A stretch of 39,231 nt of DNA from Verrucomicrobiota bacterium. GTDB lineage: Bacteria > Verrucomicrobiota > Verrucomicrobiia > Limisphaerales > VHCN01. Positions 1-39,231 of this stretch are shown here, piece by piece; within the stretch, counting starts at the first letter, position 1; every line of letters starts with the position of its first letter. The stretch is taken from the NCBI GenBank assembly GCA_016871675.1, contig VHCN01000028.1, positions 1-39,231 on the forward strand. Direction: 5' to 3'. The notes under the pieces were generated by a model that was not told the origin of the DNA, did not search any database, and worked only from the letters and a program-made list of their open reading frames with translations. The translations under genes and the position numbers were made by a program.

Positions 1-1
1 C

Positions 2-763
2 CGCACCGCGCTGCGCCAAAACCTTGACACGCTGGAGCGCGCTTTCGACAAGGAAGGCGAGCTCGGCGCGCTCGACCAATTCGAGTCGCAAGCCGTCACG
101 CTGCTTACGAATCCCAAGACCCGCGACGCCTTCGACCTCGCCAAAGAAGACGACCGCACGCGCGACCGTTACGGGCGCAACCGCTGGGGACAACAGTTAC
201 TCCTCGCGCGCCGCCTGGTTGAGTCGGGCGTCGAGATCATCCACAGCAACCTCGACGGCCCCCTTTGCGGCACCGCCGGCAACAACTGGGACGACCATGC
301 CGTCAACGCCCACGTCTTCAACGGCCTGCGTTACCGCTGCTGGGCCTACGACCAGGCCCTCACCGCCCTCATTGAGGACATCCACGCGCGCGGGCTCGCC
401 AAGCGCGTCATGGTCGTCGCCACCGGCGAATTTGGGCGCACCCCGAAAATCAGCTTTGACCGGAGCACCGGCGCGCATCCCGCGAGCGGTGCTGCGGGCA
501 CGCTCCAGCCCGGCCGCGACCACTGGCCCGGCGCGTTCTCGAACCTGTGGGCCGGCGGCGGCATCACCGGCGGCGGCATCATCGGTGCCAGCGACAAGCG
601 CGCCGAGTATCCCGCCGAGCGCCCCTGCACACCCGGCGATTTCCTCGCCACGCTCTACAATCACCTCGGCATCGATTGGGAAAACACCACGCTCAATGAC
701 TTCACAGGACGCCCGACGCACATCGTGAGCGGTGGAAGTCCGATCAAGGAGTTGTTTGCCTGA
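2..763 (+). CDS. DUF1501 domain-containing protein (C-terminal part; 5' end outside window)
   Basis: The frame is open from the first complete codon, so the start lies upstream of the window; 253 residues remain. DUF1501 proteins belong to the alkaline-phosphatase/sulfatase-like fold, are usually exported, and are greatly expanded in Planctomycetes and Verrucomicrobia; their substrates are unknown. Family hallmarks visible here are GVEIIHSNLDG, NNWDDHAVN, VVATGEFGRTPK, DHWPGAFSNLWAGGG and the closing HLGIDWENT...GRP..I..G.PIKELF. The protein ends at a TGA at 761-763. The 72-bp gap to the convergent hydrolase contains a weak 5-bp hairpin (GCGGA 808-812 / TCCGC 819-823) followed by TTTT; it might end transcription but is not convincing. 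The neighbour that normally pairs with DUF1501 (DUF1549/DUF1553 cytochrome-like protein) would have to lie upstream, out of view. Confidence 0.93.
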   Translation, partial: RTALRQNLDTLERAFDKEGELGALDQFESQAVTLLTNPKTRDAFDLAKEDDRTRDRYGRNRWGQQLLLARRLVESGVEIIHSNLDGPLCGTAGNNWDDHAVNAHVFNGLRYRCWAYDQALTALIEDIHARGLAKRVMVVATGEFGRTPKISFDRSTGAHPASGAAGTLQPGRDHWPGAFSNLWAGGGITGGGIIGASDKRAEYPAERPCTPGDFLATLYNHLGIDWENTTLNDFTGRPTHIVSGGSPIKELFA

Positions 764-835
764 AGGGCTCGCTGGTGCAGCTCTGAGCCGTCCACGTCGC
801 GCCTCCTGCGGAGCGGAATCCGCGCCAGGCTGCTT

Positions 836-1954
836 TTACTTGATCGCCGCGCGGAGCACGGGCTCGAAGATGTCCGCCTGCCGCATGAATCCGAGGTCGT
901 TTGCGTGAGAGGCATCCGTCGCTCCCTCGGAGTCGGTGCCGTAAAGCGCGTCGCCCTCGATGTAGTGCAGCTTCGCCACGCCCTCGGCCTTGAGTTGCTC
1001 GAACGCCTTCCGTAGCGCGGCGTGGTTGTCGTCGTGGAACTTCTTCTTGTTTGGCGTAATCCAGTCGTTGGTGAAGCGGCGGTCTTCGACGAGCACGATG
1101 GGGGTGTTCGGCCGCGCGGCGCGCAGTTGCTTCACCAGCGGCACGCACTTTGCGGTCACATCGGCGGGCTGCATGTTCGGCAGGCAATCAATCACGTAAA
1201 CCGCGGCGTCAATCTCGCTCATCATCTCGCCGACCGCGGCGTCCATCCGGCCGTTGCCGGAGAAGCCGATGTTGATGACAGGCCGGTCAAGGCGGCGGCC
1301 AAGGATGGCCGTGTGCACCATGCCGGGCCGCGACGCGCACGCGCCGTGCGTGATGGACGTGCCGTAGAAGAGGACGGGCTTCTCCGCGCGCGGGGCGAGT
1401 CCCTCGAACTTCGCGCCGGCGGGCACGCCGATTTCGAGCGACTCGATGCCGTTGTAGAGCGGGAGATACGCGGCGTATTCGCGGGAGCCCGGCGCAAGGT
1501 CGTTGACGATCGCCGCCTCGACTTTCTGCGCGGAAGGCCGCGTGACTTGCACCCACTTCCACTTGCCGTGGTCGTCGCGCGCGTAGAGGTCGAGCCCGCT
1601 CACGCCGGTCGCGGGCATGTGCGGCATGGCAAGGTTCGACTTCGCGAGCGAGTAGCGCGTGTAGATGGATTTCGCGTCAGTCTTGAAGCGCACCACCATG
1701 CCCGCGCTGTCGCGGCTCAAGCCCCACACGGCGGGCGTGACCTTGCCCTCGGCCTTCGCGGGCAGGCGGTCGAACCACCGCTTGCGCTCCTGATCGGCCC
1801 AGCCGCGTCCCTCGACGCCCCACTTGGTGACATCGTGCCACGCGACATCGGCCGGAATGGCAGGTGCGGCTTTCGCCGGTGTCGCCTTTGGCGCGGGTTG
1901 CTGCGCCGCGAGCGGCGTGGCGATGAGGAGCGCGAGGAGTAATGGAGTGTTCAT
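836..1954 (-). CDS. Secreted SGNH/GDSL-family hydrolase with N-terminal GxDLY domain
   Basis: A 372-residue exported esterase-like enzyme. Residues 1-17 form a signal peptide ending near LAAQQ. Residues about 38-190 form the beta-sandwich domain that precedes the catalytic domain in this subfamily, with its namesake GLDLY at 120-124. The SGNH domain follows: the nucleophile block GTSITHG (Ser200), the oxyanion block GFSGNGR (Gly233/Asn234) and the C-terminal Asp347-x-x-His350 pair in TDASHANDLG. These blocks fit the Lipase_GDSL_3 type, which includes acetyl-xylan and other carbohydrate esterases. A role in deacylating plant or algal polysaccharide is inferred. It is convergent with the DUF1501 gene and divergent from the cyclase-family gene; the 222-bp region 1955-2176 should hold promoters for both. 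No clear consensus box is visible there. Confidence 0.9.
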   Translation of the reverse strand: MNTPLLLALLIATPLAAQQPAPKATPAKAAPAIPADVAWHDVTKWGVEGRGWADQERKRWFDRLPAKAEGKVTPAVWGLSRDSAGMVVRFKTDAKSIYTRYSLAKSNLAMPHMPATGVSGLDLYARDDHGKWKWVQVTRPSAQKVEAAIVNDLAPGSREYAAYLPLYNGIESLEIGVPAGAKFEGLAPRAEKPVLFYGTSITHGACASRPGMVHTAILGRRLDRPVINIGFSGNGRMDAAVGEMMSEIDAAVYVIDCLPNMQPADVTAKCVPLVKQLRAARPNTPIVLVEDRRFTNDWITPNKKKFHDDNHAALRKAFEQLKAEGVAKLHYIEGDALYGTDSEGATDASHANDLGFMRQADIFEPVLRAAIK

Positions 1955-2176
1955 GGAGTGGGTTTCGCTGTATGCCGGCTTGCGGGCACGTGCGCCGCTC
2001 GTCCGGGTCGGGCGGGAGTGTTGGCTCGTGCGAGGGCGCAGTCAATCGCCCATCGTCCAGGTGTGAACGCCGTTCCTACCGAGCCACGAACCTGCTTGAA
2101 GGGTCTGGCGCGACCCAGAAGAAGCTTCCGAATTCGGCCGTCTTCAGTTACCTCTCGCAGGCAACACATCCCCGCC

Positions 2177-3226
2177 ATGAAACCCATTCCAAGCCTCCTC
2201 CTGATTGCCGCCGCCGCCGTGGGCGTGTCCCTCACCGCAATGCTCGCCGCTGATTCCTCCGCACTCAAGAAGTGGCAGAAAGGAAAGGGCTGGGGCTGGG
2301 TGTGGGGCAAGGACGACGAGGTCGGCGCCCTGAACGAGATGACGGACGCGTCCCGCCTGGCCGCCCTGCGACTGGTCACACGCGGCAAGACTTACGACCT
2401 TGGCGTGCTTTACGACCGAACGAGCTACAAGTGGCCGGGCCACAGCCCGGGCGAAATCATGAGCTTCCGCACGCCCGAGGGCGTGAAGCGGCAGGGCGAC
2501 CTGCCGTTCGTCGGTCCGGACCCGAGCAAGACGGGCTGGCACAGTTGCGCCCTGTTCATCAACGACAACGTCGCGACACAGATCGACGGGCTCGGCCATG
2601 CGACGATGGGGGACGACGACCACTGGTATAATGGTTTCCGCGAGCGCGACTGGGGCGGCAACTGGGGCCAGCGGAAGTGTGACGCGTCCACCATTCCGCC
2701 GATCGTCGCGCGCGGCGTGCTCGTGGATGTCGCGGGCACGAAGGGCGTCGATGCGCTGCCCGCCCACACCATCATCACCGTGGCAGACATCGAGGCGGCG
2801 TTGACACGGCAGGGAACGCAGCTCCGGCCGGGCGACGTGGTGTTGATTCGCACGGGAACGCTTCGCTACTGGGCGCAGACCGGCGCCGACCACAAGAAAA
2901 TCTCCGAGCACGACTCCGCGGGCATCAATCTCGAAACCGCCAAATGGCTTGTCGAACAGAACGGAGCAATGATGATCGGCTCGGACACCAGCGGCCTTGA
3001 ATACGGCCCGAAGGAATCCGACGCCGGGGCGTTCCGCGCCCGATACCGGTCCTTCATGCCCGTGCACAACTACCTGCTCATCGAGCAGGGCGTTCACATC
3101 GCGGAGTTCCATTACCTCGAGGACTTGGCGAAGGAGAAAGTCTACGAATTCGCCTACTTCTGCGCCGTGAACAAGGTCAAGGGCGCGGCCTCGGGATTCA
3201 CGCTGCGCCCCGTCGCGATGCGGTGA
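2177..3226 (+). CDS. Secreted cyclase-family (kynurenine formamidase-like) hydrolase
   Basis: A 349-residue protein of the cyclase family (PF04199), metal-dependent hydrolases that include bacterial kynurenine formamidase and isatin hydrolase. The ATG at 2177 was chosen because it begins a good signal peptide (residues 1-25, hydrophobic core LLLIAAAAVGVSL, AMLAA end); the open frame further upstream has no such feature. The metal-binding segment reads ATQIDGLGH (Asp137, His141). The usual leading HxGTH is altered to NDNVATQ, a change also found in longer cyclase-family proteins. His297 in MPVHNYLL and Glu310 in HIAEFHYLEDL fit the conserved C-terminal His and Glu. The export signal makes a role in tryptophan degradation unlikely; the substrate is unknown. 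It appears monocistronic, with glnS starting 126 bp downstream. Confidence 0.88.
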   Translation: MKPIPSLLLIAAAAVGVSLTAMLAADSSALKKWQKGKGWGWVWGKDDEVGALNEMTDASRLAALRLVTRGKTYDLGVLYDRTSYKWPGHSPGEIMSFRTPEGVKRQGDLPFVGPDPSKTGWHSCALFINDNVATQIDGLGHATMGDDDHWYNGFRERDWGGNWGQRKCDASTIPPIVARGVLVDVAGTKGVDALPAHTIITVADIEAALTRQGTQLRPGDVVLIRTGTLRYWAQTGADHKKISEHDSAGINLETAKWLVEQNGAMMIGSDTSGLEYGPKESDAGAFRARYRSFMPVHNYLLIEQGVHIAEFHYLEDLAKEKVYEFAYFCAVNKVKGAASGFTLRPVAMR

Positions 3227-3352
3227 TCGGGCGGTTGGGCGCATTCTGACGATCCGCTGAAGCAGGTGAGCGGTGGGCGGCGTCCGCTTCGCACGCGCCG
3301 CGTGCCTTCTTGCAATCCGGCTGCAGCTTCGGCGATTCTCCGCTCCCGCGAC

Positions 3353-5152
3353 ATGAGCGAAGAGACTCCCAGCGCGCCGGCGGCCCCGGGCGATTTCATC
3401 CGCGACATTGTCGCGGCGGACCTCGCGTCCGGCAAACACAGCCGCATCGTCACGCGCTTTCCGCCCGAGCCGAACGGCTACCTCCACATCGGCCACGCCA
3501 AGAGCATCTGCCTGAATTTCGGACTCGCGCGAGAGAACGCCGGCCAGTGCAACCTCCGCATGGACGACACCAACCCGACGAAGGAAGACGTCGAGTATGT
3601 CGAGTCCATCACCGCCGACGTGAACTGGCTCATCGCCGGCTGGGCCGGCGACCGCCTCGGCTTGAAGGCGAAAGGCCGCACTCCCACCGGCCAACTCGTG
3701 GACGGAAAGCGCGACTTTTTCCTCCCGGCCGTCGCGCACAACGCACCGCGCGGCACGGTAGAACCGTTCTACGCCTCGGATTATTTCGCCCAGTGCTACG
3801 AGTTCGCGCTCGACCTTGTCCGCAAGGGCAAGGCTTACGTCTGCGACCTCTCGCCCGCGGACACCGACGCGTATCGCGGTTCGCCCGACCGGCCCGGCAG
3901 GGACTCGCCGTTTCGCGAGCGCCCGACACCGGAAAACCTTGAACTTTTCCAGCGCATGAAAGCCGGCGAGTTTCCCGACGGCACGCGCACGCTGCGGGCG
4001 AAGATTGACATGACGTCGCCGAACGTCTGGCTGCGAGACCCGGTGTTGTATCGCATCCGCCACGCCAAGCATCACCACACGGGCGCGGCGTGGTGCATCT
4101 ATCCGATGTATGACTTCGCGCACTGCCTGAGCGACTACATCGAGGGCATCACGCACAGCATCTGCACGCTGGAATTCGAGGTGCACCGGCCGCTCTACGA
4201 CTGGATCCTCCAAAACCTCGACCTCCCGCGCCCGCTGCCTCGCCAGATCGAGTTCGCGAAGCTCATCCCCACCTACACCATCGTCTCCAAGCGCAAGCTC
4301 ATCCAACTCGTCAACGAGCGGCTCGTCACGGGCTGGGACGACCCGCGCCTGCCGACCATCAGCGGCCTGCGGCGGCGCGGCATCCCGGCGAGCGCGGTGC
4401 GCCAGTTCGCCTACCACATCGGCGTCACGAAGTTCAACTCCGTCACGGACATCGCCGTCTTCGAGCACGCGATTCGCGAGGACTTGAACGCGCGCGCGTT
4501 GCGCCGGCTCGCCGTGCTGCGCCCGCTCAAGCTGCTCATCACGAATCTTCCCGGCGGACACTTCGAGGAACTCGACGCGGTGAACAATCCCGAGGACGCC
4601 GCGGCCGGCACGCGCAAAATCCCCTTCAGCCGCGAGCTGTTCATCGAGCGGGACGACTTCATGGAAGCCGCGCCGCCCAAATTCTTCCGCCTGAAACCCG
4701 GCGGCGAAGTCCGCCTCAAATACGCCTACATCGTGAAGTGCGACGACGTGGTGAAAGACGCCGCGGGCAACATCACCGAACTGCGCTGCACCGCCGACCT
4801 CGACAGCAAGACCGGTGGCGCGACCTCGAATCGCAAAGTGAAAGGCACCATCCATTGGGTCAGCGCCGCGCATGCCGTGGACGCCGAGGCGCGTCTCTAC
4901 GACCGCCTCTTCTCCGAGGCCGAACCCGAAAGGGACGGCCGCGACTTCAAGACCGCGCTCAACCCGCGCAGCCTCGAAATCGTCACCGCGAAATGCGAAC
5001 CGTCGTGCAAAGCAGCCCGTGCTGAGGACCGCTATCAGTTCGAGCGCCTCGGCTACTTTGCGCTCGATCCCGACGGCGCGCCCGGCAGGCCCGTCTTCAA
5101 CCGCACCATCACCTTGAGGGACACGTGGGCGAAGGAATCGCAGAAGGGTTGA
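3353..5152 (+). CDS. glnS: Glutamine--tRNA ligase
   Basis: GlnRS (EC 6.1.1.18) charges tRNA-Gln with glutamine in the cytoplasm. The 599-residue product aligns along its length with the E. coli enzyme as I recall it. The N-terminus FIRDIV.ADLASGKHS leads into the class I signature PNGYLHIGHAKSI (HIGH at 45-48); VSKRKL near 311-315 replaces KMSKS; GWDDPRLPTISGLRRRG and the C-terminal anticodon-binding beta-barrels (KGTIHWVSAAHA, PVFNRTITLRDTWAK) follow. The ATG at 3353 was chosen because the E. coli-like N-terminus begins just after it. It is about 45 residues longer than the E. coli enzyme, mostly because of an insertion of about 34 residues at roughly 93-142, between WLIAGWAG and YASDYF, in the Rossmann core. 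The stop overlaps the start of the next gene, so the two are probably cotranscribed. Confidence 0.97.
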   Translation: MSEETPSAPAAPGDFIRDIVAADLASGKHSRIVTRFPPEPNGYLHIGHAKSICLNFGLARENAGQCNLRMDDTNPTKEDVEYVESITADVNWLIAGWAGDRLGLKAKGRTPTGQLVDGKRDFFLPAVAHNAPRGTVEPFYASDYFAQCYEFALDLVRKGKAYVCDLSPADTDAYRGSPDRPGRDSPFRERPTPENLELFQRMKAGEFPDGTRTLRAKIDMTSPNVWLRDPVLYRIRHAKHHHTGAAWCIYPMYDFAHCLSDYIEGITHSICTLEFEVHRPLYDWILQNLDLPRPLPRQIEFAKLIPTYTIVSKRKLIQLVNERLVTGWDDPRLPTISGLRRRGIPASAVRQFAYHIGVTKFNSVTDIAVFEHAIREDLNARALRRLAVLRPLKLLITNLPGGHFEELDAVNNPEDAAAGTRKIPFSRELFIERDDFMEAAPPKFFRLKPGGEVRLKYAYIVKCDDVVKDAAGNITELRCTADLDSKTGGATSNRKVKGTIHWVSAAHAVDAEARLYDRLFSEAEPERDGRDFKTALNPRSLEIVTAKCEPSCKAARAEDRYQFERLGYFALDPDGAPGRPVFNRTITLRDTWAKESQKG

Positions 5153-6252
5153 GCGGCCCCGCAAGGGTGCTGCCGCTGTTGCTCCTCTGCCTTGCGAACG
5201 GCGGCTGCCAGACGGCCGGCTACTACTCGCAAGCCATCCGCGGCCACTGCCAGGTCGTTGCGCGACAGCAATCCATCGCGACAATTCTAAACGACCCGAA
5301 GACCCCCGAACCCCTCAAGGCCAGGCTCCAGCTTGTGCTCGAACTTCGTGCGTTCGCGGATTCGGAGCTGAAACTGCCCGCCAAGCGCCACTACTCCCGC
5401 TACGCGGATCTCGGCCGGCGCTTCGTCGTCTGGAACGTCAGCGCCACGCCGGAATTCTCGATGGAATCCAAGTCGTGGTGGTATCCGCTCGCAGGCCGGC
5501 TCGAATATCGCGGGTTCTTCGAAGAAGCCTCCGCGCGCCAACTCGCCGCGAAACTGGCGGGCGAGGGCTTCGACGTGGACGTCGGCGGCGTGCAAGCCTA
5601 CTCGACGCTCGGCTGGTTCAGCGACCCGGTGCTCAACACGTTCATCCACGACTCCGAAATCGACCTTGCGGAACTGCTCTTCCACGAACTCGCGCACCAG
5701 CGGCTGTTCGTCGCCGGCGACACGGATTTCAGCGAAGCGTTCGCCGAATGCGTCGCGGAGGAGGGCACTCGCCGCTGGCTTCGCGCCCGCGGCAGCGCGG
5801 CGGCGCGGGCGGCTTACGAGGCGAAGCTCGTGCGCAAGGCGGAGTTCACGCGACTCATCACCTCCACGCGCACGCGGCTCGCGGAGCTTTTTTGCAGGGT
5901 CGCCCCGGAGGTGCCGCCATTGGCGCCCGTCTCCATGCTCGATCCGGACCGGGCTGCGGAGATGCGGCGCCGGAAGCAGGACGTGTTCGAAACGCTCCGG
6001 CGCGACTACGAAGCGCTCAAGTCCACGTGGGGCGGCGCGACCGATTACGAGGGCTGGTTCAAGCGCCCGCTCAACAACGCCCGGCTCAACGACGTGGACA
6101 CGTATTACCGGCTCGTGCCGTCGTTCCACGCGCTGCTGCGCTCCTGCGACGGCGATTTGGAGAAGTTCTTCCGCGAGGCAAAGGCGCTTGGAAAACTTCC
6201 AAAGCTCGAACGGCACCGCGTTCTCGACGGGCGCGGCGCGCCCAAGAAGTGA
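5125..6252 (+). CDS. Putative zinc aminopeptidase (COG4324-like), probable lipoprotein
   Basis: A gluzincin-type metallopeptidase of the 'predicted aminopeptidase' family (PF10023-like). It carries the zinc motif HELAHQ (187-191 for HELAH) and a downstream SEAFAE stretch whose Glu204 would be the third zinc ligand. The N-terminus has a hydrophobic run VLPLLLLCLANGG then Cys28, an imperfect lipobox, so envelope anchoring is likely but not certain. The start is ambiguous. GTG at 5125 (TGAGGG 5115-5120 just upstream) gives 375 residues and overlaps glnS by 28 bp; TTG at 5149 overlaps the glnS stop by 4 bp and gives 367 residues. Both keep the signal. The stop overlaps a possible GTG of the tcdA frame. 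Function beyond peptide-bond hydrolysis is unknown. Confidence 0.83.
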   Translation: MGEGIAEGLSGPARVLPLLLLCLANGGCQTAGYYSQAIRGHCQVVARQQSIATILNDPKTPEPLKARLQLVLELRAFADSELKLPAKRHYSRYADLGRRFVVWNVSATPEFSMESKSWWYPLAGRLEYRGFFEEASARQLAAKLAGEGFDVDVGGVQAYSTLGWFSDPVLNTFIHDSEIDLAELLFHELAHQRLFVAGDTDFSEAFAECVAEEGTRRWLRARGSAAARAAYEAKLVRKAEFTRLITSTRTRLAELFCRVAPEVPPLAPVSMLDPDRAAEMRRRKQDVFETLRRDYEALKSTWGGATDYEGWFKRPLNNARLNDVDTYYRLVPSFHALLRSCDGDLEKFFREAKALGKLPKLERHRVLDGRGAPKK

Positions 6253-6317
6253 AGCCGGCGCCCGCCAACGGTCCGGCGAACTTGGCAAATGCAGGCACGG
6301 CGGTTACGACTTCCGCG

Positions 6318-7130
6318 GTGAGCGACTACGCACAACGCTTCGGCGGCATCGCGAGACTCTACGGCGCCACGGGACTCGCCCGGCTTTGCGCGGCCCGCGT
6401 CTGCGTCATCGGGCTGGGCGGCGTCGGCTCGTGGGCCGTCGAGGCGCTCGCGCGCTCGGGCGTCGGCGCGCTCACGCTTGTGGACCTCGACGAAGTGTGC
6501 GTGAGCAACGTGAACCGCCAGCTTCACGCAATGGACGGGTTCGTCGGCCGCCCGAAGGCGGACGTGCTCGCGGAACGCGTCCTCGCCATCAATCCCGCTT
6601 GTCGTGTCACGCCGGTCGCGCAGTTCTTCACCGAGTCCACCGCCCGGTCCATTTTCTCCGGCCGTTTCGACGCCGTGTTCGACGCCATTGACGCGGTCTC
6701 CAACAAAGTCCGGCTTCTTGCGAAATGTCGTGAGTTGAGAATCCCGATTGTCACCTCCGGCGGCGCGGGCGGGCGGCGCGACCCCGCTGCGATTCGGGTG
6801 GCAGATCTCGCGTTCACGGAACGCGACCGCCTCCTCAACAAAGTCCGCGCGCAGCTCCGCAAACACCACGGTTTCCCGCGCGAGCGGGAGGCGTTCGGCA
6901 TCCCGTGTATCTACTCGCCCGAGCCGCCGGTGTTTCCGGTCGCGGACGGTTCCGTGTGTTCCGAGCGCCCCGCCGGGACGAAGCCCGGCGGGCTGCAACT
7001 CAACTGCGAATCGGGCTTCGGCGCAGCCACGTTCGTGACGGGCACGTTTGGATTTGTCGCGGCGGCCGAGATCGTCAAGCGGATCGTCAGCGGGCCGGCG
7101 GAACCTGCCGCGAAGGAAACAGGCGGTTGA
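6318..7130 (+). CDS. tcdA: tRNA threonylcarbamoyladenosine dehydratase (TcdA/CsdL, E1-like fold)
   Basis: TcdA cyclises t6A37 of ANN-decoding tRNAs to the hydantoin form ct6A, using ATP. The protein (270 residues from this start) has the E1-like Rossmann nucleotide site VCVIGLGGVGSWAVEALAR (GxGGVG at 32-37), the LVDLDEVCVSNVNRQLHA segment, VFDAIDAVSNK, VTSGGAGGRRDP and the closing CESGFGAATFVTGTFGFVAA; all match E. coli TcdA. The GTG at 6318 gives MSDYAQRFGGIARLYG, which matches family N-termini. An in-frame GTG at 6249 overlaps the upstream stop and would add 23 residues. It sits third in the glnS run, so three genes linked to translation or proteolysis are probably coupled. Its 3' end overlaps the convergent tatD gene by 44 bp. 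Confidence 0.93.
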   Translation: MSDYAQRFGGIARLYGATGLARLCAARVCVIGLGGVGSWAVEALARSGVGALTLVDLDEVCVSNVNRQLHAMDGFVGRPKADVLAERVLAINPACRVTPVAQFFTESTARSIFSGRFDAVFDAIDAVSNKVRLLAKCRELRIPIVTSGGAGGRRDPAAIRVADLAFTERDRLLNKVRAQLRKHHGFPREREAFGIPCIYSPEPPVFPVADGSVCSERPAGTKPGGLQLNCESGFGAATFVTGTFGFVAAAEIVKRIVSGPAEPAAKETGG

Positions 7131-7911
7131 AATTCTCCTCCACCCTCGCGGCCAGCGACTCCAACGGGCAGCCCAGGAAATCCGCGGCGAAGCGATACAC
7201 CGCGGCAAGGTTCGCGGGATGGTTCAACGGCGTGCCCGTTGCCGAATCGCTCAACGGGTGGGCGTTCAGTTCTTCCGGAAGCAACTGGTCCGGCGCGTCC
7301 GTTTCGATCAGGAGCCGGTCGGGCGGCACGGAGCGGAACGTCTCGCGCTGGCGCACCTTTCGTTTGTGAGCGAAGTAGCCTGGCAGGGAGAAGAAGGCGC
7401 CGAGTTTCGCGAGCGGGGCGACCATCTCGGCGGGTCCGCCGAAGCTGTGCAGGATGAACCCGGGCGCCGGTCGCGGACCTTCCCGCAACAGGTCAAGCAT
7501 CCGGCCCCAAGCTTGGAGGCAGTGAATACTCGCGGGCACGTCCAGTTCGGTTGCGAGTTCGAGTTGCGCGATGAAGGCTTCCTCCTGGCCGTCGTAGCCC
7601 AGCCCCGGCTTCCAGCGGTCCAGCCCGATTTCGCCAACGGCGGCTCCGGGCGTTGCTGCAAGTGTGCGCCCCAATTGCTCCCGCCACCCGGAGGTTTGCT
7701 CCTGTAGATGCCACGGGTGATACCCAAAACAGGGCACGACGAGATCCGGGTGCGCGCGGGCGAGCGCGGCGACTTGCGGCCAGTCCTGCTCGCACGAGCC
7801 GTTGACGACCATCCGCGCCACACCCACGGCGCGACACGACGCGATGTGTTCCTCCTGCCGGCCGCCGAAGCGGTCGTCGTGCAGGTGATTGTGCGCGTCG
7901 AAGAGCCTCAC
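7087..7911 (-). CDS. tatD: TatD family metal-dependent hydrolase
   Basis: A 274-residue TIM-barrel metallohydrolase of the TatD/YcfH family, cytoplasmic enzymes with 3'-5' exonuclease or D-aminoacyl-tRNA deacylase activity depending on the member. Metal ligands are complete: His7 and His9 in DAHNHLHD, Glu94 in VGEIGLD, His130 in SIHCLQAW, His155 in LHSFGG and Asp205 in IETDAP. The start is a GTG at 7909-7911 that overlaps the TGA of sufE by 4 bp, a sign of translational coupling. The last 44 bp overlap tcdA on the other strand; both reading frames carry family sequence close to their ends, so the overlap looks genuine. Which substrate it uses cannot be told from sequence. Confidence 0.93.
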   Translation of the reverse strand: MRLFDAHNHLHDDRFGGRQEEHIASCRAVGVARMVVNGSCEQDWPQVAALARAHPDLVVPCFGYHPWHLQEQTSGWREQLGRTLAATPGAAVGEIGLDRWKPGLGYDGQEEAFIAQLELATELDVPASIHCLQAWGRMLDLLREGPRPAPGFILHSFGGPAEMVAPLAKLGAFFSLPGYFAHKRKVRQRETFRSVPPDRLLIETDAPDQLLPEELNAHPLSDSATGTPLNHPANLAAVYRFAADFLGCPLESLAARVEENFNRLFPSRQVPPAR

Positions 7912-8348
7912 TTCGGCAGAGTCGCGTTCGGGTGGGTTCGCCGGTGAACCTCCGCGCAGTCTCGGATGGACTCCCAGACGCGCCCGAGGGAGTTCCGGCG
8001 GTTTGGCGTGAGGTGGTGGTCAATGCCAACGGCAGAAAGGAAGTCCGGCGGCGTGGCCACGATTTCAGCGGGATCAGCCCCGCTGTAGAAGTCGCAAAGC
8101 AGCCCGGCGACGGACTTGACGATGAGCGAATCGGAATCGCAACGAAACCCGATCGCACCGCCGTGAAGCTCGCACACGAGCCACAATCGCGCAGTGCAGC
8201 CATGAACACGCCACCGCTCGGTGCGCAGGTCTTCTGGAAACTCCGGCCGCTGGCGCGCCTGCTCGACCAGCCACGCGAGCCGCTCCTGCGGGTCGCGCAT
8301 CCGTGACAGTCCGGCAAGCAAACCCCGTTGTTTTTCTGCGAGTGACAT
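7908..8348 (-). CDS. sufE: SufE family Fe-S cluster assembly / cysteine-desulfurase sulfur acceptor
   Basis: SufE accepts persulfide sulfur from the SufS cysteine desulfurase and enhances its activity. The ATG at 8346-8348 gives 146 residues, the usual size. The N-terminus SLAEKQRGLLAGLSRMRDPQ and the active-site segment RVHGCTARLWL (Cys51, the sulfur acceptor) are diagnostic. FYSGADPAEI and the downstream FLSAVGIDHHLTPNRRNSLG fit the family's C-terminal half. No sufS, sufB or sufC is nearby, so its partner must be elsewhere. It lies between yebC (76 bp upstream) and tatD (GTGA overlap) and is probably cotranscribed with them. Confidence 0.92.
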   Translation of the reverse strand: MSLAEKQRGLLAGLSRMRDPQERLAWLVEQARQRPEFPEDLRTERWRVHGCTARLWLVCELHGGAIGFRCDSDSLIVKSVAGLLCDFYSGADPAEIVATPPDFLSAVGIDHHLTPNRRNSLGRVWESIRDCAEVHRRTHPNATLPK

Positions 8349-8424
8349 GAGGATGGGACGGACTTCGACCCGGCTTGGTTTTGTGACTCCGCCTGAGTCG
8401 CGCGGCTTGCGGTGGCCGGCCCCG

Positions 8425-9144
8425 CTACAACGCGACGTAAACGCGATGCACGTCGTCGTGATCGTCGAGCGCATTGAGGAAATCGGTGACTTCCTTGCGG
8501 TGCGCGTCCGCGAGTTGCACCGGGTTCTTGGCGACGTGCCGAAGTTCGCTCGCGCTGATCTTCCACCCGGCCTTGGCGAGCCACGAGGTGACTGCCGCGA
8601 GGTCCTTCACATCGGTGGAGAAGGTCGCGCCGATGCTTCCCGCGGGGATTTCCGAGGTTTCGAGCGGTCCGACGTCTTGCGCGCCCGCCTCGATGGCGTC
8701 GCCCTCCGGGTCGCGCGACGCGTCGGTGTGCGTGGCTTCCACAATGCCGAGCCGGTCGAAGAAAAACGCCATGCTCCCGGGTTGTCCGAGTGTCCCGGCC
8801 TTGAAGAGGTTCCGGATGTCCGGCGCGGTACGGTTGCGGTTGTCCGTGAGGCACTCGACGATGACGGGCACCTTGTGCGGGGCGAAGCCCTCGTAGGTGA
8901 TGGTCTCGAAGTTGACCGGTTCGTCGGTCTGGCCGCTGCCTTTCTTGATCGCGCGCTCAATCGTGTCGCGCGTCACGGAACTCTTGCGCGCCTTCTCGAC
9001 GGCGACCGCGAGGCGCGCGTTGAGCGCCGGGTCTCCGCCGCCGAGCTTGGCCGCGACCATGATTTCACGGACGAGTTTGCTGACGATCTGCCCCTTCTTC
9101 TGGGCCGCTTCCTCGCGGCCGGCCTGTTTCCATTGGGCACCCAT
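8425..9144 (-). CDS. yebC: YebC/PmpR family protein
   Basis: A 239-residue member of the YebC/PmpR family, first described as DNA-binding regulators; some members have since been linked to relieving ribosome stalling. The sequence starts MGAQWKQAGREEAAQKKGQ; most homologues start MAGHSKWANIKHRK, so the first few residues diverge. Family core segments are clear: KLVREIMVAAKLGGGDPALNARL, KARKSSVTRDTIERAIKKGSG, YEGFAPHKVPVIVECLTDNRNRTA, and the C-terminal domain ending DHDDVHRVYVAL. It heads the minus-strand run yebC-sufE-tatD. The intergenic stretch 9145-9236 must contain its promoter and that of the divergent small gene; no box is obvious. Confidence 0.95.
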   Translation of the reverse strand: MGAQWKQAGREEAAQKKGQIVSKLVREIMVAAKLGGGDPALNARLAVAVEKARKSSVTRDTIERAIKKGSGQTDEPVNFETITYEGFAPHKVPVIVECLTDNRNRTAPDIRNLFKAGTLGQPGSMAFFFDRLGIVEATHTDASRDPEGDAIEAGAQDVGPLETSEIPAGSIGATFSTDVKDLAAVTSWLAKAGWKISASELRHVAKNPVQLADAHRKEVTDFLNALDDHDDVHRVYVAL

Positions 9145-9236
9145 GCGGCGATTGTGACGCGGGGGCGCGCGATGCGCAACTGCGCGAGAATTCTGTTGAA
9201 AGCCCGTTGCGCTTCGCGCCGAATGAGCGCCATCAA

Positions 9237-9752
9237 ATGAACCTGACCGACTCGCAACGGGCCGCCGTCACCGGTTGGATTGCCGAAGGGCTCAAGCTTT
9301 CCGAAGTGCAGAGCCGGCTTGGCAAGGAATTCAACCTGAGCCTCACTTACATGGAGGTCCGCTTCCTCGTGGACGACTTGAAGCTTGTTCCCAAGGATCC
9401 GCCCGCGCCGGTCGCCGGACCGAATCCCTCGCCAGCCTTGCAAACGAACCCGGCGCCCGGGGCGACACAATCAGAACCCGCGGGGGCAGCGCCCGAAACC
9501 GTTGGAGCGGAGCCTGCGGCTGCTCCCGCCCCTCCGGGGGGCGTGAAATTATCCGTGGACAAAGTCACGCGACCTGGCGCGTTCGTGAGTGGCTCCGTGA
9601 CCTTCAGCGACGGGATGAAAGCCGCGTGGTATCTGGACCAAATGGGCCGGCTTGGCATCGTCGCCGACAAGAAGGGCTACAAGCCGAGCCAGGCGGACGT
9701 GCAGCAGTTCCAAATCGCCGTCCAAGCCGAGATGGTGAAACTGGGCTACTGA
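9237..9752 (+). CDS. Conserved hypothetical protein with N-terminal HTH-like segment and Pro/Ala linker
   Basis: A 171-residue protein I recognise only as a type common in Verrucomicrobia; function unknown. Residues 1-55 (TDSQRAAVTGWIAEGLKLSEVQSRL then SLTYMEVRFLVDDLKL) look like a small helical helix-turn-helix domain. Residues about 56-103 are a low-complexity Pro/Ala/Gly linker. Residues about 104-171 are a compact C-terminal domain (VKLSVDKVTRPGAFVSGSVTFSDG, then a helix QADVQQFQIAVQAEMVKLGY). There is no signal peptide or membrane segment, so it is probably cytoplasmic. The ATG at 9237 lacks a strong ribosome binding site. The gene stands alone between yebC and a pseudogene. A nucleic-acid-binding role is a guess from the N-terminal pattern. 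Confidence 0.72.
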   Translation: MNLTDSQRAAVTGWIAEGLKLSEVQSRLGKEFNLSLTYMEVRFLVDDLKLVPKDPPAPVAGPNPSPALQTNPAPGATQSEPAGAAPETVGAEPAAAPAPPGGVKLSVDKVTRPGAFVSGSVTFSDGMKAAWYLDQMGRLGIVADKKGYKPSQADVQQFQIAVQAEMVKLGY

Positions 9753-9777
9753 GATTCGCAGCACATCGGGCGCGACC

Positions 9778-10264
9778 ATGTCGCCCATGCGGAGGGCTTC
9801 AACGGCAACCGAGACCCCGGGTTTCCAAACGCGGCCAAGCCATCTCGTCCTTCTTGCGGCCCTCGGCCTGCTCGCGGCTGCTCCGCTGCGGGCTCAAGTC
9901 CCGGACACCTCGCGCGGCCTGGCTGCGCTCCGCGTTCCGGTAGGTTTCATCGTCGAGGTCGCGACGGGGGCGGCAAGTCCACGGGCGCCGTGAGCGCGGC
10001 GCTCGATGAGAGAGGCCGGCTCTTCGTCGCGGAAATGTCCGCCGCGAGGCTGCCCTCGCCCTCGGACGGATCGGTGACATCGCCGCCGGGCCGGCGTTGC
10101 TCGCAGCAGCCACTCACACGGCGGATGCCTTCGAGGAGCATGCAATCCGCCACGCGCTGATGACTCTCAATGACTGGTCGCTGTTGACCGCGAGCCTCGA
10201 ACCCGACGACCCCGGAATCCGCCGCGCCGCGCAACGGGTCATCGAGCGCATGGCCACGAGGTAG
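9778..10264 (+). pseudogene. Collapsed PVC-type membrane-bound dehydrogenase/HEAT gene
   Basis: Three pieces of one protein family lie in order but in different frames. Piece 1 (9778-9990, frame starting at 9778) has a signal peptide (LVLLAALGLLAAAPLRAQ) and LAALRVPVGFIVEVATG, the usual start of PVC sorbosone-dehydrogenase-like proteins; it ends at a TGA at 9991-9993. Piece 2 (9990-about 10037, shifted frame) reads SAALDERGRLFVAEM, the next family motif; compare DDRGRLWVAENY in the gene at 37000. Piece 3 (10034-10264, third frame) jumps directly to the HEAT region (REAALALGRIGDIAAGPALL, then ...IRRAAQRVIERM) and stops at TAG 10262-10264. Several hundred codons between pieces 2 and 3 and the C-terminus are missing. 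Reading: a frameshift near 9970-9990 plus a large internal deletion near 10034. Confidence 0.8.
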
Positions 10265-10337
10265 CGCCGGGTTGTTCGCTGCGCGCGAGCGCCACTGCAC
10301 GCTTGCCTCACTTTCCCCGCCACCCGATGCTCGCGGC

Positions 10338-10964
10338 GTGGCAGGCGACATCAAGTTCCGGCTCGGCATCCTCGGTTCCGGCAAGGGCTCCAATTTCGTG
10401 GCCATCGCGGAAGCGTGCGCCGCGGGCCGGATCCCGGCCGAAGTCGCGCTTGTGGTTAGTGACGTCGAGGCCTCGGGGATCCTCGGGCACGCGCGTTCGC
10501 GAAATCTTCCCGCGAAGTTCATCGCGCCGGGGACATTTCGCACCAAACTCGACGACGAAGCCGAGGCTGCCTACATCCGCGCGATGCAGGAGGCCCGCGT
10601 CGATCTGGTCGTCCTGGCGGGTTTCATGCGCATCCTGAAGGGCGAGTTTCTGCGCGCCTTCGCCGGGCGCGTCGTGAACATTCACCCGTCGCTCCTGCCG
10701 GCGTTCACCGGGCTGGAAGCGTGGAAACAGGCGCTCGACTACGGCGTGAAAACCACGGGCTGCACAGTCCACCTGGTCGATCAGGGCGTGGATACCGGCC
10801 CCATCCTCGCGCAACAGACCGTGCCCGTCCTCGACGACGACACTGCGGAGTCGCTGCACGCGAGAATCCAACTCGCCGAGCGCGAACTGTTTCCCGCGAC
10901 GATCGCCCGGCTTGCGCGCGGCGCAATCCGGGTCGAGGGACGACGCAGCTTCACCCGCGTGTGA
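10338..10964 (+). CDS. purN: Phosphoribosylglycinamide formyltransferase
   Basis: PurN (EC 2.1.2.2) transfers the formyl group of 10-formyl-THF to GAR, the third step of de novo purine synthesis. The GTG at 10338 yields 208 residues starting MAGDIKFRLGILGSGKGSNF; this matches family length, whereas the longer open frame adds an unrelated leader. The GSGKGSN phosphate-binding loop is at 13-19. Catalytic residues are present: Asn114 and His116 in VVNIHPSLLPAF and Asp152 in LVDQGVDTGPIL. The stop at 10962-10964 lies 2 bp before the purK ATG, and a GTG overlapping the stop is an alternative purK start, so the pair is translationally coupled. The gene begins 73 bp after the pseudogene remnant. Confidence 0.95.
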   Translation: MAGDIKFRLGILGSGKGSNFVAIAEACAAGRIPAEVALVVSDVEASGILGHARSRNLPAKFIAPGTFRTKLDDEAEAAYIRAMQEARVDLVVLAGFMRILKGEFLRAFAGRVVNIHPSLLPAFTGLEAWKQALDYGVKTTGCTVHLVDQGVDTGPILAQQTVPVLDDDTAESLHARIQLAERELFPATIARLARGAIRVEGRRSFTRV

Positions 10965-10966
10965 TC

Positions 10967-12133
10967 ATGCCTGCGACGCCCGCACCCATCCTTCCCGGCG
11001 CAACGATTGGCGTGCTCGGCGGCGGGCAACTCGGCCGGATGTTCGCACTCGCGGCGCGCGCGCTCGGCTATCGCATCCACATCCTCTCGCCCGAATACGA
11101 CGCGCCCGCCGGGCAGGTCGCCGACCTCGAGATCGTCGCGGAATACGAGGACGTGCACCGGATGCGGCAGTTCGCCCGGGGCGTGAGCGTGGTCACTTAC
11201 GAGTTTGAGAACGTCCCCAGCCTCGCCGCGGAAACCGCCGCCCCGCTCGTGCCCGTGCGGCCCGGCGGAAATGTCCTGCACGTCGCGCAACACCGGCTCC
11301 GCGAAAAGACGTTTCTGCGCGACAACGGATTCCCCGTCACACCGTTCCGGCGGATTGCATCGCTGGCGGACCTGGCGGCGTGCGCAGCCGAGCTTGGCTT
11401 GCCCGCGGTGCTCAAGACCACTGGCTTCGGTTACGACGGCAAGGGACAGGTGAAGTTGCGCGCCCCCGACGACCTCGCGTCCGCTTGGGACCGGCTTTTG
11501 GGAGCGGAGGCGGTGTTCGAGAGCTTCGTGGATTTTGAGAAGGAACTGTCCGTCATCGCGGCGCGCAGCATCACCGGGGAGTTCGCCGCGTTCCCGGTGT
11601 TCGAGAACACGCACGCCAACCACATTCTCGACGTCACCTTCGCGCCGGCGGCCATCGCGCCGGAGGTCGTCACGGCGGCGCAGGAACTCGCCCGCGGCAT
11701 CCTCGAAACACTCGACGTCGTCGGTTTGCTCACGGTGGAGCTGTTCCTGACGCGCGATGGCCGGCTGCTTGTGAACGAACTCGCGCCGCGCCCGCACAAC
11801 TCGGGCCACCTCACCATTGATGCCTGCGTGACCAGCCAGTTCGAACAGCAGCTCCGCGCCATCTGCGGCCTGCCGCTCGGGTCTACCGAACTGCGCCGCC
11901 CCGCCGCGATGGCGAATCTCCTCGGCGAACTCTGGTCTGGCGGCGAACCCCGCTGGACCGCGGCCCTCGGCCATCCCGATGTGCGGCTGCACCTCTACGG
12001 GAAATCCCAGCCGCGCAAGGGCCGCAAGATGGGCCACATCACCGCCGCGGGCGCGACCGTCGAGGACGCCGTCCGCCGCGTGACCCACGCCCGCGAACTT
12101 CTCTGCGAGCCTTGCCTGCCGGGATTGCAGTGA
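10967..12133 (+). CDS. purK: 5-(carboxyamino)imidazole ribonucleotide synthase
   Basis: PurK (EC 6.3.4.18) carboxylates AIR to N5-CAIR using ATP and bicarbonate. The 388-residue ATP-grasp protein opens with IGVLGGGQLGRMFALAARALGY (GGGQLGRM at 18-25), followed by VVTYEFENV, LKTTGFGYDGKGQ, FVDFEKELSVI and the strongly diagnostic NELAPRPHNSGHLTIDAC. The C-terminal ATP-grasp cap ends HARELLCEP. PurK works together with PurE, which is not in this window; the partner here is purN, a step that comes earlier in the pathway. ATG 10967 was preferred; GTG 10961 (two codons earlier) overlaps the purN stop and is also possible. Confidence 0.96.
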   Translation: MPATPAPILPGATIGVLGGGQLGRMFALAARALGYRIHILSPEYDAPAGQVADLEIVAEYEDVHRMRQFARGVSVVTYEFENVPSLAAETAAPLVPVRPGGNVLHVAQHRLREKTFLRDNGFPVTPFRRIASLADLAACAAELGLPAVLKTTGFGYDGKGQVKLRAPDDLASAWDRLLGAEAVFESFVDFEKELSVIAARSITGEFAAFPVFENTHANHILDVTFAPAAIAPEVVTAAQELARGILETLDVVGLLTVELFLTRDGRLLVNELAPRPHNSGHLTIDACVTSQFEQQLRAICGLPLGSTELRRPAAMANLLGELWSGGEPRWTAALGHPDVRLHLYGKSQPRKGRKMGHITAAGATVEDAVRRVTHARELLCEPCLPGLQ

Positions 12134-12222
12134 ACCATCGCGGTTCCGCGGATGTCGCGACGGGCCGGGCACGGCCGCGAACCCCGGCTCGACAGCACGC
12201 CTTCCAGGGTTACGCTCCACAT

Positions 12223-13611
12223 ATGATTCACTCACAATTCCCCCGTTGGAGACTCGTCGCTTGCCTCGTTGCGCTAGCCTTCACGGTCCCGATCAACCCG
12301 GCTTCAGGCGCGCCCGCCACCAACCGGCTCGTCGTGCTCATCAGCGTGGACGGGCTTGCGAGCTACTTTCACGATGACCCGAAGGCCAACCTGCCCGCGC
12401 TCCGCAAACTCGCCAGCGAGGGCGCGCGCGCGGCCTCGATGCGCGTGTCGCTGCCAACCGTCACGTGGCCGAACCACACCACGCTCGTCACCGGCGTTCC
12501 GCCCGGAATGCACGGCGTGTTGAACAACTCCTACTGGGACCGCGCGAAGAACATCGCCGTCCCGCTCATCCCCGACCCGCTGTTCAACAAGGAGGAAATC
12601 GTCAAGGTGCCGACCGTCTATGACGTGGCGAAGCAGGCCGGCCTCAAGACCGGCGCCATCATCTGGCCCGCGACGCGCGGCGCGAAGACGCTCGACTGGA
12701 CCGTGCCCGACTGCTTCAGCAACTCGCTGTGGGCCGCGCACAGCACGCCGTCGCTGCTCGCGGAGTTTCGCGAGGCGAAGATTCCCTACGAGCGGCAGGA
12801 GGAATGGTGCAAGGCGCCCGGCGGCGGCATCCCGCGCGACCGCATGTATGCGCAGATGACCGCGCACGTCATCACGCGCCACCGGCCCAACCTCATGCTG
12901 CTGCACCTCGTCGAGGTGGATCACGTCAACCACCAGAAAGGCCCGCGCAGCCCGGAGAGCTACGAGGCCGTCGCGTTCGCCGACGAGATGGTGAAGCAGG
13001 TCTTCGACGCCGCGAATGCCGCGTTTCCCGGACGGCTCACGTTCATCGTCACGAGCGACCACGGCTTCATGCCGTATCGGCAGCAGATACAGGCCAACGT
13101 GCTCCTCAAGCAACTCGGCCTCGTGAAACTCGAGGGCACGCGCGTCGCCTCGCGCGAGGCGTGGGCGCTTGGGCAGTTCATCTACGTGCTGAACTCAGCG
13201 CGGCGCGCCGAGCTTGTCCAGTCGCTCGCCGCGAAACTGCGCGCGACCGAAGGCGTCGAGTCCGTCATCGAAGAAAAGGACTTCGCGAAGCACGGCCTTG
13301 TGACGCAGGACGCTGACCCGCGCATGCCCAACCTCGTCATCAACCCGAAGGAAGGCTACTCGACGTCCGACACGACCGCGGGCGAACTCATCGTCACGCC
13401 GAAGACCGAGGCGACGAAGGGCGCGCACAACCACGATCCCGCCCACCCGTTGATGCGCGGCTCCTTCGTGGCGTGGGGCGCGGGGATCAAGAGAGGCGCG
13501 ACCCTCACGGAGATCAACAACCTGGACGTCGCCCCCACCATCGCGCGCCTGCTCGGACTGGAGATGAAGGACGTGCAGGGACGGGTGCTGGGAGAGTTCC
13601 TGGCGAAGTAG
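12223..13611 (+). CDS. Secreted alkaline phosphatase superfamily hydrolase (nucleotide pyrophosphatase/phosphodiesterase type)
   Basis: A 462-residue exported enzyme of the type I phosphodiesterase/NPP family (PF01663). It begins with a signal peptide (residues 1-30, cleavage near ASGA-PA). Zinc-site residues are visible: Asp43 in LISVDGL, the nucleophile Thr81 in LPTVTWPNHTTLVTG, Asp and His in HLVEVDHVNH, Asp-His in VTSDHGF, and the late His in AHNHDPAHPLMRGSF. NLDVAPTIARLLGL near the end is the usual closing motif. Such enzymes hydrolyse phosphodiesters or phosphomonoesters outside the cytoplasm, often scavenging phosphate or nucleotides; the exact substrate is not predictable here. It follows purK by 89 bp and is convergent with the aldose epimerase gene. 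Confidence 0.92.
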   Translation: MIHSQFPRWRLVACLVALAFTVPINPASGAPATNRLVVLISVDGLASYFHDDPKANLPALRKLASEGARAASMRVSLPTVTWPNHTTLVTGVPPGMHGVLNNSYWDRAKNIAVPLIPDPLFNKEEIVKVPTVYDVAKQAGLKTGAIIWPATRGAKTLDWTVPDCFSNSLWAAHSTPSLLAEFREAKIPYERQEEWCKAPGGGIPRDRMYAQMTAHVITRHRPNLMLLHLVEVDHVNHQKGPRSPESYEAVAFADEMVKQVFDAANAAFPGRLTFIVTSDHGFMPYRQQIQANVLLKQLGLVKLEGTRVASREAWALGQFIYVLNSARRAELVQSLAAKLRATEGVESVIEEKDFAKHGLVTQDADPRMPNLVINPKEGYSTSDTTAGELIVTPKTEATKGAHNHDPAHPLMRGSFVAWGAGIKRGATLTEINNLDVAPTIARLLGLEMKDVQGRVLGEFLAK

Positions 13612-13669
13612 ATGTCCATCGGGTAATCGACAGACGGCGGCGCGCCTCATGCGACACGTGATCGGCGCT

Positions 13670-14866
13670 TCACTTCGCCACGCTGAACTTGTGCGAGGTG
13701 ACCTGCCGATACGTCTCGCCGGGGCGAAGCAGCGAGGAGGGGAACTGCGGCTTGTTGGGCGCGTCGGGGTAGTGCTGGGTCTCGAGGCAGATGCCGTGAT
13801 GCGGGCCGTAGGGCTTGCCGCCGGCCTTGAAGCGGTCGTTCAGATAGTTCGCCGTGTAAACCTGCACGCCGGGCGCCGTGGTCGAGACGTCCATCACGCG
13901 GCCGGACTTCGGGTCCTCGACGCGCGCGAACGGCGCGGGCGCAGCGCCGCCCCTGCGCGGCAGCACGTAGCAATGGTCGTAGCCGCCCGCGGGCACGTCC
14001 TTGATGCGCGCGCCGATGGTGTGCGGCGCGGTGAAGTCGAACGGCGTGCCCCTCACCGCGCGGAATTCACCGGTGGGAATCTTCTTGTCGTCCGCGGCGA
14101 GGATTTGCTCCGAGTGCAGTGTGAGCCGGTGCGCGAGCACGTCGCCGGAGCCGGCGCCGCCGAGGTTCCAATAGACGTGGTTGGTCAGGTTCACGTGCGT
14201 GGGCTTGTCCGTCGTGGCGGTGTATTCGAGCACGAGTTCGTCGCGGTTCGTGAGACGGTACACGACATTCACCCGCACGGCGCCGGGATAACCTTCCTCG
14301 CCATCGGGACTGTTGAGGGTGAGTTCGACGCCCGCGCTGTCCGCGGCAGCCACGGGGCGGGCGGTCCACAGGCGCTTCTGGAATCCGGTGCGCCCGCCGT
14401 GAATATGGTGCGGCGCGGCGTTGGCCGGCAGCAGGAATTCCGTTCCATCAATCGTGAACTTCGCGCCCCCGATTCGATTGGCGAAGCGGCCGACAATCGA
14501 GCCGAGCAGCGGATGTCCGCCGAGGTAGTCCGCGAGCGAGTCGAGGTGCAGGGTGATGTTGGCGAAGGCGCCGTCGCGGTCGGGCGTCTCGACGGCGATG
14601 AGCGTCGCGCCGTAGGTGATGACCTTCGCGGCGAGGCCGTTGGCGTTGCGAAGCGTGAACACTTCGACCGCCTTGCCGTCGGCGGTCCTGCCGAACTCCG
14701 CCTGCTCGACGCGCAAGACGCGCGGGCGCGCCGAGTCGGCAGCGGTGGCGGATGGCGTGACCGGTCCGATGGCGGGCACGCTGACCAGGAGCGCGAGCCC
14801 GCAGCCGTGCGCGATGTGTTGGCCGATGCGCGAGGAAGTCGGAGAATGGCGGCTCGCAGATTTCAT
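13670..14866 (-). CDS. Secreted aldose 1-epimerase (galactose mutarotase)
   Basis: A 398-residue mutarotase (EC 5.1.3.3) that interconverts alpha and beta anomers of aldoses. The ATG at 14864-14866 starts a long leader (residues 1-43, hydrophobic stretch GLALLVSVPAIG, ending PSATA-AD), so the enzyme is exported. Family motifs occur in order: ITYGATLIAVETPDR, GRFANRIGGAKFTIDG, HHIHGGRTGFQKRLW, VNLTNHVYWNLGG with the acid His, DHCYVLP, and CLETQHYPDAPN with the base Glu. The position next to a divergent sugar-epimerase-type TIM-barrel gene suggests a periplasmic sugar-handling neighbourhood. The intergenic space to that gene is 91 bp and probably carries both promoters. Confidence 0.95.
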   Translation of the reverse strand: MKSASRHSPTSSRIGQHIAHGCGLALLVSVPAIGPVTPSATAADSARPRVLRVEQAEFGRTADGKAVEVFTLRNANGLAAKVITYGATLIAVETPDRDGAFANITLHLDSLADYLGGHPLLGSIVGRFANRIGGAKFTIDGTEFLLPANAAPHHIHGGRTGFQKRLWTARPVAAADSAGVELTLNSPDGEEGYPGAVRVNVVYRLTNRDELVLEYTATTDKPTHVNLTNHVYWNLGGAGSGDVLAHRLTLHSEQILAADDKKIPTGEFRAVRGTPFDFTAPHTIGARIKDVPAGGYDHCYVLPRRGGAAPAPFARVEDPKSGRVMDVSTTAPGVQVYTANYLNDRFKAGGKPYGPHHGICLETQHYPDAPNKPQFPSSLLRPGETYRQVTSHKFSVAK

Positions 14867-14957
14867 GGTGCGAAGTGGATTGGGTCGGTTAAGTTCGCGC
14901 GAACGAAACCCTTGTAGCAAACCGGCCCGCTTGCGCGAGCCTGAACTCCGCGCCGCC

Positions 14958-16013
14958 ATGAACCGCCGTCAGTTCCTCGCCTCGGCCCCGGCCGCCGCGC
15001 TCGCCGCGCCCGCGCTCGCCCTGCCGCAAGCCGCCGCGCGCCCGCGGCTCGGCATTGACATTAACTCCTACGGCACGCGCTTCGGCGGACGCGCGAAGAG
15101 CGAGAAGTTTCCCGCATTCAAGTCCGCGCTCGACGTGCTCGATCATTGCCGCGAACTCGGCGCGGGCGGCCTGCAAATCGGCGTGCGCGGCTGGCAGGCG
15201 GACTTCGCGGGCAAGGTGCGCGCCAAGCGCGAGGCGCACGGGCTTTACATCGAGGGACAAATCGGCCTGCCTCGGACCGACGCCGAGGTCGCGAGGTTCG
15301 AGTCTGAATTGCGCGCGGCGAAGGAGGCGGGCGCGGCGGTCTGCCGGACCGTGTGCCTCGGCGGGAGGCGTTACGAGACGTTCGACAGCGCGCAGGCGTG
15401 GGATGACTTCTGCAAACAGTCGTGGGCGTCGCTGACGCTCGCGGAGCCGGTGGTGCGCCGCGCCGGCATCAAGCTCGCCGTCGAGAATCACAAGGACTGG
15501 CGCGTGGCCGAGATGCTCGATCTGCTCACGCGCCTCGGTTCCGACCGCGTGGGCGTGAACCTCGACTTCGGCAACAGCCTGTCGCTGCTCGAACATCCGG
15601 ACGACACGATCGCCGCGCTCGCCCCGCTGTCGTTCACCACGCACGTGAAGGACATGGCCGCAACGGAATACGAACAGGGCTTCCTGCTCTCGGAGGTCCC
15701 GCTCGGGCAGGGCCTCACGAACCTGCCGCGCGCGATCGAGCTTTGCCGGCGGGCAAATCCGGCGATCCACTTCAACCTGGAGATGATCACACGCGACCCG
15801 TTGAAGGTGCCGTGCCTCGGCGCGAAGTATTGGGCGACGCTAGGCGCGACGCCCGCGCGTGACCTCGCGAACACGCTCGCGCTCGTGAAAGCCAGCCCAC
15901 CGAAGTCGCCCTTGCCACAGATGACCGGCCGCAGCGACGAGGAAAAACTGGCGTTCGAGGAGGAGAATGTCCGACAGTCATTCGTCTATGCGCAACAGAC
16001 ACTGGCCCTTTGA
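14958..16013 (+). CDS. Sugar phosphate isomerase/epimerase family TIM-barrel protein, Tat-type leader
   Basis: A 351-residue xylose-isomerase-like TIM barrel (PF01261). The N-terminus MNRRQFLASAP followed by an Ala/Leu-rich stretch resembles a twin-arginine leader, so folded export is likely. Four metal ligands fit the family: Glu176 in AVENHKDW, Asp203 in NLDFGN, His229 in THVKDM and Glu275 in NLEMITRD. The ATG at 14958 was chosen for this leader; the frame is open upstream without family sequence. The last 47 bp overlap the start of the next gene. Homologues act as ketose 3-epimerases, isomerases or dehydratases; the substrate here is unknown, though the neighbouring mutarotase argues for a free sugar. 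Confidence 0.88.
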   Translation: MNRRQFLASAPAAALAAPALALPQAAARPRLGIDINSYGTRFGGRAKSEKFPAFKSALDVLDHCRELGAGGLQIGVRGWQADFAGKVRAKREAHGLYIEGQIGLPRTDAEVARFESELRAAKEAGAAVCRTVCLGGRRYETFDSAQAWDDFCKQSWASLTLAEPVVRRAGIKLAVENHKDWRVAEMLDLLTRLGSDRVGVNLDFGNSLSLLEHPDDTIAALAPLSFTTHVKDMAATEYEQGFLLSEVPLGQGLTNLPRAIELCRRANPAIHFNLEMITRDPLKVPCLGAKYWATLGATPARDLANTLALVKASPPKSPLPQMTGRSDEEKLAFEEENVRQSFVYAQQTLAL

Positions 16014-17211
16014 AGCCCGCGGGCTGCTGGCCCTCCTGCTGTTCACCGCGCCGCTGCACGCCGACGACTGGCCGCGGTGGCGCGGGCCGGATTTCAACGG
16101 CATCTCGAAGGAAGCCGGCTGGCTCGACAAGTGGCCCGCGAGCGGACCGGCGGAGTCGTGGAAGGCGAGCGTGGGCACCGGCTACTCGTCGTTCGCCGTC
16201 GCGCAGGGGCGCGTCTTCACAATGGGCAACGCGAACAACACGGACACCGTGTGGTGCCTCGACGCCGCGACGGGCAAGGTGCTCTGGAAACACGCTTACG
16301 AGTCGGACCTCGGCGACAAATACTTCGACGGTGGCCCCGGCGCGACGCCGACCGTGGACGGCGACCGCGTGTTCGCAACGAGCCGGTGGGGCGATGTGTT
16401 CTGCCTCGACGCCGCGAACGGGAAAGTCCGCTGGTCGAAGAACGTGCAGAAGGAGACCGGCATCCGCGTTCCCGACTGGGGCTTCGCGGGCTCGCCGCTC
16501 GTGCTGGGACATTCCCTCGTGCTGAACATCGGCGCCGCCGGACTCGCGCTGGACGCAACCACGGGGAAACTCCTGTGGAAATCCGCCGACGACAACGCCG
16601 GCTACTCGTCACCCGTGCCGCTCAAGCGCGGGAATGACTGGCTCGTGATCGTCAGCTCGGGCGACGCGTATCTCGCCGTGGACTCGCGCACGGGCCGCGA
16701 AGCATGGCGCGTCCCGTGGCTCACTGAATACGGCGTGAACTCCGGCGACCCGGTCGTGTCGGGCGGGCAGGTGTTCGTGTCGAGCGGCTACAACAAGGGC
16801 GCGGGCGTCTTCACGCTCGGCAACGGCGAGCTCGAATCCGTCTGGAAGAACAAAGTCATGCGCAACCAGATGAACCCCTGCGTGCTTGTCGACGGCCATC
16901 TTTACGGCGTGGACGGCAACGCGGGCGGACGCGTGCCGCTCAAGTGCATCGAGTTCGCGACGGGCAAGGAGAAGTGGTCGCACGCCTCGACCGGCGCGGG
17001 CGCGCTGATGGCCGCAGACGGCAAGCTCATCGTCCTCGCCGAGCGCGGCGAACTTTCCATCGCGCCCGCGTCGCCGGCTGGTTTCAAGCCCACCGCAAGC
17101 GCGCAAGTGCTCGGCGGCAAGTCGTGGACCGCGCCGGTGCTCGCGAACGGACGCATTTACTGCCGCAATTCCCGGGGCGACGTGGTCTGCCTGGACGTGC
17201 GCCGGAAGTAG
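15967..17211 (+). CDS. Secreted PQQ-binding-like beta-propeller repeat protein
   Basis: A 414-residue propeller protein of the PQQ-like/BamB-like repeat type. After a leader (hydrophobic GLLALLLFTAPLHA ending near residue 32) comes WPRWRGPDFNGIS, a start seen in many PVC-phylum secreted propellers. At least six blades of the form 'VxCLDAATGKVLWK' can be counted: VWCLDAATGKVLWKH, VFCLDAANGKVRWSK, GLALDATTGKLLWKS, LAVDSRTGREAWRV, KCIEFATGKEKWSH, VVCLDVRRK. There are no quinoprotein catalytic residues I could identify, so enzyme activity is doubtful. ATG 15967 has a strong GAGGAGG-type ribosome binding site just upstream inside the previous gene, supporting this start over ATG 15988. It is translationally linked to the TIM-barrel gene. 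Confidence 0.88.
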   Translation: MSDSHSSMRNRHWPFEARGLLALLLFTAPLHADDWPRWRGPDFNGISKEAGWLDKWPASGPAESWKASVGTGYSSFAVAQGRVFTMGNANNTDTVWCLDAATGKVLWKHAYESDLGDKYFDGGPGATPTVDGDRVFATSRWGDVFCLDAANGKVRWSKNVQKETGIRVPDWGFAGSPLVLGHSLVLNIGAAGLALDATTGKLLWKSADDNAGYSSPVPLKRGNDWLVIVSSGDAYLAVDSRTGREAWRVPWLTEYGVNSGDPVVSGGQVFVSSGYNKGAGVFTLGNGELESVWKNKVMRNQMNPCVLVDGHLYGVDGNAGGRVPLKCIEFATGKEKWSHASTGAGALMAADGKLIVLAERGELSIAPASPAGFKPTASAQVLGGKSWTAPVLANGRIYCRNSRGDVVCLDVRRK

Positions 17212-17374
17212 CCGGCGATGCCGCGCCCGTGAGGTCTTGGACAGCCGGATGGATTTCACATCCGCTGGAGATCGAAAAAACCGGGGATTTTGGAGCATGA
17301 CATGCCGGAGCAGAGCGCCGTTCGTCTGCCAACGACCAAAGAAAATGCCTCAGACATATGTTTCATCCGTGGCA

Positions 17375-18607
17375 TCAATAATCCGCGATGCTTCCGTCTT
17401 TGAGCACGCGGCCGGGCCACTTGTAGGATTGCGGGCGCGAGGCGGCTTCGGCGAGGAGTTGCTCATCCACCTCCACGCCGAGGCCGGGACCGGGCGGCAG
17501 GTTGACGTAGCCGTCCTTGTCCACGGCCCAGTCCACGCGCGCGATGGGCTGCGGCTTGCCGGCAGCGTCGCGCAGGGCGGGGTTGAAGCCGTGGTTGTCG
17601 GGATAGAATTCGTGGATGAGGAACAGCGGCGTGGCGGCGATGGCGTGCAGGCTCGCGGCGATGCCGAGGTTGCTCGCGGTGCAATGCGGCGCGAGCGGCA
17701 CGTGATACGCCTCGGCGAGCGCGGCGATCTTGCGCATCTGCGTGATGCCGCCGGTGTGGCAGCAGTCGGGTTGCAGCACGTCGAGGCAGCGGTTGTGCAG
17801 ATACGGGATCATGTCCCAAATCGTTCGGTCGCGCTCGCCCGCTGCGAGCGGGATGCGGATGGCGTCCTTGAGGCGTTTGAAGACCTCGATGTTCCCCGGC
17901 ACGGCGACTTCCTCGATGAATAGCACGTCGTAAGGCCGGATCGCGCCCGCGAGCTGGATGAGCGTCGCGGGCGGCAGCGCGCAGTGCGCGTCGAACATCA
18001 CCGCGCCGTCGGGGCCGACTTTGTCCCGCGCGGACTTGATCGCGGCGACGATGCGTTCGATGTCGGCCGGGTTGCTCGAATGTTCGAAGACGCCCGGCGG
18101 CGGGACCTTGATGGCCTTGGGCGTGTGATAGACGCGAATGCGGTCGCGCACGGGGCCGCCGAGAAGGCGGTAGACCGGCACGCCCCACAGCTTGCCCGCG
18201 ATGTCCCACAACGCCTGGTCAATGCCCGCGAGGGTGTGGCACATGAACGGTCCGCCGCGGATGTCGCGGTGCGAGCGGAAGAGCTTCTGCCACAGGTGCT
18301 CGATGCGCGTCGGGTTCTCGCCGTCGAGCAGTTCGAAGAGTGATTCGGCCAGCGGCTTGGACACGCGCGGGTCCACGCCCTTGATGTCGCCCCAACCCGT
18401 GACGCCGTGGTTCGTCTCGATGCGGACGAAGACGCACGGGTTCACCCAAAACGTCTTCAGCCCGGTGATCTTGAGCGACGTGGCGCGGTCGGCGACCTGC
18501 ACGGCGGGATTCTGCTGCGCGCCGAGGGTGTCTTGAGCGAAAGCGAATCCCGACGCTGCGGCGGCCGAGGCGAAGAAGTCGCGTCGGTTGGATTGCGACG
18601 GGTGCAT
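17375..18607 (-). CDS. Mandelate racemase/muconate lactonizing enzyme family (galactonate/mannonate dehydratase-like), Tat-type leader
   Basis: A 411-residue enolase-superfamily enzyme, probably a sugar-acid dehydratase. MHPSQSNRRDFFASAAAASGFAFA is a Tat-like leader (RRDFF), unusual because many members are cytoplasmic. The barrel carries metal ligands Asp206 (VMFDAHCAL), Glu232 (FIEEVAVP) and Glu258 (AAGERD). His208, two residues after the first Asp, and His308 (LAPHCTASN) match the acid/base pair of galactonate dehydratase-type enzymes. The capping-domain motif GIDQALWDIAGKLWGVPVYRLLGG is intact. ATG at 18605-18607 begins the leader; another ATG 36 bp upstream is less suitable. Exact substrate is uncertain. 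It fits the nearby sugar-modifying genes. The 163 bp between it and the propeller gene contain nothing I recognise. Confidence 0.9.
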   Translation of the reverse strand: MHPSQSNRRDFFASAAAASGFAFAQDTLGAQQNPAVQVADRATSLKITGLKTFWVNPCVFVRIETNHGVTGWGDIKGVDPRVSKPLAESLFELLDGENPTRIEHLWQKLFRSHRDIRGGPFMCHTLAGIDQALWDIAGKLWGVPVYRLLGGPVRDRIRVYHTPKAIKVPPPGVFEHSSNPADIERIVAAIKSARDKVGPDGAVMFDAHCALPPATLIQLAGAIRPYDVLFIEEVAVPGNIEVFKRLKDAIRIPLAAGERDRTIWDMIPYLHNRCLDVLQPDCCHTGGITQMRKIAALAEAYHVPLAPHCTASNLGIAASLHAIAATPLFLIHEFYPDNHGFNPALRDAAGKPQPIARVDWAVDKDGYVNLPPGPGLGVEVDEQLLAEAASRPQSYKWPGRVLKDGSIADY

Positions 18608-18732
18608 GAGATGAAGAGGCGGACGTTTCGTGAAGGCTGCCATTCAAACAGGGTTCTTGGCGAGCACTCATCGACCCGGGCGGTTGCCGTTCGAGCTTTC
18701 CGTGGATGGCGCGGAATCGCTAGGCTCACGGG

Positions 18733-19503
18733 GTGAAGCTTGTCTCGTGGAACGTGAACGGGTTGCGCTCGGTGCTGCGGCGCAACTTCCTCGAATGGCT
18801 CGACGCCGAGAATCCTGATGTGCTGTGCCTGCAGGAGACGCGCTGCGAACCGGACGACGTTGGGCTGCTCCTGCCCGCCGCTTACATGACTTACTGGAAC
18901 TGCGCGGAAAAAAGGGGCTATTCCGGCACGGCCATCTTCACCAAATCCCGCCCGTTGTCGGTGACGCGCGGCATCGGCGTGGCACGGCATGACCGCGAGG
19001 GGCGCGTGCTGACGGCGGAGTTCGGGGAGTTCTTCGTGGTGGATGTCTACACGCCCAACTCACAGCGCGAGCTGACGCGGCTCGGGTATCGCCAGCAGTG
19101 GGACCGCGCGTTCCTGCGTTACGTGAAGAATCTGGAGGGGCGCAAACCGGTGGTCTTTGGCGGCGACTTGAACGTGGCGCACACGGAGCTCGACCTCGCG
19201 AATCCGAAATCGAATGTGAAGAACCACGGCTTCACGCCCGAGGAGCGCGCGGGATTTGGCGCGATGGTGAAGGCGGGTTTCGTGGACACGTTCCGCGAGT
19301 TCGAGAAGGGCGGCGGCCACTACTCGTGGTGGAGCCCGATGGCGAACGCGCGCGCGCGCAATGTCGGCTGGCGGATTGATTATTTCCTCGTGGGCGCCGC
19401 GCTGCGTCCGCGGCTGAAGTCTGCGTTCATCCGAAGCCACGTCACGGGCTCGGATCACTGCCCCGTCGGGATCGAGCTGGATTGCCGCGCAGGTGCTGCT
19501 TGA
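18733..19503 (+). CDS. xth: Exodeoxyribonuclease III (AP endonuclease)
   Basis: A 256-residue ExoIII/XthA-family nuclease (EC 3.1.11.2) that cleaves at abasic sites in base-excision repair. The EEP-fold catalytic set is complete: Asn7 in SWNVNG, Glu35 in CLQETR, Tyr-Pro-Asn in VDVYTPNS, Asp145 and Asn147 in GGDLNVAH, Trp/Arg/Asp in [10 protein letters not shown] and Asp241-His242 in [12 protein letters not shown]. The start is GTG 18733, directly giving [13 protein letters not shown]. The last 62 bp overlap the 3' end of the deoxyhypusine-synthase-like gene on the other strand. It is divergent from the enolase-superfamily gene across 125 bp. Confidence 0.95.
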
Positions 19504-20674
19504 GCCCCACGCTGCTCGACCGCTTCGCGATTGTTCGCGAGGTGAGCACCTTGGTGACGGTGCCCGTGGAGAGGTAGCGGCTTCGGACTGTCCCGAGCAA
19601 GGCGTCGCGGCGGTCCGCGAGGCGCTTGAGCCGGCGCGGCTTGACACGACTGAGCATGTAGGCGGTCAGCAACGGCAGCGCGATGGTGCTGTCGGTGTAG
19701 CAGACCACGCAATCAGGCAGCGTGTCGGGATCGACCTTGCCCCAGCTCACGGCCTCGGCAGGCGTCGCGCCGGAAAGGCCGCCGGTGTCGGGTCGCGCGT
19801 CGGTGCATTGGAGGAAGTAGTCGTGGCCCTTCTCCTGGATGCCCATGACTTCCTGAATTTGCGGCTCGGTCTGGAGCATGAAGTTCTTCGGGCTGCCGCC
19901 GCCAAGGATGAACACGCTGCTCTTGTGGCCGGTGGACTTCGCGTCGTAAACGATCGCCGCAGTCTGGTTCACGTCGCGATTCACGTCGAACTGCAGTTTC
20001 GAGTCGCGCAGGGCCATGGCGGCGACGTTCATGCCGATGCTCGAGTCGCCGGGGCTGCTGGTGAAAATCGGGATGCCGCAGTCGTGCGCGGTGGCGAGCA
20101 CGGAACTGTCCTTGAGCCCGAGCTTGCGCCCGCGGGCGGCGACATACTTGCCGAGGAGAAAGTGGAATTCATCGGTGCCCATCGTGCGCTGAAACTCCGG
20201 CCCCTGGATGACCTCCCGCACGAAGGCGTCCGTGTCGAGCAGCACGTTGTAATCGAACAGCACGTCGTAAATGCGGATGACACCGTCGCGATGCAGGTCC
20301 ACGTCATTGAGAAACGGCGAACCCGAGTAGAGCTCCATGTCGAGCCCGTAGTGGAGGTCGTGGTAGAGGTTCGCGCCCGTGGAAACGATCCAGTCCACGA
20401 AACCGGCCTTCATGAGCGGGATGAGGCAGGACTTGCCGAGGCCCGCGGGCGTGAGCGCCCCGGTGAGGCTCATGCCGACAAACCCGTCATCGGGGAGCAT
20501 CTTCTCCGAGAGCAGCTTCGCGGCCTCGCGCAACCTCCCGCCATTGTAAGCGAGGAAGGTCTGCTCCATCAGGTCTGCGGCGGAGATGTCGCGACCCACA
20601 CCCCAGGGATTGAGGCGCGGGTAAGCGGCAAATTTCTTCGAGGAAGCGCGGCTTGGCGTCGACGTTCTGCGCAT
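19442..20674 (-). CDS. Deoxyhypusine synthase-like family protein
   Basis: A 410-residue protein of the deoxyhypusine synthase fold. Eukaryotes and archaea use DHS to modify eIF5A/aIF5A with spermidine. Bacterial homologues cannot do that, as EF-P is not a substrate; some make homospermidine or related polyamines. The family NAD/polyamine site is visible: [59 protein letters not shown], and [15 protein letters not shown], where Lys313 corresponds to the catalytic lysine. ATG at 20672-20674 was chosen; a TTG eight codons upstream is possible. The C-terminal tail of about 45 residues is Arg/Ser-rich and runs antisense to xth. A polyamine role is inferred; no other polyamine gene is present. Confidence 0.9.
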
Positions 20675-20768
20675 AAGGTCCGGCGGAGTGTTGCCCAATG
20701 AATCGGAAAGGCAAGCGGGCGATTCGATGAACTGCGGCGGCGTGGGTGACCGTCCTGCCCTGGCTGGA

Positions 20769-21389
20769 CTAGGCCGCCCAAGTCACAGGGGTGGCACCGT
20801 CCGGCTTGATCCTGGGCTGCACGTCGGGCACGGAAGGCCCGCGCGGCTGGGCGAAACTGACTTTCGAGCGCAGCAGGAGCGTGCCGAGGCAAAGGTCGGC
20901 GATGGGCAGCACCACGTTGAAGTTCTTGTGCATGTAGCGGTGATGCAGGAGGTGATGGCCGTTGAGCCGGAAGAAAATCCCCGAGCGCTCGATGTTGCGC
21001 TTCTTCGGGAGGTGCATGCACCAGTGCATGTATTCGTAAGCGGCGTAGTAGACCGTGCAGGCGACGAGCGACCCGTAGAGGATGGCGAAGCTCCCCATGC
21101 ACGCGCCCGCGATGGCGAAGGGCAATTGCGTGAGCGCGATGAGCAGCGGCCCGTTCCACCACGCCATCGGGATGGTGTATTTGTCCTTCTCGTGGATGAG
21201 GTGGTAGGTGTGGTCGGCCTTGAAGACGTTGTGGTGGACGATCGCATGGGCCTTGAACGCGTAGTCAAATCGCCCTACAGGCTGGTGCATGAAGTAGCGA
21301 TGCAACGTCCATTCGAACAGGGATGCGTAAACCGTCCCGAGGGCGAAGCCCGCCGAGACCCAGAAGAGGAATTGTTGCCAGGTTGCCAT
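20769..21389 (-). CDS. Fatty acid hydroxylase/sterol desaturase superfamily membrane protein
   Basis: A 206-residue integral membrane di-iron enzyme (PF04116). The eight-histidine pattern is present: His30 and His35 in LHRYFMH, His48/52/53 in HAIVHH, a middle MHWCMH at 121-126, and [10 protein letters not shown] (145-154). Hydrophobic spans at about 7-25, 80-98 and 100-118 support membrane insertion. [16 protein letters not shown] after the last His box is the usual cap. Members hydroxylate or desaturate acyl chains, sterols or carotenoids. The choice of ATG 21389 places the first helix at the N-terminus; the open frame further upstream adds a basic stretch without homology. The 164 bp to dnaE is divergent and probably promoter-bearing. 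Confidence 0.88.
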
Positions 21390-21553
21390 TGTTATGTGCG
21401 CGAGAAGTTGAACACAGCAGCGAGACCGTGACAAACTCAATCTACAGAATCTCGCATCACTTTTTCTGCGCCGGCCGGCGCAACCGATGATGCGCGGCGT
21501 CCTTGTGAGCAATCCTCACTCGACATCCGGCGCGCCCCGCTCAAAGTCTTGCC

Positions 21554-24500
21554 ATGGCGCGTGCCGAGTTCGTCCACCTGCACCTGCACACGGAGTATTC
21601 GCTCCTCGATGCAGCGTGCCGGCTTGACCGACTCGTCGAGAAGGCGCATGCGCTCAAGTTCAGCCACCTCGCCATCACGGACCACGGCGTGCTTTACGGC
21701 GCGATTGATTTCTACAAGGCCGCGATGGAGAAGGGCATCGTGCCGATCATCGGGTGCGAGGTTTACGTCGCGCCCGGCAGCCGGCTTGAGAAGAGAGTCC
21801 CCAGCGGCGGCCGCGACGTTTATCACCATCTCGTGCTGCTGGCGAAGGACGAGACCGGCTACAAGAACCTCGTCCGTCTCGTCACCGCGGCGCACATGGA
21901 CGGCTTCTACTACAAGCCGCGCATCGACAAGGAGCTGCTCGCGAAACACCGCGACGGCTTGATCGCGCTCTCCGGCTGCCTCGCGAGCGAGATTCCCACG
22001 CTCATCATCGGCGGCCAGGCCGCGAGGGCGCGAGACACGATTGACTGGTTCAAACAGACCCTCGGCGCGGAGAATTTCTACCTCGAATTGCAGAACAACC
22101 AGATCGCCGACCAGGACCGCGTCAATCGCACGCTCATCCCGTGGGCGCGCGAGTTCGGCCTCAAACTCGTCGCCACAAACGACGTGCATTACGTCGAGCG
22201 GGCGCACTCCAAGGCCCACGACTGTCTCGTGTGCATCGGCCGGCAGATCAACGTCACCGACCCGAAGCCGCGATACGTGCCCGACCAGTTCTACCTGCGT
22301 TCGGCCGAGGAAATGCAGGCGCTGTTCATCGAGACACCCGAGGCCGTGCGCAACACACTCGAGGTCGCGGCCAGGTGCAATCTCGAGCTCTCCCTGGACG
22401 GCAAGAAGCTGCACTACCCGGTCTTCCACCCCCCCGAGCACTTCACACGCGACGGCTATCTTCGCAAGCTGGTTGCGGACGGATTGCGGCGCCGCTACAC
22501 GCTGCACGTCCGCGCCGAGGGCGCGGAGTTCATTCCCGAGTCGATCGTGGAAGCCACGAGGCTGCCGCGGTTCCGCGCGGAACAACGCGGGCAGATCTTC
22601 AACAACCTCGGCGACCCCCTCGTCGCGGCTGCCGTGAAGGAAGTGCTCGACCGCGTGAAGCTCGAACTCGGCGTGATCGAGAAGATGGGCTTCGTCTCCT
22701 ACTTCCTCATCGTCGCCGACTTCGTCGCGAAGGGACGCGAAATGGGCGTGGACTGCGTGGCGCGCGGTTCGGCCGCCGGCTCGCTGGTCACGTATCTGCT
22801 CGGCATCGCCAACGTGGACCCCATCCGCTACGGGCTGCTGTTCGAGCGCTTCCTGAATCCCGAGCGCGTCAACCCGCCGGACATTGACATCGACTTCGCC
22901 GACGACCGCCGCGCAGACGTGATCGCCTACGTGCGCGAGAAATACGGGCGCGACTGCGTGGCGCAGATCATCACCTTCGGCACCCTCGGCGCGAAGTCCG
23001 TGCTGCGCGACGTGGGCCGTGTGATGGGCCTGAGCTACGGCGAGTGCGACCGTCTCGCCAAGATGATCACGGATGCGAAGATAGACTTGAAGAAGGCGCT
23101 CGAGCAGTCGCCCGAATTCAAAGCCGCCTACGCCACCGAGGAACGCACGCGCGAGCTCGTGGACATCGGCTTCGTGCTCGAGGATGTTGCCCGCAACGCA
23201 AGCGTCCACGCCGCGGGCGTCGTCATCGGCGGCGAACCGCTCGTAAACCTCCTCCCGCTGAAGCAGGAAGACGATGGCACAATCGTCACGCAATATGCGA
23301 TGGGCCCGGTCGGTCACCTTGGCCTGCTGAAGATGGATTTGCTCGGCCTCAAGACGCTCACGGTCATTCGCAACTGCTGCAAAATGGTCCGGCAGACCAC
23401 GGGCATCGAAGTGGATGTGGACGAATTGCCGCTCGACGACCCGGCGACCTACGACCTGCTGAACAAGGCGAACACGCTCGGCGTGTTCCAACTGGAATCC
23501 GGCGGCATGCGTGACCTGTGCCGGAAATTTCAGATCAGCTCGATCGAGCACATCACCGCGCTCATCGCGCTCTACCGGCCCGGGCCGATGGATCTGATCC
23601 CCGATTTCATCAAGCGCCGCAATGGCGAGGTGCCGATCGAGTATGAGCATCCGCTCCTCGAACCCATCGCGCGCGAAACCTACGGCATCCTCGTCTACCA
23701 GGAGCAGGTGATGCAGGCCACGCAGTTGCTCGCCGGATACACGCTCGGCGCCGCGGACTCCTTCCGGCGCGCCATCGGCAAGAAGGACAAGGCCGCTGCC
23801 GAAGAACAGCGCGCACCGTTCGTGAAAGGATGCCAGAAGGCGCTCAACCTTCCGGTCCCGAAGGCCAACCAAATCTTCGACGTCCTCGTAAAGTTCGCCG
23901 GCTACGGGTTCAACAAATCCCACGCCGCCGCCTACGCGATCGTTGCCTACCAGACCGCGTTCTTAAAGGCCCATCATTCCGTCGAGTATCTCTGCGCGAT
24001 GATGACCAACGACATGGGCGACACCAAGAAGCTTGGCGAGTTCATCGCCGAGTCACGCGCGATGGGCGTGGACGTGCTGCCGCCCGACGTCAACGAGAGC
24101 GTCGTCACCTTCGCGCCGGCGACGGGCGGACGCAGCATCCGATTCGGCCTCGCCGCCATCAAGGGCATCGGGGAAGTCGCCGTGCAGTCCATCCTCAAGG
24201 CGAGGGATGACGGGGGACTGTTCACCTCGCTCGCCAACCTCTGCGAGCGCGTGGACAACCGGACGGTCAATCGCAAAGTCCTCGAGGCGCTCATCAAGTC
24301 CGGCGCGTGCGACGCCTTCGGCGAGACGCGCGCGACGCTGTTCGTGCAGGTGGACCGCACGCTCGCCCGCGCCGCGAGCCTCGCCTCCGACCGCGCCCGC
24401 GGCCAGAGCTCGCTGTTTGGCATGATGCAGGACCGGGAGCCCGCGATGCCGCAAAACATGACGAAGCTCCCGGAGTGGCCGCAGCACGAACTGCTCGCCG

Positions 24501-25186
24501 CGGAGAAGGAGTTGCTCGGTTTCTACGTCACCGGCCACCCGCTCACTCCGTGGGCGCCGGTCCTCAAAAAAGTGGCGCTCCACACCTCCCTGACCATCGT
24601 CCAGCTCGACCACCGCGCGATGACGCGCATCGGCGGGCTCGTCACCGGCGTGCAACGAGCCATCTCTCGCAAGAGCAACAAGCCGTATCTCAAGGCCGCC
24701 ATCGAGGACCTCGACGGCTCCACGCCCGTCTTTCTCATCAACGAAGGCTACGAGAAGTTCCAGCAGCTCTTCGTGCCAAACAAGCCGGTGCTTGTCCTCG
24801 GGGAGGTCAACAAGGGCGACAAGGAACTCACACTGTATCCCACCGAGGTGTTGCCCCTGGCAGACGCGCCGAGACGATTCACCAAGCAGGTCCATCTGCG
24901 CCTCCACACGGCCCACCTCACCACCGCCTTGATGGAGACAATCCGCGCCATCGCCGAGGCTCACCGGGGCGTGTGCCCGCTCTTTCTCTGTCTCAAGCGC
25001 GCGGGCGGCGAGATCGTTTTCATCGAGGCCAATGACCGCTTCAGTGTCATGCCCTCGCGCGAGCTGCAGATGGCTTTCGACGACCTGCTCGGCGAGGACA
25101 CCTACTACGCGAAAGTGGACACGACGCCGCCCGAGCGCCCGGTCCGCAAATGGGACCGGCGCGCCGAATCGAACGGCGAGGAATGA
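21554..25186 (+). CDS. dnaE: DNA polymerase III subunit alpha
   Basis: The catalytic subunit of the replicative polymerase (EC 2.7.7.7), 1210 residues, slightly longer than E. coli DnaE (1160). The N-terminal PHP domain starts [15 protein letters not shown] and contains [10 protein letters not shown]. The palm carries the catalytic aspartates in [14 protein letters not shown] near residue 440-452, preceded by [81 protein letters not shown] and [10 protein letters not shown] follow. The beta-clamp/OB-fold part ([18 protein letters not shown]) lies near 1020-1110. It is a standard DnaE1-type enzyme without an embedded exonuclease. The TGA at 25184-25186 is followed by 150 bp before the ABC transporter operon. 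Confidence 0.98.
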
Positions 25187-25336
25187 TCCGCGCGGCGCGT
25201 GGCGGTTCGAGATTCATCGTCCGGCGGCACGAACGAGTCCCGCCACACGGCCCGGCCAACCTCCACTTCGCGTCGCGCCACGCATCGCCACCAGTCTCCG
25301 CGTGACACGTCCTCGAGGCTCTGCTTCCATCGGCGC

Positions 25337-26014
25337 GTGCCATTGCTGGAGATCAACGGGCTGAAGAAATCGTTCGCGACGCCGGACGGCGGGACGCACT
25401 GCGTGGTCGACATCGGGGACTTCACGCTCGGCGAACGCGAGCAACTGGCGCTCAGCGGCGAGAGCGGTTCGGGAAAGACCACTTTCCTCAACCTGATCGC
25501 CGGCATCCTGACGCCCGACGCGGGAAGCATCCGGCTCAACGGCACCGACCTCGGCCCGTTGGCCGAGCGCGAGCGCGACCGCCTCCGCGCGACGTCCATC
25601 GGCTACATTTTCCAGACCTTCAACCTGCTGCAGGGCTACTCGGCGATCGAAAACGTGCTGCTCGGAATGTCCTTCGGCCCCGGCGCCGAACGGCCGTTCG
25701 CCGAAATGCTGCTGCGCCGCGCGGGACTCGCGGAAAAACTCCGGCACCTGCCGCGGCAGCTCTCCACCGGGCAGCAACAGCGGGTCGCGGTCGCGCGCGC
25801 GCTGGCCAACCGCCCCAAGCTCGTCCTCGCCGACGAACCCACCGGCAATCTCGACCACGCCAACGCGCGCGAGGCGCTGCGGCTCATCCGCGACATGTGC
25901 CACGAGAGCGGCGCCGCGCTCCTGCTCGTGAGCCACGACCACGAGGTGCTTTCGGCCTTCGACAAAGTGCAGGAACTCGCGAAGCTGAACCGGGCCGCGG
26001 TCGCAACCCAATGA
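25337..26014 (+). CDS. ABC transporter ATP-binding protein (MacB/LolD type)
   Basis: A 225-residue nucleotide-binding subunit with every canonical motif: Walker A GESGSGKT (41-48), Q-loop Gln93 in YIFQTFNLL, signature LSTGQQQR (142-149), Walker B LVLADEP with catalytic Glu167, D-loop NLDHANA and H-loop His200 in LLVSHD. The IFQTFNLL and TGNLD stretches place it in the MacB/LolD/FtsE group, whose partners are FtsX-type permeases that act mechanically across the envelope. GTG 25337 gives MPLLEINGLKKSF; the open frame before it lacks homology. Its TGA overlaps the permease ATG by 4 bp. It contrasts with the degenerate ATPase at 35205-35990 in this window. Confidence 0.95.
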   Translation: MPLLEINGLKKSFATPDGGTHCVVDIGDFTLGEREQLALSGESGSGKTTFLNLIAGILTPDAGSIRLNGTDLGPLAERERDRLRATSIGYIFQTFNLLQGYSAIENVLLGMSFGPGAERPFAEMLLRRAGLAEKLRHLPRQLSTGQQQRVAVARALANRPKLVLADEPTGNLDHANAREALRLIRDMCHESGAALLLVSHDHEVLSAFDKVQELAKLNRAAVATQ

Positions 26015-27213
26015 CACTCGTTCACATCGTCCTCCGCTCGCTGCGCCAGCACGCGCTTTCGACCTGCATCACCGCGGCGTCGATCGCGCTCGCCGGCGGG
26101 CTGCTCATGGCGGTGTGGACGGTGAAGGTCCGCTCGCAGGCGGCGTTCACTCAGATGCAGTCGGGCTTCGACGGCGTGCTCGGCCCTCGCAGCGCGCAGC
26201 TTCAGCTCGTCCTCAACTCCATCTTCCACCTCGACCAATCGCCCGGCACGATGGCGTGGAGCGATTACACGCAGATCAAGTCCAACGGCGCCGTCGCCCT
26301 CGCGTTGCCCATCACCGTCGGCGACAACTACCACGGCTTCCGGCTCGTCGGCACGCTCACGAACCTGTTCACCGACGTCGAATACGCGCCCGGTCGAAAG
26401 TATCGCGTCGCGGCCGGCGGACCCTTCCTCGCCGGGCACGCCGAGGCGGTCGTGGGAAGTTTCGTCGCGCAGCGGCTTGGGATGAAGGTGGGCGACACGT
26501 TCCACCCCTACCACGGGCTCATCTTCGACGAGAAGCAGCAGCACGCCGAAACATACGTGGTCACCGGCATCCTCGAGCCATCGAACACGCCCGCGGACCG
26601 CGTGATCTGGATTCCGCTCGAGGGCATCCAGAACATGAAGGGGCACGACGCCCGCACCGCCAGCGACGTGAGCGCGGTGCTGGTGAAACTCCGGGCCGCC
26701 CCCGCGGGACGCCAGCTCGACCTGCTTTACAATAAGCAGGGCAACCGCCTCACCTTCGCGTGGCCCGTCGCCGCGGTGATGGCGCAGCTGTTCGACCGGA
26801 TCGCGTGGTTCGACCGCGTGTTGGAGCTGGTCGCCATGCTCGTCGCGCTCGTAGCCACGGGTTCGGTGCTCGCGAGCATCTACAACTCGATGAACGAACG
26901 CCGGCGCGACATTGCCATCCTGCGCGCGCTCGGCGCCCGCGCCCGCACGATTTTCTGCACGGTGGTCCTCGAAGCCGCGGGCATCGCGGTGCTCGGCATG
27001 GCCGCGGGCTTCGCCGTGTATGCCGTCATCGCGCTTGGCGTCGCATCGGTGATTCGCGCACAGACCGGCGTCGTGCTTGAACCGCTCGCCTGGCATCCGG
27101 TGCAAGTGGTCGCACCGCTGGCGATGATCGGGTTGAGCGCGCTCGCCGGAATCGTCCCCGCGGCGAAGGCTTATCGAACGAATGTGGCGGACAACCTCGT
27201 GCCCGTGTCGTGA
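26011..27213 (+). CDS. ABC transporter permease, FtsX/MacB-like family
   Basis: A 400-residue permease with the MacB/LolC-type layout: an N-terminal helix (about 14-37, ITAASIALAGGLLMAVW), a long periplasmic domain (about 38-265), then three helices (about 268-292, 318-345 and 370-390) in the FtsX domain. NSMNERRRDIAILRALGARARTIF is the conserved cytoplasmic loop that couples to the ATPase, and AGIVPAAKAYRTNVADNLVPV is the usual C-terminus. The ATG overlaps the ATPase stop (ATGA). Such systems do not normally import; they extract lipoproteins, expel peptides or drugs, or drive periplasmic machines. The substrate is unknown; two lipoproteins encoded directly downstream are candidate partners. 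An inverted repeat starts immediately after its TGA. Confidence 0.92.
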   Translation: MTLVHIVLRSLRQHALSTCITAASIALAGGLLMAVWTVKVRSQAAFTQMQSGFDGVLGPRSAQLQLVLNSIFHLDQSPGTMAWSDYTQIKSNGAVALALPITVGDNYHGFRLVGTLTNLFTDVEYAPGRKYRVAAGGPFLAGHAEAVVGSFVAQRLGMKVGDTFHPYHGLIFDEKQQHAETYVVTGILEPSNTPADRVIWIPLEGIQNMKGHDARTASDVSAVLVKLRAAPAGRQLDLLYNKQGNRLTFAWPVAAVMAQLFDRIAWFDRVLELVAMLVALVATGSVLASIYNSMNERRRDIAILRALGARARTIFCTVVLEAAGIAVLGMAAGFAVYAVIALGVASVIRAQTGVVLEPLAWHPVQVVAPLAMIGLSALAGIVPAAKAYRTNVADNLVPVS

Positions 27214-27232
27214 CCCCGACTCGGAGTCGGGG
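27214..27232. repeat. 19-bp palindromic repeat, copy 1
   Basis: CCCCGACT (27214-27221), a 3-base loop CGG, then AGTCGGGG (27225-27232): a perfect 8-bp inverted repeat beginning at the first base after the permease stop codon. A closely related palindrome occurs at 27766-27784, bracketing the small lipoprotein gene. There is no T-run after it, so it is not a standard terminator. It may be a REP-like element or an mRNA-stabilising hairpin. Confidence 0.75.
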
Positions 27233-27294
27233 GATGGCACTTTCCCGCGCCAAGATTGAGCATCCAACACCCATCCTCCGTCGAACCCCGCACC

Positions 27295-27792
27295 ATGACC
27301 CGACGCCAAATCCTTGTTCTCACCTGCGCCGCAGCGGCGACCCTCTCATTCGCAGCGTGCAACCGCACCGCCGCGCCGACCGGCCCGAACGGTCATTATC
27401 ACGAACCTCCGCATGGCGGGACCGTGCTCGAGCTTGGCGACGAGGAGGCGTTTCTGGAATTCGTGCACGATGCGGCGGCGGACAAGCTGCGCTGCTACGT
27501 GCTCGCGCCGCACATGGCGGGCTTCGTCCGGCTGGAGGCGGAGGCGTTTGAGGTGGCGGCCAGGTTCGCCGGCAAGGCGGAGTCACTCCACTTCAAGGCC
27601 GTGGCGAACGATGCGACGGGTGAGACTGTGGGCAACACCGCGCAGTTCGAGGCGGCGGCGCCGTGGCTGAAGGCCGCGAAGAAGTTCGACGCGGAGTTGA
27701 AACGCCTGACGATCCGCGGTAAGACTTACGACGCTGTCCCGTTCCGTTTTCCCGAGGGCAATTACCCCCGACGCCGAGTCGGGGCGCAATGA
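27295..27792 (+). CDS. Small lipoprotein with HxHxxxH motif
   Basis: A 165-residue putative lipoprotein: MTRRQILVLTCAAAATLSFAAC has a lipobox with Cys22. Just after the anchor comes GHYHEPPHGG (His34, His36, His40), then TVLELGDEEAFLEFVHD. The PHGG..ELG....EFV pattern is one I have seen in PVC-phylum small proteins and near metal-efflux adaptor domains, so metal binding is plausible but unproven. The remainder is one compact domain. ATG 27295 was chosen because it begins the lipoprotein signal; an in-frame ATG at 27256 adds 13 unlikely residues. The final eight or so codons are formed by a palindromic repeat (27766-27784), so the C-terminus may be an accident of repeat insertion. It lies 81 bp after the permease gene and 10 bp before the DUF3299-like gene. 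Confidence 0.78.
   Translation: MTRRQILVLTCAAAATLSFAACNRTAAPTGPNGHYHEPPHGGTVLELGDEEAFLEFVHDAAADKLRCYVLAPHMAGFVRLEAEAFEVAARFAGKAESLHFKAVANDATGETVGNTAQFEAAAPWLKAAKKFDAELKRLTIRGKTYDAVPFRFPEGNYPRRRVGAQ
27766..27784. repeat. 19-bp palindromic repeat, copy 2 (inside a coding region)
   Basis: CCCCGAC (27766-27772), a 5-base loop GCCGA, then GTCGGGG (27778-27784). It shares its arms with the repeat at 27214-27232 and differs mainly in the centre. It lies within the last codons of the small lipoprotein gene, which translate as PRRRVGAQ before the stop. Confidence 0.72.
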
Positions 27793-27802
27793 AAAGGCAC
27801 CC

Positions 27803-28498
27803 ATGAAGGCATTGTTCAACCCGACTCACGGGCCGGTGTCCGCCGCAGGCGCAATCGCCGTCGCGGCGCTGATGTCCGGTTGCGGACTCGGCGTGCAGAA
27901 GAGCGAGACCATTCCTGCCCCCGTCACGCGGGGTGAACCCATCCAGAAGCTTGAGGCGGCGCCCGCCGCAACGGTGTCGGGCAGCAACACCGCTCCCGCC
28001 AAGCTCGATCTGGTCGCCGCGGCGACCGCCGCCGCGTCCGGGGCGGAGCCCGTGGAAATGATGGGCGAATTCCGCATCGTCGGCTTCGACAAGCTCGCGT
28101 CCTACAACTACGACATCCCGGATGAATCGCCCGCCACCCGCGCCGCGGCCAATGTCGGCGAAGCGCCCGCGGCCAAGGACCAGATTCCCGACTCCGTGCG
28201 CGCGCTCAACGGGAAGAAGGTCGCGCTCAAAGGCTTCATGCTCCCGCTCAAAGTCGAGGGCGGGCTCATCACGGAACTGCTCATCATGCGCGACCAGTCC
28301 GCCTGCTGCTACGGCGCCACGCCCAAGATCAACGAGTGGGTCAGCGTGAAAATGTCGGGCAAGGGCGTGAAGCCCATCATGGACGTGCCGGTTGTCCTCA
28401 TGGGAAAGCTGCAAGTCGGCGAGATGCGTGAGAACGGCTACCTGGTCGGCATCTACGCGATGGACGGCGAGAAGATGACCGGGCCGCCTGAGCTGTAA
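27803..28498 (+). CDS. DUF3299-like lipoprotein
   Basis: A 231-residue protein with a lipoprotein leader (AALMSGC, Cys27), a Pro/Ala-rich spacer up to about residue 85, and a C-terminal domain (about 88-231) resembling DUF3299 (PF11736). The domain reads ALNGKKVALKGFMLPLKVEGG, then LIMRDQSACCYGATPKINEWV with a Cys168-Cys169 pair, then VLMGKLQVGEMRENGYLVGIYAMDGEK. DUF3299 proteins are small beta-rich secreted proteins of unknown role, and the Cys pair is a family feature. AAAAGG lies 5 bases before ATG 27803, a good ribosome binding site. With the ABC ATPase, permease and His-rich lipoprotein it appears to form a four-gene unit. It is convergent with the broken DUF1501 gene, 21 bp away. Confidence 0.8.
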   Translation: MKALFNPTHGPVSAAGAIAVAALMSGCGLGVQKSETIPAPVTRGEPIQKLEAAPAATVSGSNTAPAKLDLVAAATAAASGAEPVEMMGEFRIVGFDKLASYNYDIPDESPATRAAANVGEAPAAKDQIPDSVRALNGKKVALKGFMLPLKVEGGLITELLIMRDQSACCYGATPKINEWVSVKMSGKGVKPIMDVPVVLMGKLQVGEMRENGYLVGIYAMDGEKMTGPPEL

Positions 28499-28519
28499 CG
28501 CGAGCGCATCCGGCGTTGC

Positions 28520-29324
28520 TCAGGCCGGCATCCCGGGGAGGATCTCCGCAATCGGTTCGCCGCCCGGCAGAATCGGCATCGGCCGGCCGGAGTGGTCGAG
28601 GAAGCTCCCGGTCCAGTCAATGCCGAGATGGCGATAGACCGTGGCCCACCAATCTTCCGGCTTGAGCGGGCGCTCGGTCGGATACTCGCCGCGCGAGTTC
28701 GTCGCGCCGACCACTTGGCCCGTGCGCATTCCGCCGCCGAGCAATCTCGCGCGGTCATCAAGCGGGTCGGCCATTCCCGGCGCGATGCCGAGATTCTCGA
28801 CCTTGAAGCCCTCGACGCCCGGGTCGCCTGCCACGAAGAACGGTGTCGTGGTGCTGCCGAGATAGGCGGAACCGAAGCTGAACGTGTCCACGCCCTGCCG
28901 GCCGCCGTCCACCTCGGCGATGTAGTTGGGCAGGCCGCGTTTCACGTGCTCGCGCAACTTCGAGACGACGGAGCCGGCCATCGGGTTGTCGTTCACGAAG
29001 CCCGCGGGTTCCTTGGGCTTGTAGCCGGTGAGGAAGCGCTTGTGCCCGCCGCCGTGGTCGGCGAACTCGTGCGACACGGAGCGGATGAGCGTGTATTTGT
29101 CCGCGCACTTGGCGTGGAGCGGAAGCAGCTCGCAAACCTCCATGCCGGGGACGTTGGTCTTGGTGGAGAAGATGCCGCGATATTCCGCCGGCGCGTCCGG
29201 CTTCATGTCGTAGGTCTCCATGTGCGGCGGGCCGCAGGCGGAAGCAGTCGCTCATCCCGAGCCCGCCGAGCGTGAGCGCGCCGACTTCGAGGAAGCTGCG
29301 GCCATTTCGCCCGCGGCGACGAAT
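28520..29324 (-). pseudogene. DUF1501 gene broken by an internal deletion/frameshift
   Basis: The C-terminal 233 codons (29221 down to 28520) are an intact DUF1501 frame: METYDMKPDAPAEYRG, IRSVSHEFADHGGGHKRFLTG, GDPGVEGFKVENLG, NSRGEYPTERPLKPEDWWATVYRHLGIDW and GRPMPILPGGEPI. The N-terminal piece lies upstream in another frame (about 29324 down to 29240): RRRGRNGRSFLEVGALTLGGLGMSDCFRLR, the standard DUF1501 opening. In intact relatives about 20-30 residues (a spacer and a hydrophobic strand ending in GGP) separate these segments; here they are missing and the frame changes. The N-terminal piece also lacks an ATG/GTG/TTG; only an ATT at 29322-29324 is well placed. It is distinct from the intact copy at the window start. 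Confidence 0.78.
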
Positions 29325-29534
29325 GGCTGACGAGTCGCCCGCGCCTGATATTCCGCGCGACGAGGAGTTCCCTTCACCGACTCATCCTGCCGGCGCCGGT
29401 AACAAAACCTCCGGCGCAAATCGCGCGCCGTTGACGGGAAGGCGACGCCAACGAGGGTATTGCAATTTATCCGCGACATGGCATCCTTTGCCCGCGAGTT
29501 AGCTTGGTTGTCTCGTCAGGGCATGGTGGATCTT

Positions 29535-29578
29535 CAGTTGAACGTAGTTCAGTGATGATTTGAAACCCGATGGTCGGG
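29535..29578 (+). promoter_or_regulatory. Two small tandem hairpins in the leader of the RRM protein gene
   Basis: The stretch 29325-29620 has no gene apart from the broken DUF1501 start on the other strand. Within it, TGAAC (29539-29543) / GTTCA (29547-29551) with a 3-base loop and CCCGA (29566-29570) / TCGGG (29574-29578) with a 3-base loop sit 40-80 bases before the RRM start. The region is noticeably AT-richer than its surroundings. A TTGACG at 29431-29436 could be a -35 box, but no convincing -10 partner follows. Cold-shock RNA-binding protein genes often have structured leaders, so a regulatory role is inferred. Confidence 0.3.
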
Positions 29579-29620
29579 AACAGTCCAGAAAGAGCAGTCG
29601 GTTAAGTCAGCAAGTCATCA

Positions 29621-30007
29621 ATGAACACGAAACTGTTTGTAGGAAATCTTTCCTATCAAACCACCGAGAACGACCTTCAGGATTTGTTCTCCCAGCACGG
29701 CCCCGTCAATGAGGTGAACCTCATGATGGACCGCGTCACCGGCAGGCCCCGCGGCTTTGCCTTCGTCACCATGGGCACGCCCGAGGCCGCGCAGGCCGCG
29801 ACGCAGGCCCTCAACGGCGCCAACGTCGGCGGCCGCAATCTCACCGTGAATGAAGCCCGCCCGAAGGAAGACCGTGGCGGCGGCTTCGGCGGCGGTGGCG
29901 GCGGCGGCGGATACGGCGGCGGTGGTGGTGGCGGCGGATACGGCGGCGGCGGCTATGGCGGCGGAGGCCGCGGTGGTCCCCGGCGCGAGCGCGGGCCCCG
30001 TTACTAG
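29621..30007 (+). CDS. Glycine-rich RRM RNA-binding protein
   Basis: A 128-residue single-RRM protein. RNP2 is LFVGNL (5-10) and RNP1 is RGFAFVTM (44-51); the domain ends near residue 80. The tail (about 85-128) is almost only Gly with Tyr and Arg (GGYGGGG repeats, then [12 protein letters not shown]), an RGG/GYG low-complexity tail like those of cyanobacterial Rbp and plant GRP proteins. Such proteins bind single-stranded RNA and are often induced by cold. The ATG at 29621 is preceded by an AT-richer leader with two hairpins, and the gene ends in a strong intrinsic terminator, so it is an independent highly expressed-looking unit. IF-1 and a DEAD-box helicase are encoded nearby, both cold-associated in other bacteria. 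Confidence 0.95.
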
Positions 30008-30023
30008 TCCTCGCAGCTTTCAC

Positions 30024-30061
30024 GGGTGTGGGGCGTCGAGAGGCGCCCCACACCCTTTTTC
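30024..30061 (+). terminator. Intrinsic terminator after the RRM protein gene
   Basis: A perfect 12-bp stem, GGGTGTGGGGCG (30024-30035) with CGCCCCACACCC (30044-30055), an 8-base loop, and then TTTTT (30056-30060). It begins 16 bases after the TAG stop and is the clearest terminator in the window. It separates the RRM gene from infA. Confidence 0.93.
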
Positions 30062-30124
30062 ACGCCTCTTACCCCACAGGATTAGCCAGTATCACGGCAA
30101 AGAACGCGATCCAGTTCCGGCTCG

Positions 30125-30337
30125 ATGGAAAACCACATCACGACCGAAGGCAAAGTAATCGCCGTCCTTGCGGGCACGATGTTCCGTGTCGAACTGGAGA
30201 ACAAGCACCAGGTTCTCGCGCACATTTCGGGCAAAATGCGCAAGCGATTCATCCGGCTGACCATCGGCGACCGGGTGCAGTTGGAGATGTCCCCCTACGA
30301 TCTCGACAAGGCGCGGATCGTTTACCGGTTGAAGTAG
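30125..30337 (+). CDS. infA: Translation initiation factor IF-1
   Basis: IF-1 occupies the A site of the 30S subunit during initiation. The 70-residue OB-fold product, close to the usual 71-73, carries [44 protein letters not shown] and ends [13 protein letters not shown]; all match the family. It lacks the MAKE(E/D) start of many homologues, beginning [11 protein letters not shown]. There is no obvious Shine-Dalgarno sequence before ATG 30125. It lies 64 bp after the RRM gene's terminator and therefore needs its own promoter, which I cannot identify. It is not in a ribosomal-protein operon here. Confidence 0.97.
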
Positions 30338-30711
30338 CCCCGCACGCGATCACCCCGCCCAAAGCAGGTAGCGCAAGGCGCGCATTCCCGGCATGGAGCA
30401 ACACGCGGCCGCGCGCGGCCACACGAAGCGTGGCATGGATGAGGTGCGGAGGGGTCGTCCATGAGCGCAAGCCGGGGCAATCGCGGCGCCGCACGCATGC
30501 CGGAACAGTCCGCACAAGGTGATCCGACGCCGTGTCAGCCCGCCGACCAAACACGCAGTTCGACACCCGGGGCGGGGTGCCATAGCGCAGCGGCGACAGC
30601 GCTATCCTTGGGCACATCCGCACGCGAAGCTGCATGCCGCCTCGCTTCCCGCCACAGTCCGAAGACACAGCCGTCTCCTGATCGCTGACTGGATTGCAAC
30701 CCTGCGGCTCT
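30338..30711. other. 374-bp spacer without a convincing gene
   Basis: Between infA and the 3' end of the helicase gene no frame on either strand has family sequence, a signal or a good start. The one structured element seen is a hairpin, ATAGCGC (30582-30588) / GCGCTAT (30599-30605) with a 10-base loop, not followed by a T-run. A stretch around 30501-30506 to 30560 does not fold into a tRNA T-arm despite containing TTCGA. The region might be an interspersed repeat or a decayed gene; this cannot be decided from one copy. Confidence 0.5.
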
Positions 30712-32808
30712 TCAGAGCGCCTTGGCGCGAACGGCGCGACCTCGAATCCGCGTGCGATTGAGGCGGGAAAGTATCGCGCGAGCGTGATCCATCTCGACAT
30801 CCACGAACGTGTGGTCCGGATGAATCTCGACAGCGCCCACCACGTGCGAGTGAAGACCCGTCTCGCCGAGAATGGCTCCAACGACGTCGCCCGGCCGCAC
30901 GCCGGCCGCCGCGCCGACACTCAGGTTGAGCCGAACCTTGGGACCGGAAGCCCCGGGTGGCCGTGGTGGTCCGCCTGGCGCGCCTTCGAATTCGCCGCGA
31001 GCCCGGGACGGAGCGCGCGGGTCGCGATATCGCTCCCAAGGTCGGCGCGCCGGTCCGCCGAACTCGCCCTGTTCGCCATAGGGGCGCTGCGGCCGCGAAT
31101 CCTGCCGCCATTCGTCCCGCCGGCCTTGGAAGCCGCCCGCCTGCTGGTAAGGACCCGGCCGGTCATAGGAGCGCTGCGGCCGCGAAGGCCCCTCGCGCTG
31201 TTGCAGACGGCCACGGGATTGTTGCGGCCGATGCGGTGGCGGCTCGTGAGCCGCAGGGGGCGGCGCAGGTTCCGCCGGCGCCGCACTCTCCGCGGCGCCC
31301 GTGGGCGCGGCAGGCGCGGCTTCGCCCGAAGCTGCAGCGAGCGCGGTTTGTTCCGCCGGCGCGGGCGCGGCAACCGGAGTTTGAGGCGCAGGCTGCGGTG
31401 CGCCGGGTGGGGCAAAGTTCCGCGTGACAACCGCCGTCGGCCGGGCCGCGGCCGGGCCGGCGGCGACGCGCAACTTCGCGGTGGACGCCCCCTCGCGCGA
31501 TCGCGCCGTGGCTTGCGCTTCTCCGCCCTGGAGCAGGTGCAACAAGGCCGATGAAATGTCCGTGGAACTGAATCCCTCCTCGAGCAACTGATCGACGAGC
31601 CGGTCCTGTTTCTGAAACTCGCCGCTTTGCAACAGTCCGCGGAGCCGGTCCACAAACGCGCTGTTCCGGGCCTCGACGACTTCGCCCTCGGAGGGCACGC
31701 GCGCCCGCTGGATGCGCATGCGCGTGAACCGCTCGATGTTGCGGATCATGAAAACGTCGCGCCCGCCCGCGAAGGAGATCGCGCGACCGGTGCGGCCGGC
31801 GCGGCCCGTGCGACCGATGCGGTGCACATAATCCTCCGGGTCGTAAGGCAGGTCGAAGTTGAAGACCACCTGCACGTCGTCCACGTCGATGCCACGCGCG
31901 GCGACGTCGGTTGCGACGAGAAACTCCACGCCGCCGCGCCGGAACTTGTTCATCACGCGGTCGCGCATGCCTTGGTTCATGTCGCCGTGGAGCCGGTCCG
32001 CGGAATAGCCCTGCGCCTCGAGGTAATCGACGAGGTCGTCCACCATGCGCTTGGTGTTGCAGAAGATGATGCCGAGCTTGTAGTCGTGAAGGTCAATGAG
32101 CCGCATCAACAGCTCCATCTTGAAGCGGCGGTCCACGTCGTAGTAAACCTGCTCGACCGTCGGAACCGTCATCGCCCTTTGCGCGATCTGAATCGTCTGC
32201 GGGTCGCGGGAGAACCGCTTGATCATGTCACGAATCAGCGGCGGCATCGTCGCCGAGAAGAACACGGTCTGGCGCTCCGTGGGCACGGCCTTGAGGATGA
32301 ACTCAATGTCGTCGCGGAAGCCCATGTCGAGCATCACGTCCGCCTCGTCGAGCACGGCGAGCTTGACCTTGTCGAGTCGCAGCGTCCCGCGGTTCATGTG
32401 GTCCATCACGCGGCCGGGCGTGCCGATGACGATCTGCGCGCCCGCCTGCAAGCCTTGATACTGCCGCTCGTAGGACTGACCGCCGTAGATCGGCAGCGCG
32501 TGAATGCCCCGCTTGTAGAGCGCGAGCTTGTGGACTTCGCCGGCGACCTGCACCGCCAGCTCGCGCGTCGGGCAAAGGATCAGCACTTGAACAGCCCGCA
32601 CCTGGGGCTCGGTTTTCTCGATTGCCGGGATCGCGAATGCGGCGGTCTTGCCGGAGCCGGTCATCGACTGGCCGACGACATCCTTGCCCTGCATGAGCAT
32701 GGGGATGGCCTCCGCCTGAATGGGCGAGGCTTGCTCAAAGCCAAGCTTGTCAATGGCCTTGAGCAGCTCTGGCGAAAGCCCGAGCTCGGGGAACAGTTTC
32801 GGTGTCAT
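30712..32808 (-). CDS. deaD: DEAD-box RNA helicase with Pro/Ala-Arg-rich linker and DbpA-type RNA-binding domain
   Basis: A 698-residue ATP-dependent RNA helicase. Core motifs: Q motif (GFEQASPIQAEAIP, 23-36), Walker A SMTGSGKT (48-55), PTREL, GTPGR, DEAD (154-157), SAT (185-187), then the second RecA domain with IIFCNTKR, LVATDVAARGID and HRIGRTGRAGRTG. After about residue 375 comes a regulatory helical region, then a long disordered linker (about 440-610) rich in Ala/Pro and later in Arg/Gln/Gly/Tyr. The last 75 residues (KVRLNLSVGAAAGVRPGDVVGAILGETGL...) form a DbpA/CsdA RNA-binding domain. Such helicases remodel rRNA and structured mRNA, especially in the cold. A short palindrome CTGGAGTCCAG (32852-32862) lies in its 5' flank. 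The gene is divergent from the pseudouridine synthase. Confidence 0.95.
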   Translation of the reverse strand: MTPKLFPELGLSPELLKAIDKLGFEQASPIQAEAIPMLMQGKDVVGQSMTGSGKTAAFAIPAIEKTEPQVRAVQVLILCPTRELAVQVAGEVHKLALYKRGIHALPIYGGQSYERQYQGLQAGAQIVIGTPGRVMDHMNRGTLRLDKVKLAVLDEADVMLDMGFRDDIEFILKAVPTERQTVFFSATMPPLIRDMIKRFSRDPQTIQIAQRAMTVPTVEQVYYDVDRRFKMELLMRLIDLHDYKLGIIFCNTKRMVDDLVDYLEAQGYSADRLHGDMNQGMRDRVMNKFRRGGVEFLVATDVAARGIDVDDVQVVFNFDLPYDPEDYVHRIGRTGRAGRTGRAISFAGGRDVFMIRNIERFTRMRIQRARVPSEGEVVEARNSAFVDRLRGLLQSGEFQKQDRLVDQLLEEGFSSTDISSALLHLLQGGEAQATARSREGASTAKLRVAAGPAAARPTAVVTRNFAPPGAPQPAPQTPVAAPAPAEQTALAAASGEAAPAAPTGAAESAAPAEPAPPPAAHEPPPHRPQQSRGRLQQREGPSRPQRSYDRPGPYQQAGGFQGRRDEWRQDSRPQRPYGEQGEFGGPARRPWERYRDPRAPSRARGEFEGAPGGPPRPPGASGPKVRLNLSVGAAAGVRPGDVVGAILGETGLHSHVVGAVEIHPDHTFVDVEMDHARAILSRLNRTRIRGRAVRAKAL

Positions 32809-32936
32809 GGGTCTGACTCGGCGGGAAGCGTCCTCGCCGGGTGTAATCTAGCTGGAGTCCAGGCGAAGAGAGAGAGAAATCTTTGGCGTTGAGTCCGGAC
32901 TTCCCGGCGCCATCGAGATTCGAAACACTTCGCCGA

Positions 32937-33722
32937 ATGAAACCGCGGCCGCGATCACGCGTGCGCCCCCGCCCCCGGAGCGGCGCCGGACTGTGCCGCG
33001 CGCTCTCCAAACTCGGCATGTGCTCGCGGACTGAAGCCGTCGCTTTCATCACCGCCGGACGCGTGACCGTGAACGGCGCGACGTGCCTCGACCCCGCGCG
33101 CGAAGTGGACGCGCAGCGTGACCGAATCACGGTGGACGGCCAGCCCGCGCGACCACCGGCTCGCGCTTACTTCATGCTCAACAAGCCGCGTGGCCTCGTG
33201 ACCAGCGCGCGTGATGAGAAAGGCCGCGGGACGATCTTCGACTGCCTCAGGCGTGCGGAAGGTCCCCTGCCCCGCCACATTGCCGCCGTCGGCCGGCTGG
33301 ACATGGCGAGCGAAGGCCTGCTCCTGCTGACGAACGACACGCATTGGGCGGCGCGCATCACGGACCCTCGATCGCGCGTGCCGAAGACCTACCACGTCCA
33401 AGTGGACTGCATCGCCGGTGAAAAGCTTCTGGCGCGAATCACATCCGGCGTGCTGGCCGAAGGCGGGCAACTCGCCGCATCGCAGGCCTCGCTGCTGCGG
33501 CACGGACAACGAAACTCCTGGATCGAAATCGTCCTCGACGAAGGCCGCAACCGGCACATCCGCCGGATGCTGGCCGCGCTGGACGTGGGTGTGCTGCGCC
33601 TCGTGCGCGTCTCGATCGGCCCGGTCATGCTGGGCGACCTCGCGAAAGGACAAATGCGTGAACTCACGCAAGACGAAGTCCGTTCACTCGGCGGGCCGCC
33701 GCCTTGGCGCGACGGAGGCTAA
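32937..33722 (+). CDS. RluB/RsuA-family pseudouridine synthase
   Basis: A 261-residue enzyme that isomerises uridine in rRNA. After a basic leader (RPRSRVRPRPRSG) comes an S4 RNA-binding domain (LCRALSKLGMCSRTEAVAFITAGRVTVNG, 19-47), then the catalytic domain: YFMLNKPRGLVTS, VGRLDMASEGLLLLTND with catalytic Asp122, PKTYHVQV, LDEGRNRHIRRMLAALDVGVLRLVRVSIG. This set defines the RsuA/RluB/E/F group; which rRNA site it modifies is not resolvable by eye. ATG 32937 was chosen; a TTG 54 bp upstream also keeps the frame. Its last 4 bp overlap the convergent MCE gene. Confidence 0.93.
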   Translation: MKPRPRSRVRPRPRSGAGLCRALSKLGMCSRTEAVAFITAGRVTVNGATCLDPAREVDAQRDRITVDGQPARPPARAYFMLNKPRGLVTSARDEKGRGTIFDCLRRAEGPLPRHIAAVGRLDMASEGLLLLTNDTHWAARITDPRSRVPKTYHVQVDCIAGEKLLARITSGVLAEGGQLAASQASLLRHGQRNSWIEIVLDEGRNRHIRRMLAALDVGVLRLVRVSIGPVMLGDLAKGQMRELTQDEVRSLGGPPPWRDGG

Positions 33723-35191
33723 TCCTTCCGCGGCGGCAGGCCCGGTTGCAGTCCGGGTTTCGGCGGGGGCGACGACGCCTTCGGCGGCGTGTTCGTCCTG
33801 AACGCGGAGCGCAACAGCCAGTGGCGCTTGAGCCCCTGGAGCAGTTCGTCCGTGTGCATGATCGTGTCTGAAATCGACTTCACGATGTTCGTGTTCGCAT
33901 CCACCTGCCGGTGAAGGTTCGCCGTAATGCCGGCCAGGCTGTCGAGGGACTTGCTGAGTTCGAGCACGATGGCGGCAAGGTTGGTGTCGGCAGTCTTCAT
34001 GAGGCCGCGCGCATCGCCGAGCGTTGCGTCCACCTTCGCCATCGTGTTCGTGGCGGAACCGGCGATGGTCGTCATGGTGTTGGTCGTCGTGACCGTCAGC
34101 GTGCCGAGGCTGTTGGTGACGGACGCGAGGGTCGCGCGCGCCGTGGCGAGTGTGGTTTCGATCTGGCGGTTGAGGTCCTGGGTGATGAGCCACTCGCCGA
34201 GAGAGCCCTGCGCGTTGGTGAGATTGCCCGTGATGCGGCCGACGTTCCGCACGGCGGGCTGGGCGTCGGCGAGGAGGTTGGAGGCCTGGTTCACGAGCGG
34301 CCGCGCCGTGGTGATGAAGGTGTTCACGTTGGAGAGCATCGTGTGTGACGTGTCGAGGATGCCGGCGATCTGGTTCGTCAACGCGAGCATGACCGGCAGG
34401 GCGTCCTTCACGCGCTTCGTCACGTCCTCAATCGCCTCGGCGAGCACGACCGGCTCGCGCGCGAAAATGAAAACCTTGGACTCCGTCTTCCCGCGGCCAG
34501 TGACGGGGACGTAGTAGTTGTAGTATCCCGCGTTGAAGAATCGCGCGTCGAACCACGCATATTTCGGGCGGGACTCCGCCCGGGCGTAGCGGTCGAACAC
34601 GCTGGCCTTGCCTACGCCCGCCGCCTCGAGCGCGGCGAGCGAATTGGTTTCCACGTTGTTCGCAGCCTCGGCAAGTGCCCGCTCGCCGGCGAAGTAGTTC
34701 GTGGCGTAGACATACTGGCCGGGTTTGCTGCGAAGCACGTTCAGCGGCACTTCGGTCGCGTTATGAAACACGAACATCGAGAACCCGTTCGTCCCCTTGG
34801 TCAACTCGATGTAGCGGCTTCCGAATACTCCCGACGAGCCCACGACCGCGACGGTTCCTTCGGTCCAGACGTAGCCGATGTTCTCGCCGCGCACCGTGAA
34901 TTCGACGTAGACATTCCAGCCCGCCTCCGGTTTCTCGGGCGCGATGCGGGTGATCTCCCCGACCTCAAAGCCCATCATCTTCACCGTGTCCCCGACCTTG
35001 AGCCCCGCGCCGCTCCGCAGGTAAGTGTAGTAGCTGACCTTCGTGTCGAACCACCCTTTGCGCGCGGCCGTGTGATACACGTAGTAGGAAAACCCCGCGA
35101 GCAGAAGCAGCGTCGCGAGGCCGACGAAGAAGCCCACCGCGCGCTCCACGCGGCCGAGCCGCGTCCGAAGTTGGGGGGTCAAGTCCTGCAT
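33719..35191 (-). CDS. MCE/MlaD family lipid-transport protein
   Basis: A 490-residue substrate-binding component of an MCE transporter. It has a single N-terminal membrane helix (about 19-40), then the MCE domain (about 50-131) with LRSGAGLKVGDTVKMMGFEVGEI and GTVAVVGSSGVFGSRYIEL. A Tyr-rich middle section follows (RFFNAGYYNYYVPVTG near 235-250). A long C-terminal region (about 280-460) is rich in Asn/Thr/Ala with heptad-like hydrophobic spacing, consistent with helical or coiled tunnel segments as in longer MCE proteins. It ends in a Pro/Lys tail (PPKASSPPPKPGLQPGLPP). E. coli MlaD has 183 residues, so this is a large form. It is the last gene of the minus-strand order permease - ATPase - MCE, 13 bp after the ATPase. 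Confidence 0.9.
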   Translation of the reverse strand: MQDLTPQLRTRLGRVERAVGFFVGLATLLLLAGFSYYVYHTAARKGWFDTKVSYYTYLRSGAGLKVGDTVKMMGFEVGEITRIAPEKPEAGWNVYVEFTVRGENIGYVWTEGTVAVVGSSGVFGSRYIELTKGTNGFSMFVFHNATEVPLNVLRSKPGQYVYATNYFAGERALAEAANNVETNSLAALEAAGVGKASVFDRYARAESRPKYAWFDARFFNAGYYNYYVPVTGRGKTESKVFIFAREPVVLAEAIEDVTKRVKDALPVMLALTNQIAGILDTSHTMLSNVNTFITTARPLVNQASNLLADAQPAVRNVGRITGNLTNAQGSLGEWLITQDLNRQIETTLATARATLASVTNSLGTLTVTTTNTMTTIAGSATNTMAKVDATLGDARGLMKTADTNLAAIVLELSKSLDSLAGITANLHRQVDANTNIVKSISDTIMHTDELLQGLKRHWLLRSAFRTNTPPKASSPPPKPGLQPGLPPRKD

Positions 35192-35204
35192 GTCGTGCCT
35201 CCAT

Positions 35205-35990
35205 CTACCCCGCTGCCATCAATTCGCGCAAGGCCGGCTCGCGGGTGGCGTCGAGCGTGTCGCGTCCTCCCAGCGCCTGCCAGCGGCCTTCCTTGATCAT
35301 TGCGAACTGCCCGCCCTCCGACCGCCACGGGCAGAAATCATCCACCGCCACGGCGATCGTCAGCGGTTGGCCGTCGAGGAAAGGATGCCCCGCCGCGAGG
35401 ACTGCGAGCAACTCGATCCACCATGCCGTCTGCCGCCAGTCCAGTCCGCCGAGTGGATTGTCGAGGAGCAGCACTTCGGGCTTCAAAGCCAGCGCGCGGG
35501 CCAGCGCCGCCCGTTGCCGCGATGGTCGCCCGATGCGTGACGGCAGTGCGTCCGCCATATGAGTCAGCCCGAGGAGTTCGAGCACCTCGGCGGAAGCCGT
35601 CGCGGCGGCGGCCGCGTCGAGGTTTCGGTGGTATCCGAGCGCGAGTGCGACATTCTCGGAGACCGTCAGGTGATGAAACAACCGGCCGCCATTCTCGAAC
35701 ACCAGCCCCACGCGCAGTCGTTGCCGGACCAACTCGTCCTCATCGAGAACCTCGACGTTCCGGCCAAATAGAAAATAGGCGCCCGCCTCGGGCGGCACCA
35801 AACCCGCCATGGTTGCAAGCAGGTCGCTCTTGCCCGACCACGTTCCACCGCCCACGACCCACCACTCGCCGCGCGCGAGTTGCCAGTCCACGCCCTCGAC
35901 GGCGCGCCCGCCCTCGACGGGCGGCGGCCGCACCGTCACTCCTTTGAGCTCGACGAGCACCTCTCTGAGGATCTGGGTGGTCGCGGCCAT
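35205..35990 (-). CDS. MlaF-like ABC ATPase with degenerate catalytic motifs
   Basis: A 261-residue ABC-fold protein in the MlaF position of the operon. Walker A is intact (GGTWSGKS, 48-55) and Walker B keeps its Asp (LLLD177), but the following catalytic Glu is Asn178 (LLLDNP). The Q-loop Gln is Glu99 (LVFENGG), the LSGGQ signature is IGRPS (153-157, then RQRAALARAL), and the H-loop His is absent (AVAVDDF, 213-219). The surrounding scaffold (LFHHLTVSENVAL, AALARALALKPEVLLLDNPLGGLD) stays close to MlaF, and the frame is undamaged, so this looks like purifying selection on an altered protein, not decay. It probably still binds nucleotide; hydrolysis is doubtful. It starts 1 bp after the permease stop. 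Confidence 0.88.
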   Translation of the reverse strand: MAATTQILREVLVELKGVTVRPPPVEGGRAVEGVDWQLARGEWWVVGGGTWSGKSDLLATMAGLVPPEAGAYFLFGRNVEVLDEDELVRQRLRVGLVFENGGRLFHHLTVSENVALALGYHRNLDAAAAATASAEVLELLGLTHMADALPSRIGRPSRQRAALARALALKPEVLLLDNPLGGLDWRQTAWWIELLAVLAAGHPFLDGQPLTIAVAVDDFCPWRSEGGQFAMIKEGRWQALGGRDTLDATREPALRELMAAG

Positions 35991-35991
35991 T

Positions 35992-36852
35992 TCACATCAC
36001 GAGGTAGACGAGGATGAACATCGCGTCGAGCAGCACGCACGCCACGACGCTGTGCAACACCGCGCGCGTCGTCGCGAAGGAGACTTCCTCCAGCCGGAGC
36101 GGTTGCGCAAGGCCCTGGTAGCAGCTCACGATGGAGATCACCACGCCGAAGCCGACCGTCTTGAGCGCGAGGAGCGCGAAGTCCTCCCACATCAGCGCGC
36201 CCGCGAGCTGCCGGAAGTAATCCGCGGGCAGGATCGGCACGTCCTGGATGAACGCAAACACGTAGCCGCTGATCACCGCCGCGATGATGAGATACATGGT
36301 GAGCGAGAAAATCCCCGCCGCCATCCCGATCATCCGCGGGACCACGAGGTAATGCACCGGATCGATGCCGAGCGCCTCGAGCGCCTCGACCTCGCCATGC
36401 GCGCGCCGGTTGCCAAGCTCGATCACGGTCGCCGTGCCCACACGCGCCAGCACCAGCAGCGCGGCCGCGAGCGGTCCGAGTTCGCGGACCACCACCGTGA
36501 CCATCACCTTGCCGAGATACTCCTGTGCGCCGATTTGCTGAAGGAACGCGACGGTCTGCCCGATGATCACAAACCCCAAGGCCGCGCCGATGAACAGCAC
36601 CACCGGAAGGAGGCGCACGCCCGCACGGCTTATCTCCGACCGGATCATCGGGCGCATCACGTGTGAGGCGACGTTGAACTTCGTCACCGCCACGCCCAGC
36701 GTGATGAGCGCAAACGCCCCGAGCCCCTGCGCCGTGAGCAGGAACCGCAGCAGCATCCGCCCCGTGTAGTTGAGATACCCGCGCGGCAGCGGAGCTTCCA
36801 TGATGGTCTGCACGTTTCGCAGCAACTGTGTTGTCGCCTCCCGCGCTTCCAT
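35992..36852 (-). CDS. mlaE: MlaE family ABC permease
   Basis: The 286-residue membrane subunit of the MCE transporter. MlaE-family features: an N-terminal amphipathic part, about five or six hydrophobic helices (LITLGVAVTKF; LLPVVLFIGAALGFVIIGQT; LGPLAAALLVLARVGTA; MYLIIAAVISGYVFAFI; VGFGVVISIVSCY; VACVLLDAMFILVYLVM) and the conserved coupling loop GEVEALEALGIDPVHYLVVPRMIG. The loop normally docks onto the ATPase, and here it keeps the usual sequence although the ATPase is degenerate. First gene of the minus-strand MCE operon; 147 bp separate it from the divergent gene at 37000. The system should move phospholipid between inner and outer membranes; direction is unknown. Confidence 0.95.
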   Translation of the reverse strand: MEAREATTQLLRNVQTIMEAPLPRGYLNYTGRMLLRFLLTAQGLGAFALITLGVAVTKFNVASHVMRPMIRSEISRAGVRLLPVVLFIGAALGFVIIGQTVAFLQQIGAQEYLGKVMVTVVVRELGPLAAALLVLARVGTATVIELGNRRAHGEVEALEALGIDPVHYLVVPRMIGMAAGIFSLTMYLIIAAVISGYVFAFIQDVPILPADYFRQLAGALMWEDFALLALKTVGFGVVISIVSCYQGLAQPLRLEEVSFATTRAVLHSVVACVLLDAMFILVYLVM

Positions 36853-36999
36853 GCCGCGAGACTAAGTGCCACCCCGGAATCGGGGAAGTGGAAACTGCCC
36901 GCGCCTCCAACTCGCGCCGCCAAGCCCCGGCGCACCAAGGACCAACCCAGGGGCTCTTTCCCGAATTGCATCGCGGCCCCGGCTCGCTTACAAGCGGCC

Positions 37000-39000
37000 A
37001 TGTCTCTCGCCCGCACCCTTGCCGCCTCGGTCCTTCTCGCACTCGCAGCCTCCGCGCAGTCCCCTTCGCTTCCACCCGGCGTGAACAACTCGCAGAAGCC
37101 CGGCGATGCGCCGCCGTCGCCGCAGGAGTCGCTCGCGAAGATCACCCTGCCGCCGGGATTTCGCGCCCAGCTCTTCGCCGCGGAGCCGGACGTGATGCAG
37201 CCCATCGCCATTGAGTTCGACGATCGCGGGCGGCTGTGGGTGGCCGAGAACTACGCATACCCGCAATGGAACAAGACCAATGGCGTCAGCAACTCAACGC
37301 CCGACCGCATCCTGATTCTCAATGACCGCGACGGGGACGGGCGCTTCGACGAGCGCAAGGTTTTCTTCGACAAAGGCCGCCTCATCACAAGCGTGCTGCC
37401 CGGCTTCGGCGGTGTGTGGGTCTTGTCGCTGCCCGAGTTGCTGTTCTTCCCCGACGCGAACGGCGACGACATCCCCGACGGCCCGCCGGTCGTGCACCTG
37501 GACGGCTGGACGCCGAATGCGCGGCACAACTTCGTCAACGGCCTCGCGTGGGGTCCCGACGGCTGGCTCTACGGTCGCCACGGCATCACGACAAATTCCT
37601 TCGTCGGCAAGCCCGGCGCGCCCGACAGCGAGCGCGTGCTGCTCAACTGCTCCATCTGGCGCTATCACCCGGTGACGAGGAAGTTCGAGGTCGTCTGCCG
37701 CGGCACAACGAACCCGTGGGGCCTCGACTGGGACGAAAACGGGCAGGCGTTCTTCTCGAACAACGTCATCGGCCACTTCTGGCACGTGATCCCCGGCGCT
37801 TACTACAAGCGCATGTTCGGCGAGCACTTCAACCCGCACCTCTACGAACTGATGGAGAGCTGCTCCGATCACCTGCACTGGTCGGGCGCGAAGTGGCAGG
37901 ACAGCCGCACCGGCGCCGAGCACGCCTCGCTCGGCGGCGGTCATTCGCATTGCGGGCTGATGATTTATCTCGGCGACAACTTCCCGCGCGAGTGGCGTGG
38001 CCGCCCGTTCATCGGGAACATCCACGGCAACCGCACGCTGTTCGACACCATCGAGCGAAAGGGCTCGGGCTATGCCGCGAAGCACGGCGGAAACTTCCTG
38101 ATGGCAAACGACCCGTGGTTCCGCTCGACCGCGCAATACTACGGGCCCGACGGCGGCGTGTTCGTGACCGATTGGAGCGACCTCGGCGAATGTCACGACC
38201 ACGACGGCTCGCATCGCAGCAGCGGCCGCATCTACAAAATCACCTACGGCACGCCCAAGCCGGTCAGGAACCTCGACCTCGCGAAGCAGTCCGACGCCGA
38301 CCTCATCAAGTTGCTCACCCACGCGAACGAGTGGCAGCGCCGTCACGCGCAGCGACTTCTGCAAGAACGCGCCGCTGCCGGCAAACTGGCGAAGGCCACG
38401 TCCGCCGCGCTGCTCAAGTCGCTCAACAACGCGGCTTCGCGCCACGACAGGCTCCGCGCACTCTGGGCGTGCTGGGTCACGGGGGCCATCGCGAAGGACG
38501 AAGCCGGCAAACTCCTCGCGAGCAAGGACGAGCACGAACGCTGGTGGGCCGTGCGATTGCTGACCGAGGACGAAGCGTCACACTTTTCATCCGCACACCC
38601 CTCACCCGCCCTTCGGGCACCCTCTCCCCTCGTCGGACGAGGGGAGAGGGTTGGGGTGAGGGGTGACTCAGAAGCACTAGCTGTGGGCGCGGGATCCCTG
38701 ACACTTCCTCCGTCGCTGCTCTTGAAATTTACGGCGATGGCCAAGGACGATCCATCTCCATTCGTCCGACTCGGCCTCGCCTCCGCGCTGCAACGCCTCA
38801 AGCTCGCCGACCGCTGGCCCATCGCCGAAGCCTTGCTCTCGCACGCCGGGGACGCCACCGACAAGGACCTCCCGCTGCTGACGTGGTATGGCATCGAGCC
38901 CGCCGTCGCCGCCGACCCGGCCAAGGCCGCGCTGCTGCTCGCCAAGTGCCAGGTGCCGCAAGTGCGCCAGTTCATAACGCGCCGGCTTGCCGCAAAGTAA
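37000..39000 (+). CDS. PVC-type membrane-bound dehydrogenase domain protein with HEAT repeats, no heme motif
   Basis: A 666-residue exported protein. Signal peptide 1-19 ([10 protein letters not shown]). The sorbosone/glucose-dehydrogenase-like beta-propeller spans about 45-425: [109 protein letters not shown]-like [13 protein letters not shown]. HEAT-like repeats follow (about 440-666). Many relatives carry a C-terminal CxxCH cytochrome domain after RRLA; this protein stops exactly there, so it is a short form or truncated. An in-frame insertion at about 527-565 contains a 70-bp palindrome. The paralogue at 9778-10264 is a wreck. Substrate unknown; sugar or polyol oxidation is the family guess. 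Confidence 0.88.
   Translation: [666 protein letters not shown]
38596..38665. repeat. 70-bp compound palindrome inserted in frame in a coding region
   Basis: Outer arms CACCCCTCACCC (38596-38607) / GGGTGAGGGGTG (38654-38665), perfect over 12 bp. Inner arms ACCCTCTCCCCTCGTC (38619-38634) / GACGAGGGGAGAGGGT (38636-38651), perfect over 16 bp around one base. Between them on the left is a mini-hairpin GCCC-TTC-GGGC (38608-38618); on the right only TG. The whole could fold as a three-way cruciform. Sequences of the CCCTCTCCCC...GGGGAGAGGG type are known to me as widespread bacterial intergenic palindromes; here it is translated. Confidence 0.9.
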
Positions 39001-39023
39001 GCACACTCCGTCCGATTGAAGCG

Positions 39024-39231
39024 ATGAGATCACCGCGGACTCTATTTACGCTCGCGCTCACGCTTGCCGCATTCCAGTGCAGTGCCGCGCAGACGAATGA
39101 ATTCATTCACGTCCAACGGGGCGATCTGCCGATCCTCATCACCGCGCCGCACGGCGGCTCGATGGCCATTCCCGGCGTGCCGAAGCGCGTCGGCCCGGAA
39201 GCCGAGCGCAAGAACGGCAAGTTCGTGACCT
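39024..39231 (+). CDS. Putative N-formylglutamate amidohydrolase-like protein (5' part; runs off the window)
   Basis: Only 69 codons are visible. Residues 1-22 form a signal peptide (LFTLALTLAAFQCSAAQ). The mature part reads FIHVQRGDLPILITAPHGGSMAIPGVPKR; the (L/V)P-I-L-(I/L)-(S/T)-APHGG pattern is how N-formylglutamate amidohydrolase-like (PF05013) proteins begin, with the His as a zinc ligand. Too little is present to judge the rest. It starts 23 bp after the dehydrogenase gene and is probably cotranscribed. Confidence 0.6.
   Translation, partial: MRSPRTLFTLALTLAAFQCSAAQTNEFIHVQRGDLPILITAPHGGSMAIPGVPKRVGPEAERKNGKFVT

Follow-up and report, generated by a model that had tools for sequence, protein, structure and literature searches.

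What does an ABC transporter pair do when its genes are followed by genes for two putative lipoproteins, one of them rich in histidine? The question is raised by a locus in a 39,231-nucleotide contig of a Verrucomicrobiota bacterium (this whole stretch of DNA being the window analysed here), which an earlier note had read as a MacB/FtsX-type pair with envelope partners in an uncharacterised, possibly metal-related system. All four genes lie on the plus strand within 25337-28498, and frame-aware gene prediction over the window recovered the same four (Table 1). The compact layout described in that note was confirmed by the coordinates: the ATPase and permease genes overlap by four bases (ATGA), followed by gaps of 81 bp (permease to lipoprotein) and 10 bp (lipoprotein to DUF3299 gene). 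A scan of 25000-28700 found no promoter, and terminator-like sites in that interval were at chance level only. The second copy of a 19-bp palindrome adds a tail to the C-terminus of the lipoprotein, where most relatives instead end in FPxGN; in the stretches folded, the palindromes were not above shuffles as RNA hairpins.

Table 1. Features of the four-gene locus (window coordinates)
Feature	Position	Strand	Evidence or remark
ABC ATPase (LolD/MacB-type), 225 aa, GTG start	25337..26014	+	Pfam ABC_tran 107 bits
Type VII ABC permease (MacB_PCD + FtsX), 400 aa	26011..27213	+	Pfam, predicted model
Permease motif G104-D105-N106	26320..26328	+	GD[NS] in 25/25 DUF3299-linked permeases, 0/7 own-genome FtsX paralogues
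Permease motif H168-G169	26512..26517	+	25/25 DUF3299-linked, 0/7 paralogues
Permease H178	26542..26544	+	25/25 DUF3299-linked, 0/7 paralogues
Permease D196	26596..26598	+	25/25 DUF3299-linked; Asp also in 5/7 paralogues
19-bp palindrome, directly after permease stop	27214..27232
His-rich lipoprotein, 165 aa, predicted beta-sandwich	27295..27792	+	Lipobox Cys22, HxHxxxHGG at residues 34-42
Palindrome, second copy, inside 3' end of lipoprotein gene	27766..27784
DUF3299 lipoprotein (ZrgE/PA4066 family), 231 aa, Cys168-Cys169	27803..28498	+	Pfam, PDB 4hsp

Pfam assigned both the ABC pair and the DUF3299-like protein as the earlier note had proposed. The permease matches FtsX (49.7 bits) and MacB_PCD (39.7 bits), and its topology comprises TM1, a periplasmic core domain between TM1 and TM2, and three C-terminal TM helices. 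Based on its predicted model (pLDDT 88), which gave VIA-align Z scores of 23.4 to LolE, 19.7 to MacB, and 17.2 to FtsX, it is a type VII (MacB/LolE/FtsX-fold) ABC permease. A set of Asp and His residues (GD[NS], HG, H, and D; Table 1) is conserved in its periplasmic domain and may act as metal ligands; D196 is less specific to the DUF3299-linked permeases because most FtsX paralogues also carry Asp there. In a phylogenetic tree, the DUF3299-linked permeases are separated from the seven paralogues of the same genome (support 96/97), and the window-type permeases form their own group beside, not inside, the ZrgB-type rows.

The DUF3299 protein scores 31.1 bits against PF11736 (cut-off 22) and matches PDB 4hsp (E=1.5e-7), named as PA4066 in PMC8561739. 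The products of the third and fourth genes had been called lipoproteins, and we indeed found a lipobox at Cys22 of the histidine-rich protein and a lipobox-like Cys27 in the DUF3299 protein. Such a Cys is present in 21/36 and 16/40 DUF3299 relatives, so that lipidation, as judged from this motif, is not conserved in the family, whereas the Cys-Cys pair is invariant in both alignments.

Linkage of permease and DUF3299 was examined in 146 genomes of the order, chosen because the window's family is represented by its own genome alone. Both genes are present in 69 genomes and neither in 68, with single occurrences in 3 and 6 (phi 0.88), the permease being absent from about half of the sample; among 194 genomes of the phylum, 16 have both, one has the permease only, and 177 have neither. 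The same operon is present in contigs of Poribacteria and Brocadiia, and this conservation in relatives shows that chance alone does not account for the grouping. The conserved linkage expected by the earlier note is borne out, and the check that the note had named as a refutation does not go against it (69 genomes with both versus 9 with one). Many genomes retain both genes without having them side by side: in 28 of the 69 they lie on different contigs or far apart, some of these cases being due to broken assemblies. Two counts speak against a Zrg-like reading: among 70 DUF3299 genes for which 2 kb of upstream sequence was available, 31 are not preceded by a permease gene within 5 kb, and the histidine lipoprotein was undetected in 19/75 genomes with the permease. 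Overall, permease and DUF3299 were found together in five phyla (Verrucomicrobiota, Poribacteria, Planctomycetota, Pseudomonadota, and Deinococcota).

Among described systems, zrgABCDE of Vibrio, or PA4063-PA4066 of Pseudomonas, comes closest, and the present operon is a variant of it. Zrg operons comprise a DUF2796 protein (ZrgA), an ATPase, a permease, and a DUF3299 protein, and are induced by zinc starvation; PMC9817125 gives 76- to 206-fold induction of the V. parahaemolyticus genes under zinc limitation, and PMC9820375 describes V. cholerae ZrgA as a solute-binding protein required for the system and for zinc-limited growth. The system is thus not uncharacterised as had been supposed, zinc phenotypes (PMC9817125, PMC9820375) and a proposal of pyochelin export (PMC11481552) having been published. 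The closest plasmid relatives of the permease belong to DUF2796-ATPase-permease-DUF3299 operons of Pseudomonas aeruginosa, Rhodobacteraceae SC52, and Phaeobacter, the last adjoining a Fur gene. Like these systems, the window has separate genes for the ATPase and the type VII permease, a DUF3299 gene, a permease with the common Asp/His signature, and a histidine-rich envelope protein encoded alongside. It differs in having CC rather than the CIH of the Pseudomonas DUF3299 protein, in lacking a match to DUF2607 (ZrgD in PMC9817125) among its four proteins, and above all in lacking ZrgA/DUF2796: its histidine-rich part is a lipoprotein of other predicted fold, encoded between permease and DUF3299. 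The best-tested zinc-binding part is missing, because none of the 146 order genomes has PF10986 (ZrgA) above the cut-off, which counts against a Zrg-like role in zinc handling. Literature searches combining MacB, zinc, and DUF2796 found nothing, and those combining Verrucomicrobia, zinc, Zur, and ABC transporter found nothing on such an operon among the papers listed.

The lipoprotein occupies the place of ZrgA without detectable relation to it. Its GHYHEPPHGG cluster (residues 33-42) contains an HxHxxxHGG motif kept in 26/33 and 28/33 members of two sets of relatives, and it has no Pfam match. Homology to ZrgA was unsupported by Pfam, hhalign (probability 5%), or a PDB fold search, and among 33 members of the family a single one gave a ZrgA match, which reached no better than E=0.077. 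Neither PA4063 (7ahw) nor the zinc-binding 8ezw was among the fold matches listed, though a likeness may still exist. Matches to metal proteins were weak (Z below 8), which counts against a metal role; they include P19/FetP (Z 6-7, under the tool's trust limit of 8). P19/FetP is the periplasmic component of fetMP-fetABCDEF in Campylobacter, a metal system that likewise has an ABC transporter (fetBCD), as described in PMC10783030, but the FetM, FetA, and thioredoxin families have no match among the four proteins encoded here.

Gene context points in part toward metals. MerC genes directly precede the ATPase gene in all three Poribacteria loci, a MerC gene lies near it in Catenovulum, and a Fur-family gene lies 4 bp before it in one relative (L045). 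Against a Zrg-like metal reading, a Fur gene adjoins the operon in one genome only among 199 loci searched, and a Zur-box-like dyad was not enriched above shuffles in 60 ATPase upstream regions. A literature search on MerC, Zur, and zinc found nothing relevant among the papers listed. The window's genome also encodes a lipoprotein paralogue in a row comprising ABC-2 ATPase, ABC-2 permease, TPR, HIS, MerC, and FUR; a ZnuABC reading of its neighbours was dropped, these being ABC-2 and TPR proteins instead. Many genomes of the order encode the TPR protein (81/146), and among 30 TPR loci taken with ~1.5 kb on each side, only the own-genome locus has a match to the histidine lipoprotein. TPR and histidine lipoprotein also occur together at L034 and L147, loci from other searches. 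The metal link raised as possible by the earlier note appears likely.

We consider it somewhat probable that the locus encodes a Zrg-like envelope metal system, an ATP-driven machine that would handle zinc or some similar metal and in which an unrelated histidine-rich beta-sandwich lipoprotein replaces ZrgA. This reading is based on the co-occurrence of permease and DUF3299, the kinship to DUF2796 operons, the 4hsp match, the Asp/His residues, the Fur/MerC context, and the published zinc phenotypes of zrg. The HxHxxxH lipoprotein would collect zinc, a similar divalent metal, or a metal chelate in the periplasm; ATP binding by the type VII transporter would move the periplasmic core domain (mechanotransmission), and these movements would drive the metal or chelate to pass between the lipoprotein, the permease Asp/His site, and the OB-like DUF3299 protein.

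Transfer within the envelope is preferred to import, in which the lipoprotein would be a solute-binding protein delivering zinc through the permease into the cytoplasm. The zrg papers assume such a route, and the need for ZrgA in zinc-limited growth (PMC9820375) agrees with it, but it is quite unlikely for a permease modelled with a type VII fold, a class whose members, according to PMC8277102, do not carry substrate through the inner membrane. That fold also suits MacB-type export of a metallophore or some other small molecule, with the lipoproteins helping to pass substrate to an outer-membrane channel. PMC11481552 proposes PA4063-PA4066 as a pyochelin-cobalt exporter and not a zinc carrier, which counts against zinc, and reports effects of PA4065 mutation on intracellular pyochelin and cobalt; moreover, in Ruegeria and Alisedimentitalea ATPase-permease-DUF3299 is preceded by a gene annotated as biotin/lipoyl-binding, which Pfam identifies as HlyD-type in Ruegeria. 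However, the four window genes include no membrane-fusion protein and none was noted in Verrucomicrobia-type operons, part of whose neighbours were family-scanned, leaving export possible but rather doubtful.

MacAB-TolC and LolCDE share the predicted permease fold, and Lol-like lipoprotein sorting, or another envelope-maintenance function with no metal role, might be suspected from LolD and LolCE being the best NCBIfam models and LolE being among the best structural matches. It is nevertheless very improbable. Scores fall far under the equivalog cut-offs (LolD 175 bits versus 308 for the ATPase, LolCE 62 versus 362, MacB 33 versus 966), the four genes include neither a MacA-like gene nor a LolC/LolE pair, and the accessory proteins are unrelated to those of either system. 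A permease missing from about half of the sampled genomes, the tight DUF3299 tie, and the MerC/Fur context also fit poorly with such a function.

Returning to the Zrg-like metal system, we tentatively suggest, as a conjecture that may well prove wrong, that permease and DUF3299 rather than ZrgA are its core. They would represent a type VII ABC subfamily of five phyla with a conserved periplasmic Asp/His metal site, moving metal between envelope proteins by mechanotransmission, and the metal-binding partner could be swapped. Proteobacteria would use ZrgA for this part, whereas Verrucomicrobiota, Poribacteria, and Planctomycetota would use the HxHxxxH beta-sandwich lipoprotein, and other groups might use PCu(A)C or MerC proteins.

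The literature on Zrg/PA4063-PA4066 is split between zinc import and pyochelin-cobalt export, and the permease residues D105, H168, and H178 and the DUF3299 CC pair are candidates for mutation to settle function. A distant version lacking ZrgA suggests that the ATPase, permease, and DUF3299 protein are the indispensable parts. Zrg of Vibrio and Pseudomonas is a poorly understood zinc-starvation transporter, of which the Verrucomicrobia-type relative with its unrelated histidine-rich lipoprotein is a variant, extending Zrg-like systems to a wide range of environmental bacteria.

The earlier note placed four genes here, encoding an ABC ATPase, a MacB/FtsX-type permease and two lipoproteins, and the gene call on the window, with its gene positions and translations, bears those positions out.

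Genes of the four-gene locus in the window
Gene product	Position	Strand	Remarks
ABC ATPase	25337-26014	+	Pfam ABC_tran
Permease	26011-27213	+	Pfam FtsX and MacB_PCD; shares ATGA with the end of the ATPase gene
His lipoprotein	27295-27792	+	No Pfam match
DUF3299 lipoprotein	27803-28498	+	Pfam DUF3299 above cut-off

The closest NCBIfam models, LolD for the ATPase and LolCE for the permease, match far below cut-off. From translations read by eye, the 5' neighbor (1210 aa) presumably resembles a DNA polymerase III alpha subunit. By the same reading, the first gene 3' of the DUF3299 gene, at 28520-29479 on the opposite (-) strand, resembles part of a DUF1501/sulfatase-like gene that is broken up across overlapping frames. 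The His lipoprotein gene is flanked by a near-perfect palindrome of 19 bp, at 27214-27232 and again at 27766-27784. The second copy lengthens the frame of the gene beyond the FPxGN end typical of most relatives, and no further copies with up to 2 mismatches were found in the 3.6-Mb genome.

The predicted structure of the permease (pLDDT 88) has the type VII ABC permease fold, its top structural match being 5xu1 (Z 25.8), with LolE at 23.4, MacB at 19.7 and FtsX at 17.2. We aligned 14 window-type permeases and 11 from plasmid loci linked to DUF3299 or DUF3299-like genes with seven of the eight other FtsX proteins of the window's genome, excluding one fragment. The tree sets the 25 linked permeases apart from the seven FtsX rows with support of 96/97, the tool flagging long branches among those seven. 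GD[NS] (104-106), HG (168-169) and H178 occur in all 25 linked permeases but in none of the seven FtsX proteins, in a sample that is not neutral because the 11 outside rows were picked by similarity to the window's permease.

Linkage to DUF3299 is a recurrent property of this permease within the order. DUF3299 was present in 72 of 146 order genomes (44 of 93 genera), the permease in 75 at E<=1e-20 (47 genera; a single match in 71/75) and the His lipoprotein in 60 (37 genera). Counting genomes as independent, though they are not, permease and DUF3299 occur together in 69, DUF3299 alone in 3, the permease alone in 6 and neither in 68 (phi 0.88); for DUF3299 and the His lipoprotein the figures are 55, 17, 5 and 69 (phi 0.71). 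No more than 8 kb separates permease and DUF3299 in 41 of these 69 genomes; the other 28 include some fragmented assemblies and one single-contig genome. From 79 stretches around DUF3299 matches, with 82 DUF3299 frames, we kept 70, leaving out 2 below 60 bits and 10 with <2 kb upstream; within 5 kb upstream on the same strand, 39 have the permease, 33 the His lipoprotein, 25 both and 23 neither. One locus (L031) has three DUF3299 frames. Another sample, 194 genomes drawn from the phylum and including the window's own, has 16 genomes with DUF3299; the permease (E<=1e-15) turns up in 17, among them all 16 with DUF3299. The two share a contig in 15/16 and lie ~1.2 kb or less apart in 12.

A permease-alignment scan of GTDB species extended this range. 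It matched at least 581 loci, of which the top 80 were kept. The ATPase is upstream of the permease in 73 of the 80; of the 68 with >1.5 kb downstream, DUF3299 follows in 43 and the His lipoprotein in 26. Titles of these 80 are mostly Verrucomicrobia, with three Poribacteria and one Brocadiia; Klebsiella, Akkermansia and Euryarchaeota titles among the GTDB matches look like mislabeled bins. All four Poribacteria and Brocadiia loci have permease and DUF3299, the His lipoprotein being counted downstream of the permease in 3/3 Poribacteria, while the Brocadiia protein of that family is without a lipobox. Upstream in the Brocadiia locus (L231, 1194-2519), a gene whose product has no Pfam match encodes a putative outer-membrane barrel, its N-terminus rich in His. 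Rhodobacteraceae SC52 and two of the three Poribacteria loci (L226, L230) have DUF3299 as a tandem pair.

Among 72,556 plasmid records, 88 match the permease at E<=1e-10. The top match is a Pseudomonas aeruginosa plasmid with the order DUF2796-ATPase-permease-DUF3299, and the sole plasmid match of the window's DUF3299 sits in the same record. Rhodobacteraceae SC52 and Phaeobacter share this order, the latter with a Fur gene in front. The DUF2796 protein of the Pseudomonas plasmid matches PA4063 and its DUF3299 protein matches PDB 4hsp, which PMC8561739 identifies as PA4066, with an OB-like fold. In Deinococcus, Thermus, Paracoccus and Rhizobium the permease neighbor is without DUF3299 annotation, and none of the three scanned (Deinococcus, Paracoccus, Rhizobium) has a Pfam match. 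A three-row profile of the Deinococcus, Thermus and Paracoccus neighbors, with CPFC, aligns to DUF3299 (probability 90%, E=1.8e-6), and the Rhizobium frame matches the DUF3299 profile built here at 3e-6. The Deinococcus, Thermus and Paracoccus rows (L235, L250, L249) run alkaline phosphatase, DUF3299-like (CPFC), ATPase, permease, Paracoccus having an additional PCu(A)C gene; what links these genes may be the provision of metal to a secreted metalloenzyme.

In the His lipoprotein family, the lipobox Cys, H34, H36, G41-G42 and E55 are invariant or at least 90% conserved. Foldseek returned no match to the lipoprotein's model at E<=0.001. In the VIA fold list the leading matches, with Z between 6 and 8, are a DUF4426 protein, the copper-resistance protein CrdA and proteins of the P19/FetP/Tp34 type; by the tool's account, such scores perhaps reflect a common arrangement only. 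The family profile shows no alignment to three ZrgA proteins (hhalign probability 5%, a small ZrgA profile).

Metal-related genes adjoin several of these rows. One relative (L045) has a gene of the Fur family (PF01475, 49 bits) that stops 4 bp ahead of the ATPase start, and in L175 the Fur sequence and operon are identical to these. MerC directly precedes the ATPase in all three Poribacteria loci, and in Catenovulum the order is MerC, DUF3299 on the opposite strand, ATPase and permease. Another contig of the window's genome encodes a His lipoprotein paralogue of 103 aa (53% identity across residues 30-91) in a one-strand row (L143, 3321-7111) of ABC-2 ATPase, ABC-2 permease, TPR protein, paralogue, MerC and Fur-family regulator, a second metal-looking row. 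A Fur profile over 199 loci found no others beyond L045, L175 and this paralogue locus. In a further genome (L034, 2376-7327) ABC-2 permease and TPR genes directly precede ATPase-permease-HIS-DUF3299, both systems forming one row.

Two published functions offer alternatives. One is zinc import, published for zrg (PMC9820375), and in V. parahaemolyticus zrgA (DUF2796) and zrgE (DUF3299) are strongly induced by zinc limitation (PMC9817125); ZrgA was above cut-off in none of the 146 order genomes, with two weak matches below it. The other is pyochelin-cobalt export (PMC11481552). Counting against a metal context, a search of 60 ATPase upstream sequences showed no dyad enrichment.

In type VII ABC transporters, as described in PMC8277102, ATP binding drives periplasmic domain movement, not inner-membrane transport. 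We infer the identity of the metal, the direction of its movement and the role of DUF3299. Taken with the conserved Asp/His residues, a lipoprotein rich in His and the neighboring Fur and MerC genes, the operon most likely functions in ATP-driven envelope handling of zinc, a similar metal or its chelate.

Follow-up and report, generated by a model that had tools for sequence, protein, structure and literature searches.

Degenerate MlaF-like proteins in MlaE–MCE operons of Limisphaerales and a putative lipid conduit independent of ATP hydrolysis

Can an MlaE-type permease remain in use when the ATPase encoded beside it has lost its catalytic motifs? This question is raised by a three-gene operon on the minus strand of the stretch of DNA analysed here (39,231 nucleotides from a Verrucomicrobiota bacterium, hereafter the window). 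Its first gene (35992–36852) encodes a permease of 286 aa that Pfam assigns to MlaE (PF02405, 177.7 bits against a cut-off of 22.5). MlaE is the sole Pfam match of this inner-membrane protein, which does not belong with PqiA/LetA. After 1 bp follows the gene for a nucleotide-binding domain (NBD) protein of 261 aa (35205–35990), whose frame is open from ATG to TAG and which matches ABC_tran (PF00005, 69 bits). A further 13 bp separate it from the gene for a long, MlaD-like MCE protein of 490 aa (33719–35191; PF02470, 49.1 bits against a cut-off of 25.1). A sequence-only reading of the window had proposed an intact frame with an MlaF-like scaffold between an MlaE permease and a large MCE protein, and all of these elements were recovered. 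The order permease–NBD–MCE is kept in nearly all loci examined across the order Limisphaerales, which we take to be Verrucomicrobia subdivision 3; the few exceptions are loci at contig ends or without a detected neighbour. No gene for MlaB, MlaC or MlaA was seen adjoining the window operon.

Motifs and fold of the nucleotide-binding subunit

The AlphaFold model of the window NBD is of high confidence (pLDDT 94, pTM 0.91), and its top structural match is Escherichia coli MlaF (6xbd_I, Z 29.6 over 243 residues). The MlaF fold is thus present, and the coupling helix of the permease, on which it would dock, is conserved. In an ABC site, Walker A, Walker B, the Q-loop and the H-loop come from one chain and the signature from its partner. 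Of the full set of motifs, the window protein keeps only Walker A (GGTWSGKS, residues 48–55; 35826–35849, minus strand, as are all features of the operon) and the Walker B Asp177, which is followed by Asn178 in place of the catalytic Glu (35457–35462). The Q-loop Gln is replaced by Glu99 (35694–35696), and IGRPS occupies the signature position, where LSGGM/Q is expected (residues 153–157; 35520–35534). Asp217 stands at the H-loop position (35340–35342), as placed by alignment to the H-loop His of the window genome's own canonical MlaFs. The five motif states described in the sequence-only reading, namely a perfect Walker A and the loss of Gln, signature, Glu and His, are therefore all borne out.

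The chain that lacks the signature also lacks the Glu, so that neither homodimerization nor pairing with a canonical chain can give a complete canonical site. We favour the reading, at a probability of about 0.6, that the protein is a pseudo-ATPase docked on the MlaE permease of a lipid conduit that would be independent of ATP hydrolysis and probably passive.

Relatives and selection across the order

Relatives of the window NBD were retrieved from 233 of 320 Limisphaerales genomes (match E ≤ 1e-27), most of the genomes surveyed being drafts from metagenomes. Motifs were compared in 130 relatives, some of them from beyond the order but within its class. Walker A is kept as GK[S/T] in 122 of them and K54 in 124, and the Walker B Asp is found in 129. 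The Gly pair of the signature is absent from every relative, while the Q-loop Gln (4/130), the catalytic Glu (8/130, with Asn in 88) and the H-loop His (6/130) are rare. None of these four catalytic motifs is present in 112 relatives, and no relative has more than one. A second collection gave the same picture: an NBD was within reach at 79 of 80 loci, all 79 belonged to the same degenerate family, and K54 (78/79) and Glu178 (3/79) were distributed alike. The alignment of homologues shows a loss that is lineage-wide, and the 233 genomes together with the 79 loci rule out an assembly or sequencing error as well as a lone outlier.

Variability among the 130 relatives is very low at G53, K54 and D177 (3rd to 7th percentile), while the catalytic positions lie near the middle, like ordinary sites. 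Several other residues are near-invariant and specific to the clade (W36, W44, Y120, W190 and W222). In 35 close pairs, the dN/dS of the NBD was approximately 0.07–0.39 by a simple pairwise estimate. The gene is under purifying selection and has not decayed to noise. It might be argued that its function is gone and that it is on its way to being lost, since it evolves faster than the permease (about twice the dN/dS) and is absent in one genus; since frames are intact throughout the order, selection is purifying and some invariant residues are specific to the clade, we find this hardly credible.

The strong conservation of the Walker A Lys and Walker B Asp in the order, set against variable catalytic sites, is what would be expected if ATP binding and release without hydrolysis gated the permease, the NBD dimer opening and closing the conduit according to the level of ATP or of another ligand. 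Retention of the coupling helix fits as well. Gating nevertheless seems unlikely to us, as all 130 relatives lack the signature that would close over the opposite ATP, and a sister clade without Walker A still has the operon.

An acidic residue replaces the Q-loop Gln at position 99 in 86 of 130 relatives and the H-loop His at position 217 in 90, and these replacements appear less than random. No clear pairing of either residue with R155 was seen. Such residues might form an unusual active site, residue 99 or 217 serving as the base, for instance, and the NBD would then hydrolyse ATP after all. However, variability at both positions is close to that of an average site, the signature is lost too, and Walker A is missing from the sister clade, which makes this highly improbable. 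For the pseudo-ATPase that we prefer, the pattern across the family predicts a subunit that binds nucleotide but does not hydrolyse it, as the sequence-only reading had suggested; that prediction comes from sequence and comparison.

Canonical paralogues and loss of the NBD

Two canonical MlaF genes were found elsewhere in the window genome, each after a further MlaE gene and in an MlaE operon of its own. At least one additional MlaE, with a higher and canonical score, accompanied the MlaE of the decayed clade in 34 of 36 genomes tested. All five motifs were present in 32 of 32 canonical MlaFs, drawn from the two loci of the window genome and from 30 fetched loci of related genomes. The permeases are likewise distinct: a midpoint-rooted tree of 106 MlaE sequences separates 40 canonical proteins from the 66 others with support of 100/99, the window permease lying with the latter, and the coupling helices differ between the two clades. 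One divergent locus (L213), in which Gln and Glu are kept and the signature is lost, sits on a long branch at the base of the decayed clade in this tree.

The canonical pairs of the window genome, and the canonical-scoring MlaE in 34 of 36 genomes, would provide the material for a canonical MlaF that pairs with or replaces the degenerate NBD and powers the complex, close to the asymmetric partner ATPase envisaged in the sequence-only reading. Such an arrangement is disfavoured and, in our judgement, quite improbable: with the signature and the Glu missing in one chain, both composite sites of the heterodimer would be incomplete, the coupling helices of the two permease clades are unlike, the two canonical MlaFs of the genome belong to MlaE operons of their own, and one genus with a related operon has neither a second MlaE nor a recognizable MlaF.

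In this genus (g138, genomes G346 and G373; class and genus labels of the compared genomes are those of the search tool), the MCE gene directly follows MlaE with no NBD gene between them, and a single MlaE was found by the search of each genome. We considered whether the NBD is encoded elsewhere in G346 and G373 and rejected this, as searches that used either a close NBD or canonical MlaF as query returned only background: no canonical MlaF orthologue was found (best 117–123 bits, against 208–536 for true ones) and no degenerate NBD orthologue (best 72–74 bits, against 200–463). The permease has changed along with the gene loss. At NBD-bearing loci, the coupling-helix segment (AHGEVEALEALGIDPVHYLVVPR in the window, permease residues 151–173; 36334–36402) is near-invariant and more conserved than the remainder of the permease, with a median of 14 of 15 positions matching the clade consensus. 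In the two g138 genomes, the matches fall to 0, the helix being deleted, and 4 of 15, while the rest of the permease still matches the clade consensus at 55–60% of positions. The loss of the NBD in g138, recorded in two draft genomes, probably happened once; being confined to one genus, the NBD-less state may have a history of its own.

Another class of the phylum, perhaps Kiritimatiellia, carries between MlaE and MCE a gene whose product lacks Walker A and mostly has a weak ABC_tran match; profile comparison aligns it with the window family (E 1.3e-24). The pseudo-ATPase of the sequence-only reading stands as far as the motif loss is concerned, and the decay goes beyond that description, reaching loss of Walker A and loss of the gene. 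In the class without Walker A, the next gene after that for MCE appears to encode a TPR-like repeat protein (L231, L234, L236, L240, L241; L232, L237, L248), and in some genomes this protein is apparently fused to the MCE protein.

A candidate conduit without ATP hydrolysis

In these environmental bacteria, hundreds of relatives with an ATPase that is dead by its sequence, together with one lineage that lacks the gene, suggest that lipids are moved without ATP hydrolysis. In the mechanism that we propose, the MlaF-derived NBD would still fold and probably bind ATP but could not complete a canonical hydrolysis site, and it would have been retained to clamp the coupling helices of the paralogous MlaE, in a structural or regulatory role. 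MlaE and the long MCE protein would most likely form an envelope-spanning phospholipid conduit in which a lipid gradient, and not ATP hydrolysis, drives the flow, possibly toward the outer membrane. This passive conduit would work beside the normal, ATP-driven MlaEF of the same cell. Outside the coupling loop, no new conserved charge was found in the membrane helices of the permease, which gives no support to proton-motive coupling. We put just short of even odds on a broader proposal, in which uncoupling from ATP extends across the phylum and stepwise decay of the ATPase leaves an ABC-derived permease that serves as a lipid channel between the membranes, passive and perhaps anterograde, alongside the canonical, ATP-driven Mla of the cell. 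Loss of the catalytic motifs would have come first; Walker A would then have been lost in one branch, and the whole gene, together with the coupling helix of the permease, in another.

Several observations run counter to this scheme. Conservation of Walker A within the order would be odd for a purely structural part, and the Mla system of E. coli requires ATP hydrolysis in vivo. The confinement of the NBD-less state to one genus and the acidic residues at the Q- and H-loop positions also count against it. On the supporting side there are precedents: the E. coli MlaF variants K47A, in Walker A, and E170Q do not complement (PMC7367683), and transfer of lipid from MlaD to MlaC has been reported to be independent of ATP, with ATP hydrolysis reported to prevent it (PMC10212509). 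The contact with MlaF is mediated by the coupling helix of MlaE (PMC7790496).

In the window MCE protein, a TM helix and a single MCE domain are accompanied by approximately 200 residues predicted to be helical, a stretch that would in principle be long enough to span the periplasm. Confidence in the model of this protein is modest (pLDDT 74), so that a needle shape would rest on the helix prediction only. A C-terminal motif, GLKRHWLLRSAF, at residues ~448–464 was detected with a simple pattern in 110 of 134 MCE proteins of the clade, among them those of the NBD-less genus and some from the class without Walker A. It is a possible contact at the outer-membrane end.

The MlaFEDB/MlaEFD systems of E. 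coli, Acinetobacter and Veillonella resemble the window operon in the MlaE permease, the MlaF-fold NBD (6xbd_I), the MCE protein and the order E–F–D, and the long MlaD described for Veillonella is like the long MCE protein found here (PMC10665443). They differ in that the window NBD lacks the Q-loop Gln, the signature, the catalytic Glu and the H-loop His, and in that the window MlaE falls in a separate clade. MceG (Mkl) of the mycobacterial Mce1 system shares the NBD fold (8fed is among the top matches) and an MCE partner, but is treated as the ATP-coupling subunit, whereas the window NBD is without catalytic motifs. The Pqi and Let systems are MCE systems without an ATPase, as in the NBD-less state (PMC12436622, PMC10897342); their inner-membrane proteins are PqiA and LetA and not MlaE, while in the present case the permease is an ABC protein of the MlaE type and its ATPase has decayed or disappeared. 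The heterodimeric ABC proteins TmrAB, TAP and CFTR also have a non-catalytic nucleotide site but keep one complete site. In such degenerate-site heterodimers the chain without Glu keeps the signature; in the family described here the Gly pair is gone from all 130 relatives, and no complete canonical site is possible. A bacteria-wide survey of Mla published in 2023 notes MlaDE clusters and uncertain MlaF annotation and, in the section consulted, makes no mention of a degenerate MlaF (PMC10665443). Our search of the literature, largely outside subscription journals, found no report on a degenerate MlaF, an MlaE clade with pseudo-ATPases or an MlaE without an ATPase.

The way in which phospholipids get to the outer membrane is debated, as is the need of MCE systems for energy in this step. 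The clade offers natural Mla-like transporters with an apparently dead ATPase or with none, beside normal ones in the same phylum and mostly in the same cells, which makes ATP-independent lipid transfer directly testable. It would be a rare case of an ABC permease apparently outlasting its own motor.

Two further features of the window lie outside the operon. Positions 25199–27213 (plus strand) encode an ordinary ABC pair, in which a permease accompanies a MacB/LolD-like ATPase whose motifs are nearly normal. A putative gene for a membrane-bound dehydrogenase (37000–39000, plus strand) contains in its open frame a palindromic repeat (ACCCTCTCCCCTCGT..GGACGAGGGGAGAGGGT, 38619–38663); among the matches listed, this repeat has at least 10 copies in the genome within three mismatches, against 0 for a reversed control.
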